Source: Candidatus Brocadia sp. WS118 (GTDB lineage: Bacteria > Planctomycetota > Brocadiia > Brocadiales > Brocadiaceae). From it: 39,780 bases of DNA. Of the stretch, positions 1 through 39,780 are shown piece after piece (positions within the stretch are counted from its first letter, which is position 1; every line of letters starts with the position of its first letter). Made by a program: the position numbers and the translations under genes. The notes under the pieces were generated by a model. It had not been told where the DNA came from. It searched no databases and saw only the letters and a program-made list of their open reading frames with translations. The DNA is taken from assembly GCA_007618135.1 (NCBI GenBank), contig PHFX01000165.1, positions 1 through 39,780 of the forward strand, read 5' to 3'.

Positions 1-144
1 CGCCGCACAGAAGCTGGAAACAAACGCTATTCGTAACATATTAAAAACTCGTTTTCCTGCTATTGCAGATGCATTGGAAACACAGTCGGATATATTAACT
101 CTTAGACCAATACTTGAAAAAGCCCGATCTGTTGTTGCAAATGA
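1..144. repeat. Terminal direct repeat, left copy (circular assembly overlap)
   Basis: These 144 bases are identical to 39637-39780. They lie inside one open reading frame that continues in the same frame across the junction, as expected when a circular or circularly permuted genome is written linearly with an overlap. The unique length is therefore 39,636 bp. A true short terminal repeat of a packaged phage is the alternative; a repeat in the middle of a coding sequence makes the assembly explanation more likely. Confidence 0.9.
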
Positions 145-1468
145 AACAGTAGGGGATATAGCAAGCAAGGTTGATCTTTCTAAACCCTGGACATGGATGG
201 AGGGAATTCGGGCAGGGAAAAAATTAATAGGACTTCCCGAAACACCAGGAAGAATACCCTCGGTTATTCAATCCACAGTTCCTGAAATTGCTAGAAGAAG
301 TACACAGCCTATCGCACAGTCAGTGGCTCAAACAATTATGGAGCCTGGTATTCCTGCAACACCGCAAGAGACTATTCCTGAATATCAATCTGTGACTCGT
401 GAAGCACAGGTGCCAGTATCCCAGGAGGAAGATTACTTAACTGAATATGAACGAAAATTAGGAATTCTTGATGATTGGTATAGTGAAAAAGCACAACAAT
501 ATACCACAAAAGATCAAAGAAAAGCGCTGGATGATGAATATAAAAGAGTGAAAAGTCAGCTTGATGAAGAAAGAAGTATAGGAAAAGAACGTCAGGCAAT
601 TGAGAAAGATAAGCCAAAAAGCGAAACAAGCAGTCAGGTATTAGATGTTGTAGATAACTTATTATCACGAGATACCAAACCTATCACTGGTCTTAATCAA
701 ATAGAGTCGTATATTCCAGGGACATCCGCTAAATATACCGCCTCACTGTATGATCAGCTAAAAAATATGCTTTCTCTTGAAAATAGGCAAAAGCTAAAGG
801 GGCAGGGTCAAATATCAGACTTTGAAGCTCGTATGCTTGAAAAAGCGAGTACTGCTCTCAATAGGAGTTTGTCGGATGAAGACTTTAGAAGAGTGCTTCA
901 GGACTTAAAAAATGATTTATCGAAAGAACAATCGGGATTACCACAACAACCCGAAGCCCTCACGGGTCAAAAAAAAAACATGGAACAATCTGGTACCCTT
1001 CCACGGGAGATGAGTATATTACCCGCTAGGGCAAACATAACGCAAAAATTCGGACAGAAATCACGATACGATGTATTTTCAAAAGGGGTAAATTATGGTG
1101 TTGATTTTTCTGTTCCGTCAGGAACCCCCGTATCACTTCCTTCAGGAAGATATAAAGTAATAGAAACATACGCAAAATCTCCAAATAAAGGAAGAATAGG
1201 AAATGCTACAAATAGGGGATATGGTAACTCTATTTTGGTAGAAGATATGGAAACAGGTGAAAAACTACGCTTTTCTCATCTTTCTAAAGTTCATGTAAAA
1301 CCTGGAGAAATTATTAATGGAGGTAAAATCGCTCAATCTGGGACATCGGGAAATGCATCGGGAGCGCATTTGGATATTGAGTATTACACCCCATCAGGAA
1401 AAATAGCAGATGTAATGAGGTCACGGTATGGAAAGTTATTATTTCCACAGGAAATAGCAATGAAATAA
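1..1468 (+). CDS. Virion ejection protein, C-terminal part with degenerate M23 peptidase domain (continues from 38576)
   Basis: This is the 3' part of a gene whose 5' part is 38576-39636; joined across the repeat the product is 842 residues. Reading is open from base 2, so a start near 74 is an artefact of the window edge. The segment here has a low-complexity Gln/Pro/Ser-rich middle, charged predicted helices, and a C-terminal M23 (LytM/peptidase) domain at about 1010-1460. In that domain the usual HxGxD motif reads VNYGVD (His replaced by Asn, codon 1091) and the usual HxH reads HLD (second His replaced by Asp, codon 1373), so two zinc ligands are changed. A virion-borne wall hydrolase helps DNA entry in many phages, but this copy may be structural or inactive. 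A run of ten A (969-978) just before the domain could allow slippage. Confidence 0.85.
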   Translation, partial: AAQKLETNAIRNILKTRFPAIADALETQSDILTLRPILEKARSVVANETVGDIASKVDLSKPWTWMEGIRAGKKLIGLPETPGRIPSVIQSTVPEIARRSTQPIAQSVAQTIMEPGIPATPQETIPEYQSVTREAQVPVSQEEDYLTEYERKLGILDDWYSEKAQQYTTKDQRKALDDEYKRVKSQLDEERSIGKERQAIEKDKPKSETSSQVLDVVDNLLSRDTKPITGLNQIESYIPGTSAKYTASLYDQLKNMLSLENRQKLKGQGQISDFEARMLEKASTALNRSLSDEDFRRVLQDLKNDLSKEQSGLPQQPEALTGQKKNMEQSGTLPREMSILPARANITQKFGQKSRYDVFSKGVNYGVDFSVPSGTPVSLPSGRYKVIETYAKSPNKGRIGNATNRGYGNSILVEDMETGEKLRFSHLSKVHVKPGEIINGGKIAQSGTSGNASGAHLDIEYYTPSGKIADVMRSRYGKLLFPQEIAMK

Positions 1469-1472
1469 CAGG

Positions 1473-1530
1473 TGATATAATAGATATATAAGGCATTTTA
1501 GCCCGCTTGAGTGCGGGCATTTTATTATTT
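1473..1530 (+). promoter_or_regulatory. Promoter plus switch-like hairpin leader, copy 1 of 6
   Basis: An extended -10, TGATATAAT (1473-1481), has no clear -35. Ten bases later GGC-ATTTTA-GCC (1492-1503) can form a 3-bp hairpin with a 6-nt loop. Its right arm GCC is also the left arm of GCCCGC-TTGAGT-GCGGGC (1501-1518), which is followed by a T-rich tract (ATTTTATTATTT). The two hairpins exclude each other. The start codon of the next gene follows directly, with no Shine-Dalgarno. The same layout recurs at 19317, 23069, 29370, 32425 and 37740. Confidence 0.8.
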
Positions 1531-1785
1531 ATGAATACAGGATCATTTGGTGCACCAATAGGAGGAGCGGAACTTATTAAAGCCGCCATGCAAGCACGGG
1601 GAATGGGAAGCCCCGTTACTGCTCAGGTGTCTCCGACATCTCCCTCATTTAACCATCAAGCGGCAACAATTCCCTCTGGAGCACAAAAACCACAGGAACC
1701 TCAAGATAGGATTATTGTACAGGCGCTTATTAAGCAATTAGAAAGAATTGATAAGGGAAATCAGATGGGTATTAGGTCTTTTTAA
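1531..1785 (+). CDS. Small virion-region protein, unknown function (84 aa)
   Basis: An 84-residue product beginning MNTGSFGAPIGG. The ATG at 1531 is chosen because an upstream in-frame TTG at 1507 lies inside the leader hairpin. The first half is rich in Ala, Pro, Ser and Gln and looks disordered; the second half (DRIIVQALIKQLERIDKGN) is a short predicted amphipathic or coiled-coil helix. It lies between the ejection gene and the lysis block and is driven by the copy-1 leader. The family is not recognised; a minor virion or lysis-associated protein is possible. Confidence 0.7.
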   Translation: MNTGSFGAPIGGAELIKAAMQARGMGSPVTAQVSPTSPSFNHQAATIPSGAQKPQEPQDRIIVQALIKQLERIDKGNQMGIRSF

Positions 1786-1803
1786 TAAAAATTACACATT
1801 AGT

Positions 1804-1974
1804 ATGCAAAAGGTTAGAGAGTGGCTTATCAAGCTACAAGGTCAAGCTGATGATAATACAAAACGTCTTGATAAGTATGACGGTATTTTTGATTGGCTTC
1901 TTAAATTGGTTATTGGTACTATAATTCTTGCAATGCTTGGTCTTATTCTTGTCTCTAAAAATCCTATTCCATAA
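1804..1974 (+). CDS. XhlA-like small membrane protein, candidate holin accessory
   Basis: A 56-residue product: a charged N-terminal helix (QADDNTKRLDKYDGIFDW) followed by one hydrophobic segment of about 20 residues (LLKLVIGTIILAMLGLILV) and a short positive tail. This helix-plus-C-terminal-membrane layout is typical of XhlA-type haemolysin/holin accessory proteins next to endolysins, and an M23 endolysin gene follows at 2551. The gene has no good Shine-Dalgarno. The membrane topology is visible; the lysis role is inferred from shape and position. Confidence 0.6.
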   Translation: MQKVREWLIKLQGQADDNTKRLDKYDGIFDWLLKLVIGTIILAMLGLILVSKNPIP

Positions 1975-1976
1975 CC

Positions 1977-2435
1977 ATGAGATGGAACATACTTTATACA
2001 TTCAAAGTAACAATAATTGCCTGGTTTCTTTTCTGGGGATTTTTGCTTGTTGAAATGTTTTATCCTCCTGTCGTTTTTAAATATAATACGCTTCCATTGC
2101 CTATTTCAAAGTCATCAGTAAAACCAGGGGAGATAATTTCTTATCACGGTGATTATTGTAAATATACTGCCGCTCCCGCAGATGTAACTCACGCCCTAGA
2201 AAAAGAGACTACTGAAGAAGAGAAAAGGCAGGGAATAGCGGATATAAAAATAATATTTGAAGAAATTAAAAAAAGTAATTTACCAATGGGGTGTCATACC
2301 ATTGATCCTATTGTTCCCATTCCTACGGGGACAGAGCCTGGAAAGTATAGAATAGTGAAAGTTATTCATTCCGAAATTAATAATTACAGACAAGTAAATA
2401 TGCAGTTTTATTCTGAATGGTTCAACGTCTTATGA
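1977..2435 (+). CDS. Single-pass membrane protein of the lysis region, unknown function
   Basis: A 152-residue product with an N-terminal hydrophobic segment (about residues 10-30, VTIIAWFLFWGFLLVEMF) and a long, probably extracytoplasmic, C-terminal part. Two cysteines (in DYCKY and MGCHT) could form a disulphide. It starts 2 nt after the preceding stop and its stop overlaps the next start (ATGA at 2432). The position among lysis genes allows a role at the cell envelope, but no spanin signature such as a lipobox is seen. Confidence 0.65.
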   Translation: MRWNILYTFKVTIIAWFLFWGFLLVEMFYPPVVFKYNTLPLPISKSSVKPGEIISYHGDYCKYTAAPADVTHALEKETTEEEKRQGIADIKIIFEEIKKSNLPMGCHTIDPIVPIPTGTEPGKYRIVKVIHSEINNYRQVNMQFYSEWFNVL

Positions 2436-2548
2436 AAAAACAAGAAAAACGAAAGAATATTTCTTTGAAAGAGTATAATAGATTAAAGGAAATAGAAAAG
2501 AAGTACGAAAAAGAACATAAATACGATTATTTGAAAAATAGGTGGTAA
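2432..2548 (+). CDS. Small basic coiled-coil protein, hypothetical (38 aa)
   Basis: A very charged 38-residue product, rich in Lys and Glu (KEYNRLKEIEKKYEKEH), predicted as one helix. The ATGA overlap with the upstream stop and the 2-nt gap to the endolysin start suggest translational coupling in one lysis operon. The family is not recognised. Confidence 0.6.
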   Translation: MKKQEKRKNISLKEYNRLKEIEKKYEKEHKYDYLKNRW

Positions 2549-2550
2549 CT

Positions 2551-3447
2551 ATGAGATCACTTTTTCGCTCAAAACATCGGGTAACACAACCGTTTGGGGT
2601 TAATACCGACTATTATAAAAAGTTCGGGCTTGCAGGACACGAGGGTATTGATCTTGTTCCCACGGGCACTGTATGGGATGTATTGTGTCTTGCCGATGGG
2701 GTAGTAGTAAAAGATGATGATATAGCAGGAGAGCCGCTACAAGATGCATACGGAAAGTTTGTCACCGTATGGCACCCCTCAATTAACAAGGCAACTCAAT
2801 ATTGTCATTTAAAAGAAAACTATGTGTCTCTTGGTGATAAAGTGACCTACGGTCAAAAAATAGGTCTTATGGGTTCGACGGGAAATTCAACAAGCGCTCA
2901 TGTTCATTTAAATGTATTTGATGTTGACGCACAGGGAGTAAGGCTTAACAAAAACAACGGGTATTTAGGGGGAATTGACCCACAACCGTTTCTTGATGAA
3001 GAACCAGAAAAAGAACAGCCCGTTGATCAGGTGTGTATGAGCAAATCGCAGGCGGATGATTTTCAACGAGTAAAAGACGGATGGAATAAAGTAAGAGAAA
3101 AATTAAACGTTGAAGACTCTGTAACCGTAGTGATTGCAGAGGTTGATAAATTAATTAAATACGAAGAAAAGGTGCTACAAAGCGAAAAAACTATTGCAGG
3201 CGCAAAAGATCAAATTGCAAAACTTCTTGAAGATTTAACCGCAGAAAAGGAACGAAACGAGAAACTTTTACTTGAGTCGAATAAAATAGTTGATAAAGCA
3301 GAAGAGTTGGAAAAGAAATATCAACAAGCGGTACAAAACAGCGCACGGTATTTAGAGCAAATTGACGCTCTAAAAAAAGACTTAGCAGAGCCTAATGACG
3401 GCATTACACTTATTATAAAAGGGTTAAGAAAATTAATAGGGAGGTGA
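2551..3447 (+). CDS. M23-family peptidase, probable endolysin
   Basis: A 298-residue product. The N-terminal half is an M23 zinc metallopeptidase with a complete ligand set: H30 and D34 in GHEGID, H86 in YCHL, and H117/H119 in AHVH. Such enzymes cut peptide bonds in peptidoglycan cross-bridges or stems. Residues from about 155 to 290 form a charged, helical, coiled-coil-like tail (many Glu/Lys, KLLEDLTAEKERNEKL). There is no signal peptide, so release would need a holin. The start at 2551 is chosen for the AGGTGG at 2540-2545; an upstream GTG at 2542 overlaps that site. Membrane proteins on both sides support a lysis cassette. Its intact active site contrasts with the altered M23 domain in the virion protein. 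Confidence 0.88.
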   Translation: MRSLFRSKHRVTQPFGVNTDYYKKFGLAGHEGIDLVPTGTVWDVLCLADGVVVKDDDIAGEPLQDAYGKFVTVWHPSINKATQYCHLKENYVSLGDKVTYGQKIGLMGSTGNSTSAHVHLNVFDVDAQGVRLNKNNGYLGGIDPQPFLDEEPEKEQPVDQVCMSKSQADDFQRVKDGWNKVREKLNVEDSVTVVIAEVDKLIKYEEKVLQSEKTIAGAKDQIAKLLEDLTAEKERNEKLLLESNKIVDKAEELEKKYQQAVQNSARYLEQIDALKKDLAEPNDGITLIIKGLRKLIGR

Positions 3448-3451
3448 GTAT

Positions 3452-3655
3452 ATGAAATCCAAAAAGTTTTCGTGGAATAGAGAGGATACGGTCAAATTTG
3501 CAAAAGATGCACTTCGGGTGCTTGCTCCGTATCTTATCGTTATTATTCCCGTTCTTATTGACCAGTTACCCAAAGAGTGGGCGTATAGTGCGGCGGTTAT
3601 TTACGTCTTACAACGGGTAAGGGCGGCTATTGAACTATACAAAGCAGGAAAGTAA
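3452..3655 (+). CDS. Holin-like small membrane protein
   Basis: A 67-residue product with a basic N-terminus, a hydrophobic stretch (LAPYLIVIIPVLIDQL) and a second moderately hydrophobic helix (WAYSAAVIYVLQRV), ending in a basic tail. It starts 4 nt after the endolysin stop behind a strong GGAGGTGA. One or two membrane helices in a very small protein next to an endolysin is the usual holin pattern. The exact holin class cannot be told. Confidence 0.65.
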   Translation: MKSKKFSWNREDTVKFAKDALRVLAPYLIVIIPVLIDQLPKEWAYSAAVIYVLQRVRAAIELYKAGK

Positions 3656-3670
3656 GGTAAAATGTCTTAC

Positions 3671-3707
3671 GCCCCTTACTTTCTAAAAGAGGGTAAGGGG
3701 CTTTTTT
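3671..3707 (+). terminator. Intrinsic terminator after the lysis operon
   Basis: A 9-bp perfect stem, GCCCCTTAC / GTAAGGGGC (3671-3679 with 3693-3701), is followed by TTTTTT. It lies 15 nt after the holin-like stop and directly before the next ATG at 3708. A weak -10-like TAAAAT (3658-3663) sits upstream, so this may be a reduced relative of the promoter-hairpin leaders elsewhere; it lacks the TGATATAAT box and the 6-nt A/T loop. Confidence 0.85.
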
Positions 3708-3899
3708 ATGAAAAAAGAAAAACAATTACGTGATGCTCAATTAGAAAATGGAGAGCCTTTACCAGAATATAAAAAGGATAGGCGATTTCTTCAGTGGAAC
3801 AAGGACAAACGATTGAACGCCCTCCACAACCTTCTTCTTTTCACGGGGTATCGGAAGGGAACGTACTTTCATAAAGGTGTTGGTCAAAAAAAGAAGTAG
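3708..3899 (+). CDS. Small basic protein, hypothetical (63 aa)
   Basis: A Lys/Arg-rich 63-residue product (KKDRRFLQWNKDKRLNAL). It begins directly after the T-tract of the terminator, with no Shine-Dalgarno, so translation may depend on read-through transcripts or an AU-rich start. The family is not recognised; the charge would suit nucleic-acid binding. Confidence 0.55.
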   Translation: MKKEKQLRDAQLENGEPLPEYKKDRRFLQWNKDKRLNALHNLLLFTGYRKGTYFHKGVGQKKK

Positions 3900-3901
3900 T
3901 T

Positions 3902-3910
3902 TGTTATATT
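3902..3910 (+). promoter_or_regulatory. Extended -10 promoter (TGTTATATT)
   Basis: TGTTATATT matches the extended -10 pattern TGnTAnnnT. Transcription would begin near 3917, just before ATG codons at 3920 and 3923. There is no clear -35. It would serve the small genes from 3920 onward. Confidence 0.5.
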
Positions 3911-3919
3911 TAGTATCAG

Positions 3920-3982
3920 ATGATGCCTATTGCATTTGTTGGTAGCGATGATACACTTAATATCAATGAACGGTCAGCATAA
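3920..3982 (+). CDS. Possible 20-residue leader peptide
   Basis: Two adjacent ATG codons open a 20-codon frame (MMPIAFVGSDDTLNINERSA) 10 nt after the -10 box. It overlaps the beginning of the next, longer gene in another frame. It could be a short leader peptide, the true start of the next protein if there is a frameshift, or chance. Evidence is position only. Confidence 0.25.
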   Translation: MMPIAFVGSDDTLNINERSA

Positions 3983-4277
3983 TACACAATTCCAAGATTT
4001 AGGATGGGCGATACCTAAAATACAGAAGAAAATTCAGGGAAATAAAAAGCGTGGAATGAAAGCGAGTATTTCGGGAATATTTAAAATGCTTCGCTCACAG
4101 CCTCATTTGTCTCTTATCGGTGATTATCCTCTTTTATGGGTAATAATGAACGAAACAAAGGAAACAAATAAAATAAAGATTAAAAATGCCCTTAAATACT
4201 CCGATGAGTATAAACATTTGTCAAAACGGGAAAAAATGTGGTGGATGCGGTCTTTATCTGACCCCGCTTATAAATGA
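3948..4277 (+). CDS. Basic hypothetical protein (about 109 aa)
   Basis: A Lys-rich product containing KKIQGNKKRGMKASISGIF and a C-terminal motif KREKMWWMRSL. The frame opens at a TTG at 3930; ATG codons at 3948 and 3966 are more plausible starts, and none has a good Shine-Dalgarno. It lies among early small genes. The family is not recognised; base composition and length support a real gene. Confidence 0.55.
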   Translation: MIHLISMNGQHNTQFQDLGWAIPKIQKKIQGNKKRGMKASISGIFKMLRSQPHLSLIGDYPLLWVIMNETKETNKIKIKNALKYSDEYKHLSKREKMWWMRSLSDPAYK

Positions 4278-4305
4278 TGGAATCATATACTGAAATGCTA
4301 TTATT

Positions 4306-4334
4306 TTGGCGTAAAAAGGCTGTTATTATATAAA
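4306..4334 (+). promoter_or_regulatory. Promoter, TTGGCG - 17 - TATAAA
   Basis: TTGGCG (4306-4311) and TATAAA (4329-4334) are separated by 17 nt. Transcription would start near 4341, giving a leader of only a few bases before the ATG at 4344. Confidence 0.55.
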
Positions 4335-4343
4335 GTCAAGGGT

Positions 4344-4673
4344 ATGAAGCTGTACGATAAAATAAAATTACTACTTATTCAGCATCCTGAGCTTCGGGAC
4401 TCCGACAAACTACTTCAGTGGCGGATATGGGCGCAACAAGGTCACGTTATGAACGGATCATTGTCTTTTGAGTCATTTATGAATAACCATCTTATCTCAA
4501 CCGAGACAATTAGGCGAACAAGGCAAAAAGTACAAGAGAACTTTCCTGAGCTACGATCAAGCACTCGTATTCAACAGTTTAAAGATAAAAAACGAAGAAC
4601 AAAGGGGTCTTTTGTATATAAAGAACCGTTTAAAGTAGTAAAATACGAGGGGAATATTTGTTATATAGAATGA
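4344..4673 (+). CDS. Putative HTH-containing phage protein, hypothetical
   Basis: A 109-residue product beginning MKLYDKIKLLLIQHPELRDSD. The centre, SFESFMNNHLISTETIRRTRQKVQE, reads like a helix-turn-helix recognition segment; the C-terminus is basic. Small proteins with this HPELRDSDKLLxWxxWxxQG opening are familiar as phage hypotheticals, but no function is known to me. The start lies 9 nt after the -10 box. The stop overlaps the next start (ATGA). Confidence 0.65.
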   Translation: MKLYDKIKLLLIQHPELRDSDKLLQWRIWAQQGHVMNGSLSFESFMNNHLISTETIRRTRQKVQENFPELRSSTRIQQFKDKKRRTKGSFVYKEPFKVVKYEGNICYIE

Positions 4674-4840
4674 GCTATACGTTATCAAAAACAGATCAAA
4701 AAGCAATGGATCAGCTTACTAATCCTACTAGAAAATGTCCATGTGGTAAATACATTCCTACTTATAAACGTAGAAATACTTTGTATTGTTCTCGTCAATG
4801 TTCAGTACTGAGGAAAAAGCAACTAAATAATAGTACTTGA
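4670..4840 (+). CDS. Zinc-finger microprotein (56 aa)
   Basis: The product has CPCGK, then YCSRQC about 20 residues later, giving C-x-C and C-x3-C pairs that can bind one zinc in a ribbon or treble-clef fold. The ATG at 4670 overlaps the upstream stop; a TTG at 4658 is less likely. Its stop TGA lies inside the -35 box of the next promoter. It is similar in plan to the zinc protein at 5596. Confidence 0.6.
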   Translation: MSYTLSKTDQKAMDQLTNPTRKCPCGKYIPTYKRRNTLYCSRQCSVLRKKQLNNST

Positions 4841-4865
4841 CTTTTTGTTGGAAGGGGAGTATATT
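4837..4865 (+). promoter_or_regulatory. Strong consensus promoter, TTGACT - 17 - TATATT
   Basis: TTGACT (4837-4842) is separated by 17 nt from TATATT (4860-4865), one of the best consensus promoters in the window. The start would be near 4872, exactly where a highly structured leader begins. Confidence 0.75.
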
Positions 4866-4871
4866 ATTAGA

Positions 4872-4975
4872 TAACCGAAAGGTTGGGTGGAGAAATCCAA
4901 AAGTGAAGAGAAGTCCCTTGTAGGTGCGTGTCGAGCCTCTCTTCACGCTCAGCGCACACCTATAGGGGATTTTTT
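4872..4975 (+). promoter_or_regulatory. Candidate attenuator or riboswitch-like leader with two exclusive folds
   Basis: The predicted transcript opens with AACC-GAAA-GGTT (4873-4884), a GNRA-capped hairpin. GTGAAGAGA (4903-4911) is fully complementary to TCTCTTCAC (4938-4946). A longer stem forms between TCCC (4914-4917), TAGGTG (4921-4926), GTGT, GAGC (4933-4936) and, on the other side, GCTC (4947-4950), GCGC, CACCTA (4957-4962), GGGGA (4965-4969), followed by TTTTTT. The 9-nt partner of the first helix is almost the whole terminal loop of the second, with connecting strands too short for a pseudoknot, so the folds should compete: an antiterminator that forms first and an intrinsic terminator that can replace it. 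The next ATG follows the T-tract. No known riboswitch class is recognised. Confidence 0.7.
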
Positions 4976-5224
4976 ATGGAATATAAAATAGAAATAAACG
5001 AACATACTCCCAACGATACAATTTATATAATTAGTGAAAGCAATCTTGCTTATCACACTTCTTTATTTACTCCGTCACTATTTCAGCGAATTCTTCATTT
5101 TTTTGGAAAACACATTTATAGCTGGACTTCAGATAAATGTGTAATGTGTTTATGGGTACCAAAGCGTTCTCACGCTACCAGACCCGCCGTAACGAAAAGG
5201 CGTAAAAAGACGACTGGTAAATGA
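4976..5224 (+). CDS. Hypothetical protein behind the attenuator leader (82 aa)
   Basis: Starting at 4976 the product is 82 residues, MEYKIEINEHTPNDTIYIISE..., ending in a basic Lys/Arg tail. A longer frame from 4928 runs through the terminator hairpin and is rejected. The last third of the coding sequence (5163-5219) contains hairpins such as AGCG/CGCT and TACCAG/CTGGTA, so the 3' end may double as structured RNA, or the true coding region may be shorter. The family is not recognised. Confidence 0.5.
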   Translation: MEYKIEINEHTPNDTIYIISESNLAYHTSLFTPSLFQRILHFFGKHIYSWTSDKCVMCLWVPKRSHATRPAVTKRRKKTTGK

Positions 5225-5452
5225 GAGGATGTCGCTTGTCACTCGGCAATGGAAAGAGTGATGCCTAAAGCGGTAGCCAACAATCGACAATTTCCTCATA
5301 AGCGGGGAAGTCGGGGGAGCAACAGGTACGACCTAGCTTTCTACAGCGTTTATTGCAACTCTGCGGAGAGAAAACCGCACACAAGAGCTACAGACTCCAA
5401 TTAGGGAGTACTATGCCTGAACGGTAGCTATAGGCTAAGAATAAAGGAAGGG
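5161..5452 (+). ncRNA. Structured RNA region of unknown class
   Basis: About 240 bases (5225-5465) hold no credible gene but many paired segments. Examples: TACCAG/CTGGTA (5176/5214), ATGAG plus TGTCG with CGACA plus CTCAT (5221-5234 with 5285-5299), CGCTT/AAGCG (5233/5268) around CACTC/GAGTG (5240/5256), TGCGG/CCGCA (5362/5375), and AGCTAC/GTAGCT (5386/5424) enclosing ACTCC/GGAGT (5394/5405). GCCT/AGGC (5415/5432) crosses the AGCTAC helix, a possible pseudoknot. The base composition is less AT-rich than nearby genes. Group I intron P7, group II domain V and RNase P signatures were looked for and not seen. It may be the tail of the transcript that begins at 4872. Confidence 0.6.
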
Positions 5453-5465
5453 TTATAAGGAAATT

Positions 5466-5594
5466 ATGAAAATACAAGAATTAGAGCAAAGAAAAGCAAA
5501 ACTTCGTGAGGAGTGGTTAAAAAAACCGTGGAAGCGGGATATAATTCTTAAACAGGTTAAACTTTTAAATAAGGCGCTATTAATAGGCAAATAA
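5466..5594 (+). CDS. Small helical basic protein (42 aa)
   Basis: A 42-residue product, MKIQELEQRKAKLREEW..., charged and probably one long helix followed by a short basic helix. It begins after the structured RNA with a purine-rich upstream (AAGGAAGGG, AAGGAAA) and ends 1 nt before the next gene. The family is not recognised. Confidence 0.55.
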   Translation: MKIQELEQRKAKLREEWLKKPWKRDIILKQVKLLNKALLIGK

Positions 5595-5595
5595 T

Positions 5596-5802
5596 ATGAA
5601 AAAACTTCGTTATTGCATAGTTTGTAAAAGACTATTAAATAGGATGCAGGTTCGTTGTTGTTCTGTTGATTGTCAAAAGTATTATGCAAAAACACATTGG
5701 CAAGAAATTTGGGGGAAAAGAGCAAAACCAAAAACATCCTTATTTTTTCAAAATCTCTTAAAAAAAGAGGTGTATATGCAACAAATGAAAGAGAGTATTT
5801 AA
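5596..5802 (+). CDS. Zinc-ribbon microprotein (68 aa)
   Basis: CIVCKRLL near the N-terminus and CCSVDCQKYY about 15 residues later give C-x2-C and C-x3-C pairs, as in small treble-clef zinc proteins. The tail is basic. It resembles the zinc protein at 4670 in layout. The role is unknown; DNA or protein binding is the usual function of such folds. Confidence 0.6.
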   Translation: MKKLRYCIVCKRLLNRMQVRCCSVDCQKYYAKTHWQEIWGKRAKPKTSLFFQNLLKKEVYMQQMKESI

Positions 5803-5817
5803 TTATTTGCGTCGATA

Positions 5818-5826
5818 TGTTATAAT
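5818..5826 (+). promoter_or_regulatory. Extended -10 promoter giving a leaderless mRNA
   Basis: TGTTATAAT is a perfect extended -10. Only 7 nt separate it from the ATG at 5834, so the transcript should begin at or next to the start codon. Confidence 0.7.
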
Positions 5827-5833
5827 GCGTAAC

Positions 5834-6016
5834 ATGAGATATTACACACTTTCTTCTTTAGCAAAAGCTCTCAATCTTTCACGGATGACTATATGGCGGT
5901 GGTGCCGCATGGGAAAGATACACACGGAAATCCATGAAATTCATCAAAACGGAAAAATAATTCAAATGCCCTATGTTACCGAGGAAGAAGCTCGTCGCTT
6001 GGGAGTGAAAATCTGA
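5834..6016 (+). CDS. MerR-like helix-turn-helix DNA-binding protein, probable regulator or excisionase-like
   Basis: A 60-residue product. Residues 1-30 (YTLSSLAKALNLSRMTIWRWCRMGKI) form a winged-HTH of the MerR/excisionase type: a helix, a turn with LSRMTI, and a recognition helix. The tail includes MPYVTEEEARRLGV, as in excisionase-like proteins that read a second strand pair. It is the only clear transcription-factor-like protein in the window. The ATG at 5834 is chosen because it lies 7 nt after the -10 box; an in-frame start at 5807 would precede the promoter. Without an integrase, a regulatory role is more likely than excision. Confidence 0.75.
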   Translation: MRYYTLSSLAKALNLSRMTIWRWCRMGKIHTEIHEIHQNGKIIQMPYVTEEEARRLGVKI

Positions 6017-6031
6017 GGCTAAATTGGGGTA

Positions 6032-6060
6032 TTGACAGGGTGTAACATATATGGTAAATT
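6032..6060 (+). promoter_or_regulatory. Consensus promoter, TTGACA - 17 - TAAATT
   Basis: TTGACA (6032-6037) and TAAATT (6055-6060) are 17 nt apart, with TGG just before the -10. A start near 6067 leaves a Shine-Dalgarno (AGAAAGGA) ahead of the ATG at 6082. It probably drives the operon with the annealing protein. Confidence 0.75.
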
Positions 6061-6081
6061 AGAGTAAGAAAGGACAGCAAT

Positions 6082-6267
6082 ATGACCAAAGTACAAAAGA
6101 TTAAGGATGACATACATAACTTTCTATGGTGGGCAGGGATTGTCGGTAAAGTAGTCATGTTTCAAGTAGGGGTAGCACTTATGGTTATGGGTGTTCTTTA
6201 CATAACCAACTTTAAAATAACCATTGAGCCATTAGTAAAAGTAATTAGCCCGATAGGAGGAAATTAA
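6082..6267 (+). CDS. Single-pass membrane protein, hypothetical (61 aa)
   Basis: A charged N-terminus is followed by a hydrophobic segment (IVGKVVMFQVGVALMVMGVLYITNF) and a short tail. It is the first gene behind a consensus promoter, followed 1 nt later by the next gene. Function unknown; such early phage membrane peptides sometimes act on host envelope proteins. Confidence 0.6.
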   Translation: MTKVQKIKDDIHNFLWWAGIVGKVVMFQVGVALMVMGVLYITNFKITIEPLVKVISPIGGN

Positions 6268-6268
6268 T

Positions 6269-6448
6269 ATGGAAAATGTAAAAAATAGAATTATGAGAGA
6301 TTTGTATAGCGCCGCAATTCTTGGCATAGAATTGAGTAATCAAAAAATAACAAAAGAGGACATTGAAAAAAGAATAGAAAAACTTGCTGAAAACTTTATT
6401 ACAGAAACGGCACAAGTAGCGCCTATTCACGAATCACAAGTTATATGA
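6269..6448 (+). CDS. Small helical protein, hypothetical (59 aa)
   Basis: A 59-residue product, MENVKNRIMRDLYSAAILGIE..., with two predicted amphipathic helices. A strong AGGAGG precedes it, and its stop overlaps the next start (ATGA at 6445). The family is not recognised. Confidence 0.6.
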   Translation: MENVKNRIMRDLYSAAILGIELSNQKITKEDIEKRIEKLAENFITETAQVAPIHESQVI

Positions 6449-6642
6449 AATGTTCAATAACTGGTTGCACCAATAACGTCATAGATTTTACGGATAACCC
6501 ACAGGGAATTTGTACAAAGTGTCGATGGATAGAAGTAGTCTTATACTTTGGTGCTCCGAGAATAGATATGATGAACATGCCGAAAGATGAAATAAGTATT
6601 GATAAACAGAGATTAGTAGAAGGAGGACAATATGCCCGTTAA
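6445..6642 (+). CDS. Zinc-binding microprotein (65 aa)
   Basis: Cys pairs in CSITGC and ICTKC suggest a small zinc knuckle. The gene is coupled to its neighbours: it starts inside the previous stop and overlaps the annealing-protein start by 11 nt. It may be a partner of the recombination protein, by position only. Confidence 0.55.
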   Translation: MKCSITGCTNNVIDFTDNPQGICTKCRWIEVVLYFGAPRIDMMNMPKDEISIDKQRLVEGGQYAR

Positions 6643-7090
6643 TATTCATGGAAAAGAATACATAACAGTAGCAGAACGAGTGAAACAAGCTCATGAAGAT
6701 AAGGCAGTTAAGTTAATTCAAATTGCATCAAGAGTAATTAAAGATGAGCCTGTGGTTATGGAAGCAACAGTAATTTTAGAAAGAGATGGAATAAGACAAA
6801 CATTCACCGGAATAAGCGCCGCAAATGACTCAAAGGCTATTGAGAAGCAATCTCCCTATGAGGTTGCAGAAACATCCGCAGTAGGTCGGGCGTTAGGATT
6901 TGCTGGATTCGGAGCAGTTGATGGCATAGCAAGTGCAGATGAGATGGTAAAAGCCGGAGAACAACCCGATCCTATTGATGATGCAATAAATAGCACAACT
7001 GATTTGGGAAATTGTAAAGACTGCGGAGAACCGAACACACGATATAAGACAGGAAGAGTTGGATGTTCCAAGTTCTGTTGGAAAAAATAA
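6632..7090 (+). CDS. Rad52/ERF-like single-strand annealing protein with C-terminal zinc motif
   Basis: A 152-residue product. The core resembles phage annealing proteins of the ERF/Sak type: a YITVAERV opening, a central beta-rich part, and the hallmark SPYEVAETSAVGRALGFAGFGA (about residues 70-92), like the E-x-AETSA-x-GRALG signature of that group. These proteins bind single-stranded DNA and pair complementary strands in phage recombination and replication. The C-terminus, CKDCGEPNTRY...GCSKFC, adds a zinc-finger-like motif. AAGGAGG precedes the ATG at 6632. With NinG at 8089 it forms the only visible DNA metabolism module. Confidence 0.72.
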   Translation: MPVNIHGKEYITVAERVKQAHEDKAVKLIQIASRVIKDEPVVMEATVILERDGIRQTFTGISAANDSKAIEKQSPYEVAETSAVGRALGFAGFGAVDGIASADEMVKAGEQPDPIDDAINSTTDLGNCKDCGEPNTRYKTGRVGCSKFCWKK

Positions 7091-7190
7091 CTAAGCCACT
7101 AACATTGGGTGCGGGATTACACGAGCGGAGAGTGGAGCATTGGTTCTAACTACAAACTGAGTCAATCAACTGCTCTCCGCTAACGGTAAG
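7091..7190 (+). promoter_or_regulatory. Structured leader of unknown class
   Basis: AGCGGAGAG (7124-7132) pairs perfectly with CTCTCCGCT (7173-7181), and the helix can extend inward by G-U and G-C pairs, enclosing about 35 bases. CCACT (7096-7100) can pair with AGTGG (7131-7135), which uses part of the same left arm, so the helices would compete. CATTGG occurs twice (7103, 7138). It lies between two genes on one transcript and has no T-tract, so it is not an intrinsic terminator. Confidence 0.5.
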
Positions 7191-7193
7191 AAT

Positions 7194-7361
7194 ATGTACG
7201 AAGAATTATCTAAAGAAGAATTGCTTGAATTATTAGATCACCCAGAACATATTGAATGTGGTGGTGAACCTTGGGAAAGAGATGAAGATGAGGAATATGA
7301 AATAAAACAAATTAAAAACATATTAGTTGATAAATACGGCATGAGAAGAAAAGATTTATGA
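7194..7361 (+). CDS. Acidic small protein, hypothetical (55 aa)
   Basis: A strongly acidic 55-residue product (LSKEELLELLDHPEHIECGGEPWERDEDEEYE). It follows the structured leader, with only a weak GGTAAG upstream, and its stop overlaps the next start. The family is not recognised. Small acidic phage proteins sometimes mimic DNA, but nothing specific shows that here. Confidence 0.55.
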   Translation: MYEELSKEELLELLDHPEHIECGGEPWERDEDEEYEIKQIKNILVDKYGMRRKDL

Positions 7362-7828
7362 AAACACTATTACTTATATCCAGCGCAATACTTATCGGAA
7401 TATGGCTCAAGCCACTTACTCCTCACTTATTCGTTTCACCACCCGTGAAAACGATTACAGAGGCGTACACGCCCACTCCTACACCAACTCCGAAAGTTGA
7501 CGATCTTGTAGATACCTATTCCAAGAAATACGGGAAAACCCCCTATAAGGCGAATAGAACTAAAGCTCTTCTTCATTTTTTACTCTTACGGGAGCAGAAT
7601 TATGGGGGATCAAATAATTGTGGAGACTCTGGAAAAGCCTGTGGACCACTCCAGTTTCATGCTGGAACATATCAGGGATACAGAAAAATTATGATGGATA
7701 AGGGATTAGTAAGCGATATGGGTTCCCGATTAGATATGGAAGATGCGATTGAAACAACCGCCTGGGCGATAAATGACGGGAGAGAGAGCGCATGGGGTCC
7801 TGTAGCGAGAGGAGAAATAAAACTATGA
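7358..7828 (+). CDS. Membrane-anchored lytic transglycosylase-like (SLT/lysozyme-fold) protein
   Basis: A 156-residue product. Residues 1-20 form a hydrophobic signal or anchor; residues 35-47 are a Thr-Pro-rich linker. The domain then shows LLREQNYGG with a candidate catalytic Glu at 79, followed by CGDSGKACGPLQFHAGTY, the GPxQF element of soluble lytic transglycosylases, and ends with AINDGRESAWGPV. Such enzymes cleave the glycan MurNAc-GlcNAc bond. It is separate from the M23 cassette at 2.5 kb and could act as a signal-arrest endolysin or a second lysin. ATGA overlaps link it to both neighbours. Confidence 0.78.
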   Translation: MKTLLLISSAILIGIWLKPLTPHLFVSPPVKTITEAYTPTPTPTPKVDDLVDTYSKKYGKTPYKANRTKALLHFLLLREQNYGGSNNCGDSGKACGPLQFHAGTYQGYRKIMMDKGLVSDMGSRLDMEDAIETTAWAINDGRESAWGPVARGEIKL

Positions 7829-7908
7829 ACCAAACCGATATTACTTATCTCGTCTATCTCGGAGCAGTTGTTATAGCAATAGTTATTTACGAAAGGTTGA
7901 TGAGATAA
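7825..7908 (+). CDS. Membrane micropeptide (27 aa)
   Basis: MNQTDITYLVYLGAVVIAIV and a short basic end: one transmembrane helix. The ATGA overlap with the transglycosylase stop makes it a likely translated partner, possibly holin- or spanin-like in lysis. Too short for family assignment. Confidence 0.45.
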   Translation: MNQTDITYLVYLGAVVIAIVIYERLMR

Positions 7909-7912
7909 CCCT

Positions 7913-8092
7913 ATGTCACACACAACACCAGCAGGGAGGAAGAAAAATATACAGTGGAAATTCAAATATGGTCGTGTTTATCTGACTCAACGCCGTGTAA
8001 TTAAACCACAGGGAAGAATAATTTTATTCAATAAAGAATTATCAGAAGAAGAAACACGAAATTATTGTAGATCATTGATAAATAACCTATGA
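7913..8092 (+). CDS. Basic hypothetical protein (59 aa)
   Basis: A Lys/Arg-rich beta-looking sequence (WKFKYGRVYLTQRRVIKPQGRIILF) with a C-terminal helix. The stop overlaps the start of the NinG gene. The family is not recognised; the charge and neighbour suggest nucleic-acid work. Confidence 0.55.
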   Translation: MSHTTPAGRKKNIQWKFKYGRVYLTQRRVIKPQGRIILFNKELSEEETRNYCRSLINNL

Positions 8093-8502
8093 AACCCACC
8101 TTTGCAAAACAAAAGAAGATAAAGAAGTCCACCCTTAAAAACAAGGCATGGGCAGAGTTCTCTAAGTACATTCGACAACGGGCAATAGAGTATCAGGATT
8201 ATGTTCGGTGTTACACCTGCGGCACCTTAAAACCGTGGAAGCAGATGCACGCCGGGCATGGCATAGGAGGGAGATCAAACGCTGTTCTTTTTGATGAACG
8301 CCTTGTAAAGCCACAATGTGCGGGGTGTAATATTTTCGGCGGCGGTCAGTACAGAATATTCACCAGGAAACTTATAGACGAACTAGGGTTAGAAAAATAC
8401 GATGAGATGGTAAAAAACAGCACAACACTTATGCCCTTAAAAGACTTTCAATTCAAAGAGATTTACGAGAAGTACAAAACATTAAATAAAGAGATTGTAT
8501 GA
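8089..8502 (+). CDS. ninG: NinG/Rap-like recombination endonuclease
   Basis: A 137-residue product. The order is a basic N-terminal region, CYTCGTLKPWKQMHAGH (zinc pair and the HAGH motif), then VKPQCAGCNIFGGGQYRIF (second zinc pair and the CxxCNxxxxGN-like element), as in lambda NinG (Rap), which cleaves Holliday junctions and recombination branches and has an HNH-like zinc core. It is a little shorter than lambda NinG (about 200 residues). It probably works with the annealing protein at 6632. ATGA overlaps join it to both neighbours. Confidence 0.85.
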   Translation: MKPTFAKQKKIKKSTLKNKAWAEFSKYIRQRAIEYQDYVRCYTCGTLKPWKQMHAGHGIGGRSNAVLFDERLVKPQCAGCNIFGGGQYRIFTRKLIDELGLEKYDEMVKNSTTLMPLKDFQFKEIYEKYKTLNKEIV

Positions 8503-8696
8503 AAGTATTAGGAATAATAATGGCAGTCGTTATCATAATTGGTCAGGTTATAGGTGTGGTCGCCATGATTGCTTCCCAATATATTATTAAAGACCCTGGA
8601 ATAAGACTATTCGTTTTAGGAGTGAACATGGTTTATGTGTTTCCCAAGGTGATTGAAATACTTATTGATGGATTCCCAGAAAAGGAGGCTGTATGA
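8499..8696 (+). CDS. Two-helix membrane protein, hypothetical (65 aa)
   Basis: Two hydrophobic stretches (IIMAVVIIIGQVIGVVAMIA and LFVLGVNMVYVFPKVIEIL) predict a hairpin membrane protein. It overlaps its neighbours by 4 nt on both sides. A holin-like function is possible but not supported by a motif. Confidence 0.55.
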   Translation: MKVLGIIMAVVIIIGQVIGVVAMIASQYIIKDPGIRLFVLGVNMVYVFPKVIEILIDGFPEKEAV

Positions 8697-9094
8697 AACC
8701 AAATCAGCAGGAGAAGTGTGCACATAAAAAAAACCTTGGGGAATCATGTTCTCAATGTAATGAAGCATGGAACGATATGACCTCTCCCCACCAAGAAGCA
8801 TGGGCTGAGAGGTTTAAGAAAACAAAGTTTGCTAGAGGTGGAGGATTATCGTTTGAGTGTTCAGACTATGAAGGAATCTATGAAGATTTACTATCCTTCA
8901 TCCGCCAAGAACTCACATCCCAGCACAAAGCAGACTGTGAGAGGTTTAGGGAAATAATTGGCAAAGATGAGTTTGTAACAAGCGGAGGCGATGAGGAAAA
9001 TGCGCCACAAGTTGATTATTCAGCACAGGATAGAAATGTATTTCGTGCAGAGCTTCGTACCGCTCTATCAAAAATGGAGGAGGAGACACCATGA
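8693..9094 (+). CDS. Hypothetical protein with N-terminal zinc-like Cys/His pairs (133 aa)
   Basis: Starts KPNQQEKCAHKKNLGESCSQCNEAW, with C-x-H and C-x2-C pairs that could bind zinc, then an acidic middle and helical C-terminus. LLSFIRQELTSQHKADCERFRE resembles helical tails common in small phage accessory proteins. The next gene has a comparable plan (Cys-rich N-terminus, helix containing SLLLSEHRRWQAELRKK), so the two may be related. Function unknown. Confidence 0.55.
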   Translation: MKPNQQEKCAHKKNLGESCSQCNEAWNDMTSPHQEAWAERFKKTKFARGGGLSFECSDYEGIYEDLLSFIRQELTSQHKADCERFREIIGKDEFVTSGGDEENAPQVDYSAQDRNVFRAELRTALSKMEEETP

Positions 9095-9552
9095 CGACAG
9101 AGGAAAAGAAGCAATTTAGAGGAGTTAAAGGTAGATACGACTTCTCAAATATGGAGGCGTTTTGTACGTGCGGTCATAAGCTTGGAATACATTGTGCGCC
9201 AAACGAAACTGGTATACGGGATTGTATGCACTCAGATTGTCAATGCAAACAATTTGTTTCTACTCCCCCAGAAACAGGGAGGGAGTTGGAAGATCAGAAG
9301 AAAATAATTTTAAAAAACTGTTATTCGTGGATAGAAAAATTCGGAAAGGAATCTGCGACAGAAGAGTTAGAAGTTCACTTAAAGTCCCTCCTCCTCTCCG
9401 AACACCGCCGATGGCAAGCGGAACTGCGGAAGAAAGTGGAGAGGATGGAAGGATATATCTTGATGCTCAATCAGGGCGTTTTTGAGAAAAGCAAAGACGG
9501 TGGATTGCTAAAACGTTCTGACGTTCTGTCCATGCTAGAGGAGGGGAAATGA
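9091..9552 (+). CDS. Hypothetical protein with zinc-like Cys/His cluster (153 aa)
   Basis: CTCGHKLGIHC followed by CMHSDCQCKQF gives at least six Cys/His ligands in the first 55 residues, then a helical, charged C-terminal half. The composition of the C-terminal half is more GC-rich than its surroundings. Overlaps of 4 nt on both sides point to one operon. The family is not recognised. Confidence 0.55.
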   Translation: MTTEEKKQFRGVKGRYDFSNMEAFCTCGHKLGIHCAPNETGIRDCMHSDCQCKQFVSTPPETGRELEDQKKIILKNCYSWIEKFGKESATEELEVHLKSLLLSEHRRWQAELRKKVERMEGYILMLNQGVFEKSKDGGLLKRSDVLSMLEEGK

Positions 9553-9971
9553 GAGAAATTAAATTCAGAGCGTGGGATAAAAATAAGAAAGTAATGACTT
9601 TTGTTGGTGAACTCGCATGGCTAGTTGGTGGCTTGTATTTTGTGGATGCAGGAGCGTGTGAGGGATTTATAGGAAAAGATGCAGAACTCATGCAATTCAC
9701 GGGTCTCCACGACAAAAACGGGAAAGAGATTTATGAGGGGGATATATTGAGGTGGTGGGTTAGTTCAACTAAAAGATTTGCAGAAGAATTACTTGTAGTT
9801 GAATGGGGTAGTGTTGGATGGATACTAAAAAGTCCATTATTTAGTAGTTTTGGCGTTCCTAAAGATAGGTCTAAATGTTCAGAAGCAAACACAATAGGCT
9901 ATATAAACAGTTCCGAAGTCATCGGCAACATATACGAAAATAGTGAGTTATTGAAAGGAGAAACACCATGA
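9549..9971 (+). CDS. YopX-family protein, copy 1
   Basis: A 140-residue product opening with MREIKFRAWDKNKKVM, the hallmark of the YopX family, followed by LMQFTGLHDKNGKEIYEGDIL (core motif) and IGNIYEN near the end. YopX proteins are common in phages and are thought to be small beta-barrel proteins; their role is not established. A second copy is at 11106 with the same blocks but a different middle, so this is either an ancient duplication or two acquisitions. Confidence 0.9.
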   Translation: MREIKFRAWDKNKKVMTFVGELAWLVGGLYFVDAGACEGFIGKDAELMQFTGLHDKNGKEIYEGDILRWWVSSTKRFAEELLVVEWGSVGWILKSPLFSSFGVPKDRSKCSEANTIGYINSSEVIGNIYENSELLKGETP

Positions 9972-9985
9972 GTGAGGTGCAGTAG

Positions 9986-10003
9986 CCCCTCATGGGGAAG
10001 GAG
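9986..10003 (+). promoter_or_regulatory. Hairpin plus Shine-Dalgarno cassette
   Basis: CCCC-TCAT-GGGG followed at once by AAGGAG and, 6 nt later, the ATG at 10009. It is the first in a series of hairpin-SD cassettes in front of small genes between 9.9 and 13.9 kb. There is no T-tract, so it is not a terminator. Confidence 0.6.
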
Positions 10004-10008
10004 AAAGT

Positions 10009-10107
10009 ATGTTTGAAAAAGCGATGCCAACAGGAAGTAGCCTTGATATAAAGTTTCGCATACGAATCTGGAAATGGGAGTTTTGGATAGTAAAGTGGGT
10101 TCTTTAA
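10009..10107 (+). CDS. Aromatic-rich micropeptide (32 aa)
   Basis: A 32-residue product ending FRIRIWKWEFWIVKWVL, rich in Trp and basic residues, suggesting membrane association. It is preceded by a good hairpin-SD cassette and followed by the long structured RNA region. Too short for family assignment. Confidence 0.45.
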   Translation: MFEKAMPTGSSLDIKFRIRIWKWEFWIVKWVL

Positions 10108-10128
10108 CAGACAAACGATAGTGACTCA

Positions 10129-10331
10129 TGCGGGTGGAGGAAACAGGTAGACGCTATTGTCTAGGGAGGACGGCAGCCATCTGGGCGAAAGCCTGCGGGA
10201 AGTGGTCATACACGGTTCCCGCCTAGAGATTGCCGTATTCCCATGTAGGGTGACTATACGAGTACAAGCGGATTATCCGCATCAAAGTGCCAGAAATGGA
10301 TTACTGTATCTCGTCAAATCCCTACCCCGCA
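10129..10331 (+). ncRNA. Structured RNA element A (about 203 nt, tRNA-like ends)
   Basis: Closed by TGCGGG/CCCGCA (10129/10326). The 5' end, GCGGGTGG-GGAAA-AGGTAGACGC, resembles the acceptor and D-arm of a class II (Leu-type) tRNA, and GGATT/AATCC near the 3' end resembles a T-stem with an enlarged loop. In between are GGC-GAAA-GCC (10184-10193), GCGGGAA/TTCCCGC (10195/10216), ACGGCA/TGCCGT (10170/10231), TCTAGG/CCTAGA (10160/10222) and GCGGA/TCCGC (10268/10276). The TCTAGG and ACGGCA helices cross, a possible pseudoknot. Element C (10512) shares its 5', central CCATGTAGGGTGAC and 3' CTACCCC blocks. There is no anticodon arm, so it is not an ordinary tRNA. An ORF covering 10157-10531 is regarded as spurious. 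Confidence 0.65.
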
Positions 10332-10361
10332 GCAGCGACTATCGTTTGAGAAGGGTATTGG

Positions 10362-10474
10362 GTTACGGGGTAGAGGAAGTACACTCTAGCCGTTATTCAG
10401 GCGAGGATACCAGAATGGCCCTGAACAAACAGGATAAGGTATTCCATGCAGGTATCGAATCCTGCCCCCGTAAC
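10362..10474 (+). ncRNA. Structured RNA element B (113 nt, tRNA-like acceptor/T arm)
   Basis: GTTACGGGG (10362-10370) pairs perfectly with CCCCGTAAC (10466-10474). Directly inside the right strand is GCAGG-TATCGAAT-CCTGC (10448-10465), a T-arm with a TCGAAT loop carrying one extra base, stacked on the acceptor-like helix as in tRNA. Also present: GAG/CTC near 10373, GCC/GGC near 10389, GGATACC/GGTATTCC (10405/10438) and CCTG-AACAAA-CAGG (10420). There is no normal D-loop or 7-nt anticodon loop and no encoded CCA. It is best described as a tRNA-like element, or a decayed or rearranged tRNA. Confidence 0.6.
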
Positions 10475-10476
10475 TT

Positions 10477-10500
10477 AGTATCTTTCTCTCACAGAGGATA
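10477..10500 (+). repeat. ACAGAGGATA leader motif, copy 1 of 3
   Basis: GTATC, CTCT, a CAC loop, AGAG and GATAC form a bulged hairpin that presents CACAGAGGATA after element B. The same CACAGAGGATA follows element C (10691-10701) and a short hairpin at 10939-10949, both directly upstream of strong AGGAGG sites. A recurring motif between RNA structure and ribosome-binding site suggests a shared leader element. Confidence 0.55.
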
Positions 10501-10511
10501 CAGGTACATTG

Positions 10512-10679
10512 AAAGCTGGGTGGCGGAATAGGTAGACGCTTAAAAATATACTGAAGGTGAGGTGGTGTCTTCCGTATAAGGAATAGACCATTTGACCATG
10601 TAGGGTGACAAAGTAGGATTCGACTGACGTCAGCTAGATAAACCGTAAGGAACTCCTAACAAATCTCTACCCCAGCTTT
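10512..10679 (+). ncRNA. Structured RNA element C (168 nt), homologue of element A
   Basis: Closed by AAAGCTGGG/CCCAGCTTT, 9 perfect bp (10512/10671). The 5' block (GGGTGGCGGAATAGGTAGACG) is nearly that of element A and has a Leu-tRNA-like D-arm with GCG/CGC stem; CCATGTAGGGTGAC (10597-10610) and CTACCCC (10668-10674) are also shared. The core differs: GGTGTCTTCC/GGAATAGACC (10564/10580) makes a hairpin and CTGACGTCAG is palindromic. The closing stem changes from GCGGG/CCCGC in A to GCTGGG/CCCAGC here with pairing kept, which is covariation. An AGGAGG site and the Acb2-like gene follow, so C may be part of that gene's leader. Confidence 0.65.
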
Positions 10680-10719
10680 GAGTGTATCTGCACAGAGGAT
10701 AGGAAGGAGGTGAAAGATT

Positions 10720-10911
10720 ATGAGTTTTCAATACGTTCAGCCGACAGAAGCACAGAAAGAGTTGATGCAACACTACCGAGATAGGTACGAAGCATTAGCC
10801 GAAGAATTGAAGAAAGACGTTTCGGCAAGTCGTGGGCTATCTTTAGCCATGACGAAACTGGAAGAGAGCGCATTTTGGTTAAACAAGGCAATTACGGAAA
10901 ACGATAAGTAA
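10720..10911 (+). CDS. Acb2-like cyclic-nucleotide sponge (anti-CBASS), Acb2/Tad1 hairpin family
   Basis: A 63-residue product with the FxYxxPTxxQ opening, a first helix, and the family hallmark SRGLSLAMTKLEESAFWLNKAI at residues 36-57 (compare the recalled consensus SREkSLAlTKLEEaxMWaNkAI). Acb2 proteins are small helical hairpins that assemble into oligomers and bind the cyclic di- and trinucleotides made by CBASS, starving the effector. The match is to the short stand-alone form. AGGAGG precedes the ATG. It lies among small accessory genes, the usual place for anti-defence genes. The family call is from recalled motifs, not a search. Confidence 0.78.
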   Translation: MSFQYVQPTEAQKELMQHYRDRYEALAEELKKDVSASRGLSLAMTKLEESAFWLNKAITENDK

Positions 10912-10966
10912 TACAAACTGGGGTGCGCATAGTACACGCACAGAGGATACGGAAAGGAGGTAAAAT

Positions 10967-11071
10967 ATGAAAAACATTTTAAGATTTATTATCGCAGTCA
11001 CGCTACCTATTTGGGGTTTGCCTTATGTTATGTGGCAACTTGCAGGATTAGTGCTAAAAGTAGATGAGTAG
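10967..11071 (+). CDS. Membrane micropeptide (34 aa)
   Basis: MKNILRFIIAVTLPIWGLPY and a short tail: one hydrophobic helix. It is preceded by GTGCG/CGCAC, the ACAGAGGATA motif and AAGGAGG, and followed by the next hairpin-SD cassette. Function unknown. Confidence 0.5.
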   Translation: MKNILRFIIAVTLPIWGLPYVMWQLAGLVLKVDE

Positions 11072-11100
11072 CCCTCCGACTATCGGGGGAGAAAGGCAGG
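11072..11100 (+). promoter_or_regulatory. Hairpin plus Shine-Dalgarno cassette
   Basis: CCTCCGA-CTA-TCGGGGG makes about 7 bp including one G-U pair (11073-11089), followed by a GAAAGGCAGGAAAG ribosome-binding region and ATG at 11106. The hairpin begins directly after the previous stop codon. Confidence 0.65.
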
Positions 11101-11105
11101 AAAGT

Positions 11106-11624
11106 ATGAAAAATATAAAGTTTCGTGCTTGGGATAAAGTAAAAAAGTATATGGTCTATGATAATGACCATGAATGGATGCCTGAATCCTATCCTGTATG
11201 GGTTTCTCATAGGGGTATCGTTTATTGCAAAAGACTTGAGTTTAAATCAGGTGACGGTAATTTTGAGTTTGATGCGTATCACTGGGAAAATGTTGAGATC
11301 ATGCAATGGACAGGCTTTATGGATAAAGCAGGACAAGATATTTACGAAGGGGACATTCTTCGTTGTCAATTTGATGATGTAATGAAGCCCGTGAATATGC
11401 TGGTGAAGTGGGAAGGAGTAGGATGGAATCCATTTAATAGCTATAGTGATATTTTTAAAGAGGGATATAAACCATCAGAACATTTAGTTATAGGAAATAT
11501 CTATGCAAACCCAGAGATTGAATATGAAAAACCTGTTATAGACACGGCACTATCCGAACATGATGAAGAACTTATTAGAGAAGGTAGGGCTATGTCTGAC
11601 TTTGATACAAGGAGGGGTATATGA
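11106..11624 (+). CDS. YopX-family protein, copy 2
   Basis: A 172-residue product with MKNIKFRAWDKVKKYM, then IMQWTGFMDKAGQDIYEGDIL, VKWEGVGWNPF and VIGNIYANPE, matching the YopX blocks of the 9549 gene. The C-terminal 30 residues are an acidic extension absent from copy 1. An in-frame start at 11064 would run through the leader hairpin and is rejected. Four-nt overlap with the next gene. Confidence 0.9.
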   Translation: MKNIKFRAWDKVKKYMVYDNDHEWMPESYPVWVSHRGIVYCKRLEFKSGDGNFEFDAYHWENVEIMQWTGFMDKAGQDIYEGDILRCQFDDVMKPVNMLVKWEGVGWNPFNSYSDIFKEGYKPSEHLVIGNIYANPEIEYEKPVIDTALSEHDEELIREGRAMSDFDTRRGI

Positions 11625-11863
11625 CTATAACAACAACGACCAGAAAAATGACTGCAAAAGAGCAAATGATATTTGATTTAGGATTCAAAGCAGGTGCAGC
11701 TGCACATAAAGATAAAATGTTCTACAAACTTGAATGTAAAAATTGTTATGGTAGAGGGAATACAGACAGTTTAGACGGCGCATATGAGTGTTATCAGTGT
11801 GGCGGGTGTGGGCATAGAGTTCCAGGATTGGAACATTTGAAAATAGAGGAGCTTATTACATGA
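11621..11863 (+). CDS. Zinc-ribbon protein with DnaJ-type CxxCxGxG motif (80 aa)
   Basis: CKNCYGRGN and CYQCGGCGHR are paired CxxCxGxG-like repeats, as in the DnaJ central zinc domain and many small phage proteins. The N-terminal half is helical (KEQMIFDLGFKAGAAAH). Function unknown; the fold probably binds one zinc. Overlaps both neighbours by 4 nt. Confidence 0.65.
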   Translation: MTITTTTRKMTAKEQMIFDLGFKAGAAAHKDKMFYKLECKNCYGRGNTDSLDGAYECYQCGGCGHRVPGLEHLKIEELIT

Positions 11864-11964
11864 CTACGTTTTGGTATATTGTCTTTTTTCTTTTCATTAT
11901 TGTAACGATATTATTTTGGTTAGGATTATGGTTATTGTTTTTAGCGGGAAATATAGATTTTTAG
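11860..11964 (+). CDS. Membrane micropeptide (34 aa)
   Basis: Almost entirely hydrophobic (WYIVFFLFIIVTILFWLGLW): one transmembrane helix. The ATGA overlap with the zinc protein argues that it is translated. Function unknown. Confidence 0.5.
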   Translation: MTTFWYIVFFLFIIVTILFWLGLWLLFLAGNIDF

Positions 11965-11970
11965 TTTAGT

Positions 11971-11998
11971 CCCTCCGCTAACCAGCGGGGAGAAAGGA
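11971..11998 (+). promoter_or_regulatory. Hairpin plus Shine-Dalgarno cassette
   Basis: CTCCGCT-AACC-AGCGGGG forms 7 bp (11973-11990) with a 4-nt loop, then AGAAAGGAAAG and ATG at 12004. The sequence differs from the other cassettes while the plan is the same. Confidence 0.65.
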
Positions 11999-12003
11999 AA
12001 GAT

Positions 12004-12279
12004 ATGAAAGTTACAAGTAGATACGAAGCATTAGGAATACCATTACCAAATCCAAAGACTATGTGTAAAGGTCAATGTGAAGGCACAGGATGGTATCCAA
12101 CACAAGGAAGAAACAGAAAAGGAGAAGTATATGTTGCAGAAGCGAGTGAAACAGACCTAAAACTTTGGGACCAAGCACATAATAAGGGAAATATATTTCA
12201 ACGATTGTGGCACAAATATCATTGTGACGGGTGGCATTTTGTAAAGTGTCCAGATTGTAAAGGAACAGGCAAGGTCTAG
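12004..12279 (+). CDS. Zinc-ribbon protein, DnaJ-like (91 aa)
   Basis: CKGQCEGTGWYP near the N-terminus and CPDCKGTGK at the C-terminus are two halves of a CxxCxGxG zinc module about 60 residues apart, with a helical insert between. Such proteins occur in phage accessory regions with unknown roles. The gene has a cassette leader and is followed by a strong GGAGGAAAG for the next. Confidence 0.65.
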   Translation: MKVTSRYEALGIPLPNPKTMCKGQCEGTGWYPTQGRNRKGEVYVAEASETDLKLWDQAHNKGNIFQRLWHKYHCDGWHFVKCPDCKGTGKV

Positions 12280-12308
12280 CCCACTCACTCTATACGGAGG
12301 AAAGAAAT

Positions 12309-12509
12309 ATGAAATACATTGATAGCAAAGGAAACGAAGTAAAGTTACAAGACCCACGGAAAACTGGAACAGTTATGGGTGTTTGGAGTTGCTTAGGTTG
12401 TATGCCGTCAAGAAGAATGAAGAATGGGAAAAGGGTTTGTGGACACACAGAAGATACAAGTTATGTAGCACCTGTATTTAATTTAGGTTTGTCTAGCTCT
12501 ATACGCTAA
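12309..12509 (+). CDS. Small Cys-rich protein, hypothetical (66 aa)
   Basis: WSCLGCMPSRR and RVCGHTED provide C-x2-C and C-G-H, a likely zinc site. Preceded by GGAGGAAAG. The last codons overlap a small TAGC/GCTA hairpin (12494/12505) that may belong to the leader of the next gene. Confidence 0.55.
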   Translation: MKYIDSKGNEVKLQDPRKTGTVMGVWSCLGCMPSRRMKNGKRVCGHTEDTSYVAPVFNLGLSSSIR

Positions 12510-12519
12510 GAAAGGAAAT

Positions 12520-12708
12520 ATGACAGAAGAACAAGTTATAGATTATTTACGGAAATACTCATTGAAGTCATCGTTTCTTTTTAAGCTATTGCTATATAGT
12601 ATTCTCCCCTGTTGGTTGCGGGGGCATACTGTCGCAAGGAAAGACGCAATTAAATATAGTCTTGGGAAAACGGTTCGATGTTTTAAGTGCAAAAGGAAAA
12701 TTTTATGA
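12520..12708 (+). CDS. Small membrane/zinc protein, hypothetical (62 aa)
   Basis: A hydrophobic centre (FLFKLLLYSILPCWL) and a C-terminal CFKCKRKIL. The first part is helical (TEEQVIDYLRKYS). The stop overlaps the next start by ATGA. The family is not recognised. Confidence 0.5.
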   Translation: MTEEQVIDYLRKYSLKSSFLFKLLLYSILPCWLRGHTVARKDAIKYSLGKTVRCFKCKRKIL

Positions 12709-12944
12709 AACGATTACTGTGTTGGCTGAAAACAATATGGGAGTTTGATACGTTCTGGATGGCATGGACGACCTTTGGAGCGGTCTATGTCGCCCATGAG
12801 TATCGGGAATGGAAAAACACCAAGCACACGCAAACGCTGAAATGTGATGTGTGTGGGGACAAGTCTATTTGTAAATGGAAAGGGATAAATCCCTTCTGGA
12901 ATCCAAGGAACTCAAAATTAAGTTCCTTGAATACAGAGCGTTAG
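12705..12944 (+). CDS. Small membrane-associated Cys-rich protein, hypothetical (79 aa)
   Basis: A Trp-rich N-terminus (LLCWLKTIWEFDTFWMAWTTFGAVYVA) suggests membrane insertion, followed by CDVCGDKSICKW, a zinc-like site. The 3' end of the coding region holds an 8-bp hairpin, AAGGAACT/AGTTCCTT (12905/12921). The ATG at 12705 is preferred for the ATGA overlap. Confidence 0.5.
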   Translation: MKRLLCWLKTIWEFDTFWMAWTTFGAVYVAHEYREWKNTKHTQTLKCDVCGDKSICKWKGINPFWNPRNSKLSSLNTER

Positions 12945-12952
12945 AATAGGCT

Positions 12953-12976
12953 CCCTCTGCCAGAGTGAGGGAAAAG
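12953..12976 (+). promoter_or_regulatory. Hairpin plus Shine-Dalgarno cassette
   Basis: CCCTC/GAGGG (12953/12967), or the alternative CTCT/AGAG inside it, followed by AAAAGGA and ATG at 12983. It starts a few bases after the previous stop. Confidence 0.5.
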
Positions 12977-12982
12977 GACTTT

Positions 12983-13108
12983 ATGAAAAAGTACGTTGCA
13001 TACGGAGATTTAGAAAAAGTAGTGAAGCCTGAAATTGATAAATGGCTAAATAAACGAAAAAAATTATTACTTAAAAAATTATTTCAATCAAAAAGAGCAA
13101 AATCGTAA
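12983..13108 (+). CDS. Small basic helical protein (41 aa)
   Basis: MKKYVAYGDLEKVVKPEIDK then a Lys/Leu-rich amphipathic helix (NKRKKLLLKKLFQSKR). It sits between two hairpin-SD cassettes, which supports translation. Function unknown. Confidence 0.5.
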   Translation: MKKYVAYGDLEKVVKPEIDKWLNKRKKLLLKKLFQSKRAKS

Positions 13109-13112
13109 TCGG

Positions 13113-13143
13113 CTCCCCATTCCGATAGATGGGAGAGGAGGGA
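13113..13143 (+). promoter_or_regulatory. Hairpin plus Shine-Dalgarno cassette
   Basis: CTCCCCAT pairs with ATGGGAG with one bulged C (13113-13135, 8-nt loop), then GAGGAGGGAAG and ATG at 13148. Confidence 0.6.
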
Positions 13144-13147
13144 AGAT

Positions 13148-13381
13148 ATGGGTACTGATGCAACATTTATTATTACTGTTCTTATTCCTTCATGGAAACA
13201 GGGAGAGCATACGTTTGGTCCGACAATGGCTCGTTGGATACTGAAGATTCCCTATGAAAAATGCGTTGGGGAATTGGGATATGACAACGCAATAATTAAA
13301 CAAGAGTTATATAAATCACAACCGCAGTTGTCTGATTTGGAAGTTCTGGATATTGAATACACTAATATTTTAATTGCGTAG
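13148..13381 (+). CDS. Hypothetical protein (77 aa)
   Basis: A 77-residue product with a beta-like start (TDATFIITVLIPSW) and an amphipathic C-terminus. No recognised family; cassette leader and strong SD support expression. Confidence 0.5.
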   Translation: MGTDATFIITVLIPSWKQGEHTFGPTMARWILKIPYEKCVGELGYDNAIIKQELYKSQPQLSDLEVLDIEYTNILIA

Positions 13382-13391
13382 TTCGTTAATC

Positions 13392-13413
13392 CCCCTATGG
13401 GGAAGAAAGGAAA
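13392..13413 (+). promoter_or_regulatory. Hairpin plus Shine-Dalgarno cassette
   Basis: CCCC-TAT-GGGG (13392-13402), then AAGAAAGGAAAG and ATG at 13416. Very similar in size and stem to the cassette at 9986. Confidence 0.65.
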
Positions 13414-13415
13414 GT

Positions 13416-13601
13416 ATGGCACTAAATATTGGAGGAGATAGATACGAGTTTGAACTAACCGTTAAGCATTATGGGAAGGAACAGAAGTTCAGCCCCTACG
13501 AGAGAGAAAAAGAACCTGAAGAGAAACTGATGGAAAACCTTGAGTTTAAGAGTCTTACGGCGGTTGAGGTTATGAGAAAGTTATTGGATTATGTCAGGTA
13601 A
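13416..13601 (+). CDS. Hypothetical protein (61 aa)
   Basis: MALNIGGDRYEFELTVKHYGKE..., charged, with a C-terminal helix (TAVEVMRKLLDYVR). An in-frame start at 13374 lies upstream of the hairpin and is rejected. The family is not recognised. Confidence 0.5.
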   Translation: MALNIGGDRYEFELTVKHYGKEQKFSPYEREKEPEEKLMENLEFKSLTAVEVMRKLLDYVR

Positions 13602-13603
13602 CA

Positions 13604-13626
13604 CGCCTATTATGGCGAGAAAGGAG
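13604..13626 (+). promoter_or_regulatory. Hairpin plus Shine-Dalgarno cassette
   Basis: CGCC-TATTAT-GGCG (13604-13617), then AGAAAGGAGAG and ATG at 13630. Confidence 0.6.
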
Positions 13627-13629
13627 AGT

Positions 13630-13824
13630 ATGAAAAAATATTTATTTTTAGGAGAGGACAGTATTCAAACAGATCCTACATCGAGTAAAAAATATAAAAA
13701 GTTTATTGAAGTGCTTGGGGAAGGAGACTCTATTGCAGAAATGGCTCGAGAGTACCCTATGCCCTCCATCATTAGCAAGGGAAGGGTCTATAAACTTATT
13801 GAAATTGAATTACGGGAAAAGTAA
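13630..13824 (+). CDS. Hypothetical protein (64 aa)
   Basis: A 64-residue product with a beta-alpha look (KKYLFLGEDSIQ ... KKFIEVLGEGDSIAEMAREY) and a C-terminal strand-like VYKLIEIEL. No recognised family. Confidence 0.5.
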   Translation: MKKYLFLGEDSIQTDPTSSKKYKKFIEVLGEGDSIAEMAREYPMPSIISKGRVYKLIEIELREK

Positions 13825-13844
13825 CGCCTAACGGCGGGAAGGAG
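13825..13844 (+). promoter_or_regulatory. Hairpin plus Shine-Dalgarno cassette
   Basis: CGCC-TAAC-GGCG (13825-13836), then GGAAGGAGA and ATG at 13848. The hairpin starts 1 nt after the previous stop. Confidence 0.6.
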
Positions 13845-13847
13845 AAT

Positions 13848-14258
13848 ATGAATAAATTATTTACTTATATTTTTTCTATTTATTTAACGATAGTAACACC
13901 GTCTATTCTTACTACGGAAATAAATCAATATAGAAAAGATAATGGAGTATCACAAGTAACCGAGAATTCATTATTAAATATCTCAGCAACAAAAAAAGCA
14001 TGTGATATGTATAAGAGAGGATATTGGTCACATGATACCCCTGAAGGAACGCCATTTTTTATACTGATAAAAAAAGTAGGCTACTGGTACAGAATAGCGG
14101 GGGAGAACATTATAAGAAATAATACCGATCCTAAAATCATGGTGGAAAAGTGGTCAAAAAGTCCGACCCATAATAAAGTTATGTTAGATGGAAGATATAC
14201 CGACATAGGGGTAGGATATTGCGGAAATATTGTTGTGACGCACTACGGAGATTTATAA
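13848..14258 (+). CDS. Secreted CAP-domain (SCP/PR-1, YkwD-like) protein
   Basis: A 136-residue product with an N-terminal signal-like hydrophobic segment (LFTYIFSIYLTIVTPSIL) then a CAP domain: EINQYRKDNGV, ATKKACDMYKRGYWSHDTPEG (CAP His in SHD), RIAGENI, and WSKSPTHNKVMLDGRYTDIGVGY (second His). Bacterial CAP proteins of this type are exported and of unknown activity. Seen in a lytic-looking phage it could act at the host envelope or on a competitor, but this is speculation. The domain call is strong from motif order; length is normal for a minimal CAP domain. Confidence 0.83.
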   Translation: MNKLFTYIFSIYLTIVTPSILTTEINQYRKDNGVSQVTENSLLNISATKKACDMYKRGYWSHDTPEGTPFFILIKKVGYWYRIAGENIIRNNTDPKIMVEKWSKSPTHNKVMLDGRYTDIGVGYCGNIVVTHYGDL

Positions 14259-14277
14259 AAAACGCATTGACGAAATA

Positions 14278-14286
14278 TGGTAAAAT
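14278..14286 (+). promoter_or_regulatory. Extended -10 promoter giving a leaderless mRNA
   Basis: TGGTAAAAT (14278-14286) is 6 nt upstream of a GTG start at 14293. A TTGACG lies only 8 nt upstream of the -10, too near to act as a normal -35. Confidence 0.65.
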
Positions 14287-14292
14287 AATCCC

Positions 14293-14622
14293 GTGAGAAA
14301 CTTGTGTGTACCCTGTCATCGTATTCATAACGATACATATTGGAAATATTCTCTTTATAGAACCGTATATGGAGAAAAATACGGATACTTCTGTAGTCTA
14401 TGGTTTAAACCGTCAAAACCTGAGTTTGTTCCTCCCCGTGTTAAAGAACAGCGAAATGAGTTTGCAAAATCACTTTTACAGCCCACCAGAGGGGGCGAGT
14501 GGTCAAAAGAGTATATAGATGCCTTTGGGACAAAAAACCTTAATATAACCGAAAAAGAGGCACGGAACGCAAAACCAGTGTGGAAAGACATTCTCCCGTC
14601 ACAGTGGGAGAAAAGTAAATAA
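14293..14622 (+). CDS. Hypothetical protein with N-terminal Cys/His motif, GTG start (109 aa)
   Basis: MRNLCVPCHRIHNDTYW has C-x2-C-H-x2-H, a compact zinc-like site at the very N-terminus. The rest is basic and Pro-rich (KPSKPEFVPPRVKEQ). The GTG at 14293 has no Shine-Dalgarno but sits 6 nt after a -10 box. Near the 3' end TTCTCCC/GGGAGAA (14591/14606) can form a 7-bp hairpin about 10 nt before a T6 tract, a weak terminator candidate. Confidence 0.6.
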   Translation: MRNLCVPCHRIHNDTYWKYSLYRTVYGEKYGYFCSLWFKPSKPEFVPPRVKEQRNEFAKSLLQPTRGGEWSKEYIDAFGTKNLNITEKEARNAKPVWKDILPSQWEKSK

Positions 14623-14635
14623 TTTTTTATATCGT

Positions 14636-14932
14636 ATGAAACGCCGAAAGAACGGCACTCCGTATGATATAGCGCAATTTAGCGAGGAAGGAATGCCTAT
14701 GTGGACACCAAATAGTATCATCCGTCATAAACATACGGGTATTGAACTTCTTGTTGTTCATGTGTATAGAAATTGCACTATTGTTGTTTCTTTATCAGAA
14801 ACAGAACCCCTTGTCACTCCACGGGCACTCCTAGAACGAGACTATCACTATTTTGCTAGAGATACTGATATGAAAAACACCGATGAAGTGAATTATGAAG
14901 GATCGTGGAAATATAGCCCTGTAAAAATGTAA
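14636..14932 (+). CDS. Hypothetical protein (98 aa)
   Basis: A 98-residue product with a beta-rich middle (SIIRHKHTGIELLVVHVYRNCTIVV). There is no Shine-Dalgarno; the upstream is TTTTTTATATCGT. Short gap to the next small gene. The family is not recognised. Confidence 0.5.
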   Translation: MKRRKNGTPYDIAQFSEEGMPMWTPNSIIRHKHTGIELLVVHVYRNCTIVVSLSETEPLVTPRALLERDYHYFARDTDMKNTDEVNYEGSWKYSPVKM

Positions 14933-14933
14933 T

Positions 14934-15029
14934 ATGAAAAAACAATTAAAGTTTTTTATATGTCCCGCTTCTATTTACGGTCATATAAAGAAAAAGGGAT
15001 ATTGTATATTTTGCGGAAAAAAACTATGA
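14934..15029 (+). CDS. Zinc-knuckle micropeptide (31 aa)
   Basis: MKKQLKFFICPASIYGHIKK then YCIFCGKKL. Cys/His spacing allows a zinc site. Its stop overlaps the next ATG (ATGA at 15026), supporting coupled translation. Confidence 0.4.
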   Translation: MKKQLKFFICPASIYGHIKKKGYCIFCGKKL

Positions 15030-15280
15030 CAGCAGAATGGATACAAACAATACTGACGTTTTTTATCGGCTACGCACTGGGAAACGGAAAGCTAACGAAA
15101 GAAAACGTTAAAAAAGCGGAAGACTATTTAAAAAAGAAAATACTTCCCCATGAAGTAGGTGTGGTTACCCGACCATCCCCTGAAAAGCTCAAAACATGGG
15201 CAAATCCTACGAAAGAAGCGGAAGAAGAAGCGTTTAAGGAAAGTTTTACCAAAGACATAGGTGATCCGACAAAAATATGA
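15026..15280 (+). CDS. Small membrane-anchored helical protein (84 aa)
   Basis: MTAEWIQTILTFFIGYALGNG forms one short hydrophobic segment, followed by a charged helix (LTKENVKKAEDYLKKKI) and an acidic C-terminus. The start at 15026 is chosen for the ATGA overlap; an upstream ATG at 14960 lies inside the preceding gene. Function unknown. Confidence 0.5.
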   Translation: MTAEWIQTILTFFIGYALGNGKLTKENVKKAEDYLKKKILPHEVGVVTRPSPEKLKTWANPTKEAEEEAFKESFTKDIGDPTKI

Positions 15281-15438
15281 GTGGAAAAGTTATTAAAATA
15301 ATTAGAGATTTTTGTTTAGTACACCATAAAAACTATCGAGTGTATAAGGAGAGGTTTAAATATTTGCCTAAGCATGCAAAAATGGAAGTTATTAAAATGA
15401 TGTTAAAGTCTATGCCTAGTGAAAAGTATGAAAATTGA
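15277..15438 (+). CDS. Small basic protein, hypothetical (53 aa)
   Basis: MSGKVIKIIRDFCLVHHKNY..., Lys-rich with helical C-terminus (AKMEVIKMMLKSM). It overlaps its neighbours by 4 nt upstream and 11 nt downstream. The family is not recognised. Confidence 0.5.
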   Translation: MSGKVIKIIRDFCLVHHKNYRVYKERFKYLPKHAKMEVIKMMLKSMPSEKYEN

Positions 15439-15949
15439 AAAACGATTAATTAGTGAATTAAAGGAGTGGGATAAAAATCCACGAACAATAAGTAAGGATG
15501 CTTTCGATCGGTTAAAGTATCAAGTGGAAAAATTAAAGGATTATAAACCTCTTCTTATTACTCCCGATAACGTGGTTATTGGTGGGAACATGCGTCTAAA
15601 AGCATATAGAGAGCTTGGCATAAAAGAAACAATGGTGTCAGTTGTTGATCCCAAGAATGAAAACGAGAAATGGGAGTATGCACTTTCTGACAATGATCAT
15701 GTTGGAGCAACAGATAGCGATATGCTTGCTAATGAAATGCCAAATCTTGATATTGAATGGTCTAAATACGCTGTGGATATTAAGGAGCCGACAAACTTAC
15801 AGGAATTATTAAATCAGTTTAAACCTGTTGAGGAGGATGAAGCTCCAGAGGTATCAAATGAACCCGCTATATCAAAATTGGGTGAGAAATATAGGCTCGG
15901 TAAATGGATATATTGCCCGAAGTGTCATAAGAAACATCATCTTGAATAA
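15428..15949 (+). CDS. ParB-like nuclease-fold domain protein, N-terminal half of a split ParB-methyltransferase
   Basis: A 173-residue product. LISELKEWDKNPRTISKDAFDRL, then LLITPDNVVIGGNMRLKAYRELGI (the GG-R core of ParB-like domains) and LSDNDHVG match the ParB/sulfiredoxin-fold domain normally fused in front of phage DNA methyltransferases. In such fusions a LGxxYxLGxHxLMCGDST linker follows. Here LGEKYRLGKW is followed by a zinc-ribbon half (CPKCHKKHH) and a TAA stop, and the same frame then reads LMCGDT beyond the stop (15950-15967). So the fusion has been broken and the methyltransferase is now separate at 16459. The role is probably accessory to DNA methylation, not plasmid partition. 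Confidence 0.8.
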   Translation: MKIEKRLISELKEWDKNPRTISKDAFDRLKYQVEKLKDYKPLLITPDNVVIGGNMRLKAYRELGIKETMVSVVDPKNENEKWEYALSDNDHVGATDSDMLANEMPNLDIEWSKYAVDIKEPTNLQELLNQFKPVEEDEAPEVSNEPAISKLGEKYRLGKWIYCPKCHKKHHLE

Positions 15950-15977
15950 TTGATGTGCGGTGATACAATAGTGGCAT
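15950..15977 (+). other. Remnant methyltransferase motif that also forms the HNH-gene promoter
   Basis: After the ParB stop, the same frame reads LMCGDTIVAYGM and then another stop. LMCGDT repeats the LMCGDST that opens the methyltransferase core at about 16525. The codons GGT GAT ACA ATA supply TGATACAAT (15961-15969), an extended -10 that lies 8 nt before the HNH start codon. So a coding relic appears to have been reused as the promoter. Confidence 0.6.
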
Positions 15978-16475
15978 ATGGAATGTAAAGTATGCCACAA
16001 GATGTTTGAACCGAGGCATTTCAATCAAAAATGTTGTTCTGATGAGTGTCGGAAACGGGCAAGGGCAATAACAGTTAGAAAATATAAGGATACTGATAAA
16101 GGAAAGGCATGTCGTGATAGATGGTATAAAAGCGACGCCCGAAAGATAACAGAATATAGATATAGGTCAAAGGAAAGGTCAAAGGCATTACAGGTTATAC
16201 GGACAACACGATATTATAAAAGGTATCCAGAAAAGAAAAAGCAAAAGGATAAAGAATACGGTTTTAGACGTAGAGGATATAACGCAGGATATATTGATTG
16301 GGAAGCAGTAGAAAATATGGATAAGGTTTGTAAAAAATGTGGTATAACGGATGATTTAACGATTGACCATATTCGACCATTATCAAAAGGCGGGACAAAC
16401 GATATAAGTAATTTGCAGATTTTATGCAGACGATGTAACGCAAGTAAGGGCGCAAAATATGAAATACAAATGTGA
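15978..16475 (+). CDS. HNH homing-type endonuclease
   Basis: A 165-residue product with an N-terminal zinc finger (CKVCHKMF...CCSDEC), a long basic helical DNA-binding region (Lys/Arg/Tyr-rich, 30-105), and a C-terminal HNH domain: CKKCGITDDLTIDHIRPLSKGGTNDISNLQILCRRCN, with the catalytic DHI His, the NLQ Asn and two zinc pairs. It is typical of free-standing homing endonucleases that spread by cutting alleles lacking them. It sits exactly between the two halves of a ParB-methyltransferase gene, as an invading element would. Its start lies 8 nt after a -10 box, so a leaderless mRNA is likely; the 3' end overlaps the methyltransferase by 17 nt. Confidence 0.88.
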   Translation: MECKVCHKMFEPRHFNQKCCSDECRKRARAITVRKYKDTDKGKACRDRWYKSDARKITEYRYRSKERSKALQVIRTTRYYKRYPEKKKQKDKEYGFRRRGYNAGYIDWEAVENMDKVCKKCGITDDLTIDHIRPLSKGGTNDISNLQILCRRCNASKGAKYEIQM

Positions 16476-17265
16476 TTGCGGACACGAATTTGAATATCAG
16501 GAAAGCGATATACAATCGCATTACTTAATGTGCGGGGACAGCACGAAGATTGAGGATGTGGAAAAACTTATGGATGGGAAGAAGGCGGATATGGTATTTA
16601 CTGACCCGCCGTATGGGGTTAGTTATGGAGATAAAAATTTGTTCCTGAATGCTGTTTGGCCTGCCAATCGCATTCAGGAAAATATTGATAACGATACAAA
16701 GACCGTAAAAGAAATGAAGGATTTATGGACGCAGGCATTCACTAATTGCAACGTATTTACGAAAGACGGCGGAGCATATTACGGGTGTAGCCCGCAGGGT
16801 GGTGAACTGATGATGATGATGATGTCATGGCTCGAAGCGGGATGGGAACTAAAACAGCAAATTATATGGGTAAAAAATAACATTGTGTTAGGTCGGAGCG
16901 ATTATCACTATAAACATGAGCCTATTTTATACGGATGGAAAACGGGTAAAGCACATCAATTTTACGGTGGGACTGGTGAGAATACCGTATGGGAAATAAA
17001 CAAACCTCAAGTAAGCGACTTACACCCGACCATGAAGCCCGTTGCACTTGTTTTGAAAGCAATAAAAAACTCTAGTAAAGAGGAGGATATTATTTTAGAC
17101 TTATTTATGGGATCAGGTACAACGATTATCGCATCAGAACAGTCAAATCGCATAGCATACGGCATGGAGCTTGACCCCCATTACTGTGATGTCATCAGAA
17201 AACGCTATGCCAAGGTTATCGGCAAGGAGGAAGAATGGCAGACGATAACTCCAATAATCAAATAG
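16459..17265 (+). CDS. DNA (N4-cytosine/N6-adenine) methyltransferase, beta-class order
   Basis: A 268-residue product. DPPYGV at residues 49-54 (motif IV) comes before LDLFMGSGTT near residue 216 (motif I, AdoMet binding), the beta-class order. HPTMKPVAL and YGMELDPHYCDVIRKRY complete the usual C-terminal part. It transfers a methyl group from AdoMet to an exocyclic amino group in DNA and may protect phage DNA from host restriction. The N-terminus carries YKCDCGHEF, the second half of a zinc ribbon whose first half ends the ParB-like protein, then HYLMCGDSTK. The gene overlaps TerS by 31 nt. No cognate restriction enzyme is seen. Confidence 0.9.
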   Translation: MKYKCDCGHEFEYQESDIQSHYLMCGDSTKIEDVEKLMDGKKADMVFTDPPYGVSYGDKNLFLNAVWPANRIQENIDNDTKTVKEMKDLWTQAFTNCNVFTKDGGAYYGCSPQGGELMMMMMSWLEAGWELKQQIIWVKNNIVLGRSDYHYKHEPILYGWKTGKAHQFYGGTGENTVWEINKPQVSDLHPTMKPVALVLKAIKNSSKEEDIILDLFMGSGTTIIASEQSNRIAYGMELDPHYCDVIRKRYAKVIGKEEEWQTITPIIK

Positions 17266-17576
17266 AAAATACTGGTAAAGAATTGGTAAGAGATGAGAAT
17301 GGTCGTGTTGTTAGTGGCGTTCTCAATCCCAATGGAAGACCCAAAAAGGGTCACTCAATCACGGAGACTATAAGGGCAATGATGGATGAAAGACCAGAAA
17401 TTAAAAGAGCACTGGGTACAACAATAATTAAAATGGCTTTAGAGGACAAGGATATAACCGCCATTAAAATGTTATGGAATTATTTAGATGGCATGCCTCT
17501 TCAGTCATCTGATGTAACAAGTGCTGGAGAAAAACTAGAGTCACCCAAAATAACTATTGAAACGATAGGAAAATGA
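17235..17576 (+). CDS. terS: Probable terminase small subunit (DUF5681-like)
   Basis: A 113-residue product. LNPNGRPKKGHS matches the NPxGRPxGxx motif of DUF5681-type proteins found just upstream of large terminases. The helical remainder (ALGTTIIKMALEDKDITAIKMLWNYLDGMP) fits a small-terminase oligomer. It ends 1 nt before TerL. The position carries most of the weight. Confidence 0.75.
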   Translation: MADDNSNNQIENTGKELVRDENGRVVSGVLNPNGRPKKGHSITETIRAMMDERPEIKRALGTTIIKMALEDKDITAIKMLWNYLDGMPLQSSDVTSAGEKLESPKITIETIGK

Positions 17577-17577
17577 A

Positions 17578-19047
17578 ATGGATGATATTAAATTCACCGA
17601 TCTTGCACACTTCCAAGAGAAGCAAAAAGAAGCGTGGTACACACTGCTCAATCCTCAATGTAAATATCTTCTATACGGTGGAGCAATGGGACCAGGTAAG
17701 TCATATGCGCTGAGATGGTCTGCGGTGGGGTATTTGATGTATTTGTATGGGAAATACGGATATAGAGATATACCAGTGGGATTATTTTCAAAAGACTACC
17801 CCACACTTCGGGATAGGCAGATAGCAAAAATATCGCAAGAGTTTCCCGACTGGCTTGGTGAAATTAAAGAAACACAACAGTGGGGATTGGCGTTTCATTT
17901 AGCTCCACAGTATGGTTCAGGGCATGTTCTTCTTCGCAATCTTGACGATCCCTCTAAGTATAAGTCAACAGAGTTTGCCGCTGAGTTTGTTGAAGAATTG
18001 ACAGAAAACGATGCAGATAAGTTTAAGTTTCTTCGTACCCGATTACGGTATCCAAACTTAGATGAGGTGAAGTTTATGGGCGCTACTAATCCTGGTGATG
18101 TAGGTCATGCGTATTGTCGTGATTTATTTGTTGACCGATCGACAAACGATACCGAGCAGGACAGATTTTTTTATATTCATGCTACGGTATATGACAACAA
18201 ATACGCATCGGGTGAGTATATTAAACAGCTAGAGTCATTGCCTGAAAAAGAGAAGAAAATGTATCTTTATGGATCATGGGATGTGTTTGAGGGGCAGGTA
18301 TTTAGCGAATTTGATAGGAATATTCATGTATGTACCGCATTTATCCCAAAACCATCACTAACGTTTGTTGACGGTATGGATTGGGGTTTTACTGATCCTG
18401 CCGTATTAGAGTGTGGCGTGTTTGTTCCCGTCGTTTGGCAAGACCCTGAAACAGGGGATAATATTCGATTTAATAGGCTATATATTTATAAAGAACTGTC
18501 AGGAAACAGTACCACCCCTCAACAGTGGGCGAAGATATACAAGGAAAAAATACCCAATTTAGAAAAGCATAGAATATTCGGCGATCCCAATATGTTTAAC
18601 AAATTACAAGACTCCGCATTTGGAATAGCAAAGCAGTTCAGTAAAGAGGGTATAAACATAACAAAATCGACAAATGATAGAAAGTTATCAGTGCAGACTA
18701 TTCATAACTGGTTATCACTAGCCCCCGATGGGGAGCCTTACATGATTATTACGGAAAACTGTAAAATGTTGATAAAAACTATTCCCGAAGCTATTTACGA
18801 TGAGCACGAGGTAGAGGATATAGACAAAGACTGGGCTGACGATCACTGGATTGCCGCACTTCGGTATCTGACCGCAATGATCCGATGGATAGACGCAAAA
18901 GCGGGATCATACGGGTATAAGGGGGATATGATTATGGGAGTAGCAAAACCGAAGTATCAGATAGTGAATACAAAGGGTGAGTTTGTTTCTCTTGATCCCG
19001 AAAGATTTGCCACGCCAAATAAAAAGGGTGTTTTTTATCAAAAATAG
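17578..19047 (+). CDS. terL: Terminase large subunit
   Basis: A 489-residue product. Walker A is GGAMGPGKS (residues 34-42) and a Walker-B-like region is AAEFVEELTEND. The C-terminal RNase-H-like nuclease has VDGMDWGFTDP (first catalytic Asp), IFGDPNMF (second) and DWADDHWIAALRYL (third). It pumps DNA into the prohead and cuts the concatemer. Length and motif spacing are normal. Confidence 0.95.
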   Translation: MDDIKFTDLAHFQEKQKEAWYTLLNPQCKYLLYGGAMGPGKSYALRWSAVGYLMYLYGKYGYRDIPVGLFSKDYPTLRDRQIAKISQEFPDWLGEIKETQQWGLAFHLAPQYGSGHVLLRNLDDPSKYKSTEFAAEFVEELTENDADKFKFLRTRLRYPNLDEVKFMGATNPGDVGHAYCRDLFVDRSTNDTEQDRFFYIHATVYDNKYASGEYIKQLESLPEKEKKMYLYGSWDVFEGQVFSEFDRNIHVCTAFIPKPSLTFVDGMDWGFTDPAVLECGVFVPVVWQDPETGDNIRFNRLYIYKELSGNSTTPQQWAKIYKEKIPNLEKHRIFGDPNMFNKLQDSAFGIAKQFSKEGINITKSTNDRKLSVQTIHNWLSLAPDGEPYMIITENCKMLIKTIPEAIYDEHEVEDIDKDWADDHWIAALRYLTAMIRWIDAKAGSYGYKGDMIMGVAKPKYQIVNTKGEFVSLDPERFATPNKKGVFYQK

Positions 19048-19053
19048 TGAGAT

Positions 19054-19062
19054 TGTTATAAT
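19054..19062 (+). promoter_or_regulatory. Extended -10 promoter giving a leaderless mRNA
   Basis: TGTTATAAT is followed by 6 nt and then the ATG at 19069. It lies just after the terL stop and has no clear -35. Confidence 0.7.
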
Positions 19063-19068
19063 AAACGT

Positions 19069-19314
19069 ATGGATGTTTTAGTATTAGGAAAAGCACAGCA
19101 GGTTAAGGTTACCTCGGTAGTTCTTTCCCACGAAAAAGACGAATACGGACAAAAACGTCTAAAAATGTTTTTTTGCTGGAATTGTCAAAACCCCATGTTT
19201 CAGTATGTGGGAAGAGCAATAGCCATTACTCCAGGGGAAACTCCCTATACCCTCCCAATTATTCTCAAATGCAAACGATGCAATAATACAATTCAACTCG
19301 TGGACATCGTGTAA
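19069..19314 (+). CDS. Zinc-ribbon protein between terminase and portal (81 aa)
   Basis: CWNCQNP and CKRCNN, about 40 residues apart, make a classic four-Cys zinc ribbon in a beta-rich protein. The start is set by the -10 box 6 nt upstream; no Shine-Dalgarno. Function unknown; its position among packaging genes may be incidental. Confidence 0.65.
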   Translation: MDVLVLGKAQQVKVTSVVLSHEKDEYGQKRLKMFFCWNCQNPMFQYVGRAIAITPGETPYTLPIILKCKRCNNTIQLVDIV

Positions 19315-19316
19315 GG

Positions 19317-19370
19317 TGATATAATTGTTATATATCGGCAATTTAGCCCACCTACATGGTGGGTATTCTT
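19317..19370 (+). promoter_or_regulatory. Promoter plus switch-like hairpin leader, copy 2 of 6
   Basis: TGATATAAT (19317-19325), 11 nt gap, GGC-AATTTA-GCC mini-hairpin (19337-19348), then CCCACC-TACAT-GGTGGG (19347-19363) and a short T-rich tract. The portal ATG follows at 19371. An ATG at 19356 lies in the hairpin loop and is unlikely to be used. Confidence 0.78.
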
Positions 19371-21359
19371 ATGCTACAAGACCCATATTCATTACTAAAA
19401 TCCGCAGGTATAGAGAACTCGGTACAGCCCCGTGACGGCATTGTGGAAGAACATGACCCCCTTTCGATCAATATAGACGACTCGGATTTGGTTACGGTGT
19501 TAGACAAAAGAATAACCACCTCACAGCAGTTTTTTAACAGTGATAAATACTTACTTGATATACGGCGAAGGAAAAACGAGCAATATCGTTTCGGAAGACA
19601 GGTAAGTGCAAACGAACAGGCATCCCGCTATCGACCGTATGAAGTGCGGTATCAGGATAATGCACTTTATGAAATTGAGTCCTCAATTAAGCCTGTAGCG
19701 TTATCACGTCTTCCCGATATGATTATTACCCCAGGAAGAGAAACCCCTGAGAGTAAAGAAACCGCACGGCAGTTATCACTTATCGTGAATGATGACATTA
19801 AAAAACAAAATAACAGAAGAGTATTAGCAACGGCGTTTTCTCATTTACCCGTTTATTTTACGGGTATTATTAAGGTTCGATGGAACCCAGAAAAGGGAGA
19901 ACATGGTGATTATGAGTTTTATAACGTATTACCTGAAAATGTCGTTATTGACGAACAGTGCCCGATAAATGATGCAGACAAGATGGATTTTATAGCGGAG
20001 GCGATGAAAATATCCGTGCAGGGAGTGATTATGCGCTTTCCCGAAAAAGAGAAAGAGTTCATTGCTGAGTTGAAGAAACAAGGCGTGTCTATTAAAGAAG
20101 GGGAAGATTGGAAAAAAATGGCTACGACAGTAAAGATTTGGGAGGTATGGTTCACCTGGTACAAAAAGAACTCAGAAACTGAATGGGAAAGGATTGAGGG
20201 TGTGTTGTGGAAATTTGGCGATTGTATTCTCAAAAAAATGAGAAATCCCAATTTTGATTACGAAGGTCAGACCAAATACTTTACCTATCAGGAGCCTGAA
20301 AATAACCTTACCAAGCGGGAAAGTACCCCCGAAGAAATGCAGATAGCGGCAATGGCTGGCGTATTGCCTGTTGATATGAAGAAGGAAACTATATACAGAA
20401 ACTATTTTGATGCACCACATAAGCCGTATTACTTTATGGGCTATGACCAATGGGGAAAAGTTGCATACGATGAAACGAGTAGAATTGAGCAGAATATTTA
20501 TAATCAAAAGAATGTTGACGATATAGGAAAACGCATTATAGAAAAGCTCAAAGACAGGGGTAAGCACGTATTCTCAACAGACTCAGGGCTTCAGGGAAAA
20601 CACCTAGAACGTATGGACTTGAATAACCCCGACCAAGACCTTCTTGTTGACGGGGATGTAAATAAGGTTCATGGGTATATCGCCCCTATACAGCCTACCA
20701 GTCAGGAATTTACTGAAATTAAACTTGCAAGAGATAGGATGTTTAGTTTAGCGGGCGCACAAAATCTGAATGGACAGTTACAAACAGATGTGGCAACGAG
20801 CAATCAAATAGCACGGGAAGCGAATTTTACCCGTGTCGATGATCTTGCCGAGACTACGATCAATCCCGCCGCCGAATGGATGGCACAGTGGGTTATGCAG
20901 ATGATTAAACTCCGTTATACGGAAGAACATATGCGAAAGATTTTGGGAGGAACAAAGGGAACCGCCACGTTTATCGCTCTCAAAAGCGATATGATTGAGG
21001 ATGGTATGGAAGTGCACATTAAAGCATCGGGGACTGATAAAAAAAGAAGACAAAATAATGCGCTTGAAATGGCAAGACTAAAGTTAATTGACCCGCTTAC
21101 TTTCTATGAAGATATGGACATGAGTGATCCCCAGGGAAGAACGGAAAAGTTAATGATGTTGCAAACTGACCCACAGGGCTACATGATGAAGTACGTGATG
21201 AATATGACTCCCGAACAGGCATCTGCGGCGTTAATGAACCAGCCTCCTACCGTCGTTCCAGGTGAACAGCCAGTAAATCCGAGTCCAGTTAATACTGAGG
21301 AAATACCTGTAGAGCCTCCCTTGGGAGTATCAGCATCACCTGATAATGGAATAGTATGA
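19371..21359 (+). CDS. Portal protein
   Basis: A 662-residue product, in the size range of portals of short-tailed phages. Supporting features: the gene order TerL-portal-scaffold-capsid, an acidic/aromatic clip-like middle (WEVWFTWYKKNSETEWERIEGV), a helical DVATSNQIAREANFTRVDDLAETTINPAAEW region typical of the stem/wing helices, and a Pro-rich disordered tail. Twelve copies would form the DNA channel at one capsid vertex. The stop overlaps the next start. Confidence 0.88.
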   Translation: MLQDPYSLLKSAGIENSVQPRDGIVEEHDPLSINIDDSDLVTVLDKRITTSQQFFNSDKYLLDIRRRKNEQYRFGRQVSANEQASRYRPYEVRYQDNALYEIESSIKPVALSRLPDMIITPGRETPESKETARQLSLIVNDDIKKQNNRRVLATAFSHLPVYFTGIIKVRWNPEKGEHGDYEFYNVLPENVVIDEQCPINDADKMDFIAEAMKISVQGVIMRFPEKEKEFIAELKKQGVSIKEGEDWKKMATTVKIWEVWFTWYKKNSETEWERIEGVLWKFGDCILKKMRNPNFDYEGQTKYFTYQEPENNLTKRESTPEEMQIAAMAGVLPVDMKKETIYRNYFDAPHKPYYFMGYDQWGKVAYDETSRIEQNIYNQKNVDDIGKRIIEKLKDRGKHVFSTDSGLQGKHLERMDLNNPDQDLLVDGDVNKVHGYIAPIQPTSQEFTEIKLARDRMFSLAGAQNLNGQLQTDVATSNQIAREANFTRVDDLAETTINPAAEWMAQWVMQMIKLRYTEEHMRKILGGTKGTATFIALKSDMIEDGMEVHIKASGTDKKRRQNNALEMARLKLIDPLTFYEDMDMSDPQGRTEKLMMLQTDPQGYMMKYVMNMTPEQASAALMNQPPTVVPGEQPVNPSPVNTEEIPVEPPLGVSASPDNGIV

Positions 21360-21775
21360 ACCCCGTTTTAAAGCAAAGAATTGAACAAGAAGGCATTGCG
21401 GTTGACCCAGAGGCTTCGGTAAGACAACAGTATGGAATGGTGCAACCGTCTATAAAAGATATATTTTTAAATGCGGTTCAATCAGGTATTCCTATTACGC
21501 AAATTGCACAACGGGCAAAGGAATATGTTTATGATCCTGAAACAAAAAGAATATTACCGCAGTCAGTTGTTTATCCCGAAAATAGAAATTTAAATGATCC
21601 GAGTGTTGCACTATCACTTATTGCTGGAGTTGCATCTCCCAAAGCACCCATGCCAAAACCTTATGAAGTAAAACCGCCTCCAGGGAGTTTTCGTGAGGGA
21701 TGGGTCGGAAATCCGATAGGGTTGTATAATAATATCGGGAGTAAATTACAAACAAGTATTCCCGTTAAAAAATAA
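21356..21775 (+). CDS. Head-region protein, unknown function (139 aa)
   Basis: Contains repeated Gln-rich helices and Pro-rich loops (VASPKAPMPKPYEVKPPPGSFREG). No recognised family. It lies between portal and scaffold genes, so a minor head or assembly role is likely by position. Confidence 0.55.
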   Translation: MNPVLKQRIEQEGIAVDPEASVRQQYGMVQPSIKDIFLNAVQSGIPITQIAQRAKEYVYDPETKRILPQSVVYPENRNLNDPSVALSLIAGVASPKAPMPKPYEVKPPPGSFREGWVGNPIGLYNNIGSKLQTSIPVKK

Positions 21776-21776
21776 T

Positions 21777-22214
21777 ATGAGTCACTTAATTATTAAAAAG
21801 GTTGACGGTAAGTATCGTATTTATAATGTCTATACTAAATCCATGAGTGGAGAGTATGCGGATAAGGAACACGCAGAGTCTGTGCGAAAAGAAAAAGACG
21901 AAAAAACCGATGCACAGATGGATAAGGGTTTAGCGCAAGAGAAAAAAGAGCATCCTAGCTTTGCTATGAGCATGATTAAACGAATAGTAGCCGACCATCT
22001 TGATGAAGACGATGACTATTACAAAGAAGAGGAAAAAGAGGAAGAGAAAGAAGAAGAAAACGGTGGCGGAGGAACAGGAAAAATAGAAAAGGTTATGGGA
22101 GAGTTTAAGCGAGGAACCCTTCACTCAGGAAGTCCGACAGGGAAAAAAGTTGTTGACAGAAAGCAAGCAATAGCAATTGCGCTTTCAGAACAACGACGTG
22201 AGAAAAAAAGTTGA
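21777..22214 (+). CDS. DUF6496-like protein with acidic linker (145 aa)
   Basis: Begins with a small KKVDGKYRIYNVYTKSM domain, a helical charged middle, a very acidic stretch (DEDDDYYKEEEKEEEKEEE) and a C-terminal KIEKVMGEFKRGTLHSGS...RKQAIAIALSEQ, which matches the DUF6496 motif seen in phage and bacterial small proteins. Function unknown; an assembly helper is plausible from position. Confidence 0.7.
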   Translation: MSHLIIKKVDGKYRIYNVYTKSMSGEYADKEHAESVRKEKDEKTDAQMDKGLAQEKKEHPSFAMSMIKRIVADHLDEDDDYYKEEEKEEEKEEENGGGGTGKIEKVMGEFKRGTLHSGSPTGKKVVDRKQAIAIALSEQRREKKS

Positions 22215-22216
22215 TT

Positions 22217-22225
22217 TGATACAAT
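22217..22225 (+). promoter_or_regulatory. Extended -10 promoter (TGATACAAT) without hairpin
   Basis: TTTGATACAATA upstream of TAAGGAG and the scaffold ATG at 22252. The same TTTGATACAATA occurs at 27596. There is no hairpin here, unlike the six leader copies. Confidence 0.65.
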
Positions 22226-22251
22226 AGATACATAGTAAGGAGATTTACTCT

Positions 22252-23061
22252 ATGGCAAAAAAGAAAACTACAACCGTAGTCGAGGAAGATGTTACCCCTG
22301 AAGTTGATTACAAAGAAATCCACGACGCAAAAAAGCTGGAGGATGTTGTCGATCCTGACACCACAAAGGAAGAAGCTCCCGTAGAGGAAAAGAAAGAAGA
22401 AGAGGAGCGGATTGAGTTTGATCCTGAACAATTTAAAAAAGAAGTTACCGAAGAGGCGGGGCGTATAAGCGAAGAGAGAGCACAGAAAATTGTGGAAGCC
22501 GCATCTGGTTCAAAGGATGATCCAAAAGAAGAGGATGACGAGTTAATTTCTCCCTGGAAAAAGGAAGGAAGAACGCCAAAGGATTACGAAGAGGTCGCTG
22601 ATTGGGCAGTAAAGAAAAAGGAAATACTTGATACTCGTGCGGCTGAAGCACATAAAAAAGAAGTGGAAGAACAAGAGAAAATAGCAAAAGAGTCTAAAGA
22701 AGAAGCTATTAAGCGATTTAACGACTGGACTGACGGCAGATTAAATGATTTATATGAGTCGGGTAAATTGCCGAAAGTTATTGACCCTAAAAATCCCGAT
22801 GATGAGGGAGTTGTCGCTAAAAAAGCACTCTTTCAAACAATGCTTGACGTAAATCTTGATAGGGCAAAAAGAGGATTACCAGAGATAATGGATATTAAAG
22901 AGATTTACTACGAACACTATAAAGCACCAAAGAAAGAAGTGGCAGGAGCAGATGCGCCTGTTAGTCCGTCAACTACCCCTCCTGGTGAAAGTAGCAAAGA
23001 CTTAGACTATAACGAAATTCATAACTCACGAGGTATCTGGGATTTGTTTAAAAAGAAATAA
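22252..23061 (+). CDS. Probable scaffolding protein
   Basis: A 269-residue, extremely charged (Lys/Glu-rich), mostly helical product directly upstream of the major capsid gene, the normal profile of a phage scaffold. It ends in a short basic WDLFKKK tail, as many scaffolds that dock onto coat. A near-repeat marks both ends: DYKEIHDAKKLEDV (residues 20-33) and DYNEIHNSRGIWDL near the C-terminus. Confidence 0.75.
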   Translation: MAKKKTTTVVEEDVTPEVDYKEIHDAKKLEDVVDPDTTKEEAPVEEKKEEEERIEFDPEQFKKEVTEEAGRISEERAQKIVEAASGSKDDPKEEDDELISPWKKEGRTPKDYEEVADWAVKKKEILDTRAAEAHKKEVEEQEKIAKESKEEAIKRFNDWTDGRLNDLYESGKLPKVIDPKNPDDEGVVAKKALFQTMLDVNLDRAKRGLPEIMDIKEIYYEHYKAPKKEVAGADAPVSPSTTPPGESSKDLDYNEIHNSRGIWDLFKKK

Positions 23062-23068
23062 TACCGTG

Positions 23069-23125
23069 TGATATAATTAATTTAATAGGCGAATATACGC
23101 TGGCTCGAAAGAGCTGGCGTTTTTT
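23069..23125 (+). promoter_or_regulatory. Promoter plus switch-like hairpin leader, copy 3 of 6
   Basis: TGATATAAT (23069-23077), 11 nt gap, GCG-AATATA-CGC mini-hairpin (23089-23100), then a GAAA-capped stem CGCTGGCTC with GAGCTGGCG (23098-23119) and T6. The arms differ from the other copies yet still pair. An ATG at 23126 after the T-tract opens only a four-codon frame (MPRV); the capsid gene has its own AAAGGAG at 23151. Confidence 0.75.
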
Positions 23126-23161
23126 ATGCCTAGAGTATAAAAATAGAAAAAAGGAGAAAAT

Positions 23162-24259
23162 ATGGCATACGATGGAGCTGTATTCGGATCTCGTGTAGAT
23201 AACTTTACATACCAAAAAATCTATGCGAAGGTCGTAGATAACATTTTGAGTTCTCCCACCCTTGTTTCCCGTTTCATGGGGAAAGCAAAGCCGTTTGTGG
23301 GAAAGACAATGGATTTCACCGTTGATGTAACGAGTGATACCCAGGGTCAATGGTTTAATGGTCTTGAAACGCTGGATGCGGCGGCAGTAACCACCACCAT
23401 TCCGCTTTCTTATGCTCAGACAAACTTTGAGCAACCGAAAGTGAGTGTTATGGTTGAGTCATTCGCTAACAGTGGAGAACAACAGGCGATTCCGCTTGAT
23501 GTTTTTAAATATGAAAAAGCGATGGCGCAGGCACTGCAAGCATTGGGCACTGCAGTATATGGTAGTGGCACTGCCAATCAGATGAACGGACTCGGAAACA
23601 TTGTTGCCGACTCTGGTACCATCGGTGGTCAGTCCCGCTCAACCTATAGCCAGCTTGATGCATACGTTCTTGCCTCTGGCGGAACGATGACCCTTGCAAA
23701 AATTGCACAGGTTATCGACAACGTATCCGCATCAGGTCTGCAAAGCGAAGAGCCGACCTTGCTTGTCACCGACAAGTCAACATGGTCGCTCTATGAGCAA
23801 CTGCTTAATCCGACCGTGCGACAAGAGTACCTTTCATTTGGTTACAACGCCATGACGGTACGAGGAACGAGAATTGAAAAGAGTAAAGACTCTATTCCTG
23901 GTGGAATCGGGTTTAATGCTCTGACATTCCGTAACTTCCCGCTTATCAAAGATGATTTCTGCACGTCGGGAAGTCTCTTTGCTCTGAATGAGAACTATAC
24001 GTTCTACGCAGGTCGCTCAATTGTTCCTGAAGACTGGAAAGGATTCCTTGAGAAAGTAAATCTCGGAACCATGAAAGCCTACGAAGGAACTGGTGCGGCG
24101 GCGATGGACTTGCCCAGTGAATACAATGGGTGGTTCTATCAGAAAGAAATGGTCATGCCGAATCAGGCTGGAACGATCGGTCGTGTGTACGTCATCGGGC
24201 AACTTATGACGAATCAGCCACGCCGAAATGGAAAGCTGACAGGAGTGACGGGAATATAA
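23162..24259 (+). CDS. Major capsid protein
   Basis: A 365-residue product of the HK97-fold type by size, context and composition: N-terminal YQKIYAKVVDNILSSPTLVSRFMG, a central Gly/Ala-rich A-domain, and LYEQLLNPTVRQEYLSFGYNAMTVRGTRIE, as in P22-like or generic phage coat proteins. It lies right after the scaffold and before a decoration-like protein. It is visibly more GC-rich than nearby genes, consistent with high expression and different codon choice. Confidence 0.88.
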   Translation: MAYDGAVFGSRVDNFTYQKIYAKVVDNILSSPTLVSRFMGKAKPFVGKTMDFTVDVTSDTQGQWFNGLETLDAAAVTTTIPLSYAQTNFEQPKVSVMVESFANSGEQQAIPLDVFKYEKAMAQALQALGTAVYGSGTANQMNGLGNIVADSGTIGGQSRSTYSQLDAYVLASGGTMTLAKIAQVIDNVSASGLQSEEPTLLVTDKSTWSLYEQLLNPTVRQEYLSFGYNAMTVRGTRIEKSKDSIPGGIGFNALTFRNFPLIKDDFCTSGSLFALNENYTFYAGRSIVPEDWKGFLEKVNLGTMKAYEGTGAAAMDLPSEYNGWFYQKEMVMPNQAGTIGRVYVIGQLMTNQPRRNGKLTGVTGI

Positions 24260-24284
24260 AAACATTTATAAAAAAGGAGAACCT

Positions 24285-25016
24285 ATGGCTAAATTAACAG
24301 GAAGTCCAGTTTTAGGCGAGGTTGATCTCTATACCTCGAACACCGATCAAGGTGCTCCCGAGTTAGGGCAACTCGTCTTCGGCGCTAACGGAAAGGCTTT
24401 CCGCTACGCCAAAGCAGGGGCATCCGCCCTTGTAGTCGGTAATCTTTTGCAGTCACCTGCAATTGATACCCAATTCGACGACATGGCTATTCCATCCGCT
24501 ACTGCGGCTGGTAGTTATGAAGTTGTGGTAACTAACGGAACAACCGTTCTTACTGGGAACGAGTTTGTCGGTGGTACGCTTGAGGTGTCTGTCACCCCAG
24601 GGCTTGGAGAAGAATATACAATCTTGTATAACTCCTCTGCGGCATCTGGTGCGGCATTAACACTTCGTCTTGACCGCCCGCTTCGGACTGCGTGGACAAC
24701 CTCCACGAAAGTCACTCTGCGGAAGTCCCCTTACAATGGGGTCATTCAAGCTCCCGCAACCACCCTTACGGGTGAGATTGTCGGAGTGGCAATTTATCCA
24801 ATTGCCGCAGGCGAATACGGATGGATACAGACTAAAGGAGTAGGAGCAGTCCTCTCTGATAACTCTTCCATCACTGCAACTAATCAGGCAGTGTGTGGCG
24901 GATCTGGTACGGCAGGGTGTGTAACCTTGCAGGTGGCAGGTCTTCCGTATGTCGGGAGAGCGATGAGAGCGGGCGCAACTGGCAAGACTATTCCAGTATT
25001 GCTTGCAATTGACTAA
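24285..25016 (+). CDS. Capsid decoration or minor head protein
   Basis: A 243-residue beta-rich, Gly/Thr/Ala-rich product with EVDLYTSNTDQGAPELGQLVFGANG, EYGWIQTKGVGAVLSDNS and LPYVGRAMRAG, motifs often seen in proteins encoded just after phage coat genes. It probably coats or stabilises the capsid. GC-rich like the capsid gene and preceded by AAAAAGGAG. Confidence 0.72.
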   Translation: MAKLTGSPVLGEVDLYTSNTDQGAPELGQLVFGANGKAFRYAKAGASALVVGNLLQSPAIDTQFDDMAIPSATAAGSYEVVVTNGTTVLTGNEFVGGTLEVSVTPGLGEEYTILYNSSAASGAALTLRLDRPLRTAWTTSTKVTLRKSPYNGVIQAPATTLTGEIVGVAIYPIAAGEYGWIQTKGVGAVLSDNSSITATNQAVCGGSGTAGCVTLQVAGLPYVGRAMRAGATGKTIPVLLAID

Positions 25017-25033
25017 GAGTTTGATTATTCACT

Positions 25034-25053
25034 CAGCCCCTTTACGGGGGCTG
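25034..25053 (+). promoter_or_regulatory. Intergenic hairpin between head and fibre genes
   Basis: CAGCCCC-TTTACG-GGGGCTG, 7 bp, lies just after the decoration gene; no T-tract follows, so termination is not expected. It may process or stabilise mRNA, like the cassettes in the small-gene region. Confidence 0.5.
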
Positions 25054-25129
25054 GGATGAGCAATAAAGCTCACCCTTGACGAGACTATTCCGCATTGTAG
25101 CGGTTATCAGGAGGGGAAAAGGAGGATAT

Positions 25130-26095
25130 ATGTTGAAAGCACGTGACTATACTCCAGCGGTCAAATTCGGGGCAAAATGGCTTCCGCAAGACCTTGCTGG
25201 TATGATCGGACTTCCCTATGTAGGGAATATTTATTACATTGATCCCAATGCGGGAAGTGACTCTTCCAACTCAGGAACGAGCCAAGATGATGCATTTGCT
25301 ACCGTAGCTAAATACTATGAAGTAGCAGTAAGTGGAAACCATGATGTGGGCATTATCGCTCCATCAGGTGGGACAGGAAGAACAACGGAAACGACCGCTA
25401 TTACGTGGGCAAAGCGATTTACCCATTTGGTAGGCTCTTCTGCTCCTACCATGCAGGATACCCGTGCAGGCATATCATTTGGAACTGGCGGATCACTTAC
25501 CATTTCCGAAAACGGATGTTTGTTTAAGAACCTTACCTTCAACGGTTCGACTGATATTAATGTCCCCGTAACGGTAAGTGGTGATTACAATTCATTCATC
25601 GGATGTGATTTCAAAGGGTCGTTAAATGACACCACGGGAGATGACACTGCGGCACGGGCACTCGTACTCTCAGGTGCGCAGGAGAACTATTTCGGTATGT
25701 GCACATTCGGTGCTGACACCTTTACACGGTCTGCGGCAAATGCCACGGTTGAATTTGCTTCTGCGGCAAGCAGAAACTTCTTCGACTCTTGTGACTTTGT
25801 TATGGCGGTTGATGCGGATACTCCTGTTCATGTTTTGTTCACGGGAACGTCTGCAATTGACCGATGGCTCGCTTTCCGAGACTGTAGTTTCTACTCATTC
25901 TCGGCAAACAATGCCACGCCTGTTGCGGCGGTAATGAACCTTTCCGCACAAACGGCGACTGGTCATGTAAGGCTCTTGGGTGCTTCAGTATCTCAAGGCG
26001 CTACCGACTGGGAAGCATCAGCGAGTGGAAGAATTTACATGATGCCTTATACGGCAACGACCAATGCTATTGGATTAGCAGTTAACCCAACCTAA
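25130..26095 (+). CDS. Beta-helix protein, probable head fibre or tail spike
   Basis: A 321-residue product. After GNIYYIDPNAGSDSSNSGTSQDDAFATV (a signature start of right-handed parallel beta-helix and pectate-lyase-like repeats), short strand-turn units follow (GGSLTISENGCLFKNLTFNGS, SFIGCDFKGS, NYFGMCTFG, NFFDSCDFVM). Such trimers bind or cut surface glycans. No catalytic residues can be assigned. The ATG at 25130 is chosen for AAAGGAGG; an in-frame ATG at 25076 has none. Confidence 0.72.
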   Translation: MLKARDYTPAVKFGAKWLPQDLAGMIGLPYVGNIYYIDPNAGSDSSNSGTSQDDAFATVAKYYEVAVSGNHDVGIIAPSGGTGRTTETTAITWAKRFTHLVGSSAPTMQDTRAGISFGTGGSLTISENGCLFKNLTFNGSTDINVPVTVSGDYNSFIGCDFKGSLNDTTGDDTAARALVLSGAQENYFGMCTFGADTFTRSAANATVEFASAASRNFFDSCDFVMAVDADTPVHVLFTGTSAIDRWLAFRDCSFYSFSANNATPVAAVMNLSAQTATGHVRLLGASVSQGATDWEASASGRIYMMPYTATTNAIGLAVNPT

Positions 26096-26106
26096 TTTGA
26101 TATTTA

Positions 26107-26130
26107 CTCTGCCCTCTACGGAGGGCGGAG
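26107..26130 (+). promoter_or_regulatory. Intergenic UACG-tetraloop hairpin
   Basis: GCCCTC-TACG-GAGGGC with an outer CTCT/GGAG extension forms about 10 bp, capped by UACG closed by C-G, an exceptionally stable tetraloop. No T-tract follows. It precedes AGAAAGGA and the ATG at 26162. Confidence 0.6.
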
Positions 26131-26161
26131 ATAAGTACCAAAATTAAAAAGAAAGGACTAT

Positions 26162-26656
26162 ATGGCACGAACAAAAAACGGACTTCCTGGTATTTATAAT
26201 TCTTCTCCTATAACGCTTTCTAGTGAAGACGGTGGGGCATTAGCACTTGATTCAAGCGGTAGAGTTGTATTGGGTACTTCTACTGCATCTGTGGGAACGG
26301 TAACTCTTGGAGCGGGAACAGCAATAGTTGGTGCGGTTAAACAAGACGTAGTAAATTGGACAGTTATTAGAAAGTATTTAGCATCAGGTGATACCAATGA
26401 AAATACGGTATGGGATCCAACCGCAGGAAAAAAGTTTGTCATTACCGATATTGTTGTTTCCGCAACAGCCGCAGGAACGTGTACCCTTCGAGACGGAACT
26501 GGTGGATCGACTATTATGATTCTTTCTTTTGCGGCAAATGGTGGATGGTCGTCTAACTTAACTTCACCAATTATCTCAGCCACAGCGGATAATAATTTAA
26601 CTATCCAAGCCTCAGCCGCAACTCAGTACATTATGGTTACTGGGTATGAGATTTAA
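26162..26656 (+). CDS. Structural protein, unknown function (164 aa)
   Basis: A beta-rich, Gly/Thr/Ala-rich product, with SEDGGALALDSSGRVVLGT at the start and ATAAGTCTLRDGTGGSTIMILSF in the middle, typical of small virion or fibre-attached beta-sandwich proteins. No catalytic motif. Ends 2 nt before the glycine-rich gene. Confidence 0.6.
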   Translation: MARTKNGLPGIYNSSPITLSSEDGGALALDSSGRVVLGTSTASVGTVTLGAGTAIVGAVKQDVVNWTVIRKYLASGDTNENTVWDPTAGKKFVITDIVVSATAAGTCTLRDGTGGSTIMILSFAANGGWSSNLTSPIISATADNNLTIQASAATQYIMVTGYEI

Positions 26657-26658
26657 GT

Positions 26659-27456
26659 ATGGCTACAGTAAAAACTTTAGTTGTTGCAGGTGGTGGTGGT
26701 GGTGGTTCTGGTGTGAATGGTGGAAATGGTGGTGGCGGCGGAGGAGGATTAGTCTATAATGCTTCAAAAACAGTAATAGCCCAAGCGTATTCTATAACGG
26801 TAGGTGGTGGTGGTGCCGCACATACTAATGGAAGTGACAGTGTATTTGACGACATAACTGCCACTGGAGGAGGATATGGGGGAAATTATAATAGTGAAAA
26901 TGGCGCAAATGGAGGCTCAGGAGGAGGAGGGGCGGGCGGATACCCTTCATCATTCGGTACGGGAGGAACAGGAAGTCAGGGGTTTAACGGAGGTAACGGA
27001 TTACAAAGCGATAATCCGATAGGCGGTGGCGGTGGAGGAGCTGGAGCAGTAGGAAAAGGCTGGTTGGCTGATAGCTCAGCGGCAGGAGGAGATGGTCTTC
27101 AGTATGATATTAGCGGTACTAATACTTATTATGCTGGTGGCGGTGGTGGCGCACAATGGCAAGGTGGCACACAAAATGGAGGACAAGGCGGTGGAGGATC
27201 TGGTAATGGAGCGGCAGTAGGGGGAAATGGAACAGCAAACACTGGTGGCGGTGGAGGCGGTGGAACAACAGGGGGAACTGGTGGGTCAGGTATTGTTATT
27301 ATCCGTTATGCAACCGCAGATTTTGGATCATGTACAGGAGGAACCATTACGACAAGTGGTGCAGATACCATCCACACATTTACAACAAGTGGAACCTTTA
27401 CGGTTTCGTTAACTTCTCCTGGTCAATACCTATCTGCTTCTTCAAAATATTGGTAA
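26659..27456 (+). CDS. Glycine-rich surface protein (Gly_rich family), probable adhesin tip
   Basis: A 265-residue product with many GGGGGG runs (LVVAGGGGGGSGVNGGNGGG) and the closing GGSGIVIIRYATADF, followed by a THTFTTSGTFTV-like strand pair. Polyglycine sandwiches of this kind form receptor-binding tips in phage fibres (as in S16-like gp38), and similar domains occur in bacterial surface proteins. The gene has no strong SD and is 2 nt from its neighbour. Confidence 0.72.
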   Translation: MATVKTLVVAGGGGGGSGVNGGNGGGGGGGLVYNASKTVIAQAYSITVGGGGAAHTNGSDSVFDDITATGGGYGGNYNSENGANGGSGGGGAGGYPSSFGTGGTGSQGFNGGNGLQSDNPIGGGGGGAGAVGKGWLADSSAAGGDGLQYDISGTNTYYAGGGGGAQWQGGTQNGGQGGGGSGNGAAVGGNGTANTGGGGGGGTTGGTGGSGIVIIRYATADFGSCTGGTITTSGADTIHTFTTSGTFTVSLTSPGQYLSASSKYW

Positions 27457-27462
27457 ATAATA

Positions 27463-27471
27463 TGATATAAT
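27463..27471 (+). promoter_or_regulatory. Extended -10 promoter giving a leaderless mRNA or small RNA
   Basis: TGATATAAT, 6 nt upstream of an ATG at 27478. No -35 is seen. Confidence 0.6.
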
Positions 27472-27477
27472 ATCTTT

Positions 27478-27585
27478 ATGCTTACTATAGACCTCACTAT
27501 AGAGGAGTTAAAATCAATAACCGCAGGGTCGCTTACTTACTATTTTTTATGGCGACCCCTCTCTGACGGAGCTTCTCTTACATAA
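27478..27585 (+). CDS. Possible 35-residue protein or structured leader
   Basis: A 35-codon frame (MLTIDLTIEELKSITAGSLT...) starts 6 nt after a -10 box, as in the leaderless genes. The same bases hold CCTC-ACTATA-GAGG (27492-27505) and a 7-bp GGGTCGC/GCGACCC stem (27527/27551), so it may instead be a small RNA or leader. I cannot decide; the ORF has a plausible amino-acid mix. Confidence 0.4.
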   Translation: MLTIDLTIEELKSITAGSLTYYFLWRPLSDGASLT

Positions 27586-27596
27586 AAAAATCCATT

Positions 27597-27605
27597 TGAT
27601 ACAAT
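27597..27605 (+). promoter_or_regulatory. Extended -10 promoter (TGATACAAT) without hairpin
   Basis: TTTGATACAATA ahead of AAGGAGG and the ATG at 27630. Same box as at 22217. Confidence 0.65.
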
Positions 27606-27629
27606 AAGAATATATTTAAGGAGGTATAT

Positions 27630-27785
27630 ATGACTGATTTTACGGTCGAGGAACTTCAATTGCTTCTCGCCATTCTCGAAAAGGCATCGTTTCAAGGAAC
27701 GGAAACCGCACGGAAAGTGGTTATGTTATCAGATAAGATTAAAAAACTCTGGGAAACCCCCGAAGTAAAAAAGGAGGATAAATAA
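27630..27785 (+). CDS. Small helical protein, hypothetical (51 aa)
   Basis: MTDFTVEELQLLLAILEKAS..., two amphipathic helices and a basic end. Strong AAGGAGG. The LQLLLAILEKASFxG pattern occurs in small phage proteins of unknown role. Confidence 0.6.
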   Translation: MTDFTVEELQLLLAILEKASFQGTETARKVVMLSDKIKKLWETPEVKKEDK

Positions 27786-27787
27786 TT

Positions 27788-28411
27788 ATGAACCAACTAA
27801 CCCAAAACGAGGCATGGCATATTGAACAACGAAGAAAATCCCAAGACCTTATTAGAGTATATAATCCCACCGAAGAGGATTATGTATTAATCTGGGATAG
27901 AGAACGATTTGTTGTACCCAATAAAAATAAAGACACAGGATACGGAAAAGGGATGAGAGTAATGCAACGATACCTTGCGGAAAAATTCACAAAAGAGATT
28001 GTCGATAAAATTATTCTGACAAAGCAGGATGAAAAACTGAAAGAACTAAAAGAGAAACTCAATAAACAAGGGGCGGTAGATATTGACTTCCATGCAAACA
28101 GACAGCTTATGGGAGTAGATCAAATAAGATCAGACTCGCCAGCAGTCCGTCACCCTCTTGAGGATATAGTATGGTTAGGCATTGAGGAAGAATTTGGCAT
28201 GGATAAAGACTTGGTAGAAGAAGAGGCGGTAAGTACAACACTTGTTGATCCGTTTGAGCGACTTTCAGGAAAGCGGTATGTTGCACCGAAAGGGGAAGAA
28301 TTTGCCCCAGAAACCCCGAAAGAGGAGGAAGTGGCATCATTACCCGTTGAGAAGAAAAGAGGGCGACCCGCAAAGCATAATTTAAGTAATGTAGCAGAGG
28401 AGGTTGTATGA
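27788..28411 (+). CDS. Virion-region protein with NP-x-x-EDY domain and AT-hook-like tail (207 aa)
   Basis: The N-terminal part, RVYNPTEEDYVLIWDRERFVVP...RYLAEKFTKEIVDKII, shares its plan with the small protein at 28586 (IHNPLSEDFYYPW...MGKHLIDHII). The C-terminal third is acidic and ends in EKKRGRPAKH, an AT-hook-like GRP motif. Function unknown; a DNA-linked structural role is possible. Confidence 0.55.
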   Translation: MNQLTQNEAWHIEQRRKSQDLIRVYNPTEEDYVLIWDRERFVVPNKNKDTGYGKGMRVMQRYLAEKFTKEIVDKIILTKQDEKLKELKEKLNKQGAVDIDFHANRQLMGVDQIRSDSPAVRHPLEDIVWLGIEEEFGMDKDLVEEEAVSTTLVDPFERLSGKRYVAPKGEEFAPETPKEEEVASLPVEKKRGRPAKHNLSNVAEEVV

Positions 28412-28617
28412 CACTAAAAGATAAAGTTTCGGAGATATTTTCATACAGAATTAAAAATGGGGAAAGCGGATGGGATGAAATGGCAGATTCGTTATCAAAA
28501 AACGGCACATTTTCTATTACAGGATCACCGAAGAAGTTTGAAAAAATACTTATCGAGCTTCTTAAACGAGTGGAGAAATTAGAAAATGAACGATCCGTTA
28601 AGACTAAAAATACATAA
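28408..28617 (+). CDS. Small helical protein, hypothetical (69 aa)
   Basis: Helical, with a C-terminal coiled-coil-like FEKILIELLKRVEKLENERS. Four-nt overlap upstream, and its end overlaps the next gene by 32 nt. The family is not recognised. Confidence 0.55.
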   Translation: MTLKDKVSEIFSYRIKNGESGWDEMADSLSKNGTFSITGSPKKFEKILIELLKRVEKLENERSVKTKNT

Positions 28618-28828
28618 CCCATTGTCTGAGGATTTCTACTATCCCTGGACAGATGATGCAAACGTTACTTATACGTTAAAGGTGCCTGCTCAGGGAGTAG
28701 CGGAGTTTCTTCCCCATGTTGCAACGTTTATGGGAAAACATCTCATTGATCATATTATCAATGTGCGTGGAGTGAGGGATAATGTGTATTTAGATCAAGA
28801 ACGCATTGCTAAAGAGGTGTTTTTATGA
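28586..28828 (+). CDS. NP-x-x-EDF small protein, paralogue of the 27788 N-terminal domain
   Basis: An 80-residue product, LKIHNPLSEDFYYPWTDDANV...HVATFMGKHLIDHIINVRGV. Compared with 27788 it has the NP-x-x-ED-(Y/F), aromatic, VP and (K/E)xxIDxII positions in order but lacks the acidic and AT-hook tail. Probably a small virion protein. Confidence 0.55.
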   Translation: MNDPLRLKIHNPLSEDFYYPWTDDANVTYTLKVPAQGVAEFLPHVATFMGKHLIDHIINVRGVRDNVYLDQERIAKEVFL

Positions 28829-29367
28829 GCCTTTCCACTTCTATAACTGAGGCTACTGAGCATCTTTTACTCCTTCTTCGTGAGGCAGAAAACCTCGCCA
28901 AACAACAGGAACAAACACAATCACTGTTAGAGGACAAGCAAAAGAAACTTTCAGAAATAAAGACTGATCTAGTACAGCGTGAAGCAAAACTACTTACCGA
29001 AAAGCAGGACATATTGCGTCAAAAGAGGATTATCAGCGCATCAATTCTCTCTGTAGAAGAACGGGAGCAGGCTATTGCTGAGAAAGAAAAAATAGAAGAA
29101 CAAAAACGACGTGAGTTTTTAAAGGGATATGACGAGAAAATGAAACAAAAAGACGATGCGGAGATTGTTATAGCAAAAGCACAAAAACTACGGGAGAAAG
29201 AAGAATTACTTATACAACGGGAAAAAGAGATAGAACGTAAGGAAGAAGAGATTAAAAATCTTTATACCGTAGATATGAAACGGAAGAAAATACTTGACTC
29301 CCGTGCATCATTTCAACAGAAAGAGCGGGAGAGACTTCAAAAAGTAGCGGAAACACTGAAAGGATAG
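28825..29367 (+). CDS. Long coiled-coil protein (180 aa)
   Basis: Nearly continuous heptad-like helix (QQEQTQSLLEDKQKKLSEIK ... REKEELLIQREKEIERKEEE), highly charged, with no membrane segment. It could be a fibre shaft, assembly chaperone or internal protein. It ends just before leader copy 4, so it is probably the last gene of its transcript. Confidence 0.65.
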   Translation: MSLSTSITEATEHLLLLLREAENLAKQQEQTQSLLEDKQKKLSEIKTDLVQREAKLLTEKQDILRQKRIISASILSVEEREQAIAEKEKIEEQKRREFLKGYDEKMKQKDDAEIVIAKAQKLREKEELLIQREKEIERKEEEIKNLYTVDMKRKKILDSRASFQQKERERLQKVAETLKG

Positions 29368-29369
29368 AG

Positions 29370-29423
29370 TGATATAATATACATATAGAGCAATTTAGCT
29401 CCCTAATTGGGGGCTTTTTTTAT
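29370..29423 (+). promoter_or_regulatory. Promoter plus switch-like hairpin leader, copy 4 of 6
   Basis: TGATATAAT (29370-29378), 9 nt gap, GAGC-AATTTA-GCTC mini-hairpin (29388-29401, 4 bp), then GCTCCC-TAATT-GGGGGC (29398-29414) and T7. GAGC/GCTC replaces the GGC/GCC of other copies with pairing kept. ATG at 29424 follows. Confidence 0.8.
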
Positions 29424-29600
29424 ATGCCGACATCACAAACAGACGCACCAAGAGACAATAATAGAGTAACCGTACTGACTGGCGTTTCTTCACAAACGAT
29501 TACCATTGACGGTGTTGATTTTGTTGAGGGAGAAACACCCGTACCTGTTGCTGTTGATCCAACTACTAATAAAATAAAACTAGAAATAACGGAGGCATAA
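29424..29600 (+). CDS. Short fibre-associated protein, paralogue of the next gene's N-terminus (58 aa)
   Basis: RDNNRVTVLTGVSSQTITID...VAVDPTTNKIKLEI aligns with the N-terminus of the 29602 product (KDGNRVSTLIGVSSVDLSTP...IAVNPETGAVL). It probably forms the same small beta domain without the repeat region. One nt separates the genes. Confidence 0.6.
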   Translation: MPTSQTDAPRDNNRVTVLTGVSSQTITIDGVDFVEGETPVPVAVDPTTNKIKLEITEA

Positions 29601-29601
29601 T

Positions 29602-31629
29602 ATGGCAGAAGCGAAAAAAGATGGAAATAGAGTTTCTACACTTATCGGTGTATCAAGTGTTGATCTTTCTACTCCCACAAAAATAGCAGTAAATCCTGAA
29701 ACGGGTGCGGTGTTAGCTGATGCAACAGTAGTTGTTAATGGAGTTGAGTCTATTGCGGTTGAAGGGGAAACAGCACTTACGGGTGCGGTGACGCTTTCAG
29801 AAGGAACAGGAATAACGTTAACTCAGGTGGGACAAGATATAGAAATAGCCGCAACGAATAACGGAACGGTGACCGATGTAACTGCTACTGCACCACTTAC
29901 CTCAAGCGGTGGCGCTACTCCTGATATTTCCACCTCAATGGCTACAAATAAACTTATTGGTCGAGGAACCGCAGGAACGGGAGTAATGGAGGAGATTACT
30001 CTTGGCACAAATCTTTCTTTATCAGGAACCACACTTAACGCCGCAGGCGGTTCACCTGGTGGCGCTGATACGCAGGTACAGTTTAATGATGGGGGAAGTT
30101 TTGGTGGTGATGCAGGGCTTACTTACAATAAAACTTCAAATGTTCTTAGTGTTTCCACTATAAATAGTATCTCAGGTGAAGCACTTGCTTTTGCATCAGT
30201 TGGAGATAATAAGAATATAACACTTACAACCCCAGCATCTGGTTCCGCTACAGTAAAGTCAGGAAATATTAGTCTTACAACTGGAACAGGAAATACTACG
30301 GGCGTCGGAGGCGGATTGAGCTTTACCACAGGAGCTGGAGGCAATAACTCTCGTGGCGGTGATATTTCATTTATTACAGGTAGCGCTGGTGGAGGAGATA
30401 ATAACTCAGGAGATTTTACTGTTTCACTAGGTGCGGGATCAGGGAGCGAATCGGGGGGATTTGTTGATATTACCGCAGGAATTGGTGGTGCCACAGGAGA
30501 TGGGGGATACATTCAGTTATTAAGTGGTGGAGGAGGAGCAACAAGTGGAGCGGGTGGATTAATAAATATTGCGGCGGGAAGTGCATCAGGTGGTGGTTCT
30601 GAGGGTGGCGATATTACTATCACATCTGGTAATGGTGCAACTGATGGAAGTGGAGGAGATATAGTTTTGACAACGGGAACTGGTGGTGTTACAGCAGGTG
30701 GTGGAGAATTAAGAATTAATTTAGGAAATTCTGGAGGGGGAGATGCGCTTGGCGGGTATATGAATATATACTCTGGGAATGGAAGTGGATTCGGTGACGG
30801 TGGATTTTTAAATATCGAATTAGGAAATGGTGGTGCTACAGGAGATGGTGGATATTTAAATATAATAGCTGGTGGTGGCGGTGCTACCTCTGGTGCAGGG
30901 GGATCAGTAAATATTACTGCTGGGAATGCTTCCGCTGGTAATTCTAATGGTGGAGGAGTATATATTATTGCTGGAGCAGGTAGTGGATCTGGAACAAACG
31001 GAGCAGTATATATTACAAATAGTGCCGAAACAAATTGGATAAGTTTAGACGATGCTTTTACAATTGCCGCTGGAGGAACTGAAGTATTGCTTGACACCAC
31101 TTCTGTAACAGTTGCAAGAACATTTTCATTTCCTGATTTATCAGGAACGTTTGCATTAGAAGAGGGTTTTACCACATCAGGAAACATAACATTAGGAGAA
31201 AACACCTCAGTTGTTCTTGACTCAGCACTTTCTGCTGATGGGAAATACACAGGTATAACACGGGCAGGGACTGCGGGTGCTACTTTAGCATTTGGTGATC
31301 TTGTCTATCTTGCGGCGGCAGATAGTCGATGGGAACTAGCTGATGCAGATGCCGCTTCTACCTCTGGAGATGTCATTTTGGGAATGTGTGTGCTTGCGGC
31401 GGCGGCAGACGGTGATCCAACCACAATACTTCTTTATGGAACAATCCGAGCAGACACTGCTTTCCCTGCTCTTACTATCGGGGCACAGGCATATGTTTCA
31501 ACCACCGCAGGGGATATTCAAGTAGCTCAACCGTCAGGAACGGATGATGTGATAAGAGTAGTGGGTTTTGCTCTTACCGCTGATGAATTACTATTTAATC
31601 CTAGTGCAGATTACATAACTCATGCATAA
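29602..31629 (+). CDS. Glycine-repeat fibre or capsid-fibre protein (675 aa)
   Basis: Three parts: an N-terminal small domain shared with the 29424 product; a long array (about residues 210-475) of roughly 15-residue Gly/Ser/Thr-rich units such as GGDITITSGNGATDGSG and GGYLNIIAGGGGATSGAG, predicted as a beta-solenoid; and a C-terminal domain (FGDLVYLAAADSRWELADADAAS ... IGAQAYVSTTAGDIQVAQPSG) familiar from phage decoration and fibre proteins. Likely trimeric or elongated. The repeats invite length variation by recombination. Confidence 0.75.
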   Translation: MAEAKKDGNRVSTLIGVSSVDLSTPTKIAVNPETGAVLADATVVVNGVESIAVEGETALTGAVTLSEGTGITLTQVGQDIEIAATNNGTVTDVTATAPLTSSGGATPDISTSMATNKLIGRGTAGTGVMEEITLGTNLSLSGTTLNAAGGSPGGADTQVQFNDGGSFGGDAGLTYNKTSNVLSVSTINSISGEALAFASVGDNKNITLTTPASGSATVKSGNISLTTGTGNTTGVGGGLSFTTGAGGNNSRGGDISFITGSAGGGDNNSGDFTVSLGAGSGSESGGFVDITAGIGGATGDGGYIQLLSGGGGATSGAGGLINIAAGSASGGGSEGGDITITSGNGATDGSGGDIVLTTGTGGVTAGGGELRINLGNSGGGDALGGYMNIYSGNGSGFGDGGFLNIELGNGGATGDGGYLNIIAGGGGATSGAGGSVNITAGNASAGNSNGGGVYIIAGAGSGSGTNGAVYITNSAETNWISLDDAFTIAAGGTEVLLDTTSVTVARTFSFPDLSGTFALEEGFTTSGNITLGENTSVVLDSALSADGKYTGITRAGTAGATLAFGDLVYLAAADSRWELADADAASTSGDVILGMCVLAAAADGDPTTILLYGTIRADTAFPALTIGAQAYVSTTAGDIQVAQPSGTDDVIRVVGFALTADELLFNPSADYITHA

Positions 31630-31632
31630 AAT

Positions 31633-32427
31633 ATGGCTATAGACCTTAATGATAAGACAGCAAATGGAAATAATTTAACAAATGGAGGGACAACAGAGGT
31701 AACCTCAGATTTACCTTTTCCAGCAAGCACAATTGCTGTTAATTTCGATAGCGGAAGTTCTCAATATCTTTATGCGGCAGATAGTGCCTCTCTTTCTATA
31801 ACAGGAGATTTAACCTTGGAAACATGGGTGAAATTTACTTCCCTTCCATCGTCAGGAGCCACTCAAACGCTTATTTCTAAAATAGGATCTGGTTCCCCCA
31901 ATTGGAGTTATGATTTTCGTTTTTGGAACAGTAGCGGGACATATAGACTTCTTGCACAATTTAGTAGTGATGGAGGAATTGTAAATCTTGATTCAGAATT
32001 TGTTGATTGGACGCCATCCGTAGAAACGTGGTATCACGTCGCTCTTACTTATACAGCATCCAGTAGTTCTTACAAATTTTATATAAATGGATCTCAACAG
32101 GGAACAACACAAACTGGATCTCAGACCTCTATATTTAATAGCTCTGCGAGGCTTGAGATTGGAGCATTCGGAAGCGGTGTTCTAGTGCAAGACCCTTATA
32201 ATGGAAAACAGGATGACACTCGTATATGGAATGTCGTAAGAACACAGTCTGAAATTTCTAATAATTATAATAAACAACTTACTGGTTTAGAATCTGGATT
32301 ACAGGCATACTGGCCTTATAATCCATTAACTAATATAAAAACAACAAATGGATTAGTTGTTGTTTCAGTTAAAACAATTGAAGGGTTAGCTATTGCATCA
32401 GTTAAGTCTGTTAACGGTCTTCAATGA
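31633..32427 (+). CDS. LamG (concanavalin-like) domain protein, probable carbohydrate-binding fibre
   Basis: A 264-residue product. A LamG/laminin-G-like jellyroll: FDSGSSQYLYAADSASLSI, GDLTLETWVKFTSLPSS, WYHVALTYTASSSSYKFYING, DDTRIWNVVRTQSEI, LQAYWPY. These bind glycans or proteins. The C-terminus has short NGLVVVSVKT / EGLAIASVKS / NGLQ repeats. It is related to the LamG part of the 33469 protein. The ATG follows AAAAT with no SD, 3 nt after the previous stop. Confidence 0.8.
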   Translation: MAIDLNDKTANGNNLTNGGTTEVTSDLPFPASTIAVNFDSGSSQYLYAADSASLSITGDLTLETWVKFTSLPSSGATQTLISKIGSGSPNWSYDFRFWNSSGTYRLLAQFSSDGGIVNLDSEFVDWTPSVETWYHVALTYTASSSSYKFYINGSQQGTTQTGSQTSIFNSSARLEIGAFGSGVLVQDPYNGKQDDTRIWNVVRTQSEISNNYNKQLTGLESGLQAYWPYNPLTNIKTTNGLVVVSVKTIEGLAIASVKSVNGLQ

Positions 32428-32493
32428 TATAATTACTCTATACAGGCATTTTAGCCCCCGATTGGGGGATTTTGTTTTTATACGGAGGAAAAA
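32425..32493 (+). promoter_or_regulatory. Promoter plus switch-like hairpin leader, copy 5 of 6
   Basis: TGATATAAT (32425-32433) begins inside the previous stop codon. After an 11 nt gap comes GGC-ATTTTA-GCC (32445-32456), then CCCCC-GATT-GGGGG (32455-32468) and ATTTTGTTTTT. Unlike most copies it is followed by a good ACGGAGGAAA before the ATG at 32494. Confidence 0.8.
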
Positions 32494-33456
32494 ATGAAGC
32501 TAACTTACACAGATATTAAAAATCAGTTTTTAAGAAATATCGGATTGCAGGGGCAGACAAACACAAACGTTCTTGCCGACTTTGATCTTAACTTAGGCTC
32601 ACGGTATCAAATGGTATTAGCAAGAATGAAGGATTACATGACGCAAACGACCGTTTCTAAAACAACGGTTGCCAGTCAGCAGTATTATAATTACCCCGCT
32701 GGTATAGTAAATATAGAGAGCGTTGTTGTTACCATAGGATCAGTTCGATACCCTACAACGGTTGTTAATTCACAATATCAATGGGACTGGCTTAATTCTT
32801 TACAAGTACAGCCGACTGCTATTCCACAGTTTATATTTCCGAGAAAATTAGACTTTGGTATTTATCCTATTCCCCAAGACGCATACACAATGACGTTTAA
32901 TTATCATTATCGGGATAGAAACCTTTCTGTAGAAGACTATACCGATGGAACAGTTGCGGTGACCAATAACTCAACTTTGGTTACGGGAACGGGGGTTACA
33001 TTTACCGAGGCTATGGAAGGAAGATGGTTAGAAATTACCTCAACCTCTAATACGGGGCAGGGATATTTCTATCTTATTACTGATGTTCCCACATCCTCAA
33101 CACTTACCATATCTCCTAGTTATGAAGGCGCTACAGGGAGTACTCTTACATATAGGATTGGTGAGTGTCCAGCGTTTCCTGATGAGGGACATATTATTCT
33201 TGCCGATGGAGTAACTGCCGACTTTTATCAAGGAGTAAGAGCGGATATAGAAAAGGCAACGTGGTTTAATAATAGATTTTGGACTGGCGATGGACAAAAC
33301 TCTTCACGAAAAATAGGCGACTCCACTATTACTGGGGGGTTAATAGGGTTGTATAACTCCTACGAGGATAGAAACTCAGAACGAGTAGTTGAAAGAAAGA
33401 AAAAAGTCTATCCATTCCTTGATCAGACGTGGGGAATGACACTTACAAACTCGTAA
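32494..33456 (+). CDS. Head-to-tail adaptor protein (podovirus gp4/gp11-like)
   Basis: A 320-residue product. The helical opening (TYTDIKNQFLRNIGLQGQTNTNVLADFDLNLGSRYQMVLARM) and the later DEGHIILADGVTADFYQGVRADIEKA fit tail adaptor proteins that dock under the portal. The middle (DGTVAVTNNSTLVTGTGVTFTEAMEGRWLEI) is an inserted Ig-like/beta domain of a kind common in such proteins. Context: next to the large tail protein. Confidence 0.7.
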   Translation: MKLTYTDIKNQFLRNIGLQGQTNTNVLADFDLNLGSRYQMVLARMKDYMTQTTVSKTTVASQQYYNYPAGIVNIESVVVTIGSVRYPTTVVNSQYQWDWLNSLQVQPTAIPQFIFPRKLDFGIYPIPQDAYTMTFNYHYRDRNLSVEDYTDGTVAVTNNSTLVTGTGVTFTEAMEGRWLEITSTSNTGQGYFYLITDVPTSSTLTISPSYEGATGSTLTYRIGECPAFPDEGHIILADGVTADFYQGVRADIEKATWFNNRFWTGDGQNSSRKIGDSTITGGLIGLYNSYEDRNSERVVERKKKVYPFLDQTWGMTLTNS

Positions 33457-33468
33457 CATTTTATTTAT

Positions 33469-36400
33469 ATGGCACATAAACCAGTGAAAGAAATTAGCTC
33501 GTTTTTCGAGGGGATTGCCGATTTTCCCAAACTTGGCGGTTCAGCATCATATGCTTCAGGTAGATCAGTTGACCACCGTACTGATCCAAGAAGCATCTCT
33601 TTACTTCCTCGTACTATTAAAGAGTCGGGAACCGTGGTTACTGATTTACCAAAGTGGTCAACTACTCCCCCTACTACTTGTAAAAATACTTATATATATG
33701 GAAATGCGGGGAATATTTATCAAAGAGATTTAAATGGAAGCTACACATATTTACGCACCGTACCTAACTCACACGGGAATGGAATAAATTGGTTTGGGGA
33801 GGATAATTTTATTTATTATACGTCTGATAGCTTGGTGGGTCGCTATGGTCCGATATGTAATAATCCTACGTTTAATGATGATTTTTTTGGATCACAAGGG
33901 GGCGCTCGCACTAATACAAACTCACTTGAATTATTAAGCGCATCAACGCAATATGCATCCCGTGCTTCAACCGCATCACTTCAGATAACGGGTGATTTAT
34001 CAATAAATGCCCAAATATATCCTTACTCTCTCCCCACCACTGGAGAATCAATGACACTTGTCTCGAAATGGACTGAAAATGGCGACTTACGGTCATATAA
34101 GTTTGATATTGCACCTGTATCCAATTATTTCGGCGATGGGTCAGATGGAGCACTTACGGTGAATTCTCCTACTACTGAGGCTCCTATAGACAGTGCGTGT
34201 ACAGGGACAATTAATACACAATCACTTTCGGCGACAAATGCAGGTTTTGCATCGGGACAAGAGGTTCTTATTATTCAAATGACTGGCACAGGAGCTGGTA
34301 CATGTATGAGAAATACCATCCAAAGTTATACTGCGGGGACAATTACGCTTGTAAATAATCTTAATGCCACGTATTCATCGGGAGCACAAGTGCGAGTGTT
34401 ACCTCAATATACAGATGTTACTATTAACTCAACTTATACCGCAAAAGCATGGAACGGAACAGTGGGAGGCATACTTGCTTTTATAGCAAATGGAACACTT
34501 TCAGGAAGCGGAACCATTACTGGCGATGGAAAAGGATTTAGGGGTGGCGCTGGAGTTAATGGATCTGGTACGGCAGGAAAAGCATATCAAGGAGAAGGAA
34601 CAAGCGGAACAGGATCACTTTCACGATCAGCAAATGCAAACGGTGGAGGTGGGGGTGCTGATTATGAGCACGGTGGAGGTGGAGGAGGCAACGGAGTTGC
34701 AGGATCAAACGGTCAGGGAGCATCGGGAGGCATTGGTGGTTCAACTTCAGGAACTGCCGATTTAACAACTATGGTAATGGGAGGAGGCGGAGGAGGTTCA
34801 TGCTTTGCCCAAGCCACCCCCACAGCGGCAAATGGAGGTGCGGGAGGCGCTATTTTATTTTTGTCTGCCGCAACATGGAGTTTTACGGGATCAATTACCA
34901 GCAATGGAGCAAATGGAGAAGCAACAAATAATGCATCAGGTATTCCAAGAGTGTGTGGTGGAGGAGGTGCGGGAGGGTCTATTCTTATTAAATCACAAGT
35001 AGCGACTTTAGGATCGGGACTGATTACTGCCAGCGGAGGAACAGGAGGACAAGCATCAGGAGGAAATAGTGGAGGAAATGGCGGAGCGGGAAGAATACAT
35101 CTTGATTATTACACATCTTATACAGGAACCACCACACCCACCTTAGATGCTATACAAGATAATAATTTGGGATCTTCAGATGGTCATGTTATTCGCCTTC
35201 AGGTTTCTGACGACGGTTCGGCGGTTGAGACATATAGCAGACCCATTACATTATCAATTGATACATGGCAACAAGTGGGGGTAAGCTGGGATGCATCAAC
35301 ATCAACTGCGGAGTTTTGTATTAATGGGGTAACCCTTGGTACACAAGTTGGTACGATGAATTCAATTGATGCAAATGCATCGGTATTTAATGTGGGGAGA
35401 TATTTAGATGGTTCGAGTACTACTTCAGGGCTTTATAACGGGCTAATTGATGAAGTTCAAGTATTTAGTATTGTCCGATCTGTCAATGATTTTCTTCTTT
35501 CTATTGCATCGGAAATTGTTAGTACCACAACAGGTCTTGCGGCGTATTACAAATTCAACGCAAGTCCAAACGACTCAACTGCTAACGCAAATAACTTAAC
35601 CCTTACGGGAACGCCTTCTTATTCTACAAACACACCGTTTATTGGTGCTACTGACCCTATCAATATAGATCAATCGCAAACGCTATCGGGAAATACTTAT
35701 ACAACCCCTACGACAATTACGGAAAATGCGGCAAATACGTTGGAATTTACTCCTACAAAAGACCCGCAAAAAAGTGTTTCTGTAACTATTGTTGCAATTG
35801 GAACGGGAGACTGGACTCTTACTATTCACGATCAATACAACAATACTATAGCTTCAAAAACGGTGGCAAATGCCAGTTTATCAACGGGGGTATTTGAGTT
35901 TATTTTTTCAAGTGCATGGCGACCGCAGATAAATGAGGAATATCATTTTCATATTACTTCAACGGTTGCTGACGGGACTGTGCAAACGGGAACAAATGCT
36001 GATCTTTCTACTGTGTGGTATAGAACTTACTATGGATTTTTAGTAGAGGACATGCAATATCATCCTATTGCTCCCATGCTTCAGTTTTTGTGCTTTGGAA
36101 ATGAAAGATATGTTGCAACGCTAGAGGCGACACTCTATAACCCAAATGCGATAACCTTACCCGCAGGATGGAAGATTCGATGTTTTGCGTATTGGAATGA
36201 ATATCTTGCAATTGGCACATGGCAGGGGGATACGGTAGATGAATATGATAGCGGAAGAATATTCTTCTGGGATGGTATTTCACCTACATATAACTTCTTT
36301 ATTGATGTTCCTGAAGGTGCAATAAATGCCATGCAAGGATCAAGGGGTAAGTTATTCTTTATTGCGGGAAGTAGATGCAAGCTATTGGTATATGAAGGTG

Positions 36401-37083
36401 GAGCGCAGGCGAGAAAATTAAAAAATCTTGTCAACAGTGACAACACTGATGTTATTGATATATTTCCTGGAGCAATGACTATGTGGCAAAGTCTTATGAG
36501 AATTGGAGTTGCGGGAAATAACGATGATGCTGATGCACAACAGGGCGTTTATACATGGGGATCAGTCAATGAGAGATACCCAGACTCTCTTTCGTTTGAT
36601 TATCCAATTTCAACAGGAACCTATACGGGAAATACGGTAAAAATAGGGCTAGTGACTACCGTTAATTCACGTCTTTTAATAGGATGGCAAGATAATGTTT
36701 CTTTTGGAGTTGATTATGTCGATGTATCAAACCCCGTGTATCCACAAGGAGAGATAGATTTCCTTATAGAAGATGATGGCGCAATGTATCACGAAAAAGA
36801 AGCCATTACCATAACAAGTCAATACGAGCCGCTAGCATCAGGTCAGTCTATAACACTTCAATATAAACTTGATAGAGCTGATAATTGGACTCAATTTACC
36901 GCAGATAGTGAGACAAATAGTATTACGCAAAGAAGGCAAGTTATTACCAATGGATCACGATATAGGGAATACGAAATAAGTGCAATCCTCGAAACAAGCA
37001 ATACCTCAGATACTGAAGGGGCAAAGATGCTTTCTATATCAATAGAAAAGGACACCTTATCGACGGAAACAAGGGTGGGATAA
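33469..37083 (+). CDS. Large tail protein with nested LamG and glycine-rich insertions
   Basis: A 1204-residue product. The N-terminus (EISSFFEGIADFPKLGGSASYASGRSVDHRTDPRS) and the C-terminal half (LQFLCFGNERYVATLE..., KIRCFAYWNEYLAIGTW, LFFIAGSRCKLLVYEGG) look like the propeller-type tail-nozzle or stabilisation protein of short-tailed phages. It is interrupted by the first half of a LamG domain (ASTQYASRASTASLQITGDLSI...), which is itself interrupted by a FGDGSDGALTV...GGGGGG domain (about 210-540), before the LamG second half (WQQVGVSWDASTSTAEFCINGV) continues. So three domains are nested. LamG is paralogous to 31633. The start follows ATTTTATTTAT without SD. Confidence 0.72.
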   Translation: MAHKPVKEISSFFEGIADFPKLGGSASYASGRSVDHRTDPRSISLLPRTIKESGTVVTDLPKWSTTPPTTCKNTYIYGNAGNIYQRDLNGSYTYLRTVPNSHGNGINWFGEDNFIYYTSDSLVGRYGPICNNPTFNDDFFGSQGGARTNTNSLELLSASTQYASRASTASLQITGDLSINAQIYPYSLPTTGESMTLVSKWTENGDLRSYKFDIAPVSNYFGDGSDGALTVNSPTTEAPIDSACTGTINTQSLSATNAGFASGQEVLIIQMTGTGAGTCMRNTIQSYTAGTITLVNNLNATYSSGAQVRVLPQYTDVTINSTYTAKAWNGTVGGILAFIANGTLSGSGTITGDGKGFRGGAGVNGSGTAGKAYQGEGTSGTGSLSRSANANGGGGGADYEHGGGGGGNGVAGSNGQGASGGIGGSTSGTADLTTMVMGGGGGGSCFAQATPTAANGGAGGAILFLSAATWSFTGSITSNGANGEATNNASGIPRVCGGGGAGGSILIKSQVATLGSGLITASGGTGGQASGGNSGGNGGAGRIHLDYYTSYTGTTTPTLDAIQDNNLGSSDGHVIRLQVSDDGSAVETYSRPITLSIDTWQQVGVSWDASTSTAEFCINGVTLGTQVGTMNSIDANASVFNVGRYLDGSSTTSGLYNGLIDEVQVFSIVRSVNDFLLSIASEIVSTTTGLAAYYKFNASPNDSTANANNLTLTGTPSYSTNTPFIGATDPINIDQSQTLSGNTYTTPTTITENAANTLEFTPTKDPQKSVSVTIVAIGTGDWTLTIHDQYNNTIASKTVANASLSTGVFEFIFSSAWRPQINEEYHFHITSTVADGTVQTGTNADLSTVWYRTYYGFLVEDMQYHPIAPMLQFLCFGNERYVATLEATLYNPNAITLPAGWKIRCFAYWNEYLAIGTWQGDTVDEYDSGRIFFWDGISPTYNFFIDVPEGAINAMQGSRGKLFFIAGSRCKLLVYEGGAQARKLKNLVNSDNTDVIDIFPGAMTMWQSLMRIGVAGNNDDADAQQGVYTWGSVNERYPDSLSFDYPISTGTYTGNTVKIGLVTTVNSRLLIGWQDNVSFGVDYVDVSNPVYPQGEIDFLIEDDGAMYHEKEAITITSQYEPLASGQSITLQYKLDRADNWTQFTADSETNSITQRRQVITNGSRYREYEISAILETSNTSDTEGAKMLSISIEKDTLSTETRVG

Positions 37084-37084
37084 T

Positions 37085-37729
37085 ATGGACAATGAGTTGC
37101 GAAGTAGAATTGATGAGCTTGAACAAAAAGTATCGTTTCTTATGCAGAAACGAATTACTCAGGTGGATGTTGTTCCTGGTATAGTAAAGCCCCGCCATCT
37201 TGTCTCTAATTCTGGTGCCACACAGGGAGAGTTATTTTATTCTGACGATAAGGGTAATTTTACTAATCTTGGTATCGGTGAGGAGGGTGAGTTTTTAGAA
37301 ACATCGGGGGGTGTTCCAGCATGGGGAACACCCATAGGATATACACTAGACGCAAGCGCAGACAGTTTTAGTCCCGCAGATGCTACAACATATTATTTTG
37401 GGGCAAATGATGGTGTATGGACTACAGGAGGTAATACTCGTGTATATATTCCAAGGGGGGGAGTAATAAAAAGAGCTGTTGTATTTATTCACAACGATGG
37501 AACATTAGGATCAAATGAAACATCAACAATGTCAATACGAGTTAATGATGCTACCGATTATACGATTTCATCGTCAATAACTACTAATTCGGCAAATCAG
37601 GTATTTTCTAATATAGGTCTTTCAATTGATGTATCGGCACTTACTTACTTTGAAATAAAATGGGTAACCCCTACTTGGGCGACAAATCCGACATTTCTTT
37701 ATGCTACAGCGACAATTTATATAGAGTAA
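37085..37729 (+). CDS. Tail fibre protein with N-terminal coiled coil (214 aa)
   Basis: DNELRSRIDELEQKVSFLMQ forms a short trimeric-type coiled coil, followed by beta-rich domains (VVPGIVKPRHLVSNSGATQGELFYSDDKGNFTNLGIG; then a C-terminal sandwich with YTISSSITTN and FEIKWVTP). A small fibre or plug is likely. It starts 1 nt after the large tail gene. Confidence 0.65.
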   Translation: MDNELRSRIDELEQKVSFLMQKRITQVDVVPGIVKPRHLVSNSGATQGELFYSDDKGNFTNLGIGEEGEFLETSGGVPAWGTPIGYTLDASADSFSPADATTYYFGANDGVWTTGGNTRVYIPRGGVIKRAVVFIHNDGTLGSNETSTMSIRVNDATDYTISSSITTNSANQVFSNIGLSIDVSALTYFEIKWVTPTWATNPTFLYATATIYIE

Positions 37730-37739
37730 TAATATGAGG

Positions 37740-37797
37740 TGATATAATAAGAATATAAGGCATTTTAGCCGTCAGATGTGACGGCATTTTTTATACT
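37740..37797 (+). promoter_or_regulatory. Promoter plus switch-like hairpin leader, copy 6 of 6
   Basis: TGATATAAT (37740-37748), 10 nt gap, GGC-ATTTTA-GCC (37759-37770), then GCCGTCA-GATG-TGACGGC (37768-37785, 7 bp) and ATTTTTTAT. The ATG is 12 nt further with no SD. Confidence 0.8.
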
Positions 37798-38574
37798 ATG
37801 GCATATACATTTAACCCAATGGATCAATTTTCTTCTAAAAACACAACCACATCTTCACCGTGGAATATGCCTAAAGCAGACAATACTCCCTCTAGCGTTG
37901 AGGGTTATACTTTTCCTGATTATGGATCAATATTTTCTAATTACAGAACAGGAAGTCAAAACTTATTAGGATCACAAGATAGACAAGTTGGTGATTATCT
38001 TTCGGGATATGCTGGTGCGATTAAGAGGCAAGAGTCTGTTCCTGCTATGTACGCACGGATAGGCACGGAGCTGGGATTGCCCAATCTTATGAGAAATGCA
38101 AATCAAATAAATGAAACGCTTGCGGCTATTCCCGAAACATATGGAGCCGCAACACGAGGATTTGATGTTAATGCAAATCAACTGGCAAGAATAATCGGAG
38201 CAAAAACAGCCGCACTTGAACCCGCCGCACGAAGAGCAACAAATGCGGCTCAAACCGCATCAGGACAAGTCGCACAACTTATGGGATTGACACAACAGCA
38301 ACAGCAAAAAGAGTTGCTTCCATATGAGTATGAAAGAGACTTTTTGCGTGATCGTATTGCCCGTGAAACGTCACTTTTTACTACAGCAAATGAACAAGAG
38401 CTTCGGGCTTTGGATCAAAAAGTTTCCCTTGGAGTTCAATTAACTGAGGCAGAAAAACAAAGAAAACAACAACTGGAAATGCAACGAAATGATTACGAGA
38501 ACAGCAGGTCGCTTGCGGAGCAAAAGTTTGGGTTTGAACAAAAATTACAAGACCCACTTGGGCTTTTCAGTTGA
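37798..38574 (+). CDS. Internal virion/ejection protein (258 aa)
   Basis: Long amphipathic helices rich in Ala, Gln and Arg (ARRATNAAQTASGQVAQLMGLTQQQQQKEL, then EKQRKQQLEMQRNDYENSRSLAEQKFGFEQKL), no membrane segment. Position between the fibre and the large M23-carrying protein, and helical composition, match the middle ejection proteins of T7- or P22-like phages, which leave the head with the DNA. One nt before the next gene. Confidence 0.65.
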   Translation: MAYTFNPMDQFSSKNTTTSSPWNMPKADNTPSSVEGYTFPDYGSIFSNYRTGSQNLLGSQDRQVGDYLSGYAGAIKRQESVPAMYARIGTELGLPNLMRNANQINETLAAIPETYGAATRGFDVNANQLARIIGAKTAALEPAARRATNAAQTASGQVAQLMGLTQQQQQKELLPYEYERDFLRDRIARETSLFTTANEQELRALDQKVSLGVQLTEAEKQRKQQLEMQRNDYENSRSLAEQKFGFEQKLQDPLGLFS

Positions 38575-38575
38575 T

Positions 38576-39780
38576 ATGAAATATTCTGATCTTGGAAGAC
38601 TAGCAAAAAACAAACAACCCGATAAACTTTCTTCTTATTCTGATGAAGAAGCGGGAAGGTTAGTTGCTGGCATGTACCCACAGTATGGGAAAATGGTAAC
38701 TGAAGAAGAAACCATAGAGTCTCCCTCTTTTGAAACACCGAGTTATTCAGCTTATGAAGCACCTGATGTTTCATACGAAGCGCCTGTATATGAGACAAAA
38801 CAATCACCGTTTGTTCCACAACAGACAACTATACCAGGAAAAACAGAAACTCTATCTGCAACGACTGATCCTGAGCAAGCTATACGATCACAACCTCCAA
38901 AATCATGGATGGATAAAGCAAAAGATTTTGCTGTAGAAAATCTTCCCGTAATAGGAAGTGTTGCGGGATCGGTGCTTGGTGGAGTAGCCGCTGGGGGATT
39001 TGGCGCTATTCCTGCCGCTGGAGCAGGTTCTTTACTTGGAGAAACGTTAAAAAGAAAAATAAAAGGTGAAGAGGTAACCCCTGAGTCTCTTAAAACAGCC
39101 GCAGGATCTGGTATTGCTGGAGAGGTTATAGGAATGGGCGCAGGTCAAGTTGTTAAAGGGGTAGTATCTTCAATTGCTAAAAATGCCGCAAAAACTTTTG
39201 GAAAGTTTAATGCATCCCAAGCATTAAAAGTAGTTCAGGAACACGGAAAAGACATAATAAATCTTATAGAAAAATATGTTCCACGAAATGCGGGATATGA
39301 TGAGGTGTTAGGGTCAATAGAAAAACGGGGAAGGGGAGGGGTATTTGATGATATATTAAGGCAATCTGAGGATGCAATACAAAGTGTCGCTAAAACGGTA
39401 AAAGATAAAATTCCCGTTGATGAAATACTGGACTCATTAAAGTCACAACGTGATTTATTAGCCACACAAATAGGAAATGCGAAAAAACTTGCACAAATAG
39501 ATAAAATAATTCTTGAGGCTCAGAAGCGATATAAAAAAGGTATTAGTGTTTCCGAGGCTCTTAAAATACTTCGTGCGGGTAATGAGGCTTTTGGGAAAAA
39601 TGTTGTTGATGTCGATGTTGCTGATGCGGTAACTACCGCCGCACAGAAGCTGGAAACAAACGCTATTCGTAACATATTAAAAACTCGTTTTCCTGCTATT
39701 GCAGATGCATTGGAAACACAGTCGGATATATTAACTCTTAGACCAATACTTGAAAAAGCCCGATCTGTTGTTGCAAATGA
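38576..39780 (+). CDS. Virion ejection protein, N-terminal part (continues at 1..1468)
   Basis: Starts with KYSDLGRLAKNKQPDKLSSYSDEEAGRLVAGMYPQY, a motif typical of large phage internal or ejection proteins. A Glu/Pro/Tyr-rich disordered stretch follows, then a glycine-zipper-like membrane-active segment (LPVIGSVAGSVLGGVAAGGF, about residues 121-140) and long helices. The full product is 842 residues with the altered M23 domain at its C-terminus (see 1..1468). The frame is continuous across the 144-bp repeat. Such a protein could open or line a channel across the host envelope. It starts 1 nt after the upstream stop. Confidence 0.8.
   Translation, partial: MKYSDLGRLAKNKQPDKLSSYSDEEAGRLVAGMYPQYGKMVTEEETIESPSFETPSYSAYEAPDVSYEAPVYETKQSPFVPQQTTIPGKTETLSATTDPEQAIRSQPPKSWMDKAKDFAVENLPVIGSVAGSVLGGVAAGGFGAIPAAGAGSLLGETLKRKIKGEEVTPESLKTAAGSGIAGEVIGMGAGQVVKGVVSSIAKNAAKTFGKFNASQALKVVQEHGKDIINLIEKYVPRNAGYDEVLGSIEKRGRGGVFDDILRQSEDAIQSVAKTVKDKIPVDEILDSLKSQRDLLATQIGNAKKLAQIDKIILEAQKRYKKGISVSEALKILRAGNEAFGKNVVDVDVADAVTTAAQKLETNAIRNILKTRFPAIADALETQSDILTLRPILEKARSVVAN
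39637..39780. repeat. Terminal direct repeat, right copy
   Basis: Identical to bases 1-144; see there. Joining the ends keeps one open reading frame. Confidence 0.9.

Follow-up and report, generated by a model that had tools for sequence, protein, structure and literature searches.

The window, by which we mean the whole 39,780-nucleotide stretch of DNA that was analysed, contains a gene-free interval at positions 10108-10719, which is flanked by a YopX gene (9549-9971) and by a gene for a 63-amino-acid protein (10720-10911); the RNA elements, their parts and the latter gene lie on the forward strand. The latter gene starts 29 nt 3' of the last of three RNA elements in the interval, outside the RNA itself, and its product carries an Acb2/Tad1 hairpin domain of the anti-CBASS/anti-Thoeris type (Pfam PF24729, E 1.4e-13, 51.2 bits against a cut-off of 27). 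Members of the Acb2/Tad1 hairpin family are cyclic-nucleotide sponges that block CBASS and Thoeris, and the domain match suggests that this protein is an anti-CBASS or anti-Thoeris sponge. The last ~144 bases of the window (39637-39780) repeat positions 1-144. Very probably, then, the window represents an entire phage genome of ~39.6 kb that was assembled as a circle and sorted into the same bin as a bacterium. In the 16S sequence of this bin (L333) there are sites for the anammox primers Amx368 and Amx820, so that the bin resembles a Brocadia-type anammox planctomycete, a possible host of the phage. When related phages were sought through the terminase, a single short contig was recovered. 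Two short motifs occur around the interval. The sequence CACAGAGGATA is found exactly three times within 460 bases, at 10490, 10691 and 10939, where it precedes the third RNA element and the next two genes, and it is a putative repeated leader or processing site. A boxA-like sequence, GTTCTTTAACA, which resembles those of rRNA leaders, lies at 10099-10109, just 5' of the first element; boxA antitermination was rejected as a trait of the RNA family described below, with boxA found in 5 of 91 relatives where about one is expected.

Three inverted repeats delimit the RNA elements, which we call A (10112-10348), B (10348-10488) and C (10501-10690). The original prediction had closed each element with a stem of 6-9 bp; the stems are present, but they are considerably longer than this, with repeats at 10112-10134/10326-10348, 10348-10370/10466-10488 and 10501-10520/10671-10690. 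The predicted folding energies are -97 kcal/mol for A (z -5.5), -63.1 kcal/mol for B (z -6.4) and -65.3 kcal/mol for C (z -5.4), and each element folds better than all 200 of its dinucleotide shuffles. The inverted repeats and these z-scores bear out the proposal of a cluster of structured RNAs. The sequence blocks that A and C were said to share, a Leu-tRNA-like 5' block and a CTACCCC 3' block, were verified in the window as CCATGTAGGGTGAC, CAAATCYCTACCCC and AAYAGGTAGACGCT, and the claim that the elements have neither an anticodon arm nor a CCA end is correct for A, B and C alike. ARAGORN called no tRNA or tmRNA in this stretch, and Rfam 15 gave zero gathering-level matches to it and two unrelated sub-threshold matches (E of at least 4, with E up to 10 considered); the covariance-model comparison proposed with the prediction (tRNA, tmRNA, group I intron, ROOL and GOLLD) thus produced no match to any Rfam 15 family. 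The only long open reading frame across the region, 10157-10531, had been named as a possible conserved protein that would compete with the RNA reading; neither Pfam nor tblastn against 50,697 phage records gave it a match.

Elements A and C share an architecture that we term the expanded form, with a closing helix of ~20 bp and a hairpin inserted into the T-loop after T54. In A, the closing or acceptor helix (5' strand 10112-10134) is 83% complementary, and the Leu-like D-arm GAGGAAACAGGTAGACGC (10137-10154), which is a direct repeat with C and aligns to the D-arm of the family model, has a degenerate D-stem. The T-stem of A, GTAGGG/CCCTAC, lies with its inserted hairpin (TGACTATACGAG...CTCGTCAAAT) at 10245-10325; this pattern is common to 95 viral stretches, and the T-stem covaries among the 50 expanded sequences compared below. 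Between these arms is a middle domain (10160-10244) with the topology seen in the family. The crossing helices that had been proposed for A are compatible with this pseudoknot topology, but the hand-assigned helices are not the top automated choice. By eye, two stacked helices with an internal loop can be drawn, H1 at 10160-10164/10223-10227 and H2 at 10165-10175/10231-10242; an automated pseudoknot search picked other helices (p 0.035), and the exact pairing of H1 and H2 is best regarded as a model.

In C, the 5' strand of the closing helix (10501-10520) is followed directly by a canonical Leu-like D-arm, TGGCGGAATAGGTAGACGC (10521-10539), identical to the family consensus. The middle domain occupies the position expected from the family (10540-10599) and ends in CAT; the automated search found no pseudoknot in C, and a possible loop pseudoknot at 10547-10551/10574-10578 was drawn by eye. 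The T-stem, GTAGGG/CTCTAC, and its divergent inserted hairpin (TGACAAAGTAGGA...TCCTAACAAAT) lie at 10600-10670, as aligned by the family model. A search for close relatives of this T-arm variant found none; its sole match has no family-like fold and looks like a chance match.

Element B is a tRNA-like RNA of a third type, closed by a continuous 23-bp helix (5' strand 10348-10370) that is seen both as an inverted repeat and in the minimum free energy (MFE) fold. The same fold gives a D-arm-like hairpin, TAGAG-GAAGTACA-CTCTA (10371-10388), and a T-arm, GCAGG-TATCGAAT-CCTGC (10448-10465), with an 8-nt T-loop. The region between them (10396-10447) holds a pseudoknot found by the automated search, with H1 at 10396-10401/10420-10425 and H2 at 10405-10411/10438-10445; its score of 30.5 compares with a shuffled mean of 3.9, and none of 200 shuffles scored as high. 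The pseudoknot and the long helix match the expanded type, and the T-arm insertion is limited to one base. The model of the expanded form (R1, below) gives B 39 bits with filters off, which is no better than the 36.1 bits of a bona fide host tRNA gene; the assignment of B to the family is therefore a structural prediction based on shared architecture and not on model score. The same type of T-arm is found in two related loci, L118 and L322. In L118, an element of the B type with the T-loop TATCGAAT and an encoded CCA lies on the reverse strand ~350 nt before an expanded element, in the order B-type element, tRNA-like gene, expanded element.

A gapped DNA pattern derived from the shared T-arm blocks matched six viral contigs; in every one, a T-arm of the form GTAGGGTGACTWTACGRG...CTCGKCAAATCCCTACC is preceded by a variable middle and, further upstream, by a Leu-tRNA-like D-arm. 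The pattern TGACTATACGAGN{28,58}CTCGNCAAAT matched 95 viral stretches and a further 12 in bacterial genome records, which include Antrihabitans, Arthrobacter, Salipiger, a Pseudolabrys MAG, and MAGs of Patescibacteria, Acidobacteria and Planctomycetes. Most stretches with this T-arm signature have the Leu-like D-arm and an extended helix. The T-stems pair at six of six positions in almost all relatives despite their varied sequences (GCAAGG, GCAGGG, GCGAGG, GTAACG, GCCATG and others), and the closing helices of expanded relatives reach 21 bp with unrelated sequences. The 14-mer CCATGTAGGGTGAC on its own gave 51 matches lacking the rest of the element, which we consider to be chance.

BLAST of the window stretch against phages returned mainly short matches to the tRNA-Leu-like D-arm, and these led to a second, compact form in SPP1 and phi3T. 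Its acceptor helix is 7 bp long, its D-arm is the same, and its middle domain is followed by a T-arm with the loop UGCAAAU. The compact form is present without annotation in SPP1 (between genes 9 and 11), phi3T, Listeria phage B054 and phages of Brochothrix, Weissella, Leuconostoc and Bacillus australimaris, and the compact-form pattern matched at least 120 viral stretches. The two forms have in common a frame that consists of an acceptor helix, the D-arm GTGGCGGAATAGGTAGACGC, a 6-bp T-stem and a conserved U ahead of the T-stem. The length of the compact acceptor helix is sharply defined: among the matches listed, the 108 parsed members pair with frequencies of.98,.98,.98,.98,.95,.94 and.86 over seven positions, and then.59; in the expanded form, pairing persists at ~.6-.7 out to 21 bp. 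The site of the expanded T-loop insert lies between T54 and compact position 55, so that T is followed by GACTATACGAG...CTCG and then by KCAAAT. Just 3' of the element in SPP1 (~711-760 of the locus, L196) is a second, miniature tRNA-like set, ACGGAC...GGCTGGTGTCAGT...CGGGTTCAATTCCCG...GTCCGT, which has D-like and T-like arms and no anticodon arm.

The helices of the frame covary strongly in both forms. The expanded form (n=50) shows 450 double-sided changes where column shuffles give 165, with a covariation value of 0.594 compared with 0.13-0.17 for slid controls, and helix 1 shows covariation at all 21 positions; in the compact form (n=84) there are 388 double-sided changes against 128 in shuffles (0.610, slid controls 0.07-0.15). 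Two covariance models were built: R1 from 50 expanded phage sequences, with the window sequences left out, and R2 from compact sequences, with SPP1, phi3T and other laboratory phages left out. On the window, R1 matches A at 10114-10346 (92.4 bits, E 8.9e-20) and C at 10500-10691 (79 bits, E 9.6e-17). R2 recovers the held-out elements of SPP1 (81 bits) and phi3T (67 bits), together with those of Brochothrix, Weissella, Leuconostoc and Bacillus phages, and scores between 55 and 83 bits in Listeria B054 (70), Lactobacillus phages Lenus and Sha1, Enterococcus phage VEsP-1 and a Hujiaoplasma phage. R1 has no match in 293 other genomes of the phylum of the host bin, so that the RNA is not a chromosomal one of that lineage. 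From these sequence comparisons we conclude with high confidence that A and C are members of an RNA family widespread in phages. The original reading of the elements as tRNA-like is strongly supported, since hundreds of phage RNAs whose Leu-tRNA-like frame covaries are homologues of A and C; the alternative that the three elements form one large non-coding RNA is not supported, as each element closes on itself and the relatives usually occur singly.

The middle domain stands in the place of the anticodon and variable arms. The share of members with crossing helices in the order H1-H2-H1'-H2' that score at least 24 is 46% for the compact and 44% for the expanded form, compared with 11% and 13% for dinucleotide shuffles, and a stem of at least 7 bp abutting the conserved AT before the T-stem is present in 35% of compact members (8% of shuffles) and 31% of expanded members (9%). 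A mini-hairpin directly 3' of the D-arm is weakly above shuffles. Counted over homologous pairs, changes in the predicted pseudoknot helices are compensatory in 11 cases, one-sided in 10 and broken in 16, and the slid controls give 3/4/9 and 0/6/20; L233/L243 and L254/L275 are the best pairs, with five and three compensatory changes and none broken in either. The pseudoknot topology is thus to be read as a predicted trend across the family, unproven for individual members. A further property of the middle domain is that it is swapped: 21 of 36 pairs with at least 150 nt of homologous flanks (identity mostly 75-99%) have non-homologous middles. The flanks of L212 and L310 are 95% and 98.5% identical and the 400 nt downstream of L208 and L235 are 99.5% identical, and in both pairs the middles are non-homologous; conversely, 25 pairs have a common middle and no flank homology. 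This pattern of sequence conservation indicates a constant frame in which the middle is an exchangeable allele.

Taken together, our computations show that the frame is under strong selection for pairing, that it has no decoding arm, and that its middle is structured, usually pseudoknotted and exchangeable. The family appears to be a mimic of tRNA and not a tRNA proper. The compact form has the 7-bp acceptor helix, D-arm and T-arm of a tRNA, and the expanded form, including A and C, exceeds 7 bp; an anticodon arm with a 7-nt loop is absent, and the middles show pseudoknots or other folds in its place. Neither the window nor the held-out elements reach a gathering-level score for tRNA (RF00005) or an ARAGORN call.

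We propose that these RNAs are tRNA mimics which undergo processing, do not decode and display variable pseudoknots, most likely in the role of anti-defence decoys or inhibitors, and we give this statement as a whole an even chance of being correct. The elements would be stand-alone non-coding RNAs cut from longer transcripts, with the compact form matured by the enzymes of tRNA maturation and the expanded form probably released by nucleases acting on its long closing helix, which would be a poor substrate for RNase P. Whether 3' maturation is of the tRNA type is uncertain, because the discriminator base is not conserved and CCA is generally not encoded. The RNAs would not decode; their tRNA-like elbow may be a stable or recognised frame that displays the variable pseudoknot. 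The most likely role of the pseudoknot would be to divert or inhibit host defence proteins with affinity for tRNA or pseudoknot RNA, and swaps of the domain may follow the changing defences of the host. We rank an anti-defence function first because a constant frame with alleles that can be exchanged is what an arms race typically produces. The association with defence is that of one locus, the window, with its Acb2/Tad1-domain gene next to C; known anti-defence families are not enriched among 112 downstream neighbour proteins of the relatives. A literal decoy for anticodon nucleases is unlikely, since there is no anticodon loop to cut; decoys for other tRNA-binding or pseudoknot-binding defence proteins would be compatible with the evidence. 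In a more specific version, a constant tRNA-like chassis would carry interchangeable pseudoknots, each allele blocking a different defence protein, and the alleles would be traded by recombination in the manner of protein anti-defence genes; this we put forward tentatively, as a possibility that is somewhat more doubtful than probable.

The genomic context of the relatives bears on a second explanation, raised in the original prediction as mosaic regulatory leaders, in which the element is a cis-acting leader: folded RNA at the 5' end that would govern downstream phage genes in the manner of an attenuator, an antiterminator or a riboswitch. In several Firmicutes phages the element sits between a regulator, of the ArpU/RinA type or other, and HNH/terminase genes, the neighbours are mostly co-directional, and an intrinsic terminator lies downstream of some compact elements (17% of compact elements against a background of 2.6%; expanded elements are not above background). 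There is, however, no conserved downstream gene, with no Pfam, PADLOC or PHROG family matching more than three of the 112 neighbour proteins, and no expression-platform pattern is common to all. Several elements adjoin real tRNA genes or sit in tRNA arrays (L190, L118, VEsP-1 and Lenus), and a leader would have no need for an acceptor helix of exactly 7 bp, as in the compact form. We consider a cis-acting leader unlikely. No promoter signal above background was found ahead of the elements. In the L190 record, from Patescibacteria, a single array comprises over 20 tRNAs, a tmRNA and two elements of the expanded form; the record is probably a phage with a large tRNA set. Two of the 112 neighbour proteins, downstream of expanded elements, are RNA ligases; a link to tRNA repair is possible, and two are too few to judge.

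A third explanation is that the RNAs compete in tRNA maturation or translation, with the elbow and a 12-13 bp helix occupying RNase P, RNase Z, tRNA-modifying enzymes or the tRNA sites of the ribosome and so damping host translation. The D-loop and T-loop residues that make elbow contacts are conserved, the expanded form would not be easily cleaved, and the elbow is read by RNase P, the ribosomal L1 stalk, T-boxes and many enzymes (PMC4810234). However, with G at position 55 of the compact T-loop and an interruption in the expanded one, normal elbow recognition should be weakened, and the swapped, hypervariable middle is left unexplained; we regard such competition as quite unlikely.

The long closing helix of the expanded form also recalls the bacterial Y RNA YrlA, in which a long 5'/3' basal stem is combined with D, T and acceptor-like arms (PMC8394870), and the elements might be phage-borne relatives that tether a ring protein to an exonuclease through their basal stem and tRNA-like domain. 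This is very improbable: there is no Rfam match to Y RNA in the window or in 10 related loci, no Ro/Rsr-type protein among the scanned neighbours, and no basal stem beyond 7 bp in the compact form.

The T-loop insert invites a reading as intron-bearing tRNA-Leu genes, with introns in the T-loop and anticodon region that would be spliced to give a working tRNA-Leu; excision of GAC...CTCG from A leaves a perfect T-loop, TTCAAAT. Intron sites in the T-loop and anticodon region occur in archaeal tRNAs. The hosts here are bacterial, however, the anticodon arm is missing even from the compact relatives, which have no T-loop insert, many members have G at position 55 and would yield TGCAAAT, and the middles are unrelated between close phages, so this reading is largely refuted and retains very little credibility. 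Functionless tRNA-gene remnants, either attachment-site fragments or decaying phage tRNAs, have in their favour the close likeness of the D-arm to real tRNA-Leu and the tRNA fragments that phages carry at att sites, but they are refuted by the strong covariation of the frame helices. The element among the head genes of the lytic phage SPP1 and the three intact elements of the window also count against them, and their probability is practically negligible.

The anti-defence mimic proposed above, if correct, would amount to a general RNA-based counter-defence. A conserved RNA family that is missing from Rfam 15 seems to be present in hundreds of phages, whose hosts include Firmicutes, Actinobacteria, Proteobacteria, Patescibacteria, Planctomycetes and others, and it would account for some of the "gene-free" gaps in phage genomes. 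SPP1 and phi3T are phages of B. subtilis with decades of study behind them, in which the element has gone unannotated and is open to deletion and assay. The exchange of alleles of one RNA domain within a constant tRNA-like frame is an unusual mode of non-coding RNA evolution, and points to an arms race.

The family is apparently undescribed; we found no prior report in the open literature, which leaves out most subscription papers and preprints, so that an earlier description is possible. It shares with ROOL, GOLLD and other large phage RNAs a phage location, often near tRNAs, but these are much larger, and Rfam matched neither ROOL, GOLLD nor group I introns in the window or the 10 related loci. 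Its closest likeness to type II tRNA-Leu (RF00005) is in the D-arm GTGGCGGAATAGGTAGACGC, U8/G9, U48 and, in the compact form, the 7-bp acceptor helix; unlike tRNA-Leu, the family has no anticodon arm, a pseudoknotted middle of 41-133 nt in the compact form, a 6-bp T-stem, a T-loop that is UGCAAAU or interrupted by a hairpin, and no conserved CCA. tmRNA (RF00023) also combines tRNA-like ends with pseudoknots and is present in some phages, but it lacks the Leu-type D-stem of the family; ARAGORN called no tag frame, and Rfam gave no reliable tmRNA match, with one partial match of 13.8 bits in the SPP1 locus. From YrlA, which the expanded form resembles in its long basal stem and its tRNA-like arms, the family is set apart by the compact form and by its swappable pseudoknotted domain. 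The ToxI RNAs of type III toxin-antitoxin systems (PMC12373285) are likewise small pseudoknots in a setting of phage defence, and a link to them is hypothetical; the family has no repeat array and no toxin gene, and it has a tRNA-like frame. Plant-virus tRNA-like structures and other viral tRNA mimics provide the precedent for virus-encoded mimicry of tRNA, including its elbow (PMC4810234), but whereas those form the ends of RNA genomes, the RNAs described here are stand-alone elements in dsDNA phages.

Follow-up and report, generated by a model that had tools for sequence, protein, structure and literature searches.

A LamG domain interrupted by an AgmC_N-like module within a predicted podoviral tail nozzle

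The window analysed here, i.e., the whole stretch of 39,780 nucleotides of contig PHFX01000165.1 from Candidatus Brocadia sp. WS118, encodes a protein of 1204 residues (33469..37083, + strand) that, according to its open reading frame and predicted fold, is a podoviral tail nozzle with nested insertions. The models show the fold of T7 gp12 and SU10 gp17, that is, a seven-bladed propeller plus a platform. The propeller is interrupted by a LamG domain, and this domain is in turn interrupted by a second module, partly rich in glycine (hereafter the Gly module), that is related to the N-terminal domain of the AgmC family. The explanation that we favour, with some reserve, is that of a nozzle whose LamG/AgmC_N-like nest was gained once and would grip the host surface at the tail tip.

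The contig is a single piece of a 5.04-Mb genome bin. Its two ends carry an identical stretch of 144 bases (1-144 and 39637-39780, read by eye), and the phage genome is therefore probably complete, circularly assembled and of about 39.6 kb. Directly upstream of the nozzle gene lies an SU10-type adaptor gene (32494..33456, + strand; SU10_adaptor of Pfam, PF24175, 6.6e-11). The window also includes a gene for an uninterrupted LamG protein (31633..32427, + strand; Laminin_G_3, 3.7e-21), which shows, within the same genome, what LamG looks like when its inner site is empty, and a gene for a protein of the Pfam family Gly_rich_2 (26659..27456, + strand) that is unrelated to the inserted Gly module. 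M23 peptidase domains were observed in two other genes (74-1468 and 2542-3447), whose products are possible cell-wall degrading enzymes.

Comparison of the whole 1204-residue protein with Pfam and PHROGs gave no family match, and the sequences of solved nozzles showed no significant sequence match to it. Its last ~440 residues match proteins in two phage records, those of Manatee Spring phage and TM7 phage, which have only 649 and 670 residues. For L061, a relative of 636 residues without the inserts, the predicted structure reached a pLDDT of 92.4 and a pTM of 0.87, and its 18 best matches in the PDB (Foldseek) are all phage tail or nozzle proteins; these include HRP29 (4e-15) and T7 gp12 (1e-13), as well as Pa223, E1004, A4, P22 gp10, PhiM1, SU10, VP1, Pan3 and Sf6. 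A further structure comparison of this model retrieved propellers with Z of about 24-26, the best of which was virginiamycin B lyase. The AlphaFold2 model of residues 5-1204 of the window protein has a mean pLDDT of 89.6 and a pTM of 0.61, a value that makes the placement of the domains relative to one another uncertain; its best structural match is the SU10 nozzle (4e-9), and other phage tail or nozzle proteins are also found among its best matches. The gene that immediately precedes the nozzle is an adaptor homologue in 59 of the 61 rows in which this could be tested (68 nozzle rows in all). From this gene order and the nozzle-like fold of L061, we identify the window protein as a nozzle and its phage as short-tailed.

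The protein start and the first two blades of the propeller correspond to residues 1-148 (33469..33912, + strand), a part that is common to the relatives devoid of inserts (hereafter bare), and blades 3 to 7 plus the platform to residues 863-1204 (36055..37080, + strand). The blades were counted by eye on the strand lists of the L061 and full-length models, with two before the insert and five after it, and the LamG/ConA-like domain, at residues ~149-740, falls between blades 2 and 3. Single WD-type propellers align to the nozzle model over about 275-305 residues, in ranges such as 42..1083 of the model and with Z of about 24-25; such alignments across the inserts are expected if the strands on both sides close one propeller. 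Bare relatives, with 627-718 residues, have the same two flanks and lack both LamG and the Gly module; the 23 complete ones contain only the propeller, the platform and one small resident beta domain. This domain, at residues 741-862 of the window protein (35689..36054, + strand), is thus kept in both kinds of nozzle, and LamG sits just before it in the nested ones. The first-pass annotation had described a propeller-like tail protein interrupted by other domains, and both the predicted structure and the bare relatives bear this out. Likewise, the prediction for the nearly complete protein agrees with the nested, rather than serial, arrangement proposed there. The resident beta domain was also seen in another context, in a protein of 945 residues (L009:2363-5200, matched by query residues 742-839), and may be mobile too.

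The likeness of this protein to the podoviral nozzles T7 gp12, SU10 gp17, P22 gp10 and HRP29 involves the propeller and platform, the adaptor gene upstream, and the domains that emerge at the second opening of the propeller. The tip or nozzle domains of SU10 and T7 are described as exiting the propeller between blades 2 and 3 or at blade 3, and the Ig-like nozzle domains of SU10 as located between blades 2 and 3 (PMC9509320, PMC6702177). In contrast, the opening of the window protein is occupied not by tip or Ig-like domains but by LamG and, nested in it, the AgmC_N-like module. The idea of an insertion at the place occupied by tip domains in solved nozzles is therefore sustained by the blade count made by eye and by the work on T7 and SU10; by the same comparison, the nest would lie at the tip of the tail.

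The LamG domain is formed by two separate segments, residues 149-218 (33913..34122, + strand) and residues 566-740 (35164..35688, + strand), the latter with a trailing segment. The second half alone is recognised by Laminin_G_3 (8.9e-11, 42.6 bits, profile 51-147), whereas the first half alone and the uncut nozzle protein gave no match to this profile. When both halves are joined, the match to Laminin_G_3 (PF13385) rises to 52.1 bits (1.1e-13), above the cut-off of 27.6 bits, and covers positions 4-147 of the 151 in the profile. The intact LamG protein encoded at 31633 aligns in a collinear manner with both segments: its residues 40-95 with residues 157-212 of the nozzle (43% identity, 6e-8), and its residues 100-239 with residues 569-706 (30%, 9e-13). 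The gap between these two pieces is of 4 residues in the intact protein versus 356 in the nozzle. These alignments uphold the kinship between the LamG part and gene 31633 that had been noticed earlier. A control HMM built from two uninterrupted LamGs outside nozzles, that of 31633 and that of L043, placed all 45 distinct nozzle first halves above all 900 shuffled sequences (lowest real score 16.7 bits, highest shuffled score 7.6 bits); moreover, joining the halves adds a median of 40.1 bits, as compared with 4.0 bits at most when the first half is shuffled. Both halves are thus one domain, split at residues ~219-565, and the agreement between them is far beyond chance.

This LamG differs from the ConA-like LamG described by Laminin_G_3 in the module that interrupts it and in its apparently permuted register, its end being formed by a segment that resembles a leader. 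After LamG, at 35536-35652 (residues 690-728), the segment YYKFN...DSTANANNLT...TPF is similar to the leader found ahead of LamG in the 31633 protein, and BLAST aligns residues 6-167 of that protein with residues 701-846 of the nozzle (4e-6). From this resemblance in sequence, the domain looks like a single unit of a tandem LamG array that entered the nozzle in permuted register.

The Gly module, at residues 219-565 (34123..35163, + strand), comprises a beta-rich part (residues 219-334) and a fast-evolving glycine-rich part (residues 335-565). It has ~350 residues and sharp ends, with its start at about F-G-x-G-x-D-G and its end after GRIHLDY..TSYTGTT.PT, and near-identical ends also bound the module outside nozzles. 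All 11 members tested match the NCBIfam model gliding_AgmC_N (NF047640). The module of the window scores 114.8 bits (E 4.3e-33) within a range of 111.8-114.8, over positions 27-399 of the 412 in the profile, and its two parts match separately, the beta-rich first 116 residues with 1.6e-9 and the glycine-rich rest with 2.8e-16. These scores are far under the cut-off of 275 bits that defines equivalogs of NF047640; hence, as far as profile matches can tell, the module is a divergent relative of the AgmC N-terminal domain and not AgmC itself, and no function should be read from the AgmC name. The likeness to gliding_AgmC_N extends over the glycine-rich and the other part alike, and a further difference is one of context, namely a phage nozzle instead of a known gliding context. 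The first-pass annotation had related the glycine-rich insert to gene 26659, a link that failed: hhalign gave a probability of 7%, whereas a divergent relative of the module that is free-standing reached 100%, NF047640 does not match gene 26659, and none of the 11 module members matches Gly_rich_2 at E up to 0.1; only a glycine-rich style is common to both. Two genes of L006, at 2751 and 4098, were matched by BLAST as possible relatives of the module; the module HMM did not recover them, and they were deemed low-complexity matches.

Outside nozzles, the Gly module is free-standing in at least 20 phage ORFs, of which 19 have 362-420 residues with little else and one has 857 residues. Such a free-standing gene was found beside tail-fiber genes, and in one locus (L151:4477-6832) two ORFs with the module, of 396 and 390 residues, lie back to back. 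The module is also present in at least four other proteins of tail type, without LamG, i.e., L031, L033 and L136, of about 1200 residues, and L144 (cut), the last three being placed with L031 by layout only. In L031 the module is followed by a choice-of-anchor R domain, and a tape-measure-like gene lies nearby, from which it was deduced that this phage is probably long-tailed. Among the genomes of the phylum to which the bin belongs, 27 of 392 gave matches to the module, the window's own included, and most of these matches are weak. The strongest foreign ones (L085:1318-2583 and L086:177-1868) show a leader resembling a signal peptide (by eye) and then the AgmC_N-like module, which suggests that the bacterial proteins are probably secreted; in addition, genome G073 has several ORFs with a signal-peptide-like start and this module. 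In the search with NF047640, the only match among 75 genomes of the class was in the window's own, and there was none in 14 control genomes. Searches of 50,697 phage records, PDB sequences and PHROGs with the Gly module gave no match. Structure searches with the full model gave no separate match to the module, given that propeller matches fill the lists. Two proteins from Bathycoccus and Ostreococcus viruses in BFVD (A0A7S6NY19 and A0A6H1QWC9) were third and seventh among the matches of the full model and may carry the module.

Domain architecture was classified by HMM over 158 sequences (157 loci plus the window), repeats being dropped. The complete nested order, i.e., propeller start, first LamG half, Gly module, second LamG half and C-terminal part, occurs in 47 rows, of which L001, L084 and L096 are copies of the window; 45 are distinct. 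Bare nozzles account for 23 rows, plus L021, which is cut at its start. Rows with a partial nest are fragments (L008, L026, L039, L041, L045, L123 and L131), cut at the end of a contig or locus, or apparently frame-broken in L041 and L123. In L008:3-1481, the LamG/nozzle part runs, by eye, into a stretch resembling a DNA methyltransferase, as a result of misassembly or fusion. For the comparison suggested earlier, relatives lacking both inserts are provided by the bare nozzles; a nozzle with LamG and without the Gly module was not found among the 158 sequences. On a tree of the shared C-terminal part, with 44 nested and 24 bare rows, the architecture changes only once (SH-aLRT 99), and none of 500 shuffles gave a value as low; the same single change was recovered on a tree of the core with 55 rows (support 96). 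The core trees were built without L033 and L009, which are other types of protein; rows with fewer than 200 core residues or fewer than 300 module residues were left out of the 55- and 68-row analyses. L018, a near copy of L017, was left out of the 68-row trees and of the AU tests. The tree alone fits a gain or a loss; we infer a gain because the nozzles of T7 and SU10, as described, have other domains at this position. The nest is thus an old inherited composite, probably gained once.

According to the favoured explanation, an ancestral nozzle would have acquired, in the opening between blades 2 and 3, a LamG that is itself interrupted by the AgmC_N-like module, and this composite, gained once, would then have been inherited. 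By analogy with the hexameric nozzles of T7 and SU10, the nozzle would form a ring of six copies at the far end of the tail tube; LamG and the variable glycine-rich loops would bind a polymer of the host surface, and the tail tip would thereby be held to the envelope before ejection of the DNA. By the same analogy, binding to the host surface at the tail tip is the likeliest role of the nest. The main rival to this role, an unlikely one that nevertheless deserves weight, is structural: the inserts would serve to extend or brace the nozzle, or as a gate of its channel, like the four Ig-like nozzle domains of SU10, and would have no part in receptor binding. The insertion in the same opening as those domains speaks for it, as do the tree, where a single branch separates the nested rows from the bare ones and none of the former has lost the nest, as would be seen for a required part, and the conservation of the first 116 residues of the Gly module, the best conserved stretch of the nozzle protein (mean identity 67%). 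However, the 23 complete bare relatives manage without the inserts, and LamG and, judged by their leaders, AgmC_N-like modules occur elsewhere in surface or secreted proteins. Also contrary to a structural role, the glycine-rich part is hypervariable. It is the part that diverges fastest: its identity between L077 and L079 is 62%, and 35 columns are gapped, as compared with 90% for the core and 96% for the first LamG half; its changes fall largely in pockets between conserved glycine runs (by eye). In five of five pairs its dN is 1.4-5 times that of the core; dS is saturated, and relaxed constraint therefore explains this divergence as well as selection does.

A second and improbable alternative is that of a recently traded cassette, with LamG and the Gly module passing frequently from one tail gene to another within a phage and also from phage to phage. 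In its favour, the Gly module occurs free-standing in phages, in large tail proteins other than nozzles and in proteins of bacteria, and LamG and core are of conflicting ancestry in L029. The L029 core is 62% identical to that of L025 and 37% to that of L048, and the second half of its LamG is 51% identical to that of L025 and 67% to that of L048; a union of L029 with L048 by core and one of L025 with L029 by LamG are both rejected by AU tests, whose p-values (7e-45 and 4e-4) are optimistic, since the tests were applied to groupings already apparent on the trees. LamG exchange thus appears once, between phages, in a single metagenomic contig of 6.9 kb for which an assembly chimera is possible. 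Against frequent trade are the single change on the core tree and the relationships of the modules themselves. The rows nearest to the window's LamG, i.e., L007 (61%), L006 and L100, are also nearest to its nozzle core. All 44 nozzle LamGs are set apart from those of 31633 and L043 (support 97), which argues against recent copying between the two LamG genes of the window. For the Gly module, a single clade of the 44 nozzle members is not rejected (p 0.92), on a weak tree with 5 of 65 inner branches well supported and with the long-branched L046 left out of the clade tests. The window's module had looked nearer to other rows than to L006 and L007; its recent exchange was discarded, since its grouping with L006 and L007 is not rejected either (p 0.74). 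Furthermore, no second copy or relative of the Gly module was found elsewhere in the window's genome, and among the matches listed no LamG accompanied or split by this module occurs outside nozzles. The earlier suggestion that surface-binding modules are traded between tail genes consequently does not hold within the window's phage, where LamG groups with those of other nozzles; in a wider sense it retains some value, in view of the unrelated contexts of the Gly module and of L029. Finally, domains arranged in series, with an interruption only apparent through chance similarity of the flanks, are scarcely credible: the uncertain domain placement in the full model would allow them, yet the joined LamG match, the alignment with 31633, the shuffle control, the propeller aligned across the inserts and the outer site empty in bare relatives all oppose them.

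With regard to the manner in which the nest would bind, the T-even gp38 adhesins have been described as reaching OmpC with hypervariable loops that stick out of a poly-glycine II sandwich (PMC12892980). The tail-tip adhesins gp38 of S16 and PP01 and the Gly module have in common glycine runs separated by variable segments, a resemblance in pattern only. In the model, the glycine-rich residues 348-457 have few strands and no helices, with 10-residue mean pLDDT of about 77-95, and this stretch would fit a poly-glycine II (PGII) fold. A broader reading is tentatively put forward: the Gly module may be an autonomous adhesion domain common to bacterial surface or gliding-type proteins and phage tails, its glycine-rich half being a poly-glycine scaffold with hypervariable contact loops. 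Phages would have borrowed it to grip bacterial surfaces, and it would now belong to at least three different components, i.e., the podoviral nozzle inside LamG, a large tail protein of siphophages and a free-standing gene beside tail-fiber genes.

Nozzle inserts, whether LamG, lectin-like or of other kinds, were looked for in the open-licence literature, where no description of this arrangement was found, nor any paper on AgmC. The nozzles described here provide a two-level domain insertion with most of the states for comparison at hand, i.e., the empty outer site, the intact LamG, the free module and the nest. They place a lectin-like nest, in uncultured phages, at the spot of the nozzle known for tip domains. 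They also link an uncharacterised module of phages with a family of gliding-motility proteins, through the N-terminal domain of the latter, such that tests of the ligand on either side would inform the other.
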